NCBI GenBank assembly: GCA_905479625.1
Contig: CAJQNF010000019.1
Location: 1-49,944 of the forward strand
Origin: an uncultured Flavobacteriaceae bacterium
GTDB lineage: Bacteria; Bacteroidota; Bacteroidia; Flavobacteriales; Flavobacteriaceae
DNA length: 49,944 nucleotides
Reading direction: 5' to 3'
This document shows, piece after piece, positions 1-49,944 of the stretch. Within the stretch, counting starts at the first letter, position 1. Each line of letters opens with the position of its first letter. Under the pieces are notes generated by a model, which made no database searches, was not told where the DNA came from, and worked only from the letters and a program-made list of their open reading frames with translations. A program made the translations under genes and the position numbers.

Positions 1-30
1 AAAAAACCTGACAGAAAGATCTATCAGGTT
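1..30 (-). terminator. Hairpin with T-run on the minus strand at the left edge
   Basis: AACCTGA (5-11) pairs with TCAGGTT (24-30). Read leftward, the stem is followed by six T residues, as in an intrinsic terminator or attenuator. On the plus strand no T-run follows. It could end a short leftward transcript starting near 70, where a TATTTTTG box lies at 83-76 on the minus strand. The target gene, if any, is outside the window. Confidence 0.4.
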
Positions 31-360
31 AAATTAGTTTCAAAACTTTTCCCCCGAGCATTTTGAAACGCAAAACAAAAATACAATTATTATTATTATT
101 ATGTACAATTTACACAATAAAAATGTTTAATAATTTCTAAAATATAATAGAGGATAATTAAACAGGTTATTTTACAGGTATTTAGCAGTGTTCCTATTGT
201 AATAGATATATTGAATTAAAAAATTTCATTAATCGACTAAGTTTAAGACATATAAAAACTTAATTTCAACCTAAATGATATACATAGCTTTACTGGCCTT
301 AAATGCATCTATTGTAACTAGTTATACTTTTTGTATTTTTATGCTTTAGGATAACCCATT
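31..360. other. AT-rich intergenic stretch
   Basis: No gene of normal size is visible here. The stretch is very AT-rich and contains a short ATT triplet run near 87-100. A ten-codon minus-strand ORF (61 to 29) sits between a possible TAnnTTTG box and the edge hairpin. The right end holds the likely promoter of the HTH gene. Confidence 0.6.
312..341 (+). promoter_or_regulatory. Candidate Bacteroidota promoter of the HTH gene
   Basis: TTG at 312-314, a 19-nt spacer, then TATTTTTA at 334-341. This is seven of eight positions of the TAnnTTTG -7 element with the favoured spacing. Transcription would start near 348, giving a very short leader before the ATG at 361. Confidence 0.45.
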
Positions 361-1233
361 ATGAAACAATATTTTTCAATTGGCGCTTTATTGATCGACT
401 ATCGTCATGACCGTGATTTGTCACAACTAGACTTGTCATCATTGATCAATGTTGACATCAGAACGATTCAACGCTGGGAGAAAGACATTACATTGATCAA
501 ACCTGACAAGGAAAAAGAAATTGCTGAAGCTACCCTGCTCCCCTACCAACTGATCAGGAATTTAAACGCGGCGGTGCCTATCCCTACTTATTATGATTTT
601 AGAATCAGAAAGTATGCGCTCACAGAATTAAACAATGATTTACCTGATGCAAGGTGGCTTACAGATCGAGTTAAGGAATTCTCCAAAAGAATACGAACTA
701 TAGAATTGAAAACTGATATAGAGGTATTAAGAAAGGATCTGTTGTTGCAAAAAAATAATGAAGAACCCATTTCAAGAAATTTATTATCGAGAGCCATAGA
801 CATGCTGCCTGAGCTCAATCTTATTATTACGGATGATTTTGGCAATTATTCAGGACATTGTATCACTTTGCCTTTAAGTCTTGAGGCTTATAAACTGTTA
901 AAGAATCGAGAAATGTCTGATAAGGATATCAATGTATCACATCTGGCCAACTATAAAACGATGGACAAGCCCATCTTCTTTAATTATGATATTACGGCTG
1001 ACTGCAACGCCAACGTGTTTTATCTGGCCCATCAATACCTGAGTTTTTTTAAAGGACTTACTGCTCCTTATGAATATTGCTCGCACACCATGAGATATGA
1101 TTCTTATAAAATCAATGAACAACTTGGTTTACAATTGCTTTGGGAAAATCCAATTCAACGAGATGGTTTAGGCTTGGAATACCACCCGCGATTTTATGCT
1201 GGGAACTTCAATAGCTATTTTGCCCAGCAGTAG
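361..1233 (+). CDS. Helix-turn-helix (XRE-like) protein with a larger C-terminal domain
   Basis: Residues about 5-60 look like a lambda-repressor type helix-turn-helix: an LLIDYRHDRDLSQLDLS helix, then INVDIRTIQRWEK as turn and recognition helix. This suggests sequence-specific DNA binding. The remaining 230 residues, from about residue 145 on, contain a DDFGNYSGH stretch followed by LPLSLEAYKLL. That is loosely reminiscent of the sensor or GNAT-like domains attached to HTH modules in flavobacteria, but I cannot assign a family. No signal peptide or membrane segment is visible, so the protein should be cytoplasmic. It is a single gene convergent with the aminotransferase at 1273. Target and ligand are unknown. 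The HTH call is fairly firm; the C-terminal role is open. Confidence 0.7.
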   Translation: MKQYFSIGALLIDYRHDRDLSQLDLSSLINVDIRTIQRWEKDITLIKPDKEKEIAEATLLPYQLIRNLNAAVPIPTYYDFRIRKYALTELNNDLPDARWLTDRVKEFSKRIRTIELKTDIEVLRKDLLLQKNNEEPISRNLLSRAIDMLPELNLIITDDFGNYSGHCITLPLSLEAYKLLKNREMSDKDINVSHLANYKTMDKPIFFNYDITADCNANVFYLAHQYLSFFKGLTAPYEYCSHTMRYDSYKINEQLGLQLLWENPIQRDGLGLEYHPRFYAGNFNSYFAQQ

Positions 1234-1272
1234 GACATCGTAAGTTTTTCAAGTGTAGGTGAAGCTTTTCAT

Positions 1273-2385
1273 CTAAGTCATGACTTTCTTCAAGGCTGTT
1301 GTAAATTGTTGCATTTCTTCCATGGTCCCTGTGCTAATTCTTGCCCAATCATACATAGGAGGAAATGGCCTTCCTATCAAAACATTTTCTTTTTTCATGG
1401 AATCCATTAGATCCGAAATAGGTCTTCCAGATTTAAAAAACACAAAATTAGTATGTGATCTGATAAAAGGCAAATCTAATTCGTCAAGCGTTTTATAAAT
1501 CATATTTTTTGCTTCCATGTTTTTAGCAACAGAAAACTTATAAAATTCTTCATCTTTTAAAGCTTCCTGAGCCGCAGCAATGGCAAGTACATTGGTATTG
1601 GCCATCACAGCTGATTTTAATTTTCTTGCAATTTCCGGTTTTGCAATTAAATAGCCTACCCTCAACCCTGCAAGCCCATAGGCCTTGGAAAAAGTTTTGG
1701 AAACAATAATATTTCTTCCCTTTTTAACCAATTCAACCATCGAGGGATAATCAGGTTCTGTGATAAAATCAAAATAAGCTTCATCACTAAAGATCATTGC
1801 TTTTTGATCATGAGTAGTGCAAAAATCCTTCAGCTTGTTCCCATCCAAAATGGTTCCTGTCGGATTATTGGGATTGCAAATAAATACCAACCCTGTTTTA
1901 CTGTTTATTTTAGCTGACATGGCGTCAAGATCGTGATCCAATTGATCATTAACAGGTACACGATGCACTTTTGCCCCAAAATTCTCAGCATATCGCAAAA
2001 GCGCTTGAAAGGTTGGATCTGCTGCAATAATTTCACGACCATTCATTCCATAGATCAGTCCGGCAGCCTTTAATCCTTCTGTGGATCCTCCTGTTACCAC
2101 CACATGGTCCTTATCAACGCCTTCCTTTTTGGCAATAGCCATAACCAGGTCTGACAAGACTCTAAAAGGGTAACGACAGGTCATATCAAAATTCTCAGTA
2201 AGAATCTTTTGAATATTAGTAGAAGGACTATATGGGTTTTCATTGGCGTTCAGTTGTATCGGACCTCCGGATACCATCTTTCTAGTTGTAATTTCTGAGG
2301 CGATGGAATCAATTCCACCCAGAAAAATCAATCCGCTCGAAAGCCCGGCGGTTCTTAGCCAATTTCGTCTGTTAATATGGTTCAT
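1273..2385 (-). CDS. Tat-exported PLP-dependent aminotransferase, HisC-like (fold type I)
   Basis: Class I/II aminotransferase related to histidinol-phosphate aminotransferase. NPNNPTG at 171-177, DEAY at 201-204 and the Schiff-base lysine K234 in FSKAYGLAGLR are all present, so the enzyme should be active. It opens with NRRNWLRTAG followed by a hydrophobic stretch to about residue 28, a plausible twin-arginine signal peptide. This implies folding with PLP in the cytoplasm and export to the periplasm by the Tat system; a tatC gene lies at 43064. No other his genes are adjacent, so a role in histidine synthesis is unlikely. The amino-acid substrate is unknown. It is convergent with the HTH gene. 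The family call is strong; the export call rests on the N-terminal motif alone. Confidence 0.85.
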   Translation of the reverse strand: MNHINRRNWLRTAGLSSGLIFLGGIDSIASEITTRKMVSGGPIQLNANENPYSPSTNIQKILTENFDMTCRYPFRVLSDLVMAIAKKEGVDKDHVVVTGGSTEGLKAAGLIYGMNGREIIAADPTFQALLRYAENFGAKVHRVPVNDQLDHDLDAMSAKINSKTGLVFICNPNNPTGTILDGNKLKDFCTTHDQKAMIFSDEAYFDFITEPDYPSMVELVKKGRNIIVSKTFSKAYGLAGLRVGYLIAKPEIARKLKSAVMANTNVLAIAAAQEALKDEEFYKFSVAKNMEAKNMIYKTLDELDLPFIRSHTNFVFFKSGRPISDLMDSMKKENVLIGRPFPPMYDWARISTGTMEEMQQFTTALKKVMT

Positions 2386-2454
2386 AGGTTTGGATTTATT
2401 TTTAAATATACAAATAAATGCCTACACCCTTCTAAAAGAGACCCTTACTATCAG

Positions 2455-2490
2455 TAAAAACAAAAAGAGCCGGTATCTTCATACCGGCTC
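2455..2490 (-). terminator. Rho-independent terminator of the 44-residue ORF
   Basis: GAGCCGGTAT (2467-2476) and ATACCGGCTC (2481-2490) form a perfect 10-bp stem with a CTTC loop. Reading leftward it is followed by CTTTTTGTTTTT, so it terminates a minus-strand transcript. The only candidate upstream gene is the small ORF at 2604-2738, about 110 nt before the stem. Confidence 0.8.
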
Positions 2491-2603
2491 AGCGAAACAA
2501 AACTTATACTCAATTCAAAATTATTGAACATATTTCAAAAGTCCATTATAATTGTTAACTGAACTTATAGTCTATATTAAGATTATATAAACTTTACATT
2601 ATA

Positions 2604-2738
2604 TCAACACTTACTCATTTCTTTTAGCTTAATCTCTTCACCTACATTCATTTTTTCACAAGTCAAATCCTTAATATAATGAGCGAACTCAATGTATTCT
2701 ACGAATTGTTTGTCAATTTGAATGATGTTGGGTTCCAT
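2604..2738 (-). CDS. Small ORF, 44 residues, unknown function
   Basis: ATG at 2738 opens a 44-codon frame ending at TGA (2604). The product begins MEPNIIQIDKQF, is mixed-charge and helical-looking, and ends KEMSKC; it has two cysteines (in LTCEKM and at the C-terminus) and no signal peptide. I do not recognise a family. Support for a real transcript comes from the strong minus-strand terminator at 2490-2455 and from the lack of any other gene in this 490-bp gap. No clear Shine-Dalgarno sequence precedes it, which is usual in this phylum. The transcript could instead be a non-coding RNA. Its promoter would be back to back with that of the beta-galactosidase gene. Confidence 0.45.
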   Translation of the reverse strand: MEPNIIQIDKQFVEYIEFAHYIKDLTCEKMNVGEEIKLKEMSKC

Positions 2739-2865
2739 AGGAGCTATTTAATAGTATTCTATAACGTTGAATATACAACATAAACTTCTATACTACATTG
2801 ATCAGGATCATTGAATTTGATGATCTGTATCGAAAATTTGTTTGTAAATTTATATTCGATTTTAA

Positions 2866-6069
<3,204 letters not shown>

Positions 6070-6091
6070 TTAATGAAATCATTGACTTAAC

Positions 6092-6130
6092 AAAAGTGTG
6101 TCTGTAGGGTTAATGATACACTTTTTCTTT
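6092..6130 (+). terminator. Likely terminator of the beta-galactosidase gene
   Basis: AAAAGTGT (6092-6099) pairs with ACACTTTT (6118-6125) across an 18-nt loop and runs into CTTTTTCTTT. It sits 23 nt after the stop codon. The loop is long, so confidence is moderate. Confidence 0.55.
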
Positions 6131-6169
6131 ATCTAATAATCTGTTACTTTTATAGAATAAAACAAAACT

Positions 6170-7099
6170 ATGAACATCGTTATCATTGGAGCAGGCGGCG
6201 TGGGAGGCTATTTTGGTGGCAAGTTAGCCTTAGCGGGATATAACACCACTTTTATCGCCAGAGGCCAAACACTTGAAAAAATCAAACAAAATGGGCTACA
6301 AGTAAAAAGTATCTTGGGAGATTTTCATACCTACCCTCAAGTCACTGACAATTTTGAAGTGATCAATAAAGCTGACCTGATATTGCTATGTGTAAAGTCC
6401 TGGCAAATAGAGGCTATGGCTAAAAAAATAAAACCATTACTTCCGTTAAACGCCACAGTGCTCCCCCTGCAAAATGGGGCGGATAATGCTGATCGTTTAT
6501 CCTTGATCCTCCCTTCTGCTCAGGTCCTGGCCGGATTGTGCAGAATCGTTAGTAAAATAGAAAGCCCTGGAGTTATTGACCATTTTGGCTATGAGCCCGA
6601 AATCGTGTTTGGAGAAGTTAACAATGAACCCAGTCTGAGGCTTGAATCAATTAAAATTGCCTTCGACAAAGCAGGTTTCAAAAATCGAGCTTCCGACAAT
6701 ATTCAAAGAGACATTTGGTTGAAGTTCTTATTTATAGCAAGTATAAGTGCCATGGGCGCCTTAACTAGGAGTGTTTTAGGCGTTATGCGAGAAGATGCCT
6801 TTATCAGGGATCAACTTATCAAAACCGCTGAGGAGATCGTGACTGTTGGAAATGCGCTGGGTATTGACATAGGTCAATCAGATATTGATACCTGTTTTCA
6901 GGTTATCGATAAAATTGATTTTGATACCACAATGTCTTTACAAAGAGACATGATGGAAGGTAAACCCAGCGAACTGGAAAACTTTAACGGATACATAGTG
7001 CATCAAGGAGACAAACTTGGTATTGACACGCCTGTTAACGACTTCATCTATTATAGTTTAAGGCCGATGGAGGAAAAAGCGCGAGGCGCTCGCAGGTGA
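6170..7099 (+). CDS. panE: 2-dehydropantoate 2-reductase (ketopantoate reductase)
   Basis: NADPH-dependent reduction of 2-dehydropantoate to pantoate in coenzyme A synthesis. The Rossmann motif GAGGVGGYFGG lies at residues 7-17, and the C-terminal helical domain carries the family RDIWLKFLF stretch with the expected catalytic lysine. Length (309) fits the ApbA/PanE family. The start is the first ATG, immediately before the Rossmann strand. The last residues, EKARGARR, are encoded by GC-richer sequence that merges into the downstream repeat at 7096, so the natural C-terminus may have been extended by the repeat. The ApbA family includes enzymes acting on other 2-oxo acids; pan neighbours are absent, so specificity is inferred. 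Confidence 0.8.
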   Translation: MNIVIIGAGGVGGYFGGKLALAGYNTTFIARGQTLEKIKQNGLQVKSILGDFHTYPQVTDNFEVINKADLILLCVKSWQIEAMAKKIKPLLPLNATVLPLQNGADNADRLSLILPSAQVLAGLCRIVSKIESPGVIDHFGYEPEIVFGEVNNEPSLRLESIKIAFDKAGFKNRASDNIQRDIWLKFLFIASISAMGALTRSVLGVMREDAFIRDQLIKTAEEIVTVGNALGIDIGQSDIDTCFQVIDKIDFDTTMSLQRDMMEGKPSELENFNGYIVHQGDKLGIDTPVNDFIYYSLRPMEEKARGARR

Positions 7100-7168
7100 A
7101 GCCCTCGCCCGTGAAGCCCTCACTTCCGAGGTGATCAGCTCCGAGATGATCAGCTCCGAGGTGATGAG
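7096..7168. repeat. Degenerate period-15 tandem repeat
   Basis: Units are GTGAAGCCCTCGCCC (7096-7110), a 20-nt variant beginning GTGAAGCCCTCAC (7111-7130), GTGATCAGCTCCGAG (7131-7145), ATGATCAGCTCCGAG (7146-7160) and a truncated GTGATGAG. The tract is clearly GC-richer than its surroundings and begins at the panE stop codon. No ORF of interest runs through it. Confidence 0.75.
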
Positions 7169-7192
7169 AAAATTGATAGTGAGTAAAATAGC

Positions 7193-7720
7193 TTATTCAT
7201 AACCCACCCCGGCCATCGGGTCAAAGATTCCAGAGAAAACCGTATCAAAACTGTTGAGCACGTTTAGGTTGGTGTTATTTCTTTTGATCAGGCCGTCTTG
7301 CCTGAGAATATACTGTTCAAGAGTACCTCGGGAGTTGTTCTGTCTCATGCCATTGTAATAGATTTCCTCAATAAAATCGGGGAAAATGATCTGCTTGATA
7401 CTCACTCTGTAACGTCCTCGTATAAAATCAATAGTTAAAAACCCTTCATAATCGTGTCGGGCATATTCGGGCATATTGTCTGCGATCAATTTATAAGTTT
7501 TTGTCTTGGTAGAGGTTCCAAACTTCATGATGTCGAGATCAGCAGTGAAATCATTGCTTTTTAACATCTTGTTCAATTCAGCCTTATCATCAAGATCATA
7601 CCATTTCTGCCAAACCAACTTATAATCAATTACATAGAAATTTCCTAAAGAATCCATCTTCTGAAATTGAGCATATCCATGTATACTGACAAACAAAAGC
7701 AAACAGCATATTTTTTTCAT
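7193..7720 (-). CDS. Small secreted protein of unknown function
   Basis: A 175-residue protein with a clear Sec signal peptide (MKKICCLLLFVSIHGYA, then Q), so it is periplasmic or secreted. The mature part has alternating strands including FLTIDFIRGRYRVSIKQI. This pattern is reminiscent of the DUF4468-type TBP-like fold common in Bacteroidota secreted proteins, but I cannot confirm it. No catalytic motif is visible. It follows the ferredoxin gene on the same strand after an 18-bp gap and could be co-transcribed with it, though a functional link is not evident. Confidence 0.65.
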   Translation of the reverse strand: MKKICCLLLFVSIHGYAQFQKMDSLGNFYVIDYKLVWQKWYDLDDKAELNKMLKSNDFTADLDIMKFGTSTKTKTYKLIADNMPEYARHDYEGFLTIDFIRGRYRVSIKQIIFPDFIEEIYYNGMRQNNSRGTLEQYILRQDGLIKRNNTNLNVLNSFDTVFSGIFDPMAGVGYE

Positions 7721-7738
7721 GAGTTGAAGTTTCGGCTT

Positions 7739-8092
7739 TTAGGATTCCTGATGTAAGAATTTCTTTTTTGACATTAGTACCTCTTCTGACTCTACATGCT
7801 CATCATCAGGTACACAACAATCTACCGGACAGACTGCTGCACATTGGGGCTCGTCGTGAAAACCGATGCATTCTGTACATTTATCCGGAATGATATAATA
7901 TACTTCATCACTTACCGGCTCTTGTTCCTGTTCCGCATTGACTTCTTTACCGTTTGGTAAAATTAAGTCGCCGCTTAATTCTGTACCATCCGCATATCTC
8001 CATTCTTCAGAAGCTTCATAGATGGCATTGTTTGGGCATTCTGGTTCACATGCACCACAATTTATACATTCGTCTGTTATAATTATTGCCAT
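7739..8092 (-). CDS. 2[4Fe-4S] ferredoxin (Allochromatium type)
   Basis: Low-potential electron carrier. The first cluster motif is C9, C12, C15, C19 (CINCGACEPECP). The second is C72, C75, C84, C88 with the extended CTECIGFHDEPQCAAVCP spacing, followed by C92 and C93. A 50-residue acidic insertion lies between the two motifs. The extended second motif is typical of the Alvin-type ferredoxins related to YfhL. Length 117, cytoplasmic. The gene is divergent from the acyl-CoA reductase with only 62 bp between the start codons, a hint of shared regulation. The redox partner is not determined by the sequence. Confidence 0.92.
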   Translation of the reverse strand: MAIIITDECINCGACEPECPNNAIYEASEEWRYADGTELSGDLILPNGKEVNAEQEQEPVSDEVYYIIPDKCTECIGFHDEPQCAAVCPVDCCVPDDEHVESEEVLMSKKKFLHQES

Positions 8093-8104
8093 TGTTTTTT
8101 TAAC

Positions 8105-8112
8105 TAAATTTG
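8105..8112 (+). promoter_or_regulatory. Candidate -7 element of the acyl-CoA reductase gene
   Basis: TAAATTTG matches TAnnTTTG fully; a TTG lies at 8086-8088, 16 nt upstream. Transcription would start near 8119, supporting the ATG at 8155 as the true start rather than the upstream in-frame TTG at 8110. Confidence 0.5.
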
Positions 8113-8117
8113 CCGGA

Positions 8118-8125
8118 CAAATATA
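8118..8125 (-). promoter_or_regulatory. Candidate -7 element of the ferredoxin gene
   Basis: TATATTTG on the minus strand (8125 to 8118) matches the consensus fully, giving a start near 8111 and a leader of about 20 nt before the ATG at 8092. No TTG is found at the ideal spacing. It faces the plus-strand element at 8105-8112, so the two promoters overlap. Confidence 0.45.
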
Positions 8126-8154
8126 ATGTATCCACCTCTATTATCCTATCACCA

Positions 8155-9213
8155 ATGACTGTTGAAAAAAGAATTGAAGCCTTTGCAAAACTTGGAGAGT
8201 TTTTATCTCAGTTTCAGCCTGAAGGCATCACAAGAAATGATGCAATAGCGATGAATGATATGTTTTTTGATCCGTTTAATATGCAGATTAAAAGAGCCTC
8301 TGAATTCAACGGTTGGTTTACCAGAGACAATGTATTGATAGCTTTTTCAAAATGGGCTAATATTCTAAATAAGAGCAACTTAAATAAATGGGTCTCATCT
8401 TACGATTTAAGTAAAGTACAAAAGAAAAAAGTCGGTGTGATCATGGCAGGCAACATTCCTTTGGTGGGGTTTCACGACTTTCTGGTTGTGCTGATTTCCG
8501 GCCATGAGCTGATCGCAAAACAATCAAGCTCTGACTCCTATTTTCTGCCACTAATAGCCAAATATCTGGAATACGTCGAGCCCGAATTCAAAGGTCAGAT
8601 TTCATTTACTGAAGAAAAACTAGCCGATTTTGATGCTGTGATCGCAACTGGAAGCAATAACACAGCAAGGTATTTTGATTATTATTTTGGAAAGTATCCC
8701 AGTATCATCAGAAGAAACAGAAATTCTGTGGCTGTTTTAACCGGTGATGAATCTCATGAGGAACTTAAACATCTGGGTGAAGATATATTCAGGTATTTTG
8801 GATTGGGATGCAGGAGCGTGTCAAAAATATTTGTACCCAGAAATTATGATTTTGACCAATTGTTCACAGCAATTTATGACTATAAAGTTGTGCTGAATTA
8901 TGATAAGTACATCAATAATTACGACTATAATAAAGCCGTATTTCTTATGAGTCAATTCAAATTACTAGAGAACGGTTTTTTAATGTTGAAAGAGGATGAA
9001 AGCTACGCTTCTCCTATAGCTACACTGTTCTTTGAATATTATGATGACGAATTGACCTTACAGCAAAGGCTTGTTGACGACAAGGAATCCATACAATGTT
9101 TAGTGGGTAAATCTGATCGGTTGAACATGATTCCTTTCGGCCAAACGCAAAACCCTCAATTATGGGATTATGCCGATGACGTCGATACCTTGTCCTTTTT
9201 AGAAAATTTATAG
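8155..9213 (+). CDS. Acyl-CoA reductase (LuxC family)
   Basis: NADPH-dependent reduction of fatty acyl-CoA or acyl-enzyme to aldehyde, the LuxC family reaction within the aldehyde dehydrogenase superfamily. The catalytic cysteine is C219 in FGLGCRSVSK. MAGNIPLVGFHDF and VIATGSNNTARYFDYYF are the nucleotide-binding parts. I chose the ATG at 8155 (352 residues); an in-frame TTG at 8110 would add 15 residues but overlaps the predicted promoter. No luxD, luxE or luciferase genes are nearby, so the role is not bioluminescence. The electron or acyl donor may involve the divergent ferredoxin, which is inference from proximity only. The physiological product is unknown. Confidence 0.88.
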   Translation: MTVEKRIEAFAKLGEFLSQFQPEGITRNDAIAMNDMFFDPFNMQIKRASEFNGWFTRDNVLIAFSKWANILNKSNLNKWVSSYDLSKVQKKKVGVIMAGNIPLVGFHDFLVVLISGHELIAKQSSSDSYFLPLIAKYLEYVEPEFKGQISFTEEKLADFDAVIATGSNNTARYFDYYFGKYPSIIRRNRNSVAVLTGDESHEELKHLGEDIFRYFGLGCRSVSKIFVPRNYDFDQLFTAIYDYKVVLNYDKYINNYDYNKAVFLMSQFKLLENGFLMLKEDESYASPIATLFFEYYDDELTLQQRLVDDKESIQCLVGKSDRLNMIPFGQTQNPQLWDYADDVDTLSFLENL

Positions 9214-9221
9214 ATTACAAC

Positions 9222-9911
9222 TTATTCGAATTTGGTATCTAATTGGATATAATCAAGAAGTTCTCTCTTAATCGAATCTTCCTTGAATCTTCCTCCAAAC
9301 TCCGAAGTCACTGTGCTACTAGCCGTATCATTTACACCTCTTGAATTCACACAAAGATGCTTGGCATCGATAATACAGGCCACATCATCTGTTCCTAAGG
9401 CTTCTTGCAAGGCTTGAACAATTTGCATATTTAGCCTTTCCTGCACCTGAGGTCTTTTGGCGTAATATTCAACGATCCTGTTCATTTTTGAAAGACCAAT
9501 AACCCTTCCTTTTGAGATGTAAGCTACATGCGCCTTCCCTACGATAGGTAACAAGTGATGCTCGCAGGTTGAATACACAGTGATATTCTTTTCAACCAGC
9601 ATCTCGCCGTATTTATAATTATTATCAAATGTTGATAACTCTGGTTTCCTTTCCGGATTCAATCCTCCAAAAATTTCCTTTACAAACATTTTTGCCACCC
9701 TTAAAGGTGTGCCTTTCAAACTGTCGTCGGTAAGGTCCATACCAAGTGTATGCAGTATATGCGAAAAATCCTTACGGATCAGTTCAATTTTATCTTGTTC
9801 TGATAATTCAAAAGCATCCTCACGTAGTGGATTCTTAGCAGATCCTGAAATATGATCATCACCCATTTCGTCAATGATTTCGTTCATTTTATCATTTTTT
9901 CCTTCAAACAT
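9222..9911 (-). CDS. folE: GTP cyclohydrolase I
   Basis: Converts GTP to 7,8-dihydroneopterin triphosphate, the first step of tetrahydrofolate and pterin synthesis. Zinc ligands C116, H119 (CEHH) and C187 (HLCVNSRGV) are present, as are the SKMNRIV and RPQVQERL signatures, making it a zinc-type FolE. Length is 229 with an acidic N-terminal extension of about 40 residues. The start could also be the internal Met at residue 9. A TATTTTTG box on the minus strand at 9939-9932 lies just upstream of the ATG. It is convergent with the acyl-CoA reductase (8-bp gap) and lies downstream of hisS on the same strand, with its own likely promoter. Confidence 0.96.
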   Translation of the reverse strand: MFEGKNDKMNEIIDEMGDDHISGSAKNPLREDAFELSEQDKIELIRKDFSHILHTLGMDLTDDSLKGTPLRVAKMFVKEIFGGLNPERKPELSTFDNNYKYGEMLVEKNITVYSTCEHHLLPIVGKAHVAYISKGRVIGLSKMNRIVEYYAKRPQVQERLNMQIVQALQEALGTDDVACIIDAKHLCVNSRGVNDTASSTVTSEFGGRFKEDSIKRELLDYIQLDTKFE

Positions 9912-9964
9912 ACTCTTTATTGTTTAATGTGCAAAAATACAATATTGCTGCGAATTAAATAATT

Positions 9965-11329
9965 TTAAAGCCTAATTAGTCGTATTAATTCTTCCTGATT
10001 ACAAGAGCTTTGTTCTCCTGTCTTCATGTTTTTCAATTTAAAGTTACCTTGCTCAATTTCCTGCTCGCCGACCAGCACAACAAAGGGAATTTTTTTGTTG
10101 TTGGCATAATTCATTTGCTTTTTTAATTTGGCTGAAGATGGATACATTTCTGTTCTCAACCCTTCACTTCTCAAAAGCTTCATTGCCTTCATGACATATT
10201 TGGCTTCTGTTTCACCGAAATTGATAAAAAGAACCTCTGGCCCAAGATTTGGTGTATTCGCAAAAAGCTCTAATTCTTCCATAACCAGATAGATACGATC
10301 CAGACCAAAAGAAATACCGACACCACTGATATCCTTTAGTCCAAAAATACCCGTAAGATCATCATATCTTCCGCCTCCGCCAATAGACCCCATTTGAACT
10401 CCATTAGCCTGAACTTCAAAGATGGCACCCGTATAATAATTCAAGCCTCTTGCCAGGGTCAGATCCAGCATTAAGGCTGAAGATTTCAAGCCTAATGCAT
10501 CAACCTGATCTATTACAAAGGTCAATTCCTCAATACCTTTTATGCCTTCCTCAGATTCAGACAGTAGTTCAGTCAATGAAGCTAGTTGTTCCTTATTACT
10601 GCCACTTAAACTAAAAAGAGGCATCAATTTTGTCAATGCGGCTTCGGCAATTTCCTTAGCTCTCATTTCTTTTAGCACTCCTTCTACTCCTATTTTATCC
10701 AACTTATCTAAAGCGACCGTAAAATCGATCAATTTATCTTTGGCGCCAATGATTTCAGCAATTCCTGATAGAATCTTTCTGTTATTGATCTTGATAACCG
10801 TATTCTTTAATCCCAATCTTGTAAACACATCGTCATAGAGTTGGACAAATTCTACTTCTTGCCACAGGCTATCGCTTCCTACAACATCAGCATCACATTG
10901 AAAGAATTCTCTGAACCGTCCTTTTTGAGGCCTGTCTGCTCTCCAAACCGGCTGAATCTGATACCTTTTAAAAGGAAACGCGATCTCGTTTTGATGTTGC
11001 ACCACATATCGGGCAAAAGGCACCGTCAAATCATACCGAAGGGCTTTTTCTGAGATCTTGGCAGTCATCTTGTTCGCATCTTTTTGCTGGTACAAAGTAT
11101 CATCCACTTTTCGTAAATAATCACCCGAATTCAGTATCTTAAAAATTAAGCGATCACCTTCTTCTCCATACTTGCCCATCAGCGTACTTGAATTCTCGAA
11201 TGACGGGGTTTCTATGGGTTCAAACCCATAGAGTTGAAACGCTTCTTTTACCGTTTCAAAAATATAGTTCCTTTTGGCTAATTCAGCAGAAGAAAAATCC
11301 CTTGTACCTTTAGGTATGCTCGGTTTCAT
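9965..11329 (-). CDS. hisS: Histidyl-tRNA synthetase
   Basis: Charges tRNA-His with histidine. It is a class II synthetase of 454 residues. Motif 2 lies around [20 protein letters not shown], the histidine-binding motif is [14 protein letters not shown], and GGGRYDDL and the motif 3 region GISFGLDRI follow. The C-terminal anticodon-binding domain starts near residue 360. [13 protein letters not shown] is the standard start for the family and supports the ATG at 11329. It is followed on the same strand by folE after 53 bp. Confidence 0.97.
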
Positions 11330-11466
11330 ACGATAATCTGATTAAATTTATTTTGTGCACAAATCTTTTAAGATCTGAATGGCTGCAAATATCCGAAAAT
11401 ATTTCTTTTAAATATCTTTTTGGCAAGCCTATGCTTTTTCAAATTTAGATTTTTATCTTGCAGGGT

Positions 11467-12870
11467 ATGAAAACAACCCTTCTATCTGTGTTGATCATGT
11501 GTCATTTCTGTCTTTTTAGTCAGCAGCGGCAAATGAAATCATTTGATGGATCCTATTCTTCTGTTGAGGCGGTATTGCAAGAATATGTGCGCATTCCATC
11601 TGTGAGCGGACAGGAACAAGAAGCGGGTAATTTTCTGAAGGCTGTTTGCCGTAATAATGGGCTCTTTATCTCAGATTTTGGTACCGAAGACGGACAGTAC
11701 AATTTTGCAGGTTCAGTATTTCCACTTAGTTCTGGTAAGCCTAATATTGTTTTTCTCAACCATATTGATGTAGTTCCTGAAAGTGACAGTCACTTGCGCG
11801 ACCCCTTCTCTGGTGATATCGAAGATGGAGTGATCTATGGCAGGGGCACGATCGATAACAAGGGTGCTGCCATGATGCAACTTTTTGGAATCCTGTCTAT
11901 CATGCAAGATCCAAACCTGGCACAAAGCCCATACAATTTCACTTTTCTTGCTGTTTCGTGCGAAGAAACACAATGTTCAGGGGGAGTGAGCTATGTGCAT
12001 GAGCAGCATTTTACGGAATTGAACCCTTCCGTAGTTTTTGGAGAAGGCCCGTCAGAACTCACCTCATTGATGGAAGGGGAATTTATTCAACCTGTTTTTG
12101 GCATTTCTGTTATTCACAAAAAGCCGCTTTGGATCGAACTTGAACTGAAGTCTAAAACCAATGGTCATGGCTCAATTACACCCTTGACCTATGCCAATAA
12201 GGAACTTGTGGCTGCTCTGGAAAAACTCACCCGTAAAAAGCCAAAAGCCATTTATAACGATATCAATATAAAATTCTTAAAAGACATAGCGCAGCATCAC
12301 AAAGGGGGCAAGAAAATGGTGCTGAAGCATCCTAAACTTTTTAGGCCCGTTCTTACAGGACAACTGAGGTCCTATCCTGAATTGTTCGCGTTATTTACAA
12401 ACACCATCACATTGACAAATATTTACAGCAATAGTAATGCGGTAAACAAACTGTCTTCTGTTGCCGGGGCACAGTTAGATTGTCGCTTACTACCTGAGAC
12501 CAATGAGCAGGAATTTTTAGCCATGATCAAGAAAACATTGAAAAATGATGATATCAAGATCACGGTTTTAAAGACTATGCCTAATCAGCAAGTCAGCAGT
12601 ACCGAAACGATTTATTATAAAAACCTGTCTCTCGCCATTCAGGAAAAATATCCGGAAGCCAAAACAATGGACATGATGATGCCAAACATCAATGATTTAG
12701 GTTCTTTTAGAGCTAAAAACATACCTGCTTATGGTACGCTCCCTATATTCTGTGATACAGAAGAAGTACGAAGTGTACACGGCAAGAACGAACATTTGCA
12801 TATCTCTTCGTTATACAATGGTGCTGAAGTTTTTGCGAACTTTCTTAAAAGAATGATAGCGGAGGAGTGA
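11467..12870 (+). CDS. Secreted M20 family metallopeptidase
   Basis: Zinc-dependent carboxypeptidase or dipeptidase of the M20/M28 superfamily. Metal and catalytic residues from the ATG at 11467: H99 and D101 in LNHIDVVPE, D130 in GRGTIDNKGA, and E166-E167 in SCEETQCSGG. The dimerisation domain covers about residues 205-330. The N-terminus MKTTLLSVLIMCHFCLFSQQ looks like a signal peptide, so the enzyme acts outside the cytoplasm. An in-frame TTG at 11458 gives a three-residue longer form; the ATG is preferred because it starts the signal peptide. It is divergent from hisS. Peptide scavenging is the likely role; the exact substrate is unknown. Confidence 0.9.
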   Translation: MKTTLLSVLIMCHFCLFSQQRQMKSFDGSYSSVEAVLQEYVRIPSVSGQEQEAGNFLKAVCRNNGLFISDFGTEDGQYNFAGSVFPLSSGKPNIVFLNHIDVVPESDSHLRDPFSGDIEDGVIYGRGTIDNKGAAMMQLFGILSIMQDPNLAQSPYNFTFLAVSCEETQCSGGVSYVHEQHFTELNPSVVFGEGPSELTSLMEGEFIQPVFGISVIHKKPLWIELELKSKTNGHGSITPLTYANKELVAALEKLTRKKPKAIYNDINIKFLKDIAQHHKGGKKMVLKHPKLFRPVLTGQLRSYPELFALFTNTITLTNIYSNSNAVNKLSSVAGAQLDCRLLPETNEQEFLAMIKKTLKNDDIKITVLKTMPNQQVSSTETIYYKNLSLAIQEKYPEAKTMDMMMPNINDLGSFRAKNIPAYGTLPIFCDTEEVRSVHGKNEHLHISSLYNGAEVFANFLKRMIAEE

Positions 12871-12876
12871 TGCTTC

Positions 12877-12948
12877 AATGCTACAATGCTGAAATGCTAC
12901 AATGCTGAAATGCTACAATGCTACAATGCTACAATGCTAGAATGCTAC
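12877..12948. repeat. Nine-copy 8-bp tandem array (AATGCTAC)
   Basis: Nine contiguous units: AATGCTAC six times, AATGCTGA twice (units 2 and 4) and AATGCTAG once. A degenerate copy precedes it at 12869. It starts six bases after the M20 peptidase stop codon. The tract is non-coding and has stops in most frames. Confidence 0.95.
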
Positions 12949-12978
12949 AATTGAAATGCATGAATGCGTGAAATCAAA

Positions 12979-12998
12979 CCTGCCTGCCGGCAGGCAGG
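12979..12998. repeat. 20-bp perfect GC-rich palindrome
   Basis: CCTGCCTGCCGGCAGGCAGG is self-complementary over all 20 bases and stands out in AT-rich sequence. It lies between the two AATGCTAC arrays. It resembles short palindromic repeats scattered in many Bacteroidota intergenic regions; the number of genomic copies cannot be seen from here. Confidence 0.9.
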
Positions 12999-13036
12999 GA
13001 TTCATGTAGCTCATGTGAGTAAACTTCTCAAATCAA

Positions 13037-13062
13037 CAATCTCCAATCTTCAATCTCCAATC
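13037..13062. repeat. Period-7 tandem repeat (CAATCTC)
   Basis: Three full units, CAATCTC, CAATCTT and CAATCTC, and a partial CAATC. Part of the same non-coding repeat island. Confidence 0.85.
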
Positions 13063-13079
13063 AAAATCGCATTTCGACA

Positions 13080-13114
13080 TTCGATATTCCTTGTTCGATA
13101 TTCGATATTCGATT
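13080..13114. repeat. Period-7 tandem repeat (TTCGATA)
   Basis: TTCGATA occurs at 13080, 13094 and 13101, with TTCGATT at 13108; the first copy is separated from the rest by a seven-base interruption. Confidence 0.85.
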
Positions 13115-13119
13115 TTAGA

Positions 13120-13143
13120 AATGCTACAATGCTACAATGCTAC
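13120..13143. repeat. Three-copy 8-bp tandem array (AATGCTAC)
   Basis: Three perfect AATGCTAC units, the same unit as at 12877-12948. Both this array and the first are followed by AATGCGTGAA (13144-13153 here and 12963-12972 there, the latter after a 14-nt interruption). Confidence 0.95.
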
Positions 13144-13219
13144 AATGCGTGAATATGTAAAAAAAGTGTTTTAAAAATACCTACAAAACTTTAAACACAA
13201 TATTTAATTGAAGCTTAAA

Positions 13220-13255
13220 AAAAACTCACAAGCTGTTTCCAACAAGTGAGTTTTT
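13220..13255 (-). terminator. Terminator downstream of yidC (bidirectional shape)
   Basis: AAAAACTCAC (13220-13229) pairs with GTGAGTTTTT (13246-13255). The A-run before and T-run after the stem let it work on either strand. It lies 37 nt beyond the yidC stop codon. On the plus strand it could stop any read-through from the repeat island. Confidence 0.75.
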
Positions 13256-13292
13256 ATTATTTTGCATATTGCCAATTTAACAAATCGTCAAT

Positions 13293-15209
13293 TTACTTTT
13301 TCTTCTGTGCCTGTTGCACTTGTGCCTGTTTCATCGCATCATCAAGACGCTGGCGAAAAGCACTCTTTTTCTTTTCAGGACGTTTTTTATTCTCCTGAAT
13401 TTGTGCGTGAATTTTGTCTTCGTCAATGATAAAATGCTTGATCACTAACATGATCACAATAGTTAGTAAGTTGGATACAAAGTAATACAAACTTAAACTA
13501 CTCGCAAAACTGTTAAAGAAGAACATCATCATAATAGGTGAAAAATACATCATCATCTTCATCATCTTTTGCATGTCAGGCATACCCTCCTGCTGTGGCT
13601 GTTGCATATTCATTTGCTGACTCTGTGTCATTTGCATATAGAAGAAAATAGCTATAGAGGCAAGAATAGGAAACAAACTCACGTGATCTCCATAAAAAGG
13701 AATTTTAAACGGCAACTGCAGCACTTCATCATAGGCCGACAAGTCATCTGCCCACAAAAACCCATTTTGCCTGATGTCAATATTGGCTGGGAAAAATCTG
13801 AAAAGTGCAAAGAAAACTGGCATTTGAATCAAGGCCGGAATACATCCACTTAATGGATTCACTCCTGCCTTTCTTTGAATAGCCATTGTTTCCTGCTGAC
13901 GCTTCATAGCGTTTTCCTTTCCTTTATATTTCTCATTGATCTCTTGCATTTCAGGTCTTAGAACCTTCATCTTAGCACTTGACAAATAGGATTTGTATAC
14001 CACTGGTGACATAATGATTCGAACCACAATTGTCATCAGAATGATCACAATACCGAAATTACCAATGAATGAACTTAAAAAGCTAAAAACCGGAATAAAT
14101 ACAAACTTGTTGATCCATCTGAAAATCCCCCAACCTAAACTAACAATTCTGTCTAATTGTTGTCCTTCATATTTACTCAATATCTCATAATCAACCGGCC
14201 CGTAATACATATTCATATTATAATCCAATTCGCCATTCTTTGCTAATAATGGAATATAAGCCTCATACTTTTTTGTATAAACAGTATCAATATCCTCATC
14301 CTGAACAAGGTTCTTTGACACCAGTTTAGCTGATTCAAATTTGTCTTCAGCCAATAAGATCGAAGTAAAGAATTGTTGTTTAAAAGCTACCCAGTTTAAA
14401 TTATCAACATCTTCTTCATCCTCATCACTCATCGCATTCATATACTCAAAGCCGCCATTTTGCAAATAACGGAGGTCCGTATATTGGTTTTCATACTTAA
14501 CACTCTTTTCTGTTCTAAAACTTTTTAATTGCCAGTCTAGATTGATAGCCTGACTCGTATTGATGGCTGTTTCCATACCTTGAGTACGAATGGCAAAGTC
14601 CATCATATAATCATCTGGCTTCAGCTCATACCTATATTCCAGGTACCTGTCTCTAGCTACTTTTAACTTCATTGACAACACCTGGTTGTCACCATTATTG
14701 GATAAACTTGGTTCGAAATAAAGGTCTTTGGTTTGAAGGTTTCTATTATCCTGGGTTGCAAAAGACAAATTAAAAGATGCATTTTGGTCCTTTATCACGT
14801 ATAAAGGCAGCATGTCATATGTCTTAAAATTCTTGAGTAAAACCTCTGTGATCTGCCCTCCTTTATTGGCAATTGTAATTTTTACCAATTCATTTTCAAT
14901 AACCGTTTCATGATCTGTTGCAGAGGGTAAACCCGCACTATATGCAAATGAGCCGAGTCTATTTTGAGACTGAGAATAGGCTAAGGAATCCGACGGATTC
15001 ACAGGGGCCTGATCGACTTGTTGTTTATATACTGCGGTATCCGGTTGGACTACAGCGTTTAGTTTATCTATAGAATCCTGGACCTGCTCAGCCTTTTTCT
15101 CTGCTACCTGCTCAGGAGTTGGCTGATTGGTATAAAAATAATATATCATGATTGCGCCTAACAGCACAAATCCTATCAAAGAATTAAGATCGAATTTTTT
15201 TTCTTCCAT
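13293..15209 (-). CDS. yidC: Membrane protein insertase YidC
   Basis: Inserts and folds inner-membrane proteins, alone or with SecYEG. It has an N-terminal transmembrane segment (SLIGFVLLGAIMIYYF, about 9-24), a large periplasmic beta-sandwich domain (about 70-355) and the conserved five-segment insertase core, including the PVVYKSYLSSAKMK region, KAGVNPLSGCIPALIQMPVFFALF and a methionine-rich segment near MQKMMKMMMYF. A basic tail (about 595-638) can bind ribosomes. I set the start at the ATG at 15209 (MEEKKFDLNSL, 638 residues), which fits the family; an upstream ATG at 15239 adds ten charged residues. A TACATTTG box on the minus strand (15303-15296) is a likely -7 element. Confidence 0.96.
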   Translation of the reverse strand: MEEKKFDLNSLIGFVLLGAIMIYYFYTNQPTPEQVAEKKAEQVQDSIDKLNAVVQPDTAVYKQQVDQAPVNPSDSLAYSQSQNRLGSFAYSAGLPSATDHETVIENELVKITIANKGGQITEVLLKNFKTYDMLPLYVIKDQNASFNLSFATQDNRNLQTKDLYFEPSLSNNGDNQVLSMKLKVARDRYLEYRYELKPDDYMMDFAIRTQGMETAINTSQAINLDWQLKSFRTEKSVKYENQYTDLRYLQNGGFEYMNAMSDEDEEDVDNLNWVAFKQQFFTSILLAEDKFESAKLVSKNLVQDEDIDTVYTKKYEAYIPLLAKNGELDYNMNMYYGPVDYEILSKYEGQQLDRIVSLGWGIFRWINKFVFIPVFSFLSSFIGNFGIVIILMTIVVRIIMSPVVYKSYLSSAKMKVLRPEMQEINEKYKGKENAMKRQQETMAIQRKAGVNPLSGCIPALIQMPVFFALFRFFPANIDIRQNGFLWADDLSAYDEVLQLPFKIPFYGDHVSLFPILASIAIFFYMQMTQSQQMNMQQPQQEGMPDMQKMMKMMMYFSPIMMMFFFNSFASSLSLYYFVSNLLTIVIMLVIKHFIIDEDKIHAQIQENKKRPEKKKSAFRQRLDDAMKQAQVQQAQKKK

Positions 15210-15420
15210 TTTTATTTTTTTGCCCTGACCAGGGATCAAACGAGACCATTATGGCACCAAATACATTTCCCGGTACAGGATTTTGAAATGTTCGGCAAAT
15301 GTAGTAAAAACAAGGAAATTAAAATTTATAAACCTGTATTAATTGTCATCAAAACTTAGTCCTTTAAAAGTTTCTCTTGTAATACTACAAATAGGTTGAC
15401 ATTATTGGATAATCAGTAAA

Positions 15421-16065
15421 TTAATTTTTCTCTAGCTTATCTTTGAAGATAAACATGAGAATTATAGGAACCGCCAATAGAATAACAATCAATCTGTTAT
15501 TCATCAAGATACTTGGATAAAAAATAATCGAAAGTACATATCCCCCAATGGCGCCCCCTATATGGGCACTATGACCTATATTACCCCATTGCTTCTTCAT
15601 CCCAAAAATCGAATACAATAAATAACCTACTCCAAACACATACGCTGGAATTGGAATCGGAATAAAAAACATATACAGATTCATACCAGGGTTCAACATG
15701 ATGGCTGCATATAAAACACCCATTACGGCACCTGAAGCTCCCACAGCACTGTAATAAGGCTCTTTTTTATGAAAACTCAGCGCAAACAGGCTTCCCGCCA
15801 GAAGGGACCCAAAATATACTGCCAAAAACTTAGGGACTCCAATAAACCTGATTACCGGGTCTGCGAAAAAATACAGGGTCAGCATGTTAAAAAACAAATG
15901 AGATTGATCTACATGCAAAAATCCAGAGGCCAATAATCTTAATCTTTCCCCTTTTATAATAGGACCTATTTGAAATTTAAATTTCTCAAAGAAAACTCTG
16001 TCTTTAAATCCTTTAAAGGAAACAATCACGTTGGCTACAATGATCAAAATTACTGCTGTATTCAT
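15421..16065 (-). CDS. Rhomboid family intramembrane serine protease
   Basis: Cleaves transmembrane segments within the membrane. The catalytic serine is S111 in VGASGAVMG and the catalytic histidine is H168 in GHSAHIGGAIGG; H56 and N60 in HLFFNML form the expected oxyanion region. Six hydrophobic segments are visible over 214 residues, the minimal bacterial rhomboid core without an added domain. Substrate unknown. It lies downstream of the divergent acyltransferase pair and on the same strand as yidC, but separated from it by 181 bp. Confidence 0.93.
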   Translation of the reverse strand: MNTAVILIIVANVIVSFKGFKDRVFFEKFKFQIGPIIKGERLRLLASGFLHVDQSHLFFNMLTLYFFADPVIRFIGVPKFLAVYFGSLLAGSLFALSFHKKEPYYSAVGASGAVMGVLYAAIMLNPGMNLYMFFIPIPIPAYVFGVGYLLYSIFGMKKQWGNIGHSAHIGGAIGGYVLSIIFYPSILMNNRLIVILLAVPIILMFIFKDKLEKN

Positions 16066-16219
16066 AAAATCCTATTCTAAGTTTTTTGTAGGTCTTTGCT
16101 TAAAAAAGTAAACCGCTACGAATTTATCAATTTAAAGGGAAACAAAAGTAGACACTTGATAAATTTTTTATCCATAGAAAAACAAAATTATACCGATATT
16201 TGCAGTCTAAAATTTAGGC

Positions 16220-17110
16220 ATGCAATTCATAGCTTTTATACTACTCTACCCTATTTTATGGATCATTTCGATGCTACCCATGCGGGTTCTTTTTATAATA
16301 TCCGATATTTTATATCTTATCTTATATTATGTTATTGGCTACAGAAAAAAGATCGTCAGGTCAAACTTGAAACTCTGTTTTCCTGAGAAAAGTGATCAAG
16401 AGCTTCTCGATCTTGAAAAAAAGAGTTTTCAGCATTTTATAGATGTTTTTATGGAATTGATCAAATCATTTACCATGACAGAAAAAGAAATATCAAAGCG
16501 TCTTTCGATAACAAATCCTGAATTACTTGACACTTATTATGAACAACATAAAAGTGTTATTTTCCTTTCGGGTCACTATGCAAACTGGGAATGGGTATCC
16601 TTTATTGTAGAGCGCAGCCTAAACTACCATATGAGTGTGGTATACAAGAAATTGAGCAACAATTATTTTGACAAGGTTATCAAAAAAACAAGGATCAAGT
16701 TTGGTGTGAAATTCGTACCATCTAAAGAGTTTTATCCTGAAATATTGACCAATCTAAAAAACAATAAGATTCAGGCCTATGGCTTTCTAGCCGACCAAAA
16801 CCCGAGGTGGGAAAAAATAAAATATTGGGGGAATTTTATGGGAGTTGAGGTGCCCATTATTGTCGGCCCGGAAACAATTGCCCGAAAACTTGATCTTCCT
16901 GTTTTCTATTTCCAAACGGAAAGAGTAAAAAGAGGTGTCTACCAATCAACTTTTATATTACTTGAAAAAGAACCTAAACAAGCTCCTTTATATCAACTGA
17001 CCAATAAGTATATGCAAGAGTTGGAAAAGCAGATTAGAAAAGCACCTGAATTCTATTTCTGGACACACAGAAGATTTAGGCACATGGGTAAAAAACCTGG
17101 TACCTCATAA
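16220..17110 (+). CDS. LpxL/HtrB-like lysophospholipid acyltransferase, copy 1
   Basis: Inner-membrane acyltransferase of the family that adds secondary acyl chains to lipid A. A hydrophobic N-terminal segment (about 3-38, FILLYPILWIISMLP) anchors it. The catalytic HX4E motif is H119-E124 in SGHYANWEW, and NLKLCFPEKS is the conserved region ahead of it. Length 296. A near-identical arrangement follows at 17198, so this is a tandem duplication. The acyl donor and exact acceptor (lipid A or another lipid such as an ornithine lipid) cannot be told from the sequence; lipid A acylation is the family default. Confidence 0.88.
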   Translation: MQFIAFILLYPILWIISMLPMRVLFIISDILYLILYYVIGYRKKIVRSNLKLCFPEKSDQELLDLEKKSFQHFIDVFMELIKSFTMTEKEISKRLSITNPELLDTYYEQHKSVIFLSGHYANWEWVSFIVERSLNYHMSVVYKKLSNNYFDKVIKKTRIKFGVKFVPSKEFYPEILTNLKNNKIQAYGFLADQNPRWEKIKYWGNFMGVEVPIIVGPETIARKLDLPVFYFQTERVKRGVYQSTFILLEKEPKQAPLYQLTNKYMQELEKQIRKAPEFYFWTHRRFRHMGKKPGTS

Positions 17111-17197
17111 ATGTCTTTCTGATTTGCATACCCCAATGGATACTTTATGCTGATTTATGAAGACGTATCAGATATTTCAACGATATTTACCGCATCT

Positions 17198-18097
17198 ATG
17201 TTTCAACTGCTTGTTTACATCCTGATTTACCCACTAATTGTCTTGATTTCGATCTTGCCTTTTCGGATACTATACATGCTTTCTGACCTGCTTTATCTAT
17301 TTCTTTATTATGTTATTGGTTATAGGAAAAAAGTGGTCATGAACAATCTTAAGATTGCCTTTCCTGAAAAATCTAATGACGAACTTACTATTGTCATGAA
17401 AAAGTTCTACAGTCATTTTCTGGATATCTTTATGGAAATGCTTAAAACATTTAGCATTTCCAATGATGAAATTCTCAGACGATTTAAACTAACCAACCCG
17501 AAAGAACTAGATGCCTTTATGGGCAAGCATAAAAATATTCTTTTAATGAGTTCTCATTACGCCAATTTTGAGTGGTTATTCAGCCTCAACCTTAGGGTTG
17601 ATCATCATGGCTTTGCGGCTTATAAAAAGGTGAACAATAAGTATTTCAACAACTATATAGTTAGATCAAGAAGCCGCTTCAACACCACTTTAATTTCTAC
17701 CAAAGAATTTACGGCTGCTCTCGATAAAAATGACAAGAAAGATCAAAACAACATATATGGGATGCTGATTGACCAATCACCTAAACTTCGTAAAACACAT
17801 CATTGGACAACATTTTTTGGGAAAGAGGTTCCTGTGATCACAGGTACAGAAATGTTGGCAAAAAAATACAACTATGCCGTTATGTATATTGAGACCACTA
17901 AAGTGAAAAGAGGCTTCTATGAGACCAAAATGGAAATTTTAAGTGAGAATCCCAGAAATGTAGCCGACTATGAAATCACAGACTTGTTTATGAAAAAACT
18001 AGAAGCACATATTCGGAGAGAACCTGCTTACTACTTTTGGTCTCACAAACGTTTCAAGTATATGAAAACGACTGAAAGTCAAAACCTTCTGGCATAA
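17198..18097 (+). CDS. LpxL/HtrB-like lysophospholipid acyltransferase, copy 2
   Basis: Paralogue of the upstream gene: MFQLLVYILIYPLIVLISILPF aligns with copy 1's N-terminus, GYRKKVV with GYRKKIV, and SSHYANFEW with SGHYANWEW. HX4E is H120-E125. I chose the ATG at 17198 (299 residues) because it aligns with the start of copy 1; the ATG at 17147 would add 17 residues without a family match. The gap to copy 1 is 87 bp, so the two are probably co-transcribed. Divergence is substantial, suggesting different acyl chains or positions rather than a recent copy. Confidence 0.88.
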   Translation: MFQLLVYILIYPLIVLISILPFRILYMLSDLLYLFLYYVIGYRKKVVMNNLKIAFPEKSNDELTIVMKKFYSHFLDIFMEMLKTFSISNDEILRRFKLTNPKELDAFMGKHKNILLMSSHYANFEWLFSLNLRVDHHGFAAYKKVNNKYFNNYIVRSRSRFNTTLISTKEFTAALDKNDKKDQNNIYGMLIDQSPKLRKTHHWTTFFGKEVPVITGTEMLAKKYNYAVMYIETTKVKRGFYETKMEILSENPRNVADYEITDLFMKKLEAHIRREPAYYFWSHKRFKYMKTTESQNLLA

Positions 18098-18099
18098 AA

Positions 18100-18648
18100 C
18101 TAGTCAAGTGAGGCTAACATTTGTGAAAGATGTCTCATGGTATTGTGATTTCTGGCAGTGGCTGATACTTTTAATTTCCTTTCAAAGATATTCCCATGCA
18201 ATTTCGATCTACCGTAACCATTCACATAGTGCACATAAATAACCTCTCCTTCCAAACTCATTTGCTCAGGTATTTTTTCATCGGTCTGGAGCTCTTTAAA
18301 CACAGTTAAATCAGGCTGGCCCATCAAATGAATATAATACAGTTGCTTGGTGTCAATTTCGATTTGTTTCGCAAATGGGTTGTCTAAAAATACTTTCTGG
18401 AATCGTTCCTTTTCAATCACTTTTACTTTGATGTCAAAGCCAAAAGATTCGTGAATGACATCAGCAATACCTTTTTCAAGTTCACCGCAATTTTTTAAAT
18501 CAGAAGAGAATACTACATTTCCACTTTGCAGGTAGGTATTAACATCGCACAATCCCAGCTTGTCAAGAACAACTTTAAGATCAGCCATTTTGATCATATG
18601 ATGCCCCGAAACATTAATTCCTCTCAATAAGGCGACATATGTTCCCAA
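18100..18648 (-). CDS. DUF1697 family protein
   Basis: A 182-residue cytoplasmic protein with the DUF1697 signature: YVALLRGINVSGHHMIKM at the start, then LGLCDVNTYLQSGNVVFSS. Its function is not established. It is the last gene of a leftward run after the class V aminotransferase, with a 4-bp gap between them, so it is surely co-transcribed. It is convergent with the acyltransferase copy 2 (2-bp gap). Confidence 0.88.
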   Translation of the reverse strand: MGTYVALLRGINVSGHHMIKMADLKVVLDKLGLCDVNTYLQSGNVVFSSDLKNCGELEKGIADVIHESFGFDIKVKVIEKERFQKVFLDNPFAKQIEIDTKQLYYIHLMGQPDLTVFKELQTDEKIPEQMSLEGEVIYVHYVNGYGRSKLHGNIFERKLKVSATARNHNTMRHLSQMLASLD

Positions 18649-18652
18649 AACC

Positions 18653-20128
18653 CTAAGCGTCTAAATTAAACCATTGACGCACCAATTCTTTTTCCTTTGA
18701 AACAAATGACTTGTGCAAGAATTCATTGGTTGTCATATCATAAGAATAATCCTTGGCCCATTCTTTACCATGAACTGCGAGTTCTTTTATCGCCCCGCAA
18801 ATAAACCTTATTTCCTCGTCTGTAGTTGTAGGATGAATTGACATTCTGATCCAGCCTGGTCGCTCAATCAGACAACCTTCATCCATCTTTGCAAGTAATT
18901 CATTGGATTGATTTTGGTCAACATGTAGCAAAAAATGTCCATAAGTACCAGCGCAGGAGCATCCGCCACGGGTTTGAATTCCAAATCTGTCATTTAATAG
19001 TTTGACCCCAAGGTTATAATGGAGGTCATTGATATAAAATGAAAATATACCCAACCTGTCACGATGCTGTTCAGCCAATAAATTAAGGTTTGCAATTGGA
19101 AGTAATGATTCAAAAACTTTGTCTATAATCTCCTTTTCTCGATCATGAATCTGCTTTACGCCCATTTCCTCTTTTAACTGAACTGCCAACGCTATTCTTA
19201 TAGTTTGCAAAAAACCTGGTGTTCCTCCATCTTCTCTGGTCTCTATATCTTCAAGATATCTATGCTCTCCCCATGGGTTGGTCCAGTTCACTGTTCCTCC
19301 TCCTGGATTATCAGGGATCATATTCTTATACAGTGATTTGTGAAAAATTAAAACCCCGGAGGTTCCCGGGCCACCTAAAAACTTATGTGGGGAAAAAAAT
19401 ATAGCATCTAAATGTGATTCCTCGTCTTCAGGTCTCATGTCGATCTCAACATAAGGAGCCGAACAAGCAAAATCCACAAAACACACCCCTTCATTTTGGT
19501 GCATAATTTTAGCAATCCGATAATAATCGGGCTGGATTCCGGTTACATTTGAACAGGCTGTCACTGAAGCAATCTTCATTTCCTTATGCTTATACTGATC
19601 AAGTAGTTCCTTCAAACTATCATAATCAACAAGGCCATCCTCATCACAGGGAATGATCTCAACATCTGCAATAGTTTCCAACCATGAAGTTTGATTGGAA
19701 TGATGTTCCATATGGGTTATAAAAACTACTGGTTTTTTTTGTTCAGGAATAGCATCAGCAAGCTCCCTCAGATTCTCAGATACCTTAAGTCCTAAGATTC
19801 GTTGAAATTTATTGATTACACCAGTCATTCCTGTTCCTTCAGAGATCAATGCACAATCTTTCCCGGCATTTACATGCCTTTTAATAATCTGTCTAGCCTC
19901 GTGATAGGCCATGGTCATTGCTGAACCAGAAAAAGTTGTTTCAGTGTGTGTATTTGCCACATAGGGTCCAAAATCATTCAGCATTTTCTCTTCAATCGGC
20001 TTGTATAGCCTGCCACTTGCGGTCCAGTCAGCATAAATAATCTTCTGTACACCGTATGGCGTCTCAAAAGTTTGATCTATACCAATGATCTCCTTGCGAA
20101 ATTTATCAAAATACTTTTCTAAACTCAT
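18653..20128 (-). CDS. Class V aminotransferase-fold PLP enzyme (cysteine desulfurase-like)
   Basis: Fold type I PLP enzyme of 491 residues, longer than typical SufS or IscS (about 400). The Schiff-base lysine is K249 in SPHKFLGGPGTSG, D219 in VDFACSAPY binds the pyridine nitrogen, and THMEHHSN matches the family. A GGCSCAGTYG stretch near residue 395 lies where desulfurases carry the catalytic cysteine loop, so desulfurase or selenocysteine-lyase-like chemistry is possible but unproven. No suf or isc scaffold genes are adjacent. It lies 22 bp after glmM and 4 bp before the DUF1697 gene on the same strand. Substrate unknown. Confidence 0.82.
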   Translation of the reverse strand: MSLEKYFDKFRKEIIGIDQTFETPYGVQKIIYADWTASGRLYKPIEEKMLNDFGPYVANTHTETTFSGSAMTMAYHEARQIIKRHVNAGKDCALISEGTGMTGVINKFQRILGLKVSENLRELADAIPEQKKPVVFITHMEHHSNQTSWLETIADVEIIPCDEDGLVDYDSLKELLDQYKHKEMKIASVTACSNVTGIQPDYYRIAKIMHQNEGVCFVDFACSAPYVEIDMRPEDEESHLDAIFFSPHKFLGGPGTSGVLIFHKSLYKNMIPDNPGGGTVNWTNPWGEHRYLEDIETREDGGTPGFLQTIRIALAVQLKEEMGVKQIHDREKEIIDKVFESLLPIANLNLLAEQHRDRLGIFSFYINDLHYNLGVKLLNDRFGIQTRGGCSCAGTYGHFLLHVDQNQSNELLAKMDEGCLIERPGWIRMSIHPTTTDEEIRFICGAIKELAVHGKEWAKDYSYDMTTNEFLHKSFVSKEKELVRQWFNLDA

Positions 20129-20150
20129 GACTGTCCTATGCTTTGCCAGA

Positions 20151-21542
20151 CTAAAGCTTGGCGATTACTTTTATTTCCTCAATAATACGCTGGGCAAGGG
20201 CATCTGCCGCTTCCTGCGTATGGCTTTCAGTATAAATACGGATAATTGGCTCTGTATTTGATTTTCTCAAATGCACCCATTCAGAATCAAAATCAATCTT
20301 TACTCCATCTATGGTACTGATATCTTCATTTTTATAAGTAGATGCCATACTGCTTAAAATTCCATCAACATCAATCTGAGGGGTTAATTCAATTTTATTT
20401 TTACTCATAAAATAAGAGGGATATGAATCTCTAAGGGTTTTACACGAAACCTTCATCTGAGCCAAATGGCTCAAAAATAAGGCAACTCCAACCAAAGAAT
20501 CTCTGCCATAGTGTGATGAAGGGTAAATGATACCGCCATTTCCTTCACCTCCAATGATCACTTTATTTTTTTTCATGAGTTGCACTACATTTACCTCACC
20601 AACCGCACTGGCCTCATAGCTTCCTCCGTGTTTTTGTGTCACATCTCTTAATGCTCTTGAAGAGGACAGGTTTGAAACTGTATCCCCGGGTGTTTTTGAA
20701 AGTACATAGTCAGCGCAAGCCACCAAGGTATATTCTTCACCAAACATACTTCCATCTTCATTAACTATAGCAAGGCGATCTACATCTGGATCAACCACGA
20801 TCCCTAGATCTGCTCCTTCCGAAACAACCAATTTAGATATTTCCTGTAAATGCTTAGGTAATGGTTCCGGATTATGTGGAAATTCCCCGTTGGGTTCGCA
20901 ATATAATTTAACACATTCAACACCTAAAGCATCAAGTAGTTGTGGAATAACAATTCCTCCTGTTGAATTTACTGCGTCTACAACAACCTTAAAACCTGCA
21001 TTACGAATCGCATCAACATCAACAAGGGGTAAATTAAGCACCTCAGTGATATGCTTTTCAAAATAATCTTTGTTTTTTGAATAAGTTCCCAAATCATCAA
21101 CTTGGGCATATTCAAAATCTTGCGAAGCAGCTAATTCTAAGATAATATTACCTTCAGCTGCATTTAAAAACTCTCCTGCTTCATTCAGTAATTTTAAGGC
21201 ATTCCACTGCTTTGGGTTATGCGAAGCTGTCACTATAATCCCTCCATCTGCCTTTTCAAGTGGCACAGCTACTTCAACGGTAGGTGTAGTTGACAAACCC
21301 AAGTCTACCACGTCAATACCAAGACCCACAAGGGTATTAGAAACTAAACTACTGATCATTTTACCTGAAATTCTTGCATCGCGTCCAATGACCACTTTTA
21401 ATTTTTTACCAGACGGGTTTCTTTTTAAAAGCCAAACCCCATAGGCAGAGGCAAATTTTACAGCATCCAAAGGGGTTAGATTGTCATCTGTTTGACCCCC
21501 AATTGTTCCGCGTATTCCGGATATAGATTTAATTAAAGTCAT
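20151..21542 (-). CDS. glmM: Phosphoglucosamine mutase / phosphomannomutase family
   Basis: Alpha-D-phosphohexomutase of 463 residues. The phosphoserine is S107 in VTASHNPKQWN, the metal loop is DPDVDRL (about 250), the sugar-binding loop is GGEGNGG, and the phosphate-binding loop is RKSNTEPIIRIY. Members in this phylum are usually annotated GlmM, which makes glucosamine-1-phosphate for peptidoglycan and LPS; mannose or glucose specificity cannot be excluded. It is the first gene of the glmM / class V aminotransferase / DUF1697 run, with a textbook promoter 21-50 nt upstream of the ATG. Confidence 0.88.
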   Translation of the reverse strand: MTLIKSISGIRGTIGGQTDDNLTPLDAVKFASAYGVWLLKRNPSGKKLKVVIGRDARISGKMISSLVSNTLVGLGIDVVDLGLSTTPTVEVAVPLEKADGGIIVTASHNPKQWNALKLLNEAGEFLNAAEGNIILELAASQDFEYAQVDDLGTYSKNKDYFEKHITEVLNLPLVDVDAIRNAGFKVVVDAVNSTGGIVIPQLLDALGVECVKLYCEPNGEFPHNPEPLPKHLQEISKLVVSEGADLGIVVDPDVDRLAIVNEDGSMFGEEYTLVACADYVLSKTPGDTVSNLSSSRALRDVTQKHGGSYEASAVGEVNVVQLMKKNKVIIGGEGNGGIIYPSSHYGRDSLVGVALFLSHLAQMKVSCKTLRDSYPSYFMSKNKIELTPQIDVDGILSSMASTYKNEDISTIDGVKIDFDSEWVHLRKSNTEPIIRIYTESHTQEAADALAQRIIEEIKVIAKL

Positions 21543-21562
21543 TTACTGTTTTTTAAGTGTTA

Positions 21563-21592
21563 CAAATATACCTTTTACCCAAATTTTGGCAA
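21563..21592 (-). promoter_or_regulatory. glmM promoter, TTG-N19-TATATTTG
   Basis: On the minus strand TTG (21592-21590) is followed by a 19-nt spacer and TATATTTG (21570-21563). This is a full match to the Bacteroidota housekeeping consensus. Predicted start near 21556, a leader of about 14 nt. It abuts the rpsA terminator. Confidence 0.75.
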
Positions 21593-21636
21593 TAAAAAAA
21601 CCGTTCAAATTTTGATAAACAAAATAAGAACGGTTT
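21592..21636 (-). terminator. rpsA terminator
   Basis: AAACCGTTC (21598-21606) pairs with GAACGGTTT (21628-21636). In the leftward direction the stem runs into a T-run (A-run at 21594-21600 on the plus strand). It starts 23 nt after the rpsA stop codon. Confidence 0.8.
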
Positions 21637-21658
21637 ATTATATGGAAATAAAATCTAA

Positions 21659-23920
21659 TTATTTTTTATCAGACTCCATTTTCTTTTTAAGGGCAGCAAG
21701 ACCTGAAATATCACCTAAAGTTGTTTTTTCAGCCTGTTCTGACTGCTTCATAACTGTTTTGATATTTCTTTCTTCCTGTGCTCTAAATATAGAAGAGTGA
21801 GATACAACTAATCTTCTGTATTCTTTATTGAATTCCAATACTTTGAAATCAACTGAATCACCTTTTACCAATTTAGATCTGTCTTCTTTTTCCATGTGAC
21901 GTCCAGGAACAAAAGCCTCAACACCATCTTCAAAAGTTACAATGGCACCTTTATCATTTACTTCTTTCACTGTACCTGGGTGCACTGAATCTATAGTATA
22001 GGTTCCTTCATGTTTATCCCAAGGATTTTCAGTAGTTTGTTTATGACCTAAATTCAATTTACGTCCTTCTACATCTAATTCAAGAACTTCAACATCAAGC
22101 TGATCACCAACTTTTACAAAGTCGGATGGGTGCTTGATTTTCTTAGTCCATGAAAGGTCAGAGATATATACCAAACCGTCAATTCCTTCTTCCAACTCAA
22201 CAAATACACCAAAATTAGTATAATTTCTAACTGTACCTGTATGTTTTGAACCTACTGGGTATTTAGTAGTGATATCAGTCCATGGATCTGGTTGCAATTG
22301 CTTGATACCAAGAGACATTTTTCTTTCCTCTCTGTCAAGTGTAAGAATTACTGCTTCAACAATATCTCCAACTTTTACAAAATCCTGTGCAGATCTCAAG
22401 TGAGTTGACCATGACATTTCAGACACGTGAATCAATCCCTCTACTCCTTCACTTACTTCGATAAATGCACCGTAATCTGCAATAATAGCAACCTTACCTT
22501 TAACTTTATCACCAACTTTTAGATTTTCGTCTAAAGCTTCCCATGGATGCTTGCTCAATTGTTTCAATCCTAATTGAATTCTTGTTTTCTCATCATCAAA
22601 GTCAAGAATTACAACATTCAATTTCTGATCTAATTCAACAATCTCACTTGGGTGATTGATTCTGCTCCAAGAAAGGTCCGTAATGTGAACTAATCCGTCT
22701 ACACCACCAAGATCAACAAATACTCCATAAGAAGTAATGTTTTTCACAACACCTTCTAATACTTGACCTTTTTCTAATTGACCAATAATTTCTTTTTTCT
22801 GTTCTGCAAGATCAGCTTCGATAAGTGCCTTGTGAGAAACAACAATATTTTTGAATTCATGGTTGATCTTAACCACTTTGAATTCCATGTTCTTGTCTAC
22901 GAATTGATCGTAATCTCTAATAGGCTTCACATCGATTTGAGATCCTGGCAAGAAAGCTTCAATTCCGAAAACATCAACGATCATACCACCTTTGGTTCTG
23001 CATTTCACATATCCTGTTACGATCTCTTGTGTTTCATGAGCTTTGTTTACCCTCTCCCAAGCTCTGATTACTCTCGCTTTTCTGTGAGAAAGCACCAACT
23101 GACCTGTATTGTCTTCAAGTTTATCAACTTTAACTTCAACAGTATCTCCAACTTGTAGGTTTGGATTATACCTGAATTCATTTAAAGAGATAACTCCTTC
23201 AGACTTAGAGTTTATATCGATTATCGCTTCACGATCTGTAAGACGAACAACTGTTCCGTCAATTACTTGACGCTCCTCTACAAATCCTACTGTATTTTCT
23301 AAGGCACTATCAAATTCATCTAATTGAGATTGATCTACCGCTTCAATACCTTCTTCATATTTTTGCCAATCAAATTCACTTAAGAATTGAGCTGGGTCAA
23401 CTTTTTCTTCAGCTTTTTCAGCAACTGGCGCAGCGGTTTCCTCCACTTGAGCCTCAGCTTTATCTGCTACTTTTTCTTCGATCACTTTTTCTTTTTTTGG
23501 TTCTGCAATTTTTTCACTCACCTTTTTTACTTCCTTCTTTTCTTTAACAGGTGCTTCTTCAGCTACTTCTTCTTTGGCAACTTCATAAACTGCTTCAGAT
23601 CCTGTTTCTTTAACCAATAAGTAATAAAACAAAGCGCGGTATTTCTTTTTGTTACTAGAGCCAAGTGTGTCAATTACTTTTGCAATAGCCGCATCGAAAA
23701 CTTCTTCGTTATGCTCAAGGCCTAATTTTTTGATAAGGAAATTCTTTTTGACAGTTTCTAATTCTTCTTTGTTAGAAGATGAAACCAATTCCGAGTCTTC
23801 TTTGTAGATTGATGGACCTAATCCTTTGGCTACTAATTTAAAAAGATCTGCATTTAATTCTATACCTAGCTTTTCAGCTGCTTCTGTGTATAGCTCAATT
23901 TTTTCTTGTAGTTTAGACAT
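21659..23920 (-). CDS. rpsA: 30S ribosomal protein S1 with N-terminal DUF2853 domain
   Basis: S1 binds mRNA leaders on the 30S subunit and helps start translation. Six S1 OB-fold repeats are visible at about 218-282, 300-365, 386-453, 471-540, 558-626 and 645-710. Residues 1-113 are not part of normal S1: they match the small stand-alone DUF2853 family (LFKLVAKGLGPSIY, TVKKNFLIKKLGL, SSNKKKYRALFYYLLVK). A lysine/glutamate/alanine-rich linker (about 114-175) joins it to the usual flavobacterial S1 start (FLSEFDWQKYEEGIE). Length is 753 against about 600 usual. There is no internal ATG until residue 313, so the fusion is read as one protein. The DUF2853 function is unknown. Confidence 0.95.
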   Translation of the reverse strand: MSKLQEKIELYTEAAEKLGIELNADLFKLVAKGLGPSIYKEDSELVSSSNKEELETVKKNFLIKKLGLEHNEEVFDAAIAKVIDTLGSSNKKKYRALFYYLLVKETGSEAVYEVAKEEVAEEAPVKEKKEVKKVSEKIAEPKKEKVIEEKVADKAEAQVEETAAPVAEKAEEKVDPAQFLSEFDWQKYEEGIEAVDQSQLDEFDSALENTVGFVEERQVIDGTVVRLTDREAIIDINSKSEGVISLNEFRYNPNLQVGDTVEVKVDKLEDNTGQLVLSHRKARVIRAWERVNKAHETQEIVTGYVKCRTKGGMIVDVFGIEAFLPGSQIDVKPIRDYDQFVDKNMEFKVVKINHEFKNIVVSHKALIEADLAEQKKEIIGQLEKGQVLEGVVKNITSYGVFVDLGGVDGLVHITDLSWSRINHPSEIVELDQKLNVVILDFDDEKTRIQLGLKQLSKHPWEALDENLKVGDKVKGKVAIIADYGAFIEVSEGVEGLIHVSEMSWSTHLRSAQDFVKVGDIVEAVILTLDREERKMSLGIKQLQPDPWTDITTKYPVGSKHTGTVRNYTNFGVFVELEEGIDGLVYISDLSWTKKIKHPSDFVKVGDQLDVEVLELDVEGRKLNLGHKQTTENPWDKHEGTYTIDSVHPGTVKEVNDKGAIVTFEDGVEAFVPGRHMEKEDRSKLVKGDSVDFKVLEFNKEYRRLVVSHSSIFRAQEERNIKTVMKQSEQAEKTTLGDISGLAALKKKMESDKK

Positions 23921-24004
23921 CTTGTCTTGTACTTTGTATCTTATTGTTTTACAGATTTCTAAACGACTAAAACACTAAGAGAAATGAATATTTATTTTTC
24001 TACA

Positions 24005-24034
24005 CCTTTTGTAAATCTGAATTCGTTCAAAAGG
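24005..24034 (-). promoter_or_regulatory. Inverted repeat at the 5' end of the rpsA leader
   Basis: CCTTTTG (24005-24011) and CAAAAGG (24028-24034) form a 7-bp stem with a 16-nt loop containing GAATTC. The predicted transcription start (about 24032) falls at the stem's outer edge, so the mRNA would begin with this hairpin. It may stabilise the mRNA or take part in S1 autoregulation. This is speculative. Confidence 0.35.
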
Positions 24035-24038
24035 CGTG

Positions 24039-24069
24039 CAAATATACAAACAAATTATTGTTTTCACAA
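24039..24069 (-). promoter_or_regulatory. rpsA promoter, TTG-N20-TATATTTG
   Basis: On the minus strand TTG (24069-24067), a 20-nt spacer, then TATATTTG (24046-24039). Predicted start near 24032, leaving a leader of about 110 nt before the ATG at 23920, long for this window. Confidence 0.65.
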
Positions 24070-24138
24070 TAGCATCTAAATTATTCTTTAAAGCCCCTTT
24101 CACTGACCTTTTAAAAAACTAATAGACAGCGTATTAAC

Positions 24139-25092
24139 CTAAAGTAATGAATTGATAATCTGGGTTTCTGAGATGCCTTCAGCCTCTGCTTTGTAGTTCT
24201 TGACTATCCGGTGATGCAATATGCCATGAGCAACAGCCTGCACATCGGCAATGTCCGGAGAATATTTACCATGAATAGCGGCGTAGCCTTTCGCTGCTAA
24301 AACCAGGTTTTGAGAAGCTCGTGGTCCAGCTCCCCAATCGATATAATTCTTTACGATCTCAGGAGCATTTTCCTGATTCGGTCTCGTTCTTGTGGCCAAT
24401 TTAACAGCGTATTCCACCACGTTATCTGCGATAGGAATCCTTCTAACCAAATGTTGATATTCTATAATGTCTTTGTGTGTAAATACCGGATTCACAACAA
24501 TATCTTCATCATTTGTGGTATTCTTAGCCACAAAAACTTCTTCATCAAATGTTGGGTAGTCAAGGTATATGGAAAACATAAACCTGTCTAACTGTGCCTC
24601 AGGCAAAGGGTAAGTTCCTTCCTGCTCAATCGGGTTCTGAGTAGCCAATACAAAAAAAGGCAGATCAAGGTTAAAACTATGCCCGGCAACCGTTACTGAT
24701 TTCTCCTGCATTGCCTCAAGCAGCGCTGCTTGTGTTTTGGGTGGTGTTCTATTAATTTCATCAGCCAAAATGATATTGGCAAAAATGGGTCCCTTTATAA
24801 ACTTGAATTTCCTGTTTTCATCCAGGATCTCACTTCCCAAAATATCGGAAGGCATCAAATCCGGTGTAAACTGTATTCTTTTAAAGTCAAGTCCCAAAGC
24901 TTTGGCAACGGTATTGACCAAAAGTGTTTTTGCAAGCCCGGGAACACCTATCAGTAAAGAGTGTCCTCCACATAGAACTGAAAGCAATACATGGTCAACA
25001 GCATCATGTTGCCCTACAATTACCTTGCCTATTTCCTTTTTTAAATGAGCATAGTTTTCTACAAGGCTATTGATTTTAGCAACATCAGACAT
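24139..25092 (-). CDS. MoxR family AAA+ ATPase
   Basis: Chaperone-like AAA+ ATPase of 317 residues. The Walker A variant GVPGLAKT at 49-56 (AKT instead of GKT/S) is typical of MoxR proteins. Walker B is ILADEINR near 108-115, followed by TPPKTQAALLEAMQE, and the sensor region is VLATQNPIEQEGTYPLPEAQLDRF. The C-terminal lid follows. MoxR proteins usually work with a VWA-domain protein and a DUF58 protein; none is present downstream, where rpsA follows after 218 bp. Here it is the last gene of a run of three periplasmic folding factors, 5 bp after the SurA-like gene. Confidence 0.93.
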   Translation of the reverse strand: MSDVAKINSLVENYAHLKKEIGKVIVGQHDAVDHVLLSVLCGGHSLLIGVPGLAKTLLVNTVAKALGLDFKRIQFTPDLMPSDILGSEILDENRKFKFIKGPIFANIILADEINRTPPKTQAALLEAMQEKSVTVAGHSFNLDLPFFVLATQNPIEQEGTYPLPEAQLDRFMFSIYLDYPTFDEEVFVAKNTTNDEDIVVNPVFTHKDIIEYQHLVRRIPIADNVVEYAVKLATRTRPNQENAPEIVKNYIDWGAGPRASQNLVLAAKGYAAIHGKYSPDIADVQAVAHGILHHRIVKNYKAEAEGISETQIINSLL

Positions 25093-25097
25093 ATTAG

Positions 25098-26441
25098 TTA
25101 ATTTTTAGCCCAGTTGCTTTTAAACTCGCAATTGGTATAGACCTGATTAATATTCACATAGGTATCATTGATCTTTTCATCAGACCATTTTTCAATCGAT
25201 TCGGTTTTCTTTTTTTGCAGGGCGAGTTCCATGATCTTCACATAATCCTCAGCCAGATCAGCTGTATGGGCCTCTGTACGGCTCTTCAGCAAAAGAATTT
25301 TATACATTTTCAACCCTTGCCTTGTTTGATCCATAAAGACATCACTGATCTCTCCTTCTTTTAAATTACTCACTTTAGAATATAATTCAGGATCCATTCT
25401 TGTAAGATCAAAATGTGTGTCTCCAGATTCAGGATTCATCAAAACACCTGAACTCAATCGGGTATCTTTATCTTGTGAATATAAAAGTACTGCTGCATCA
25501 AAAGGAATTTCCATTTTAAGGATGCGCTCTCTGTAAACCACTAATGAGTCTCTCACCATCTCCTCTGCATTATCATCCGGCTTAGGCTGCATTAAAATAT
25601 GGTATACGTCTCTTTGCTTTCCTTTAATTTTATCGACCATCAATATGTGATAACCAAAGTCTGATTTAAAAGGCTGAGAAATTTCACCTTCTTCCATACT
25701 ATAGGCCGCTTCCTTGAATTCCTTTACAAAAGGGCTGTTTCGTTCAATTGTATAAAACCCGCTATTTTGGGTTACACCTGGATCATCAGAGTAAAGAATG
25801 GCCTTCATTTTAAAATTCCCTCCATCTTCAACTTCCTTTTTAATTTCTTTTAATCTTTCAATGGTCTTTTCAACTTGCTCCGCAGAAGGTTCAATATTGA
25901 GAACGATTTGAGACAATTCTATCTCTGCACCAATTTCAGGCAAATTCCCTTCCTTCTCCAAACTGTTGAAATAACGTTTTACCTCTTCCGGAGTAATATC
26001 TATATCAGCTGTTAGCTCTTGCTGCATTTTTTGTATCAGTAATCCTTCCTTTTCAACCCTGTACAATTCGTCCTTAAGGTCTTTCATATTGTCAAAACCA
26101 TACAATTCCAACATTTTTTCAACAGACCCCAGCTGTTGGGTAAAATAATCTGTTTTACGCTGAACTTGTTGCTGTATCTCACCTTCATTCACAGCCACAC
26201 TGTCAATAACGGCATGATGGGCCAGCAATTTCCTGTTCATGATCTGCTCCAGCATTTCACAATCAGATATTTCAATCTGTCCACCACTTTGCTGAATAAG
26301 TTCCTGTTTGAAGGCATCTATTTCCGAATCCAAAACAATGTTATCTCCTACTACGGTAGCAACTCCGTCAATCTTTACTTTTTCCTGAGCTCCCATTTGC
26401 AATGTAATGGCAAGTAAGGCTATCATCAAAATTCGCTTCAT
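25098..26441 (-). CDS. SurA-like periplasmic peptidyl-prolyl isomerase
   Basis: Outer-membrane protein chaperone of the SurA type, with signal peptide MKRILMIALLAITLQMGAQ. The N-terminal chaperone region (about 22-165) opens with VATVVGDNIVLDSEIDAF. A first parvulin domain (about 170-265: EIELSQIVLN, GFYTIERNSPFVKEF, QPFKSDFGYHILMV) and a second, weaker one (about 270-370, DVYHILMQPKPDD and after) follow. The start is the ATG at 26441, one base after the upstream stop; an in-frame ATG at 26480 would lie inside the upstream gene and lacks a signal. It is likely required for assembly of beta-barrels, possibly including T9SS outer-membrane parts. Confidence 0.9.
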   Translation of the reverse strand: MKRILMIALLAITLQMGAQEKVKIDGVATVVGDNIVLDSEIDAFKQELIQQSGGQIEISDCEMLEQIMNRKLLAHHAVIDSVAVNEGEIQQQVQRKTDYFTQQLGSVEKMLELYGFDNMKDLKDELYRVEKEGLLIQKMQQELTADIDITPEEVKRYFNSLEKEGNLPEIGAEIELSQIVLNIEPSAEQVEKTIERLKEIKKEVEDGGNFKMKAILYSDDPGVTQNSGFYTIERNSPFVKEFKEAAYSMEEGEISQPFKSDFGYHILMVDKIKGKQRDVYHILMQPKPDDNAEEMVRDSLVVYRERILKMEIPFDAAVLLYSQDKDTRLSSGVLMNPESGDTHFDLTRMDPELYSKVSNLKEGEISDVFMDQTRQGLKMYKILLLKSRTEAHTADLAEDYVKIMELALQKKKTESIEKWSDEKINDTYVNINQVYTNCEFKSNWAKN

Positions 26442-26442
26442 C

Positions 26443-27276
26443 TTAATACTGTTCAAATTGTTTATTGTTAATGGCATCAACCATGATTGTTTTTTCTATT
26501 TCATTCATCAACTCCAGTTTTCTCTTGTGCAAGATCATCTGTTGAATCGTTGGAATCACATACTCCTTAGGCGCTATATCATTTCTGTGACGCATGTCCT
26601 TAACAGCGAGCAAATATACTCCTAATGAATCTTCTTTTTGAATAAATTGATTCTTTTTTATGTTTTTCTCATCCCTTAAAAAGGTTAGTTTTTTTTCAAC
26701 ATCCCTATAACTCACCCAGATACTGTCGTTAAATGAAAACGAATAAAATTCCAGTTCTCTTGCAATCAATTCTTCGAGATCTTCAGGATTATTTGACTTG
26801 AATAATTTTACAAGATCCTTTTTGTCAGACAAATCACTGCTAAAATGAATGTATCTCAATTGCATCAATTCCTCATTAAGCCTGTATACATTTTTATTAG
26901 CTTCATAATAATCATCAGAATCCTCTTCGGTTATAACCGTATCTAACTCTTGTTGAAGCAAGGCTTTCCTATATCTGTCTATCAACAATTCCTGTTCATA
27001 ATTCCGAACAAGCTCTTTTATTTCTCCATCTCGGTCTTCCACATTTATCCTGGCCTTTTCAAGCAGTAATTCTTTTGTGGCCCACATCTTTATAAAATTA
27101 TTCCTATAAAGTAAACTGTCTTCTGCGGGAAGTCCTTGGGGCATACCCATATTCAATTCTTCCTTAGACAAATACCTGTCATTGACCCTTGCAGCGGCAT
27201 CAGCATCCGGAGCCTTTTGTTGACAAGCATTAATACCTAGTATCAAGATCAAATATGTCACAAATTTCAATTTCAT
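26443..27276 (-). CDS. Lipoprotein related to SurA/PpiD N-terminal chaperone domains
   Basis: Lipoprotein of 277 residues with signal MKLKFVTYLILILGINAC (lipobox INAC). The mature part begins AARVNDRYLSKEELN, the typical opening of SurA/PpiD chaperone domains, and is rich in long charged helices. No parvulin signature is visible, so it is probably a chaperone without isomerase activity. It overlaps the preceding PPIC-type gene by 4 bp (ATGA) and is followed after 1 bp by the SurA-like gene, so translation is coupled. It probably works with both neighbours in the periplasm, anchored to a membrane. Confidence 0.75.
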   Translation of the reverse strand: MKLKFVTYLILILGINACQQKAPDADAAARVNDRYLSKEELNMGMPQGLPAEDSLLYRNNFIKMWATKELLLEKARINVEDRDGEIKELVRNYEQELLIDRYRKALLQQELDTVITEEDSDDYYEANKNVYRLNEELMQLRYIHFSSDLSDKKDLVKLFKSNNPEDLEELIARELEFYSFSFNDSIWVSYRDVEKKLTFLRDEKNIKKNQFIQKEDSLGVYLLAVKDMRHRNDIAPKEYVIPTIQQMILHKRKLELMNEIEKTIMVDAINNKQFEQY

Positions 27277-29165
27277 TCTGTCGTGAACCGTTTTTTAAGT
27301 TCCTTATAATTTTTCTTATTTATTTTAACGCTATACGTTTCTCGTAAATTCTTCACCCATTGAGTTTCAAGGTAATTCTGGTAATCATTCATGACCTCTC
27401 CTCGGGTTTCTTTCAATTCTTTCCATTGCGGCTCAAAAATATTGGTTACTTTGATAATGGTAAAATGATGCGCCTCCTCCTCAAAGATATCAGACACCCC
27501 TAATTTAAACGAATACTCTTTAGGTAATTTGGAACTTCCTTCTTCCAATTTTCCTTTACTGAATAAGACATGAATCGTAGCGCCTTCATTGACGATAGAC
27601 TTTATCGAATCAGGATGCTTACCCTCAGCAAGAAGGCTTTGAACCAGTTTTGCCTTTTCCATTTGCGTACAACTCGCGATACTAAGGCTGGCCCTTCTTT
27701 TCCATATATATGTAGTACGGTTTTGTTCAAAATATCGCTGCAACCCCACGGTGTCTTTTTCAGATTTTTCCCAAACTTCCTTTTGCAGTAATTCAAACAA
27801 TAGCAGGCCGTCTTTGTATTCCTGATAGGTCAAGGCAAACTCTTTATTGGTTTGCTCCAGATGCTCTTTGTAATAATCAATGATCATTTTATTACTAAAC
27901 TCTTCAAAAAGATCTTCCTTGATCCTGTTTTTAATATCCTTGGCATAACTGTAAAAATCATGGCCTGAATAAATTTTCTCTTCAATACTTAGTAGCGTAT
28001 CCATATTCTTCTCAAAGCCGCTGATATTCGGATATAACTGAAGCTTCGCTTTATAAGTGACCACCTTGTAATCCTTTGCTATTTTTTCCGCAAGAGACTG
28101 CTCCACATAACTTGAACGGCTTCCATTTTTCACTTTTGACTCCAGTTTTGCATAAAGCTCCTCATAAGAAGCAATAGGGTACTTTTTCAATAATTTTAAT
28201 ATATGCCATCCATAATCACTTTCAAAAGGCTTTGAAATATCTCCTTCATTTTCTAAAGCGAAAGCAACTTCTTCAAAAGATTTAATCATCCTTCCTGTGC
28301 CAAATTTGGGCAATACACCTCCTTTTTGAGCAGAGCTCAAATCATCAGAATGTTCTTTCGCAATTGTAGTAAAATCATCACCCTGAATCAATTTTTTGTA
28401 GATCTCATCAATTTTATCCTTTGATTGCCTTAGTACAGTACTATCATTTTTTACCATAATATGGGCGACCTGAACCTCTCCGGGAGATTTTCTCTTGTCG
28501 TTAACCTTTAAAATATGATACCCGAATTGTGTTCTAAAAGGAATTGAAACTTGTCCAACCTCAGTTTGATATGCTGCATTCTCAAAAGAATATACCATTG
28601 AAAATGCTGAAAAATAACCTAAACTCCCATTGTTCATCTGAACAGATGGGTCTTCAGAATAAATCCTGGCAATACTATCAAAACCAGCTCCGTTTATTAT
28701 TTTGTTTCTAGCTGTAGAAATTTTTTGATATGCTTTTAAAGTATCTGCAGGACTCGCATCCGGCTTCAACATGACCAATATGTGACTGGCGCTTACTTCT
28801 TCTATAGTTCTGTCATAAGCTTCACGCACAAGACTCTCTGTTGCCTCAGGGTTTTGAAGATAGGGCTGTATCAGTTGTTCTCTGTATTTTGCTAAATCGG
28901 CCGTATAAGAAGACAAGGTATCTAAATCCAGATCTCTCGCCTGTACTAGTTTTAATTTAAAATCCACAAAAAGATTAAAATAATCATCAAAACCCTTTTG
29001 CTGGTCTTCAACAACTATGTCTTTATTCTTCTCAAAAACCCTAATAAACTCTGCATTGTAAACAGGACTTTGGTCAATACTAAAAAGTATCTTTTCCTCA
29101 TCCTGCCCGCTAACCAAACCACTAGTTAAAATGGCAGCTAAGATGATTACTTTTTTTATCGTCAT
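27273..29165 (-). CDS. PPIC-type peptidyl-prolyl isomerase, two parvulin domains
   Basis: Periplasmic folding factor of about 630 residues with signal peptide MTIKKVIILAAILTSGLVSGQ. Two parvulin domains follow an N-terminal chaperone segment: the first around ASHILVMLKPD to PFRTQFGYHILKV, the second around VQVAHIMVKND to PFESDYGWHILKL. The 300-residue C-terminal half is helical and repeats SurA-like features. The start is the ATG at 29165, which opens the signal peptide; the longer form from 29210 adds basic residues ahead of it. The stop overlaps the lipoprotein gene start by 4 bp. It is the first of three adjacent folding factors. Confidence 0.88.
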   Translation of the reverse strand: MTIKKVIILAAILTSGLVSGQDEEKILFSIDQSPVYNAEFIRVFEKNKDIVVEDQQKGFDDYFNLFVDFKLKLVQARDLDLDTLSSYTADLAKYREQLIQPYLQNPEATESLVREAYDRTIEEVSASHILVMLKPDASPADTLKAYQKISTARNKIINGAGFDSIARIYSEDPSVQMNNGSLGYFSAFSMVYSFENAAYQTEVGQVSIPFRTQFGYHILKVNDKRKSPGEVQVAHIMVKNDSTVLRQSKDKIDEIYKKLIQGDDFTTIAKEHSDDLSSAQKGGVLPKFGTGRMIKSFEEVAFALENEGDISKPFESDYGWHILKLLKKYPIASYEELYAKLESKVKNGSRSSYVEQSLAEKIAKDYKVVTYKAKLQLYPNISGFEKNMDTLLSIEEKIYSGHDFYSYAKDIKNRIKEDLFEEFSNKMIIDYYKEHLEQTNKEFALTYQEYKDGLLLFELLQKEVWEKSEKDTVGLQRYFEQNRTTYIWKRRASLSIASCTQMEKAKLVQSLLAEGKHPDSIKSIVNEGATIHVLFSKGKLEEGSSKLPKEYSFKLGVSDIFEEEAHHFTIIKVTNIFEPQWKELKETRGEVMNDYQNYLETQWVKNLRETYSVKINKKNYKELKKRFTTE

Positions 29166-29247
29166 TTTCAATTGTTTCCTTTGACTTTTTGAATTCTTCA
29201 GAGTGCTCAAAAATATTTTATATTTTTTAAATGGCTTGTTAAAAATA

Positions 29248-29529
29248 TCACAAAGATATTACACCCTCTACTTTCGATACTTCCTGATATTTGCTAATGA
29301 CATGATCCGGAGATTTCATTTTGACCAAAATAGTCAAACTGATATACTTACCTGTCTTTGACGGTTTAGAATTGATTACTGCACCCATATTATCAAAGAT
29401 TGTTTCAATCTGTTTAAACTTTTCATCACCACTTGGGATGATAAATTTGTACATATATTTACTCGGGAACTCAGTAGTCTCAGTAAGACTCTTCTTTAGT
29501 TTCTCATAAAAATCAGACTCCTTGCTCAT
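29248..29529 (-). CDS. DUF493 family protein (YbeD-like)
   Basis: Small cytoplasmic protein of 93 residues from the ATG at 29529 (MSKESDFYEKLKKSL). It matches DUF493: FPSKYMYKFIIPS, then QIETIFDNMGAVINSKPSKTGKYISLT, an alpha/beta ACT-like fold. The longer frame from 29559 is unlikely. The function is not established. It lies 82 bp upstream of the PPIC-type gene on the same strand and may head the same transcript. It is divergent from the AAA ATPase gene at 29616. Confidence 0.85.
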   Translation of the reverse strand: MSKESDFYEKLKKSLTETTEFPSKYMYKFIIPSGDEKFKQIETIFDNMGAVINSKPSKTGKYISLTILVKMKSPDHVISKYQEVSKVEGVISL

Positions 29530-29615
29530 TTTTAGATTTTTGAATTTATAAGTCCCCAAATTTACAATTATTATTTTCTTAATTTTGGAATTGCATTAAG
29601 AATAATTCTCAAGAC

Positions 29616-30149
29616 TTGAAACAAAAAAAAATCGTCATTACCGGGGGCCCTGGGACTGGAAAATCGACAATTATTGACCAGTTATCACAGATGGAGTTTA
29701 CTTGTATGCCTGAAATTTCACGAACTATTATCAAGGAGTCTCAAATGTTGGGAATTGATCAATTATTCTTAAAAGACCCGTTACTATTTAGCGAATTGTT
29801 ATTAAATGGCAGAATTTCACAATACGAGACGGCAACTGCTCAGGCAACAGACATGGTCTTTTTTGACAGGGGAATTCCCGATATCCATGGCTATATGGAT
29901 TATCTTGGCACCAAATACCCTGAGATCTACACACAGAAGAGTCAAGAATTTAGATATAGTCATGTATTTATGATGCCTCCCTGGAAAAATATCTATAAAA
30001 AAGACAATGAAAGATATGAAACATTTGAACAGTCACTAACCATTTATAATTATTTGATAGAAGGCTATACCAAAATGGGTTATCATATTACTGAGGTTCC
30101 TGAGGGAAGCATTTCAGAAAGAGTGAACTTTATTTTAAATTCACTGTAA
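29616..30149 (+). CDS. AAA_28-type NTPase, TTG start
   Basis: Small P-loop ATPase of 177 residues, with Walker A GGPGTGKST at about 9-17 and DMVFFDRGIPD as the Walker B-like strand. CMPEISRTIIKES fits the AAA_28 (NadR-like) family. The start codon appears to be TTG at 29616: no in-frame ATG precedes the P-loop, and the next Met is residue 30. A TAATTTTG box lies at 29580-29587. Function unknown; small-molecule kinase activity is possible. It is followed after 7 bp by the RecQ gene, so the two plus fmt form one transcript. Confidence 0.8.
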   Translation: MKQKKIVITGGPGTGKSTIIDQLSQMEFTCMPEISRTIIKESQMLGIDQLFLKDPLLFSELLLNGRISQYETATAQATDMVFFDRGIPDIHGYMDYLGTKYPEIYTQKSQEFRYSHVFMMPPWKNIYKKDNERYETFEQSLTIYNYLIEGYTKMGYHITEVPEGSISERVNFILNSL

Positions 30150-30156
30150 ACATCCT

Positions 30157-32058
30157 ATGGATAAAGCACATGAACTTTTAAAAAAACATTGGGGTTTCGA
30201 TTCATTTCGCGATCCACAGGCCGCCATTATAAATGCGGTAACTGCTGGAAATGACACATTTGTACTTTTACCTACCGGAGCAGGTAAATCTTTATGTTAC
30301 CAAATTCCAGCACTCATGACAGATGGTGTTTGCCTTGTTGTGTCTCCCTTAATTGCCCTGATGGAAGATCAGGCTAAGAGCCTGGAAGATAAGGGAATTA
30401 AAGCCTTAGTATTGAGCTCAAAACTCAACAGACATGATACCATTATTGCTTTTGACAATCTGATGCACGGCAATTACAAGTTTCTGTATCTTTCTCCGGA
30501 AAAACTACAGTCAGAATTTATCCAGGAAAAAATCAGTCAGTTATCACTTAACTTAATTGCCATTGATGAGGCTCATTGTATCTCTCAGTGGGGTCATGAC
30601 TTCAGATCTGCCTATCTTAAAATTCCTGTGCTAAATGACATCCATCCGGACATTCCAAAAATTGCATTGACCGCAACAGCGACTGCTCATGTTAAGAATG
30701 ATATTATTGAAAACCTGCAGTTGACATCTGCGAAAATATTTACTGGTTCATATTACCGTGACAACCTATATATTAGGATTCTAAAAAAAGAGGATACAAG
30801 ACTGGGGATCCTAAACTTGCTGAAGTCAATTGACGACCCAGCCATTGTTTATGTTGGCACCCGAAAAAACACCGTACAATATGCCCGATTTTTGAGTAGT
30901 CATCAGATCAAGGCAACGCATTACCATGGAGGTCTTGACAATAAACAGAAAAGCGAGGCACTACAACAATGGAAAGATGAAAAAAGTAAGGTAATGGTGG
31001 CCACTAATGCCTTTGGGATGGGTATTGACAAATCAAATGTTAGAATGGTTATTCATGCACATCTTCCCAATAGTATAGAGAATTACATGCAGGAAATAGG
31101 ACGTGCAGGACGTGACGGTAAACCTTCTGTGACTTACCTGTTATACAATGATAACAGCATATTAGAGAGTGAGTTAGTATTGAAAAAGTCAATCGTAAGC
31201 CCTGAGTTGTGCAGATCAGTTTATGGAAAACTAAATGACTACTATCAGATTGCCAATGGAGAACTCAGTGAAGAGATATTTAATTTTGACCTTCAGGAAT
31301 TCGCCTTACGCTATGATTTTCAATTCATGCAGGTTTATTACGCATTAAACCATTTACACAATGAAGATATTATCTTCTACGATCAAAACCCTAATAAAAC
31401 CTCTCGGATCAGGATCATCGAAAATAGCACAAAACTATTTCAGGTTCAATCCTTACAAAATATCCAGGCCAAAGTTCTTCAGATGCTCCTCAGAACATAT
31501 GGTGGGGTTCATGAACAGTTCATTGCCATTAATGAATCGCTTATTTCGAGTAAATTAAATCATCCTAAAGATGAAGTGATCAAGGCGCTAAGAAGACTTG
31601 ATCTAGATAAAGTGCTGGTTTATAATGAATCGAGTAATAGATTGAAATTGAAATTTTTAGTTCCCCGAGAAGATAATTTTGTTTATCACATGTTTAGGGC
31701 AAATATCACCCAGCGAAATAAAACGAAAGAGGCGAAGTCAAAAAGCCTGCATCATCTTATTAAAAATGATCAAATATGTAGACAAATTCAACTGCTTCAT
31801 TATTTTGGAGAAAACCTTGATTCACCATGTGGTCATTGTGATGTCTGCCTGAGTAGAATACCTGCTGAAAAAGTTGATTATCAAGAGCTGAGTGCACAAA
31901 TCTTTAACCTACTTAAAAAGAACAAGACCTTAAATTTAAATGAGGTCAACCAGCTTTTACCAAATGACAAAGGTTCGCTTGTAAAAACCCTGCAATTAAT
32001 GGTAGAAAGAAAACTCATCGGGTTAAATTTGCAAAACAAATTTTATATCATAACATGA
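30157..32058 (+). CDS. RecQ family helicase without HRDC domain
   Basis: ATP-dependent 3'-5' DNA helicase of 633 residues. Walker A TGAGKSL is near 40-46, DEAH at 137-140 (IDEAHCISQWGHDFR), motif VI is QEIGRAGRDG, and the zinc knuckle is C541, C558, C561, C564 with exactly the 17-3-3 spacing of E. coli RecQ. A winged-helix region follows, but no HRDC domain. A second RecQ at 39693-41891 has the opposite pattern. Repair or replication-fork processing is the family role; the division of labour between the two is unknown. Its stop overlaps the fmt start by 4 bp. Confidence 0.92.
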   Translation: MDKAHELLKKHWGFDSFRDPQAAIINAVTAGNDTFVLLPTGAGKSLCYQIPALMTDGVCLVVSPLIALMEDQAKSLEDKGIKALVLSSKLNRHDTIIAFDNLMHGNYKFLYLSPEKLQSEFIQEKISQLSLNLIAIDEAHCISQWGHDFRSAYLKIPVLNDIHPDIPKIALTATATAHVKNDIIENLQLTSAKIFTGSYYRDNLYIRILKKEDTRLGILNLLKSIDDPAIVYVGTRKNTVQYARFLSSHQIKATHYHGGLDNKQKSEALQQWKDEKSKVMVATNAFGMGIDKSNVRMVIHAHLPNSIENYMQEIGRAGRDGKPSVTYLLYNDNSILESELVLKKSIVSPELCRSVYGKLNDYYQIANGELSEEIFNFDLQEFALRYDFQFMQVYYALNHLHNEDIIFYDQNPNKTSRIRIIENSTKLFQVQSLQNIQAKVLQMLLRTYGGVHEQFIAINESLISSKLNHPKDEVIKALRRLDLDKVLVYNESSNRLKLKFLVPREDNFVYHMFRANITQRNKTKEAKSKSLHHLIKNDQICRQIQLLHYFGENLDSPCGHCDVCLSRIPAEKVDYQELSAQIFNLLKKNKTLNLNEVNQLLPNDKGSLVKTLQLMVERKLIGLNLQNKFYIIT

Positions 32059-32999
32059 AAGAACTTCGTATCATTTTTATGGGAACTCCAGACTTTGCTG
32101 TTGCTAGTCTGAATGCTTTGGTAGAAGCGAAATATAATGTTGTAGCCGTGATTACCGCTCCAGATAAGCCTGCTGGAAGAGGAAGAAAATTGAATCAATC
32201 TGCTGTTAAAAAATATGCCCTTTTAAAAGGACTGGAGATTTTACAGCCTGTCAATTTAAAACATCCTGATTTTCTCGATAGTTTAGCATCTTTTCAGGCG
32301 GATCTGCAAATAGTGGTGGCATTTAGAATGCTGCCGAAACAAGTGTGGGCAATGCCTAAATTGGGCACTTTCAATTTACATGCCTCTTTGTTGCCTGATT
32401 ACAGAGGTGCTGCTCCGATCAACTGGGCCATTATTAATGGTGAAACTCAAACAGGTGTAACGACGTTCTTTATTAATGAGAATATTGATACAGGAGCCAT
32501 TATCAAACAGGAAACGACGGAAATTTCTGAAAGTATGACAACAGGAGAGTTGCATGACATATTGATGAAACTGGGCAGTAAGACAGTGGTTGAAACAGTG
32601 GAAATGATAGAAAAGGGCAATATCGACCCATTAAAACAGAAAGAAGGGGATTTCAACCCAGCGCCCAAATTGAACAAAGATAATTGCAGAATACAATGGG
32701 ACCAGCCTTTGGAGAAAATCTATAACCAGATTCGCGGTCTTAATCCCTATCCAGGTGCATGGACAATATTAAAGAACAACGGTGAAGAAATAGAACTTAA
32801 GATCTATAAGGTAAATATGGTTCTTGAAGAACATAAAATATCTCCAGGAATTGTTCTTATTTCAAAAAAGCAACTAAGGGTTGCCGCACAAAATGGTTTT
32901 CTAGATATCACAGATCTAAAAATGTCTGGAAAGAAAAGAATGGATGCTATAAGTTTACTTAATGGTTACACATTTCATGAGGGCTGTAACATGTTCTAA
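32055..32999 (+). CDS. fmt: Methionyl-tRNA formyltransferase
   Basis: Formylates Met-tRNA-fMet using 10-formyltetrahydrofolate. The formyl-transfer residues N107, H109 (FNLHASLLPDYRGAAP) and D145 (NENIDTGAI) are present, and a C-terminal OB-like domain follows from about 205. Length 314 is normal. The ATG overlaps the RecQ stop (ATGA), so it is translationally coupled. There is no def gene alongside, unlike in many bacteria. Confidence 0.96.
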   Translation: MKELRIIFMGTPDFAVASLNALVEAKYNVVAVITAPDKPAGRGRKLNQSAVKKYALLKGLEILQPVNLKHPDFLDSLASFQADLQIVVAFRMLPKQVWAMPKLGTFNLHASLLPDYRGAAPINWAIINGETQTGVTTFFINENIDTGAIIKQETTEISESMTTGELHDILMKLGSKTVVETVEMIEKGNIDPLKQKEGDFNPAPKLNKDNCRIQWDQPLEKIYNQIRGLNPYPGAWTILKNNGEEIELKIYKVNMVLEEHKISPGIVLISKKQLRVAAQNGFLDITDLKMSGKKRMDAISLLNGYTFHEGCNMF

Positions 33000-33105
33000 A
33001 CACTATGCATATAGGCACTTAGGGAGAATTTTCTCAAAATTCAACAGGTTTATCAACAAATTTGGTTTAATTATTAACAATATGGGGTGTTTTAAGTTCC
33101 AAAAC

Positions 33106-33135
33106 TTGCGTGAACCCTTATAAAATCTATATTTG
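33106..33135 (+). promoter_or_regulatory. HU promoter, TTG-N19-TATATTTG
   Basis: TTG at 33106-33108, exactly 19 nt, then TATATTTG at 33128-33135: a full match to the phylum consensus. Predicted start near 33142, leader about 50 nt. Confidence 0.8.
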
Positions 33136-33192
33136 TGATGCTATTGAAAGGCAAAAAATAAATATTTAACCAATTTTAAAAAATTTTAAATT

Positions 33193-33465
33193 ATGAACAA
33201 ATCAGATTTAATTGAAGCAATGTCTGTTAATGCTGGAATTTCTAAGGCTGCTGCTGGAAAAGCTTTAGACGCAATGATGAAAAGTATCACAGGTGAATTA
33301 ATGACCGGTGGGAGAATCTCATTAGTAGGTTTTGGTTCTTTTTCAGTTTCTGCAAGAGCTGCAAGAGATGGAAGAAACCCTCAAACTGGTGCTACTATCA
33401 AAATACCTGCAAGAAAAGTGGTGAAATTCAAAGCTGGATCTGAATTAAAAGAGTCAGTGAACTAG
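33193..33465 (+). CDS. HU family DNA-binding protein
   Basis: Small nucleoid-associated protein of 90 residues that bends DNA. MNKSDLIEAMSVNAGISKAAAGKALDAM is the helical dimer part. GRISLVGFGSFSV and RNPQTGATIKIPARKVVKFKAG give the beta arms with the proline at the tip. It is monocistronic, with its own strong promoter and a terminator at 33492-33518. Confidence 0.97.
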   Translation: MNKSDLIEAMSVNAGISKAAAGKALDAMMKSITGELMTGGRISLVGFGSFSVSARAARDGRNPQTGATIKIPARKVVKFKAGSELKESVN

Positions 33466-33491
33466 TCAAGTTCTAAAAAACTAAGATATTC

Positions 33492-33518
33492 AAACCCTCT
33501 TTTAAAGAGGGTTTTTTT
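33492..33518 (+). terminator. HU gene terminator
   Basis: AAACCCTCTTT (33492-33502) pairs with AAAGAGGGTTT (33504-33514); the stem is extended by the flanking A and T runs and ends in seven T residues. It starts 26 nt after the stop codon. Confidence 0.9.
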
Positions 33519-33561
33519 ATTTATATATTTTTTGTACATTGTAATCATAACAATATTGAAT

Positions 33562-34119
33562 ATGACTACTTTAAAACCAACAAAAGGCAAATTACTCGTA
33601 GCCGAACCATCTATTTTGAGTGATAGCTCTTTTAACAGATCAGTCGTTTTGCTCACAGAGCACAATGACAGTGGCTCAGTTGGTTTCATTTTCAATAAAC
33701 CTTCACCCTATAATATTGGTGATCTTATTCCTGAAATCGAATCTCCCTTAAAAGTTTATTTTGGAGGACCTGTATCAGAAGACAATCTTTATTTTGTGCA
33801 TAAAGTACCAGAGTTGATTCCTGATAGCATAGAAATAGCGGACGGTATTTTTTGGGGCGGTGATTTTGAGGCTATCCAATCACTTTTGAAAGAGGATATT
33901 CTATCCCAACATGATATCCGCTTCTTTTTAGGATATTCCGGTTGGAGTCAAAAACAATTGGAGGAAGAACTAGAAACCACCTCCTGGCTAATCGTTGAAA
34001 ATAAATTTAAGAATCTTTTGAACATCAATCACAGCAATTTTTGGAAAAATGAATTGCTTAAATTTGGAGGCATTTACCAGCTATGGGCCAATTCACCAAA
34101 AGATCCAAGTTTGAATTAG
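33562..34119 (+). CDS. YqgE/AlgH family protein
   Basis: DUF179 protein of 185 residues from the ATG at 33562. KGKLLVAEPSILSDSSFNRSVVLLTEHNDSGSVGFIFNKP is the family opening, and the central FGGPVSEDNLYFVHK and LGYSGWSQKQLEEEL are also typical. The TTG-start form from 33532 is not needed. The biochemical role is unknown; AlgH influences transcription in Pseudomonas. It is a single gene convergent with the class IV aminotransferase, with only one base between the two stops. Confidence 0.93.
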   Translation: MTTLKPTKGKLLVAEPSILSDSSFNRSVVLLTEHNDSGSVGFIFNKPSPYNIGDLIPEIESPLKVYFGGPVSEDNLYFVHKVPELIPDSIEIADGIFWGGDFEAIQSLLKEDILSQHDIRFFLGYSGWSQKQLEEELETTSWLIVENKFKNLLNINHSNFWKNELLKFGGIYQLWANSPKDPSLN

Positions 34120-34120
34120 A

Positions 34121-34948
34121 TTATTTTTTAGTTTCAGCATCAAAGATTCTTTTAATCTCTTCCGTTTTTCCCTTCGTATATTTCTTCTTCCTGTAACGAT
34201 CCACTGATTGTATTTCATTTATGGAATTTGTCAAGAAAACTTCATCCACTTTTAAAAGGTCAAATGGCGAAATGCTTAGCTCTTTAACGACAAAATTCTG
34301 ATCCTTCTTAAGGAGTTCAATCAATTTTTTTCTGATAATTCCATTAATACATCCTGTCTCAAGAGCAGGTGTTATGATTTCATTTCCCCTTACCAAAAAG
34401 ATATTGGCGTTTAAAGCTTCCGCCAACTCTTTTTTTTCATTGATCAAAATACAATTCTGGTAGCCATTTTCCTTTGCGTAAATACTGCCCAAAATATTGA
34501 CCATCCTGTTATTTGTTTTTATAGTAGATAACAATCCCGACGCGATAGGAAAATCCTTAAATAATTCAATTTCAATTGACTCATTAGAAAATATTGGCAA
34601 AGCAGTGACTTCTATAATGAAATTGATCTCGTTGGATAAAGGCGCGTATAAACCACCATCTTGCCTGAACACATTTACCCTTACCCTTGCTTTATGATGC
34701 AAATCGTTTGCTTCAAGAGTTAAACTGATCTGCTTTTCATAATAGTCAAGTGTAAAATCCATCGGAATTCGCATCCTTAACATCCGCATCGAAGACATCA
34801 ACCTAAAGTAATGGTCTTCCAAAAAACACAACGCTCCATCTTCAAATTTTAAGGTATCAAAAATGCCATCGCCATATTTAAAGGCTCTGTTATCCAGACT
34901 CAAATTAAAATCCTCTCTAGACTTCAAACTACCATTTTGATTGATCAT
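34121..34948 (-). CDS. Class IV aminotransferase-fold PLP enzyme (PabC/BCAT-like)
   Basis: Fold type IV PLP enzyme of 275 residues. The Schiff-base lysine is K144 in STIKTNNRM and the cofactor glutamate is E177 in ELAEALNAN; the opening RAFKYGDGIFDTLK is typical. The family includes branched-chain aminotransferases, D-amino-acid aminotransferases and 4-amino-4-deoxychorismate lyase (PabC). The short length favours the PabC or D-amino-acid type, but pab genes are not adjacent. Folate synthesis is a guess. Confidence 0.85.
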   Translation of the reverse strand: MINQNGSLKSREDFNLSLDNRAFKYGDGIFDTLKFEDGALCFLEDHYFRLMSSMRMLRMRIPMDFTLDYYEKQISLTLEANDLHHKARVRVNVFRQDGGLYAPLSNEINFIIEVTALPIFSNESIEIELFKDFPIASGLLSTIKTNNRMVNILGSIYAKENGYQNCILINEKKELAEALNANIFLVRGNEIITPALETGCINGIIRKKLIELLKKDQNFVVKELSISPFDLLKVDEVFLTNSINEIQSVDRYRKKKYTKGKTEEIKRIFDAETKK

Positions 34949-34974
34949 AAAATCAGCTATTTAAAGGTGTAAAA

Positions 34975-35001
34975 ATAAAAAAAGCCTTGATAAATCAAGG
35001 C
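34975..35001 (-). terminator. Terminator of the START-like gene
   Basis: GCCTTGA (34984-34990) pairs with TCAAGGC (34995-35001) around TAAA. In the leftward direction it ends in a T-run (A-run 34977-34983). It lies 24 nt after the stop at 35025. A plus-strand T-run is also present, so it may be bidirectional. Confidence 0.8.
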
Positions 35002-35024
35002 TTTTCTATTATTTATAACTTCTA

Positions 35025-35408
35025 TTATCCTCCGATAACGTGTTTTAATTCTGAAATCTGGTTTTCCCAAAACATTTTTGATTCCTCAACTTCATCTTCT
35101 TCAGCAAAATCCACTACCAAAAGGGAAACATCTTTCGTAAGATCATCAACTTCAATCCTCAATTCAAAATAAGTTCCTTCGTCTTCATCTTCTTCCCATT
35201 TGAATCTTATGAAAACATCATTTTTTTGAGCAATCCTTTCGGCAATCTCCTCTGAATCATCCCATATAAAGATATATTTCTTTCCCCTGGAATTTACGTT
35301 ATCTGCAAACCACTCTCCCATACTATCAGGAGTAGAGATATACTGATATAAAAAACTAGGTGAAGCATGGATTGGAAATTCCAAGTCTATTCTTACTTTA
35401 CTTGACAT
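35025..35408 (-). CDS. START-like (SRPBCC) domain protein
   Basis: A 127-residue acidic protein with the helix-grip shape: FPIHASPSFLYQYISTPDSMGEWFADNV, then strands FIWDDSEEIAERI and TYFELRIEV, and a C-terminal helix SKMFWENQISELKHVIGG. It matches the small START-like family found across Bacteroidota. These bind hydrophobic ligands or regulate ATPases (AHSA1-type); the ligand is unknown here. It is divergent from the tRNA-Met gene. Confidence 0.85.
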   Translation of the reverse strand: MSSKVRIDLEFPIHASPSFLYQYISTPDSMGEWFADNVNSRGKKYIFIWDDSEEIAERIAQKNDVFIRFKWEEDEDEGTYFELRIEVDDLTKDVSLLVVDFAEEDEVEESKMFWENQISELKHVIGG

Positions 35409-35490
35409 TCTTGATTTTTTTATGGAAGCAATATATAGATTATCTATTTCTAAAAAAAATATTTTATTTAAATATTTTTACCCTCTTTAC

Positions 35491-35520
35491 TTGCCATAAA
35501 TGAATTTGTTTTTATATTTG
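35491..35520 (+). promoter_or_regulatory. tRNA-Met promoter, TTG-N19-TATATTTG
   Basis: TTG at 35491-35493, 19 nt, TATATTTG at 35513-35520. It has the same -7 box and spacing as the HU and glmM promoters. The predicted start near 35527 leaves a 40-nt 5' extension before the tRNA. Confidence 0.75.
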
Positions 35521-35567
35521 CAAACTGAATTTTGGGAGGTATTTTTAGCTTTCCCACAAAAGAAAAT

Positions 35568-35641
35568 GGCGAGGTAGCTCAGATGGTTAGAGCGTCGGAT
35601 TCATAACCCGGAGGTCTCGGGTTCAATTCCCGATCTCGCTA
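35568..35641 (+). tRNA. tRNA-Met (CAT anticodon)
   Basis: A 74-nt cloverleaf: acceptor GGCGAGG pairs with TCTCGCT (G-T wobbles at 1-72 and 7-66), D stem GCTC/GAGC, anticodon loop TTCATAA, T arm TCGGG-TTCAATT-CCCGA, discriminator A. CCA is not encoded. C11-G24 in the D stem, as opposed to purine-pyrimidine, argues for the elongator rather than the initiator. An Ile tRNA with lysidine (CAT) cannot be ruled out by anticodon alone. The anticodon stem has an A31-C39 mismatch. Confidence 0.93.
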
Positions 35642-35646
35642 CTGCA

Positions 35647-35675
35647 AAAGACTGTATTTATACAGTCTTTTTTTT
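35647..35675 (+). terminator. tRNA-Met terminator
   Basis: AAAGACTGTA (35647-35656) pairs with TACAGTCTTT (35661-35670) around TTTA, running into further T residues to 35675. Confidence 0.9.
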
Positions 35676-35708
35676 ATATCAGAATCTGTCTCAAGGGGTG
35701 ACTTAAGT

Positions 35709-35734
35709 GAGCCCCTGACTTAAGCCAGGGGCTC
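35709..35734. repeat. GC-rich inverted repeat
   Basis: GAGCCCCTG (35709-35717) and CAGGGGCTC (35726-35734) form a 9-bp stem. No T-run follows on either strand, so it is not a standard terminator. It lies 8 nt beyond the stop of the GNAT gene and may be a 3' stabilising structure or a dispersed repeat. Confidence 0.7.
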
Positions 35735-35742
35735 GCCCAATT

Positions 35743-36177
35743 TCACTTCAAATTCTTAAACATTACAAAGTGAGGACCCACCTGATCAACTTCAAAAAGA
35801 TTACCAATTGAGGTGTAACCAAGTTTACTGTAAAAGTCTAGGGCCACTACCCTTGCATTGCACCAAATAAGATCTACTCCCCTATCTTTAAGTATTTGTT
35901 CAGCATTGGTAAGGAGCGCTTTGCCGTAGCCTTTTCCTTGGGATCCTATTGAACTCCCCATTCCTCTTAGTTGAAATTGAAGGCCTTTAAAACCAGCATT
36001 TGAAGCTTTCATAAAACTTCCAACACACACCAGTTGATCTTTGTCAAAGAGACCCAGATGCAGGGTGTCAGCATCATGATCAGCATTCATTTCATGGCTT
36101 AGGGTCATTCCATCTCTTAAAACTGACTTTCTTATCGGATAAGTTTCCTCAGCCTTTATTTCTGCAATTCTTATCAT
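35743..36177 (-). CDS. GNAT family N-acetyltransferase
   Basis: Acetyl-CoA-dependent acetyltransferase of 144 residues. The CoA-binding loop is GSQGKGYGKALLTNAEQIL, preceded by QLRGMGSS, and the C-terminal LDFYSKLGYTSIG is the usual strand-helix ending. Substrate unknown. Its ATG overlaps the stop of the upstream methyltransferase by 4 bp, so the two are co-translated, hinting at a shared translation-related role but not proving one. Confidence 0.88.
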   Translation of the reverse strand: MIRIAEIKAEETYPIRKSVLRDGMTLSHEMNADHDADTLHLGLFDKDQLVCVGSFMKASNAGFKGLQFQLRGMGSSIGSQGKGYGKALLTNAEQILKDRGVDLIWCNARVVALDFYSKLGYTSIGNLFEVDQVGPHFVMFKNLK

Positions 36178-37334
36178 GCTTGCTTACTTGCCTTTCTACT
36201 GCCGGAATACATCTCATATTTTACGAATTTGCATTCCAATTTACCGTTGAAAACTTTTATCTTTCTTGAAGTTCTTAACCCTACATTTTTCAAACCATCT
36301 TCAAAATCAGAGGTGATCAACCAGGCTGAAGTATCGGTGTAATTTTGTTTTAACGTATCCCCAATTTGTCCATAAAATACAGGCACATTTATTTCCAACC
36401 TTTCTCCGTATGGAGGATTGAATAATACGATCACATTGCCTTCAACCGGGCTTGGTTCTTCAAAGAAATTTTTTCTTTCAATCTTTATAAATTCCTCTAA
36501 TGAGGCATTAGCCACATTATCTTGCGCCTTACGAACTGCTGATGGCGCTTTATCAAAACCAATTATTTTCTTGTCTGTATTTCTGATTTTTTTCAATAAT
36601 GAATCATGAATCACTGCAAACAATTCCTCATCAAAATCTTTCCATTTTTCGAATGCGAATTCAGATCGGTTGATATTGGCTGGAATATTATTGGCAATCA
36701 TGGCCGCCTCAATCAATATAGTGCCACTACCACACATAGGGTCAACAAAGTTCTGCGTACCGTCATAACCGGTCATCAATACCAGTCCAGCTGCTAAAAC
36801 TTCATTAATGGGTGCAATATTAGTGTCACTTCGATATCCTCTCTTATGCAATGATTCCCCTGAACTATCGAGTGAAACGGTACACGTATTTCTCTGGATA
36901 TGAATATCAAACTGAACATCTGGATGTTTCAAATCGATACTTGGACGTTTCTGGTATTTTTTTCTGAAATAATCAACAATTGCATCTTTACTTCTCAAAG
37001 AGACATAATGCGAATTTGTGAAAATTTCAGAATGAACCGAGGAATGTATGGCCAGGGTATCATTCTCATCCAAATACTTTTCCCAGGAAATTCGCGAGAG
37101 ATGCTGGTAAAGATCATCTTCATTTCTTATGATAAAGGTCTCGATGGGCACCAAAATTCTTATGGCGGTTCTCAAGGCTAAACTGGCCTTATACATAAAG
37201 CCCTTATCTCCTTTAAACTGAACATTTCGAACTCCTTCCTTTACATTTTGAGCTCCTAAGTTTCGTAATTCTCTTGCGAGTACTGACTCAAAACCATACA
37301 GGCATTTGGCCAACATATCATAATTTTCATTCAT
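36174..37334 (-). CDS. THUMP-domain 23S rRNA (guanine) methyltransferase, RlmL-like
   Basis: SAM-dependent RNA N-methyltransferase of 386 residues. An N-terminal THUMP domain (about 1-160, KCLYGFESVLARELRNLG) binds RNA. The catalytic Rossmann domain has FVDPMCGSGTILIEAA as the SAM site and FNPPYGERL as the N-methylation signature. This arrangement matches the N-terminal half of E. coli RlmL, which makes m2G2445 in 23S rRNA. The start at 37334 (MNENYDMLAK) fits the family better than the ATG at 37352. Minus-strand TATTTTTG and TATCTTTG boxes lie just upstream. Confidence 0.9.
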   Translation of the reverse strand: MNENYDMLAKCLYGFESVLARELRNLGAQNVKEGVRNVQFKGDKGFMYKASLALRTAIRILVPIETFIIRNEDDLYQHLSRISWEKYLDENDTLAIHSSVHSEIFTNSHYVSLRSKDAIVDYFRKKYQKRPSIDLKHPDVQFDIHIQRNTCTVSLDSSGESLHKRGYRSDTNIAPINEVLAAGLVLMTGYDGTQNFVDPMCGSGTILIEAAMIANNIPANINRSEFAFEKWKDFDEELFAVIHDSLLKKIRNTDKKIIGFDKAPSAVRKAQDNVANASLEEFIKIERKNFFEEPSPVEGNVIVLFNPPYGERLEINVPVFYGQIGDTLKQNYTDTSAWLITSDFEDGLKNVGLRTSRKIKVFNGKLECKFVKYEMYSGSRKASKQA

Positions 37335-37440
37335 GCCACAAAAATACATCAAAGATATTAGTCATAGAACAAATCTTATAAAAACTAAAAGTTTCTCTTT
37401 AGCTTGGTTTAATTTTCTATTTTTGTTTGATTTTAAAATT

Positions 37441-38169
37441 ATGCAGAAAGAAAAAGAGTGGTTTGAACATTGGTTTGATACTCCTTTTTATCATATCCTA
37501 TATGATTACAGGAATGATGATGAGGCCAGGTATTTTATGGGTAACCTTGTGGATCATTTAAATCTTTCTAAAGGAGACAAGATTCTGGATCTGCCTTGTG
37601 GAAAAGGGAGACATGCTTTATTTCTATATGAGCAAGGTTTCAAAACTACTGGAGCTGATCTTTCAGCCAACAGTATTGAGCATGCAAAGCAATTTGAAAA
37701 ACAAGATTTGAGCTTCAATATTCATGATATGAGAGATCCTTTGAAAGGAAGCTATGATGCTATTTTTAATCTTTTTACAAGCTTCGGATACTTCAGTCAG
37801 GAAACCACGAATATTAAGGTTTTGGAAAATTTTAAAAAAGGCTTACTACCTGGTGGCCATATAGTAATTGATTTCTTAAACCTGGAAAAAGTAATTCAGC
37901 AACTTATCCCGGAACAGCATATTACAAAAAAAGGAATAGATTTTGTTATTCGAAAAAGAGTGTCTGAAAATTTTATCATCAAGGAAATTGAAGTGAATCA
38001 AGACCAGGAGATCCATCACTATATAGAAAAAGTTCAAGCTTTAGACCTTGACAAAATGAAGTATTTTGCAAAGGCAGCAGGGCTTGAAATAGAAGAAACA
38101 TTTGGTGATTATGGATTGAACCCTTTCGATAAGGATAATTCTGATAGATTAATACTGATTCTCAAATGA
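37441..38169 (+). CDS. Class I SAM-dependent methyltransferase
   Basis: A 242-residue methyltransferase with SAM-binding motif I at about 48-58 (ILDLPCGKGRH), then GADLSANSIEHAK and IFNLFTSFGYF. The ATG at 37441 is chosen: the longer frame from 37333 runs through the promoter region and overlaps the divergent gene. Substrate unknown; it could be a small molecule or a tRNA. A TATTTTTG box at 37418-37425 sits very close to the start. The stop overlaps the ZIP transporter start by 4 bp. Confidence 0.88.
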   Translation: MQKEKEWFEHWFDTPFYHILYDYRNDDEARYFMGNLVDHLNLSKGDKILDLPCGKGRHALFLYEQGFKTTGADLSANSIEHAKQFEKQDLSFNIHDMRDPLKGSYDAIFNLFTSFGYFSQETTNIKVLENFKKGLLPGGHIVIDFLNLEKVIQQLIPEQHITKKGIDFVIRKRVSENFIIKEIEVNQDQEIHHYIEKVQALDLDKMKYFAKAAGLEIEETFGDYGLNPFDKDNSDRLILILK

Positions 38170-38840
38170 TATATCTCGCCTTGATCTTACCCGTAATTGC
38201 CGGATTTGTTTTGGTTCAACTTATCAAACCTAATTCCAAGCATTTGCAATTATTTCTCTCCTTTAGTGGGGCCTATCTGCTATCAGTGACGGTTTTACAT
38301 TTGATTCCTGAAGTATTTTCAACTCAACAAGAGCATATAGGCCTGTTTATCCTTTTGGGAATTGTGCTTCAAACAGGATTGGAATACTTGTCAAAAGGAG
38401 CAGAACACGGACATATTCATGGGCACGATTTTGAAAAAAAAATTCCATGGTTACTTTTAGGGAGTTTATGCCTACATGCATTTCTTGAAGGAATGCCCTT
38501 GGGAGTAGCCGAAAATAGGAGCTTATTATATGCTATAGTCATACACAAATTACCTATTGCGATCATTTTAGCAGGTTTTCTTAAAAACTCTTCCTTGTCA
38601 AAAGGTTATGTGTTTATTTTTCTCTTCCTGTTTGCCATCATGAGCCCTTTGGGAAGTTGGGTGTCAGGTAATTATTCATTCATTCATCAGTATTCAAACC
38701 AAATTAATGCCCTGATTATAGGTGTGTTTCTGCATATTTCAACAGCCATACTTTTTGAAAGCTCTGAAAACCATAAATTTAATCTTCAAAAATTTATAGT
38801 GATCCTTATTGGATTTGCTATCGCTTTTTTGAGTTTATAA
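38166..38840 (+). CDS. ZIP family metal transporter
   Basis: Inner-membrane transporter of 224 residues for divalent metals, usually zinc uptake. Six to seven hydrophobic segments; a histidine-rich cytoplasmic loop HGHIHGH at 81-87; metal-site residues H104 and E108 in LHAFLEGMPLG and H127 in VIHKLP. It is coupled to the preceding methyltransferase by an ATGA overlap. No Zur site was recognised. It is convergent with ppk2 (one base apart). Confidence 0.9.
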   Translation: MIYLALILPVIAGFVLVQLIKPNSKHLQLFLSFSGAYLLSVTVLHLIPEVFSTQQEHIGLFILLGIVLQTGLEYLSKGAEHGHIHGHDFEKKIPWLLLGSLCLHAFLEGMPLGVAENRSLLYAIVIHKLPIAIILAGFLKNSSLSKGYVFIFLFLFAIMSPLGSWVSGNYSFIHQYSNQINALIIGVFLHISTAILFESSENHKFNLQKFIVILIGFAIAFLSL

Positions 38841-38841
38841 C

Positions 38842-39669
38842 TCAATATTTTTGCGGTACCAAGGTCTGGTTGGCAAAAGGTGTTCTGATATAGCCTTTAT
38901 CATCCTTTCTTGGAGGAAGTACAATCTTTTCTCTTTCAACTTTTTGATATTCAATGCTGCTCAACAAATGGCTGATACAATTCAATCTGGCCTTCTTTTT
39001 ATTATCCGCCGGCACCACGTACCAAGGTGATTGTTTGGTATCCGTATATTTAAACATTTCATCTTTGGCCTTACTGTACTCCAGCCAATGTTCACGAGAT
39101 TTAAGATCCATGGGGCTGAGTTTCCAACCTTTCATAGGGTCGTTAATCCTTGATTTGAATCGCACTTCCTGTTCTTCATCAGAAACTGAAAACCAATACT
39201 TTAATAAGATAATCCCCGATCTGATCAACATTCTTTCAAACTCAGGACAGGAACGCATAAATTCATTGTATTCTACTTGATTGCAAAACCCCATTACATG
39301 CTCAACTCCGGCTCTATTATACCAACTTCGATCAAAGAGGATCATTTCACCTGCACTTGGTAAATGAGGCACATAGCGCTGAAAATACCATTGACTTTTT
39401 TCCTTGCTGGAAGGTGTTCCCAGTGCAACTATTTTACAAACTCTAGGGTTAAGACTTTGGGATATTCTTTTGATCACGCCTCCTTTTCCGGCAGCATCTC
39501 TTCCTTCGAAGATGACCACAACCTTTAACCCCTTATGCTGGATCCAGTCTTGTAATTTCACCAATTCAATTTGAAGATGCTGTAATTCCTCTTCATAGAA
39601 TTTATTACTGATTTTTAATTTTTTTTTGTTGGTGTTTTTTGAATTCGTTGATTCGTCACTCATAAGCAA
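38842..39669 (-). CDS. ppk2: Polyphosphate kinase 2 family protein
   Basis: Transfers phosphate between polyphosphate and nucleotides. Walker A is FEGRDAAGKGG (about 54-64), the lid and Walker B region is MILFDRSWYNRAGVEHVMGF, and the DPMKGWKLSPMDLKSREHW segment is typical of PPK2. The single-domain 275-residue form places it in the one-domain classes; preference for ADP, GDP or AMP cannot be read here. The lysine-rich N-terminus (NTNKKKLK) is variable. It lies 23 bp after recQ on the same strand, possibly co-transcribed. The start may be the second ATG at 39663. Confidence 0.93.
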   Translation of the reverse strand: MLMSDESTNSKNTNKKKLKISNKFYEEELQHLQIELVKLQDWIQHKGLKVVVIFEGRDAAGKGGVIKRISQSLNPRVCKIVALGTPSSKEKSQWYFQRYVPHLPSAGEMILFDRSWYNRAGVEHVMGFCNQVEYNEFMRSCPEFERMLIRSGIILLKYWFSVSDEEQEVRFKSRINDPMKGWKLSPMDLKSREHWLEYSKAKDEMFKYTDTKQSPWYVVPADNKKKARLNCISHLLSSIEYQKVEREKIVLPPRKDDKGYIRTPFANQTLVPQKY

Positions 39670-39692
39670 TTTTTCTTCAGCTTGATTTTTTT

Positions 39693-41891
39693 TTAATTGG
39701 CAACTTCACTAATAAATTTGATTCTCATTAACCTTAATTCGTCATCATCATAATCCCCGTCAAATTCATCAAGAGCCAATTGAATTTTATCACTTTCTGC
39801 ATCCATAAAGTATTCCAGTATTTCCTCCTGTTGATCTTCATCCAAGAGTTCATCAATACAATAATCAATATTGATTTTAGTGCCTGAATAAATGATTTGC
39901 TCCATAGCCTTGACTAGTTCAGGCATTTGAAGACCTTTGGAATGAGCGATGTCTGAAAGAGGTAATTTTTTATCGGTGTTCTGGATAATGTATAATTTTA
40001 AAGCCGAATTGACACCTGTACTTTTAACGATCAAATCGTCCGGTCTGACGATATCATTCTCCTTTACATAATCAGATATCAATGCCACAAATTCCTTACC
40101 ATACTTCTTAGCCTTTCCATCACCGACTCCGTGAACACTGGCTAATTCTTTAATGTCAACAGGATATTTTAGGGTCATATCTTCCAGAGACGGGTCCTGA
40201 AATACAACAAAAGGCGGTACTCCCAATTTTTTTCCGACTTTTTTCCTTAAATCCTTTAGCAAAACCATCAATTGATCATCAACCACAGCTCCGGTACCTT
40301 TAGCGTTAGTCACAATACTGGCATCATTTGCTTCACTGTAAATATGGTCTTCGGTCATTAAAAACGAATGTGGCTCCTTGATGAATTGATTTCCTTCTTT
40401 TGTTAATTTAAGTACGCCGTACTGTTCAATTTCCTTCTTTAACAAACCTGCTACCAGCACTTGTCTGATCAGTGCCATCCAATGTTTATCCTGCTTTTCC
40501 TTACCCACTCCAAAAATAGGTTGCAGATGTGTCTTATGGCTAATTAGCAGGGCATTCTCTTTACCGATAAGTGTGTTGATAATCTCCTTTGATCTGTATT
40601 CCTCTTTCGTATTTTTGACCACTTCAAGCAGCACCTTAACTTCTTCCTGTGCCTCTGTTCTTTTCTTAGGGTTCCTTGCATTATCATCCATATCCGCCCC
40701 TTCTCCGTTGACCTCATCAAATTCTTCACCAAAATAATGCAACAAGAATTTTCTTCTTGACATAGAAGTTTCAGCATAAGCGACTACTTCTTGCAGCAAA
40801 GCATTGCCAATCTCCTGCTCGGCCACCGGCTTCCCCGAAAGAAACTTTTCCAATTTTTCAATATCTTTATAGGAATAATAGGCCAGACAAAATCCTTCAC
40901 CTCCGTCTCTACCCGCTCTACCAGTTTCCTGATAATAACTTTCCAGACTTTTGGGGATATCATGGTGGATGACAAACCTGACATCAGGCTTATCGATTCC
41001 CATTCCAAAAGCTATGGTCGCAACAACAACGTCAATATCTTCCATCAGAAACATGTCCTGATGTCTGGCTCTGGTTTTTGCATCTAAGCCCGCATGATAA
41101 GGCACGGCTTTAATCCCATTAACCTGAAGTACCTGTGCTATCTCTTCAACTTTTTTCCTGCTTAAGCAATAAATAATACCAGATTTATCTTTGTAATTTC
41201 TGACAAACCTAATGATATCGCTTGCTATTTCCGAAGTCTTAGGCCTAACTTCATAAAATAAATTCGCCCTGTTAAATGATGCAGTAAAAACTTTTGCATC
41301 ACTGATCCCTAAATTCTTTAGTATATCATCCTGCACCTTCTGAGTAGCCGTAGCTGTAAGCCCGACAATAGGTAAATTTCCAATCTTGTAAATGATATTT
41401 CTTAGGTTTCTATATTCCGGCCTGAAATCATGTCCCCATTCAGAGATACAATGAGCTTCATCAATGGCAAAAAAAGTGATCTTTTGTTTTTTAAGAAACT
41501 CGATGTTTTCTTCTTTGGTCAAGGATTCAGGAGCTACATAAAGCAATTTAGTAACACCACTCTCTATGTCGCTTTTCACCCTGGCTACCTCTCCTTTGTT
41601 CAAAGAAGAATTTAACACATGGGCGATCCCATACTCAGACGAAATACCTCGAATGGCATCTACTTGATTCTTCATCAATGCTATCAAGGGAGATACCACG
41701 ATGGCGGTTCCTTCAAGAATAAGTGCTGGTAATTGATAAATTAATGATTTGCCACCGCCTGTCGGCATTACAACAAAAGTATCGTTTCCTTCAATAAGAC
41801 TTTCTATTGCATCTTTCTGTAATCCCTTAAACTTACTAAAACCAAAATATTTCTTCAAATATTCGTGTAAGTTAATTTTTGTCACTTTCAT
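39693..41891 (-). CDS. recQ: DNA helicase RecQ with HRDC domain, zinc cysteines absent
   Basis: 3'-5' DNA helicase of 732 residues. Walker A is TGGGKSL near 44-50, DEAH at 144-147, motif VI QETGRAGRDGG; winged helix and HRDC (about 530-610, DLRKKVGKKLGVPPFVVFQD) follow, with a further C-terminal helical region. Where E. coli RecQ has its four zinc cysteines this protein reads SMSRRKFLLHYFGEEFDEVNGEGADMDD (about 376-403) with none. So the zinc subdomain is either lost or replaced by acidic residues. It is divergent from kdsD. With the 633-residue RecQ at 30157 the window has two family members. Confidence 0.94.
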   Translation of the reverse strand: MKVTKINLHEYLKKYFGFSKFKGLQKDAIESLIEGNDTFVVMPTGGGKSLIYQLPALILEGTAIVVSPLIALMKNQVDAIRGISSEYGIAHVLNSSLNKGEVARVKSDIESGVTKLLYVAPESLTKEENIEFLKKQKITFFAIDEAHCISEWGHDFRPEYRNLRNIIYKIGNLPIVGLTATATQKVQDDILKNLGISDAKVFTASFNRANLFYEVRPKTSEIASDIIRFVRNYKDKSGIIYCLSRKKVEEIAQVLQVNGIKAVPYHAGLDAKTRARHQDMFLMEDIDVVVATIAFGMGIDKPDVRFVIHHDIPKSLESYYQETGRAGRDGGEGFCLAYYSYKDIEKLEKFLSGKPVAEQEIGNALLQEVVAYAETSMSRRKFLLHYFGEEFDEVNGEGADMDDNARNPKKRTEAQEEVKVLLEVVKNTKEEYRSKEIINTLIGKENALLISHKTHLQPIFGVGKEKQDKHWMALIRQVLVAGLLKKEIEQYGVLKLTKEGNQFIKEPHSFLMTEDHIYSEANDASIVTNAKGTGAVVDDQLMVLLKDLRKKVGKKLGVPPFVVFQDPSLEDMTLKYPVDIKELASVHGVGDGKAKKYGKEFVALISDYVKENDIVRPDDLIVKSTGVNSALKLYIIQNTDKKLPLSDIAHSKGLQMPELVKAMEQIIYSGTKINIDYCIDELLDEDQQEEILEYFMDAESDKIQLALDEFDGDYDDDELRLMRIKFISEVAN

Positions 41892-42039
41892 CCTCTTATT
41901 AATCTATTTTTGAATATTTTTGCATCTTTAACACCAAAATTTATGAGGGGGAATTGTTGAATTTCTAAAGCAATTATTTCATGAAATTCAATCATACTAT
42001 AAATATAACATATTATTTTTAAAAAATAAATTTAAAATA

Positions 42040-43005
42040 TTGATTAAGGATAAAAACATTTTGCAAACGGCTAAAGACACGATTCTTATCGAGGCCGCTG
42101 CCATAAAGCACCTTGCTGAACTGGTCAATGAGGATTTTGAAAAAGCGGTGATGACCATCTATGAATCTGAAGGCAGGGTGATTGTTACCGGAATTGGTAA
42201 AAGCGCTAACATTGCTGCTAAAATTGTAGCTACCATGAATTCAACAGGAACACCAGCCGTTTTTATGCATGCTGCAGACGCTATTCATGGAGATTTGGGA
42301 AACATACAGCAAAATGATGTTGTAATATGCATCTCAAAAAGTGGGAACACCCCCGAAATTAAAGTGTTATTACCACTGATTAAAAATTATGGCAATAAAA
42401 TTATTGCCATCACAGGGAATGATGATTCTTTTTTAGGAGAACATGCTGATTACACGTTGAGTTGTTTTGTTGAAAAGGAAGCCTGTCCGAATAACCTGGC
42501 CCCAACAACTAGTACGACGGCTCAATTAGTTATTGGTGACGCACTTGCAATCTGCTTATTGAATTTAAAAGATTTTTCAAGTAAGGATTTCGCTAAATAC
42601 CACCCAGGTGGAACCTTAGGAAGGAAACTATATTTAAGGGTAAATGAATTGGCAGCCAATAATGAAGCTCCAAAGGTAGAAAAGCATGCCCCGGTAAAGG
42701 ATGTTATTGTTGAAATCTCTAAAAAAAGATTAGGAACCACTGCTGTTGTGGAAAATGACAGGATCATAGGGATTATAACAGATGGTGACATCAGGCGAAT
42801 GCTGGAGAAGACGGCCGACATCAGTTCATTGGAGGCAAAAGACATCATGAGTGCAGATCCCATTAGTGTGAGCGCTGATACCATGGCGGTCAATGCGCTT
42901 GACATTATGCAAAAAAATAACATCACTCAGATTTTGGTTACTGAGCATGGAAAATATTCAGGTGTGGTGCACTTCCATGATTTGTTAAAAGAAGGAATCA
43001 TTTAA
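42040..43005 (+). CDS. kdsD: D-arabinose 5-phosphate isomerase (KpsF/GutQ family)
   Basis: Makes arabinose 5-phosphate, the precursor of KDO for LPS. SIS domain (about 35-175) with TGIGKSANIAAK, HAADAIHGDLG and CISKSGNTPE; two CBS domains (about 205-321), including IIGIITDGDIRRML. The start appears to be TTG at 42040: there is no in-frame ATG before the conserved N-terminus. Two TATTTTTG boxes on the plus strand (41905 and 41915) lie 120 bp upstream. It heads a rightward run with tatC, a YdeI-like gene and lptB. Confidence 0.93.
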   Translation: MIKDKNILQTAKDTILIEAAAIKHLAELVNEDFEKAVMTIYESEGRVIVTGIGKSANIAAKIVATMNSTGTPAVFMHAADAIHGDLGNIQQNDVVICISKSGNTPEIKVLLPLIKNYGNKIIAITGNDDSFLGEHADYTLSCFVEKEACPNNLAPTTSTTAQLVIGDALAICLLNLKDFSSKDFAKYHPGGTLGRKLYLRVNELAANNEAPKVEKHAPVKDVIVEISKKRLGTTAVVENDRIIGIITDGDIRRMLEKTADISSLEAKDIMSADPISVSADTMAVNALDIMQKNNITQILVTEHGKYSGVVHFHDLLKEGII

Positions 43006-43063
43006 TTGCTATGTTGTATATTTCAATACTCAGCACTTCATTGCTATTTAAAAAAAATAAACT

Positions 43064-43891
43064 ATGAGTGAAAAAACGGAAGAAATGTCTTTTTTAGGGC
43101 ATCTGGAAGTTTTAAGATGGACACTGGTAAGATCTTCTTTATCGATATTGGCTTTTGGAATGGTCGCTTTTATGATGAAGGATTTTATTTTTAATTCCAT
43201 TCTTCTGGCACCGAAAGATCCTCAATTTTTTACCTATAGGTTTTTGTGCTCTGTTTCTCAAAGTTTTGGAACAGATGGTTTGTGCATTGATGAAATTCCT
43301 TTTATCGTGCAAAGCAGAACCATGGCAGGCCAGTTTTCTGCGCATATCTGGACCTCAATCGCATTTGGATTTGTTATGGCCTTTCCATATATCATTTGGG
43401 AAGTATGGAAGTTTATCAAACCTGCCCTTTACGCTGATGAGCAAAAGAATGCAAGAAGTTTTATCATCATTACTTCTTTTCTATTCTTTGTAGGGATTTT
43501 ATTTGGGTATTATGTGATCACGCCCCTTTCAATTAATTTTCTTGGAAGTTATCGGGTTGCTGATGAAGTAAGGAACAATTTTGACCTTAGCTCCTATACG
43601 GGGCTTCTTAAGGCCTCATGTTTGTCTGCAGGCTTTATATTTGAACTTCCCATTATCATATACTTTTTGACTAAAATGGGGCTTGTAACGCCTGAATTCC
43701 TAAAAACCTACCGTAAATATGCATTGGTAATGGTACTTGTTTTAGCAGCTATTATTACGCCTCCAGACATTATTAGTCAGGTAATTGTTGCCATTCCTAT
43801 GATCATTCTTTACGAGGTAAGTATTAAAATTTCTAAATTTATCGTCAGAAAACAAAAAAAAGAGGCCAATGAAAATCTGGCTAAAAAATAA
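43064..43891 (+). CDS. tatC: Twin-arginine translocase subunit TatC
   Basis: Inner-membrane receptor for Tat signal peptides, 275 residues and six transmembrane segments. MSFLGHLEVLRWTLVRS is the conserved cytoplasmic N-terminus, and the FEVPIIIYF-like segment is here FELPIIIYFLTKMG. A basic tail (RKQKKEANENLAKK) ends it. tatA is not adjacent. In this window the aminotransferase at 1273 carries a plausible Tat signal and would be a client. Confidence 0.96.
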   Translation: MSEKTEEMSFLGHLEVLRWTLVRSSLSILAFGMVAFMMKDFIFNSILLAPKDPQFFTYRFLCSVSQSFGTDGLCIDEIPFIVQSRTMAGQFSAHIWTSIAFGFVMAFPYIIWEVWKFIKPALYADEQKNARSFIIITSFLFFVGILFGYYVITPLSINFLGSYRVADEVRNNFDLSSYTGLLKASCLSAGFIFELPIIIYFLTKMGLVTPEFLKTYRKYALVMVLVLAAIITPPDIISQVIVAIPMIILYEVSIKISKFIVRKQKKEANENLAKK

Positions 43892-43894
43892 TTG

Positions 43895-44494
43895 ATGGAT
43901 ATTGATGATAAAATACAATCCTATATTGCTGAGCACGAAAAATTCAATGAATTACTATCAGCTTTAAGGGAAATTATCAAGAAATATCCTTTTGAAGAAA
44001 TGTTGAAATGGGGAATGCCCACCTATGTATATGATAAGAGGAACTTGATCGGAATTGGCGCCTTTAAAAACCACGTTGCTCTCTGGTTCTTTCAGGGGGC
44101 ACTCCTCCAAGACAAGGATCACATATTACACAACGCTCAGGAAACCAAGACCAAGGCAATGAGACAAGTGCATTTTAAAGATATCAATGAGATCAACGAG
44201 TCTGTCATCAATAAGTATTTACAAGAGACCATTGAGAATCAAAATAATGGATTAGCTGTCCTAAAAAGCAAGCCGGTGAAAAAAGCTGTTTTACCACATG
44301 AGTTGTCAAACTATCTAAAAGAACACGCTTCATTATCAGATTATTTTTTTAGATTGACACCAGGAAGACAAAAGGAATATGCCGCATATATCGCTAGTGC
44401 GAAAAGAGAACAGACTAAATCTGACAGGCTTAAAAAAATAACTCCTTTGATCAAGAAAGGAAAAGGGCTAAATGACAAATATAAAAGGGATTAG
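43895..44494 (+). CDS. YdeI/OmpD-associated family protein
   Basis: A 199-residue cytoplasmic protein. Residues about 15-120 match the DUF1801 type domain (FEEMLKWGMPTYVY, GIGAFKNHVALWFFQG). The C-terminal part (HASLSDYFFRLTPGRQKEYAAYIASAKREQTKSDRLKK) is the YdeI helical segment. Function is not established in most hosts. The ATG at 43895 starts 3 bases after the tatC stop. lptB follows after 5 bp, so it is embedded in the operon. Confidence 0.85.
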   Translation: MDIDDKIQSYIAEHEKFNELLSALREIIKKYPFEEMLKWGMPTYVYDKRNLIGIGAFKNHVALWFFQGALLQDKDHILHNAQETKTKAMRQVHFKDINEINESVINKYLQETIENQNNGLAVLKSKPVKKAVLPHELSNYLKEHASLSDYFFRLTPGRQKEYAAYIASAKREQTKSDRLKKITPLIKKGKGLNDKYKRD

Positions 44495-44499
44495 AAACT

Positions 44500-45246
44500 A
44501 TGATCTTACGAGCAGAAAAAATTATGAAAATGTACGGAAGCAGAACTGTTGTAAAAAGCATTTCTCTAGAGGTACAACAAGGTGAGATCATTGGATTATT
44601 AGGCCCCAATGGCGCAGGAAAAACGACTTCTTTTTATATGATTGTGGGTATGATCAAACCCAATGAGGGCAGAATATTTCTTGATGATACAGAGATCACA
44701 AACGACTCCATGTACAAAAGAGCCCAAAAAGGGATTGGATACCTGGCTCAGGAGGCCTCTGTATTCAGAAAATTATCAGTTGAAGATAATATCATGTCAG
44801 TGTTGCAGTTTACCGATCTGAGCAAAAAGGATCAAAAGAAAAAACTTGAATTACTGATAGAGGAATTCAGCCTTGGACATGTTCGCAAAAACCGTGGTGA
44901 TCTTTTATCAGGTGGAGAAAGAAGAAGAACTGAAATTGCCAGAGCTCTGGCATCGGATCCTAAGTTTATTTTACTTGATGAGCCTTTCGCAGGAGTAGAC
45001 CCTATCGCTGTTGAGGATATTCAAAGCATTGTCGCTCACTTAAAAGACAGGAATATAGGAATTTTGATCACGGATCACGATGTTCACGCGACACTAGCCA
45101 TTACAGATAAGACCTATTTGATGTTTGAAGGTGGTATCTTAAAGGAAGGTACTCCGCAAGAACTGGCCGATGATGAATTGGTAAGAAAAGTGTATTTAGG
45201 TGAAAGCTTCGAACTTAAAGAAAAAAAGAAAAAACTTAATTTGTAA
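44500..45246 (+). CDS. lptB: LPS export ABC transporter ATP-binding protein LptB
   Basis: Cytoplasmic ATPase that powers LPS extraction by LptFG. Walker A is GPNGAGKT at 35-42, Q-loop YLAQEAS, signature LLSGGERRR (about 136-144), Walker B FILLDEPFAGVDP, H-loop TDHDVHATL. The YLAQEASVFRKLSVEDN stretch and a basic C-terminus fit LptB among ABC ATPases. Length 248. It is the last gene of the kdsD-tatC-ydeI-lptB run; KDO precursor synthesis and LPS export thus share a transcript. Confidence 0.95.
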   Translation: MILRAEKIMKMYGSRTVVKSISLEVQQGEIIGLLGPNGAGKTTSFYMIVGMIKPNEGRIFLDDTEITNDSMYKRAQKGIGYLAQEASVFRKLSVEDNIMSVLQFTDLSKKDQKKKLELLIEEFSLGHVRKNRGDLLSGGERRRTEIARALASDPKFILLDEPFAGVDPIAVEDIQSIVAHLKDRNIGILITDHDVHATLAITDKTYLMFEGGILKEGTPQELADDELVRKVYLGESFELKEKKKKLNL

Positions 45247-45276
45247 AAAAAACCCTATTACCAGATGGTAATAGGG
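45244..45276 (-). terminator. Terminator of the small secreted protein gene
   Basis: CCCTATTACC (45253-45262) and GGTAATAGGG (45267-45276) form a perfect 10-bp stem with an AGAT loop. Leftward it is followed by eight T residues (A-run 45245-45252). It therefore stops the minus-strand gene at 45335. It abuts the lptB stop codon. Confidence 0.8.
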
Positions 45277-45334
45277 CATACATACAAACAAATCTGAAAA
45301 ATTTATTAAAAATTTTTCCAGATGACTTTAAGCT

Positions 45335-45640
45335 TTAATGTTCACCTGTTTCTATTCCTATGATTTTACCGCTCTCATTGATTAACAAATAATGAGACCA
45401 TGTTCCTTTTTCTACTTTAAACTTATACACATTAGTATCCTTCTTTGTCATATAGGTGACTTCATTGGATATTTTGTAATTCGAATAATCTTTTAATGAT
45501 TCTTTTACTTTTTTTGGTGTTTTCTCTTTGGTCGTTTTATAAACCTTTTTCTCCGTTTTCTTTCCCTCCTGAGCGAAACTACCCTGAACGCTAAAAAGCG
45601 CAAAGACAAAAAGCATAATGACAATTTTAAAACTTTTCAT
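45335..45640 (-). CDS. Small secreted lysine-rich protein
   Basis: A 101-residue protein with a clear signal peptide (MKSFKIVIMLFVFALFSVQGSFAQ). The next 25 residues are very rich in lysine and glutamate (KKTEKKVYKTTKEKTPKKVK). A compact strand-rich part (SNEVTYMTKKDTNVYKFKVEKGTWSHYLLINESGKIIG) follows, which recalls PepSY-like periplasmic domains without a firm match. Function unknown. It has its own terminator and lies between lptB and the PorP/SprF gene. Confidence 0.7.
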   Translation of the reverse strand: MKSFKIVIMLFVFALFSVQGSFAQEGKKTEKKVYKTTKEKTPKKVKESLKDYSNYKISNEVTYMTKKDTNVYKFKVEKGTWSHYLLINESGKIIGIETGEH

Positions 45641-45823
45641 GGTTAATGGTTTCTTTTAATATTAAACAAATAGTTAACGGGGAGTTGGTTATTTTAGCTC
45701 TGTTAGCGTTTATCCAAATGTTGAAAAACTTAATATAACAAACAACATTAAAAACAAGATTATTTTGATCTTTTTCATAGCTCCAAAATTTATATTCTCT
45801 TAAACAATTTTCTTTTTCTAGCA

Positions 45824-46762
45824 TTACCATCTGGGACTTCCTCTTTTGGATTCAAAATCATATCCAAGTGTCAACATGTGCGTCCCTCCATGATTTAACT
45901 CATTTGCTTCATTAATATTGTATTGAAATGCATATCCTACATAAAAATCTTTCTTTTTTATACCTAAAAGTGGCACAACTGCAAGTGGTTCGAAGCTTTG
46001 ATCATTTAAAAATCTTGTGCTAAATCCTGCCCAGTAATAGCCATCATCAGTGTTTTTCTTAGCCTTTATATTAATATCTGTAATAGATCTGGCATCACTT
46101 TCAAAATATTTGAAAAACAATGAAGGTTCCAATTCCCAATCACTTTGGTTCAGCTCAAAAACATATCCTGTATAGATATAATAATTTCGAATTTTTTGAG
46201 GTTCAGATTCATCAAATGCCTTCACACTTTTATTAAGAATATTCGCAGCGTTAAAACTGAAATAGAAGCCTTCTATTTTATACAGAAATGCTGCATCAAA
46301 ATTTGAATTGTGTGACGATATATCAGCTCCGATATTCGGATCATCATTAGGGTCGTCAAAATCTGACACGTCAATTTTAAACTGCGTAAACTTATATGAA
46401 AGTCCGAAAGATATGTATTGTAAGTTGGCAGCATTGATCGTTAAATGATGAGCAAATGACAATTGCCCTCCAATCTGCGATGTATTACCATTCTTGTCCA
46501 GAAACAAAACACCTCCGATTCCAGAACGTTCTAAGATGTGTGCGTCATATGACAGAGTCTGTGTGTTTGGCGCATTACTTAGGCCAACCCATTGAAATGC
46601 ACTGGTAAACCTTAGTCGATTCATTTCACTGTCTCCTGCATAAGCCGGAGAGATCAGAAATGGGTTTTCCACCAGGTATTGGGTATATGGTGTCAGTTTG
46701 AATTCCTGAGCATATGACCAACCCGAAACGAATAATATGATTATAATGATTGCTTTTTTCAT
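45824..46762 (-). CDS. PorP/SprF family type IX secretion membrane protein
   Basis: Outer-membrane beta-barrel of 312 residues with signal MKKAIIIIILFVSGWSYA. The family opening is FKLTPYTQYLVENPFLISPAYAGD followed by alternating strands. SprF-type proteins are needed for secretion or surface attachment of SprB-like adhesins with type B T9SS C-terminal domains. Exactly such an adhesin is encoded 5 bp upstream on the same strand, so the two are a secretion pair. Confidence 0.93.
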   Translation of the reverse strand: MKKAIIIIILFVSGWSYAQEFKLTPYTQYLVENPFLISPAYAGDSEMNRLRFTSAFQWVGLSNAPNTQTLSYDAHILERSGIGGVLFLDKNGNTSQIGGQLSFAHHLTINAANLQYISFGLSYKFTQFKIDVSDFDDPNDDPNIGADISSHNSNFDAAFLYKIEGFYFSFNAANILNKSVKAFDESEPQKIRNYYIYTGYVFELNQSDWELEPSLFFKYFESDARSITDINIKAKKNTDDGYYWAGFSTRFLNDQSFEPLAVVPLLGIKKKDFYVGYAFQYNINEANELNHGGTHMLTLGYDFESKRGSPRW

Positions 46763-46767
46763 AACTA

Positions 46768-49700
46768 CTATCTAACTAAACTGAAATTCCCTTTAAATTC
46801 TCTGTTGTCTGATGCTTCGTTTAATCTAACGATATACCAGTAGTCACCACTAGGTAATGGTTTGCTTTTGTAACTTCCATCCCAACTTCTTTTGTTTCCT
46901 TCATAACTTGCAATCAGTCTTTGATATCTGTCAAATATTTTTACAGTTATTTGCGGATAAATCTCAATATTAATTGGATACCAGGTATCATTGATACCAT
47001 CTCCCTGAGGTGTGAAAAAATCAGGAATTTCAATATCCAAGAATTCTAAAAAGACTGTTTTTTCAAGTACACAGCCCCTTTCATCTCTTACATAGAATTT
47101 ATAATCTCTAGTTTCACGAGTGCTATTTAGATCTAATACATTATTAGAACCAAAATCATTGTCACCATCTAAACTATATTCATAAGCAGGTCTGCCTCCA
47201 CTGGCCACGACACTGTATTCGTTTAAATTTGTCATCACCACATTGAAACTTATGGGGACATATTCTTCGATGGTCACTTCTATCGGAGCATCGGTACAAC
47301 CGTATTCTTTATGTGAAACAGAAACAGTGTGTTTCCCTTTTGATACATCTTCAAATATGCCTGATTCTTGGGTCAAACTGCCATCCAAAGTATAGGTCAC
47401 ATCATTTTGATAAATCGGATCAACTGAGGCAACGATTATATTGCTGGCACCCTGACAACTAAAGTCAGTATCAGCTGTAAGCTCTAAATAGATCAATTGC
47501 TGTACTTCAACAGATTTTTGTGAAACACAACTGTGAAAATCATTTTCCTTTTTGATCCACAGGTCATAAGTTCCTTTGGCCAGACCCGTAAAACTCGGTG
47601 CAGTTTTGTAATTCGTACCATCCATACTATAGGTCACATCATAGCCTTGATTGTTGGTCATGTTTACATTTACCCTTCCATCTTTTTCACCAACACAAAT
47701 AACATCTTCCTGACTAATGCTGTATTGAATTTCAGCATCAAAGCCTACGTCAACACTGGTAACGGATGTACAACCATTTGCATCACGCACAGTAACATCA
47801 TAAGTCCTTTCTGTTGCTACCGAGAAAATATTCTCTTCCTGATAAGTGCTTCCTCCATCGATACTGTATTGGTAAGGAGGAGTACCGCCTGCACCAGCAG
47901 CTTCAAGGCTACCGTTCATGATTTCTCCGTTACAGGTTGTTATATTATATTGCTTGCTCGAGGTAGAAGTCAGTAATGTCGGTTCACTGATAGAAAACTT
48001 TGACACATCAAAACATCCGTCAGCATTTGTTGATCTCACTTCATAATTTCCGATATCAATATTGGTGAATACATGTGTATCATTCGTTTTAACAATTGAA
48101 TTAATCACACTGCCGTTTTGAATCAGTTCAAATGTATAAGAACTTGAATCTTCATTCACCTTAATTTCAACGTTACCATTGCTGTCTTTACATAAGGCAT
48201 CAGAAGGAGTAACAGTGACATCAAGCCCTAAAACATTGACGACCCTGATCGTTTCAGTACAACCTGTTCTTCTTTGAGTGGCTGTATATACACCCGCACC
48301 GTTTACAGTAACATCTTTAGCGTTACCAATCACGTTTCCGTTTTCATCTGTCCAGATATAAGTATCATATCCCTCATCTCCTGAGAAAGTTAAGCTGTTG
48401 TTACAGAAAAATAATTCACTGTCAAATGAACAGGAACTTGTATCTACAAAAAGATCCATAGATCCCACACTACCCAGACCACAACCATTGATTCCATTCA
48501 ACCCTGGCTGGCCGGATACGTTCTGACCTGAGGTCTCTCCGTCATAATAAGAGCTGATATTGTTTTCTAATAAATTAGTACAAGCATCTGAATAATCAAA
48601 ACACTCATTCGACGCTGTCACCTGATATCGTATGCTGTGTCTTGATGAAAGTGATTTTCTTTCTACCAACGCATTGTCTATGTCAAATCTCAATTCCCTT
48701 GAAGCCTGATTAAAAGTATAACTAACACCAGCCGGTAACACAATAGAGCTTTCATCTAATGTTACGTTTATCGGTAAACTATTTAGAATATAAGTGTTCT
48801 GTGCATTGTCAGTTCCTATATTTTGAAAATCGATATTATACCACACCGTAGACCCCAGAGGTACTGGAGATTGATGCGTTATCGTATTATTTGAAGTGTC
48901 TTCCACACTGGTAATTACCTGAAGATTTGGCTCGATTATATTTATTGAAAAAGTATTTAAAAAAGTTAAAATCCAATCATTTCCGTCACTGTCGACTCTG
49001 ACAGTTGCGCCGGTTTCATTATTCCCAATAAGACTATTACCTGGATTTAGATCTGAAAGATTCAATAATTTCTGATCCCATCCAAGGGTATTTGTGCTGT
49101 TCAGATTTCGATCGGTAACCTGAGCCCCATCCTTTGTGATCTTACTGTTGAAAAAATTATCTACGTCATTTTCATTATCATACAACGCTGTAAATCCTGA
49201 ATTACCGTCAGCTTTAAATAGTAGTTGATCTCCAGTCCATCCCAGATCACCTTCTAATGCGGCTACCCCCACTCTTCCTTCAACAGGACCTGAAGGAGGT
49301 GTTGTAAATCCTGAATAGGAAAAATCTACGATATCATTTGGTGAATCACTTACTGAAGAAAAGCCATCAAATGTTGAAATATACTTTCTTGATTCTGTTG
49401 GATCTTCATATACTATAACCAATGACCAACCTGCAGATAAATTAAACCCTTGAGTTGAACTCACATTTGCAACAAAGTATTCTCCTGAAGGATTGGTAAG
49501 ATCAATCAATAAACTTGTAACATCTTTATAATAAATCCTATCTAAAACAACATCAGCTTCAAGATCTTGGTAAGCTCCACCCGGAACCTTAAATTTTACC
49601 TCTGATGGAGATGGAGAATCTGGTGCAAAATATGCGCCCCAATACAAGCCTGCGTATACAACTCTGTTACAGCTACTTGTCGTAAATGTTGCACTACTTG

Positions 49701-49932
49701 AATTGAAAGTTGAAGCATCATTATCGATATCAATGAATACCATGTCGATATAATTATTTTGAGTATCTCCATTATACGGTGTGTCTGCCGACTCACCTAA
49801 TATCGAATTTCCGATGATAGTCAAATCACCGTTAATCCCCTGTGTTTCATACCTTTTAGCAAATGGTATTGTGGTTTGTGCATAACCTGAAAAAGAGGTC
49901 AATAGTAGAACAAAAAATAAAAGCCTAAGCAT
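46768..49932 (-). CDS. SprB-like surface protein with T9SS type B C-terminal domain
   Basis: A 1054-residue exported protein (signal MLRLLFFVLLLTSFSGYAQ). The N-terminal half (about 20-330) has SSCNRVVYAGLYWGAYF, and a DUF11-like segment (about 335-445) carries VWYNIDFQNIGTDNAQNTYI. Several SprB-type repeats follow (about 565-960, such as FTNIDIGNYEVRSTNADGC and LAKGTYDLWIKKEND). The last 90 residues are the gliding motility-associated (CHU_C) sorting domain, with FFTPQGDGINDTWYPINIE and KPLPSGDYWYIVRL. It is secreted by the type IX system together with its SprF-like partner. Adhesion or gliding is the expected role. The start lies 12 bp from the window end. Confidence 0.93.
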   Translation of the reverse strand: MLRLLFFVLLLTSFSGYAQTTIPFAKRYETQGINGDLTIIGNSILGESADTPYNGDTQNNYIDMVFIDIDNDASTFNSSSATFTTSSCNRVVYAGLYWGAYFAPDSPSPSEVKFKVPGGAYQDLEADVVLDRIYYKDVTSLLIDLTNPSGEYFVANVSSTQGFNLSAGWSLVIVYEDPTESRKYISTFDGFSSVSDSPNDIVDFSYSGFTTPPSGPVEGRVGVAALEGDLGWTGDQLLFKADGNSGFTALYDNENDVDNFFNSKITKDGAQVTDRNLNSTNTLGWDQKLLNLSDLNPGNSLIGNNETGATVRVDSDGNDWILTFLNTFSINIIEPNLQVITSVEDTSNNTITHQSPVPLGSTVWYNIDFQNIGTDNAQNTYILNSLPINVTLDESSIVLPAGVSYTFNQASRELRFDIDNALVERKSLSSRHSIRYQVTASNECFDYSDACTNLLENNISSYYDGETSGQNVSGQPGLNGINGCGLGSVGSMDLFVDTSSCSFDSELFFCNNSLTFSGDEGYDTYIWTDENGNVIGNAKDVTVNGAGVYTATQRRTGCTETIRVVNVLGLDVTVTPSDALCKDSNGNVEIKVNEDSSSYTFELIQNGSVINSIVKTNDTHVFTNIDIGNYEVRSTNADGCFDVSKFSISEPTLLTSTSSKQYNITTCNGEIMNGSLEAAGAGGTPPYQYSIDGGSTYQEENIFSVATERTYDVTVRDANGCTSVTSVDVGFDAEIQYSISQEDVICVGEKDGRVNVNMTNNQGYDVTYSMDGTNYKTAPSFTGLAKGTYDLWIKKENDFHSCVSQKSVEVQQLIYLELTADTDFSCQGASNIIVASVDPIYQNDVTYTLDGSLTQESGIFEDVSKGKHTVSVSHKEYGCTDAPIEVTIEEYVPISFNVVMTNLNEYSVVASGGRPAYEYSLDGDNDFGSNNVLDLNSTRETRDYKFYVRDERGCVLEKTVFLEFLDIEIPDFFTPQGDGINDTWYPINIEIYPQITVKIFDRYQRLIASYEGNKRSWDGSYKSKPLPSGDYWYIVRLNEASDNREFKGNFSLVR

Positions 49933-49944
49933 TCTGGTTTGATA

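Follow-up and report, generated by a model that had tools for sequence, protein, structure and literature searches.

The window analysed was a stretch of 49,944 nucleotides from a contig of an uncultured Flavobacteriaceae bacterium. The minus-strand open reading frame at 21659-23920 encoded a single protein of 753 residues with an ATG start, in which a DUF2853 domain, a charged linker and a complete ribosomal protein bS1 followed one another (Table 1). A phosphoglucomutase/phosphomannomutase-family gene, such as the one downstream, adjoined rpsA in many relatives, in genomes with the fused and with the plain gene.

Table 1. Features of the rpsA locus in the window.
Feature	Coordinates	Strand	Basis or remarks
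Downstream neighbour, phosphoglucomutase/phosphomannomutase family (GlmM-like)	20151..21542	-	
Ribosomal protein bS1, residues 173-753, six S1 repeats, stop codon included	21659..23404	-	Pfam, NCBIfam
Charged Glu/Lys/Ala linker, residues 113-172, no ATG	23405..23584	-	composition; codon scan; pLDDT
DUF2853 domain, residues 1-112	23585..23920	-	PF11015 match at residues 14-108; phmmer; AlphaFold2; Foldseek
Conserved rpsA leader	23921..24046	-	TTTGCACnCCTTTT at 24029-24042, ATACAA at 23934-23939; common to fused and plain rpsA
Putative -7 element TATATTTG of rpsA, Bacteroidota-type	24039..24046	-	126 nt upstream of ATG
Upstream neighbour, MoxR-type AAA ATPase	24139..25092	-	

The PF11015 match in the full protein had an E value of 3.5e-31 and a score of 108 bits, and residues 1-113 searched alone, as the preliminary description had suggested, also gave a significant match (E 4.3e-33); the PF11015 scores were 108-114 bits overall, at a Pfam gathering cut-off of 25 bits. 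The family-invariant residues E53, K93, R95 and Y99 were all present (65-row DUF2853 alignment with the window protein as one row). Six PF00575 stretches, corresponding to six S1 repeats, were found behind the linker, and the NCBIfam model NF004953 '30S ribosomal protein S1' matched residues 173-751 with 914.5 bits (equivalog cut-off 720). The preliminary description of a genuine fusion of DUF2853 to a normal six-repeat S1 through a charged linker was thus confirmed by matches lying in one frame and by the recurrence of the arrangement in 46 genomes. Its statement that no alternative ATG precedes residue 313 was correct as well, the next methionine after residue 1 being residue 313. In the genome of the window (assembly of 2.67 Mb in 151 contigs, 84% complete), this gene was the sole DUF2853 match and the sole rpsA found.

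The AlphaFold2 model of the domain was compact and helical (pLDDT 94.8). The closest solved structure was 2PYQ (Jannaschia Jann_4075), which was matched by phmmer at 9.2e-24 and aligned by Foldseek with an E value of 5.9e-07, a TM score of 0.87-0.88 and an rmsd of 1.8 over 112 columns; in the Foldseek search against the PDB, 2PYQ was the only entry below E 0.001. Foldseek rows pointing to an S100/EF-hand-like fold were weak, with E about 2, and were set aside. The net charge of the domain was -2 in the window, and averaged -0.9 over 28 fused rows and +1.3 over 65 stand-alone rows. As the fused domain was not basic, its charge lent no support to an RNA-binding surface, although a local patch may still exist. 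The linker varied from 40 to 90 residues across the fused genes, and in the window it consisted mostly of Glu, Lys, Ala and Val. When residues 1-310 were modelled (16 rows), pLDDT was about 31 at residues 121-170; because this model was poor throughout (mean 53.9), the linker was considered probably disordered mainly on the grounds of its composition and variability.

Across at least six genera of the Flavobacteriaceae, 46 genomes had DUF2853 and S1 together in a single open frame. In a family sample of 149 genomes (148 genera), DUF2853 was detected in 101 and was fused to S1 in seven (six genera). Scans with PF11015 and S1 models gave a shared frame in 16 of 22 genomes of the window's genus, 13 of 17 in genus g119 and 13 of 14 in genus g113, to which G058, G116, G146 and the genome of L067 were added; in g119 and in g113, 12 genomes apiece were scored as sharing a frame on match tables and not on translations. 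Contig ends truncated several of the 46 genes, and in one (G152) a frame break lay inside S1. The remaining genomes of the window's genus had the halves on separate contig ends (G158, G164, G165) or gave no S1 match (three genomes); the rest of g119 comprised three genomes with plain rpsA (G784-G786) and one with a split gene (G781), and the one left in g113 had no S1 match (G793). Samples of the order (296 genomes) and of the phylum (345 genomes), both including family members, showed no S1 fusion outside the Flavobacteriaceae. All of the fused genomes searched (42/42) had one S1 gene, two-piece genes being counted once, and the single-contig genomes G025 and G113 also carried the fusion.

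Two irregular cases were recorded. The broken fused rpsA of G152 (L144) came from a single-contig assembly of 72% completeness and perhaps reflects a sequencing error. Plain rpsA genes of g119 (L053, L279-L281) occurred in three genomes within a mostly fused genus, and the N-terminal tail of L053 (MAEKAKKEV...EVEATE) resembled, by eye, the S1 tails of the Winogradskyella type; in these genomes the fused 5' part may have been replaced by recombination.

The history of the fusion was followed in trees of both parts. The S1 tree was built from 94 rows, leaving out duplicates, near-copies, fragments below 500 residues and the frame-broken L144. All 18 fused rows fell into one 30-row clade (SH-aLRT 100), which also held the plain S1 proteins of Polaribacter, Tenacibaculum, Aureivirga, a Lutibacter and L053. 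The tree required four changes between the fused and the plain state, and gains could not be distinguished in it from losses. Since plain S1 proteins lie inside the same clade, and three of 17 g119 genomes have plain rpsA, the DUF2853 domain is dispensable. In the first DUF2853 tree (93 rows; duplicates and fragments left out, three fused genes from the genus represented by two rows each, and the contig-edge pieces L043, L045 and L208 counted as fused), the 28 fused rows formed one clade (92/77) beside the stand-alone proteins from G113 and G058. For a revised tree, 25 of the 93 rows were removed as distant or duplicate, and 14 rows of stand-alone proteins and 10 of fused ones were put in. The fused rows and the stand-alone proteins of a type beginning with MSKFDEK then occupied one side of a branch (98/83), which makes the MSKFDEK-type stand-alone gene of the clade itself the most likely donor. 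The long-branched stand-alone L272 was placed among the fused rows in the revised tree, and a single fused clade was not rejected (p-AU 0.37). The fusion apparently arose in a single old event. The MSKFDEK-type genes adjoined dnaK in 8 of 14 loci examined; dnaK also adjoined the DUF2853 gene of L245 and was one gene away from that of L239.

Within the window's genus, the median dN/dS came to 0.118 in the domain (29 usable pairs of 55), 0.334 in the linker (41 of 55) and 0.037 in S1 (35 of 55), with dS near saturation (medians 1.2-1.4). Mean identities over 17 fused genes were 71% for the domain, 37% for the linker and 85% for S1. The DUF2853 domain is under purifying selection, and the fusion is kept by selection. 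It was also considered whether the gene was a chimera of assembly or binning, or a recent neutral read-through fusion. The window's genome is indeed fragmented, but the identical fusion occurs in dozens of genomes of several genera, including both single-contig ones, and the selection on the domain speaks against neutrality, so that the probability of such an origin is practically negligible. We conclude that the fusion is real, old, selected and located in the sole S1 gene.

Further, the region upstream of the gene was compared among fused and plain rpsA genes. A -7-like element was called using TAnnTTTG, which we take to be the -7 consensus of Bacteroidota, and was found 125-133 nt before the ATG in all 16 rpsA genes examined for it, of which 10 were fused and 6 plain. 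The order in the leaders was the same: the -7-like element, then TTTGCACnCCTTTT, and ATACAA near -20. TTTGCA and ATACAA were kept in all 20 aligned leaders (9/9 fused, 11/11 plain). Among 35 fused loci, representing 34 distinct genes (L052 = L303), the first motif was located by script at -120 to -127 in 33 and ATACAA at -16 to -22 in 34; L304, which the script scored as a miss, had both motifs when its sequence was read. In at least 34 of the 35 fused loci, the rpsA leader thus immediately preceded the start of DUF2853, and neither of its motifs stood at these positions before any of 17 stand-alone DUF2853 genes (18 were taken, the start of one not being located). Residue 1 of the fused protein occupies the place of the former S1 start. 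As the leader precedes the DUF2853 start, DUF2853 was inserted between the leader and S1, and translation should begin at residue 1. No Rfam family matched within 21300-24600, and no consensus structure was found by RNAalifold in the 20-row alignment; hence, the leader is described as conserved and not as structured. It is possibly an S1 autoregulatory leader of the Flavobacteriaceae.

The position of the leader and the lack of ATG from the linker in 17 of 17 fused genes make full-length translation, as assumed in the preliminary description, the best reading, and the fused protein is probably made full-length. Two products could be formed if initiation at a GTG in the linker, or proteolysis of the linker, freed DUF2853 and left the ribosomes with ordinary S1. 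A flexible linker would be a target for proteases, and the window gene has in-frame GTG codons at residues 134, 146 and 159, as well as TTG at 97 and 102. A linker GTG was present in 14 of 17 fused genes, the one at window residue 146 being common to seven, all in the window's genus, and in L135 and L052 an ATG stood at the very end of the DUF2853 domain. However, L131, L134 and L052 had no linker GTG, L131 contained none of ATG, GTG, TTG, CTG and ATT from residue 96 to the S1 start, and no -7-like element was found within the first 620 nt of the window gene. Together with the missing linker ATG and the leader lying before DUF2853, these observations make the formation of two products very unlikely.

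It had been expected that genomes with the fusion might lack the stand-alone gene. This was contradicted, as 30 of 46 fused genomes held a further DUF2853 (4/16 in the window's genus, 12/13 in g119, 10/13 in g113 and 4/4 of the others), some of these copies being distant paralogues or contig-edge pieces and many of the assemblies being incomplete. No other DUF2853 was found in the window's genome, 84% complete, or in the complete G025. The fusion does not substitute for a free DUF2853 gene. A divergent DUF2853 type with the GPSIY motif replaced (L046, L149, L183, L184 and L146) was also noticed in several fused-clade genomes, and four of these five loci (L046, L149, L183 and L184) adjoined menD.

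In most family members with a stand-alone DUF2853, the gene lay between menD and cvfB in a menaquinone operon (e.g., L172), and the gene of CvfB, an S1-domain protein, followed directly downstream of 79 of 102 stand-alone copies. Adjacency of menD and cvfB without DUF2853 was seen in 13 of 14 genomes looked at, out of 36 having CvfB and no DUF2853. The surroundings of 20 DUF2853 copies not beside cvfB were read: five adjoined menD (G028, G023, G106, G010, G146), and the other 15 lay away from menD, some of them beside dnaK, except for G094, which was unresolved. A specific link to CvfB as evidence of an RNA-related role was dropped, since cvfB follows menD without DUF2853 and DUF2853 stays with menD without cvfB. 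DUF2853 had been described as a family of small stand-alone proteins, which did not hold: it was found C-terminal to a PF04185 phosphoesterase in another family of the order (L137:7630-9552, minus strand), and N-terminal to an OmpA domain on a plasmid of Sphingomonas paeninsulae (L253:3953-5035, plus strand), with an apparent membrane segment between the two domains. No ribosomal genes were among the annotated neighbours within 4 kb of four alphaproteobacterial plasmid copies. DUF2853 is most economically viewed as a small module for interactions that serves in several different settings.

In the open-access literature searched, no title or abstract among the matches listed concerned an S1-DUF2853 fusion, and DUF2853 was mentioned in one paper, in which Bartonella quintana BQ08670, a DUF2853 protein, is listed among temperature-responsive genes (PMC3595295). 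This response and the dnaK neighbour make a stress-related role of DUF2853 a lead and no more.

S1 delivers mRNA to the 30S subunit, on which it docks via its own N-terminal repeats; therefore, the fused DUF2853 would be held near the 30S platform. The preliminary description had placed the domain on every 30S subunit. As the product of the sole S1 gene, it should be carried by those ribosomes that carry S1, but 'every' was too strong: bS1 was reported to be sub-stoichiometric on purified ribosomes of Flavobacterium johnsoniae, being loosely bound (PMC9976891). In the same species, added bS1 doubled the amplitude of the initiation reaction on one mRNA without a Shine-Dalgarno (SD) sequence and had little effect on rpsU mRNA initiation (PMC9976891). 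A module added to S1 could thus alter mRNA choice. The suggestion that the fusion would reveal a ribosome- or RNA-related function of DUF2853 was weakened by the other fusions, the menD and dnaK neighbours, the non-basic domain and the fold match to 2PYQ alone.

We propose that a copy of the clade's MSKFDEK-type gene entered rpsA between leader and coding region, most likely in a single event, giving a product with a complete DUF2853 at its start, a tether of 40-90 residues and an ordinary S1. The rpsA promoter and leader would drive a full-length protein that is the only S1 of the cell, and on its tether DUF2853 would be free to move about the platform of the 30S subunit, close to the path of the mRNA. 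The domain would most likely be a small all-helical interaction module that recruits a partner or modulates the activity of S1 or the 30S subunit, perhaps under stress. This explanation as a whole is held with moderate confidence, as reasonably probable; within it, an action of DUF2853 on the ribosome with an effect on translation is plausible.

The domain might instead merely profit from the very high, growth-coupled expression given by rpsA, performing an ordinary non-ribosomal job while the tether keeps it clear of S1. Such expression hitch-hiking agrees with DUF2853 being stand-alone in most relatives that have it and fused elsewhere to unrelated partners, with the long and fast-evolving tether, with the normal look of the S1 part and with the plain rpsA of close relatives. 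On the other hand, the further DUF2853 copies in most fused genomes mean that the fused one is not simply the sole supply, and some 180 added residues per S1 would be costly if expression were the only gain. We regard hitch-hiking as rather unlikely. A broader proposal, that DUF2853 is generally a cytosolic factor on S1-type OB-fold proteins, acting in trans, in most flavobacteria, on S1 and on the neighbouring CvfB, but in cis on the fused S1 here, and tuning the mRNA choice of an SD-independent ribosome, perhaps under stress, appears quite unlikely. The tethered interaction module on a full-length, sole S1 is the reading preferred here.

That dozens of species carry the whole domain in a conserved fusion to their only S1 gene offers a concrete handle on DUF2853, and the fusion would exemplify a ribosome equipped with an accessory domain. 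To our knowledge, S1 fusions are few. The protein shares with the plain flavobacterial bS1 (NF004953; Polaribacter, Tenacibaculum, Maribacter and others) the six S1 repeats, the leader motifs and often the downstream neighbour, but the plain proteins start with a variable tail of about 10-80 residues in place of DUF2853 and the linker. With the stand-alone DUF2853 proteins (PF11015; 2PYQ) it has the whole domain and the fold in common, whereas those proteins end where the linker of the fusion begins. The HMBPP reductase (IspH)-S1 proteins (NCBIfam NF000907) likewise carry an unrelated domain N-terminal to S1; there, however, the partner is an enzyme, and here it is the helical DUF2853 domain.
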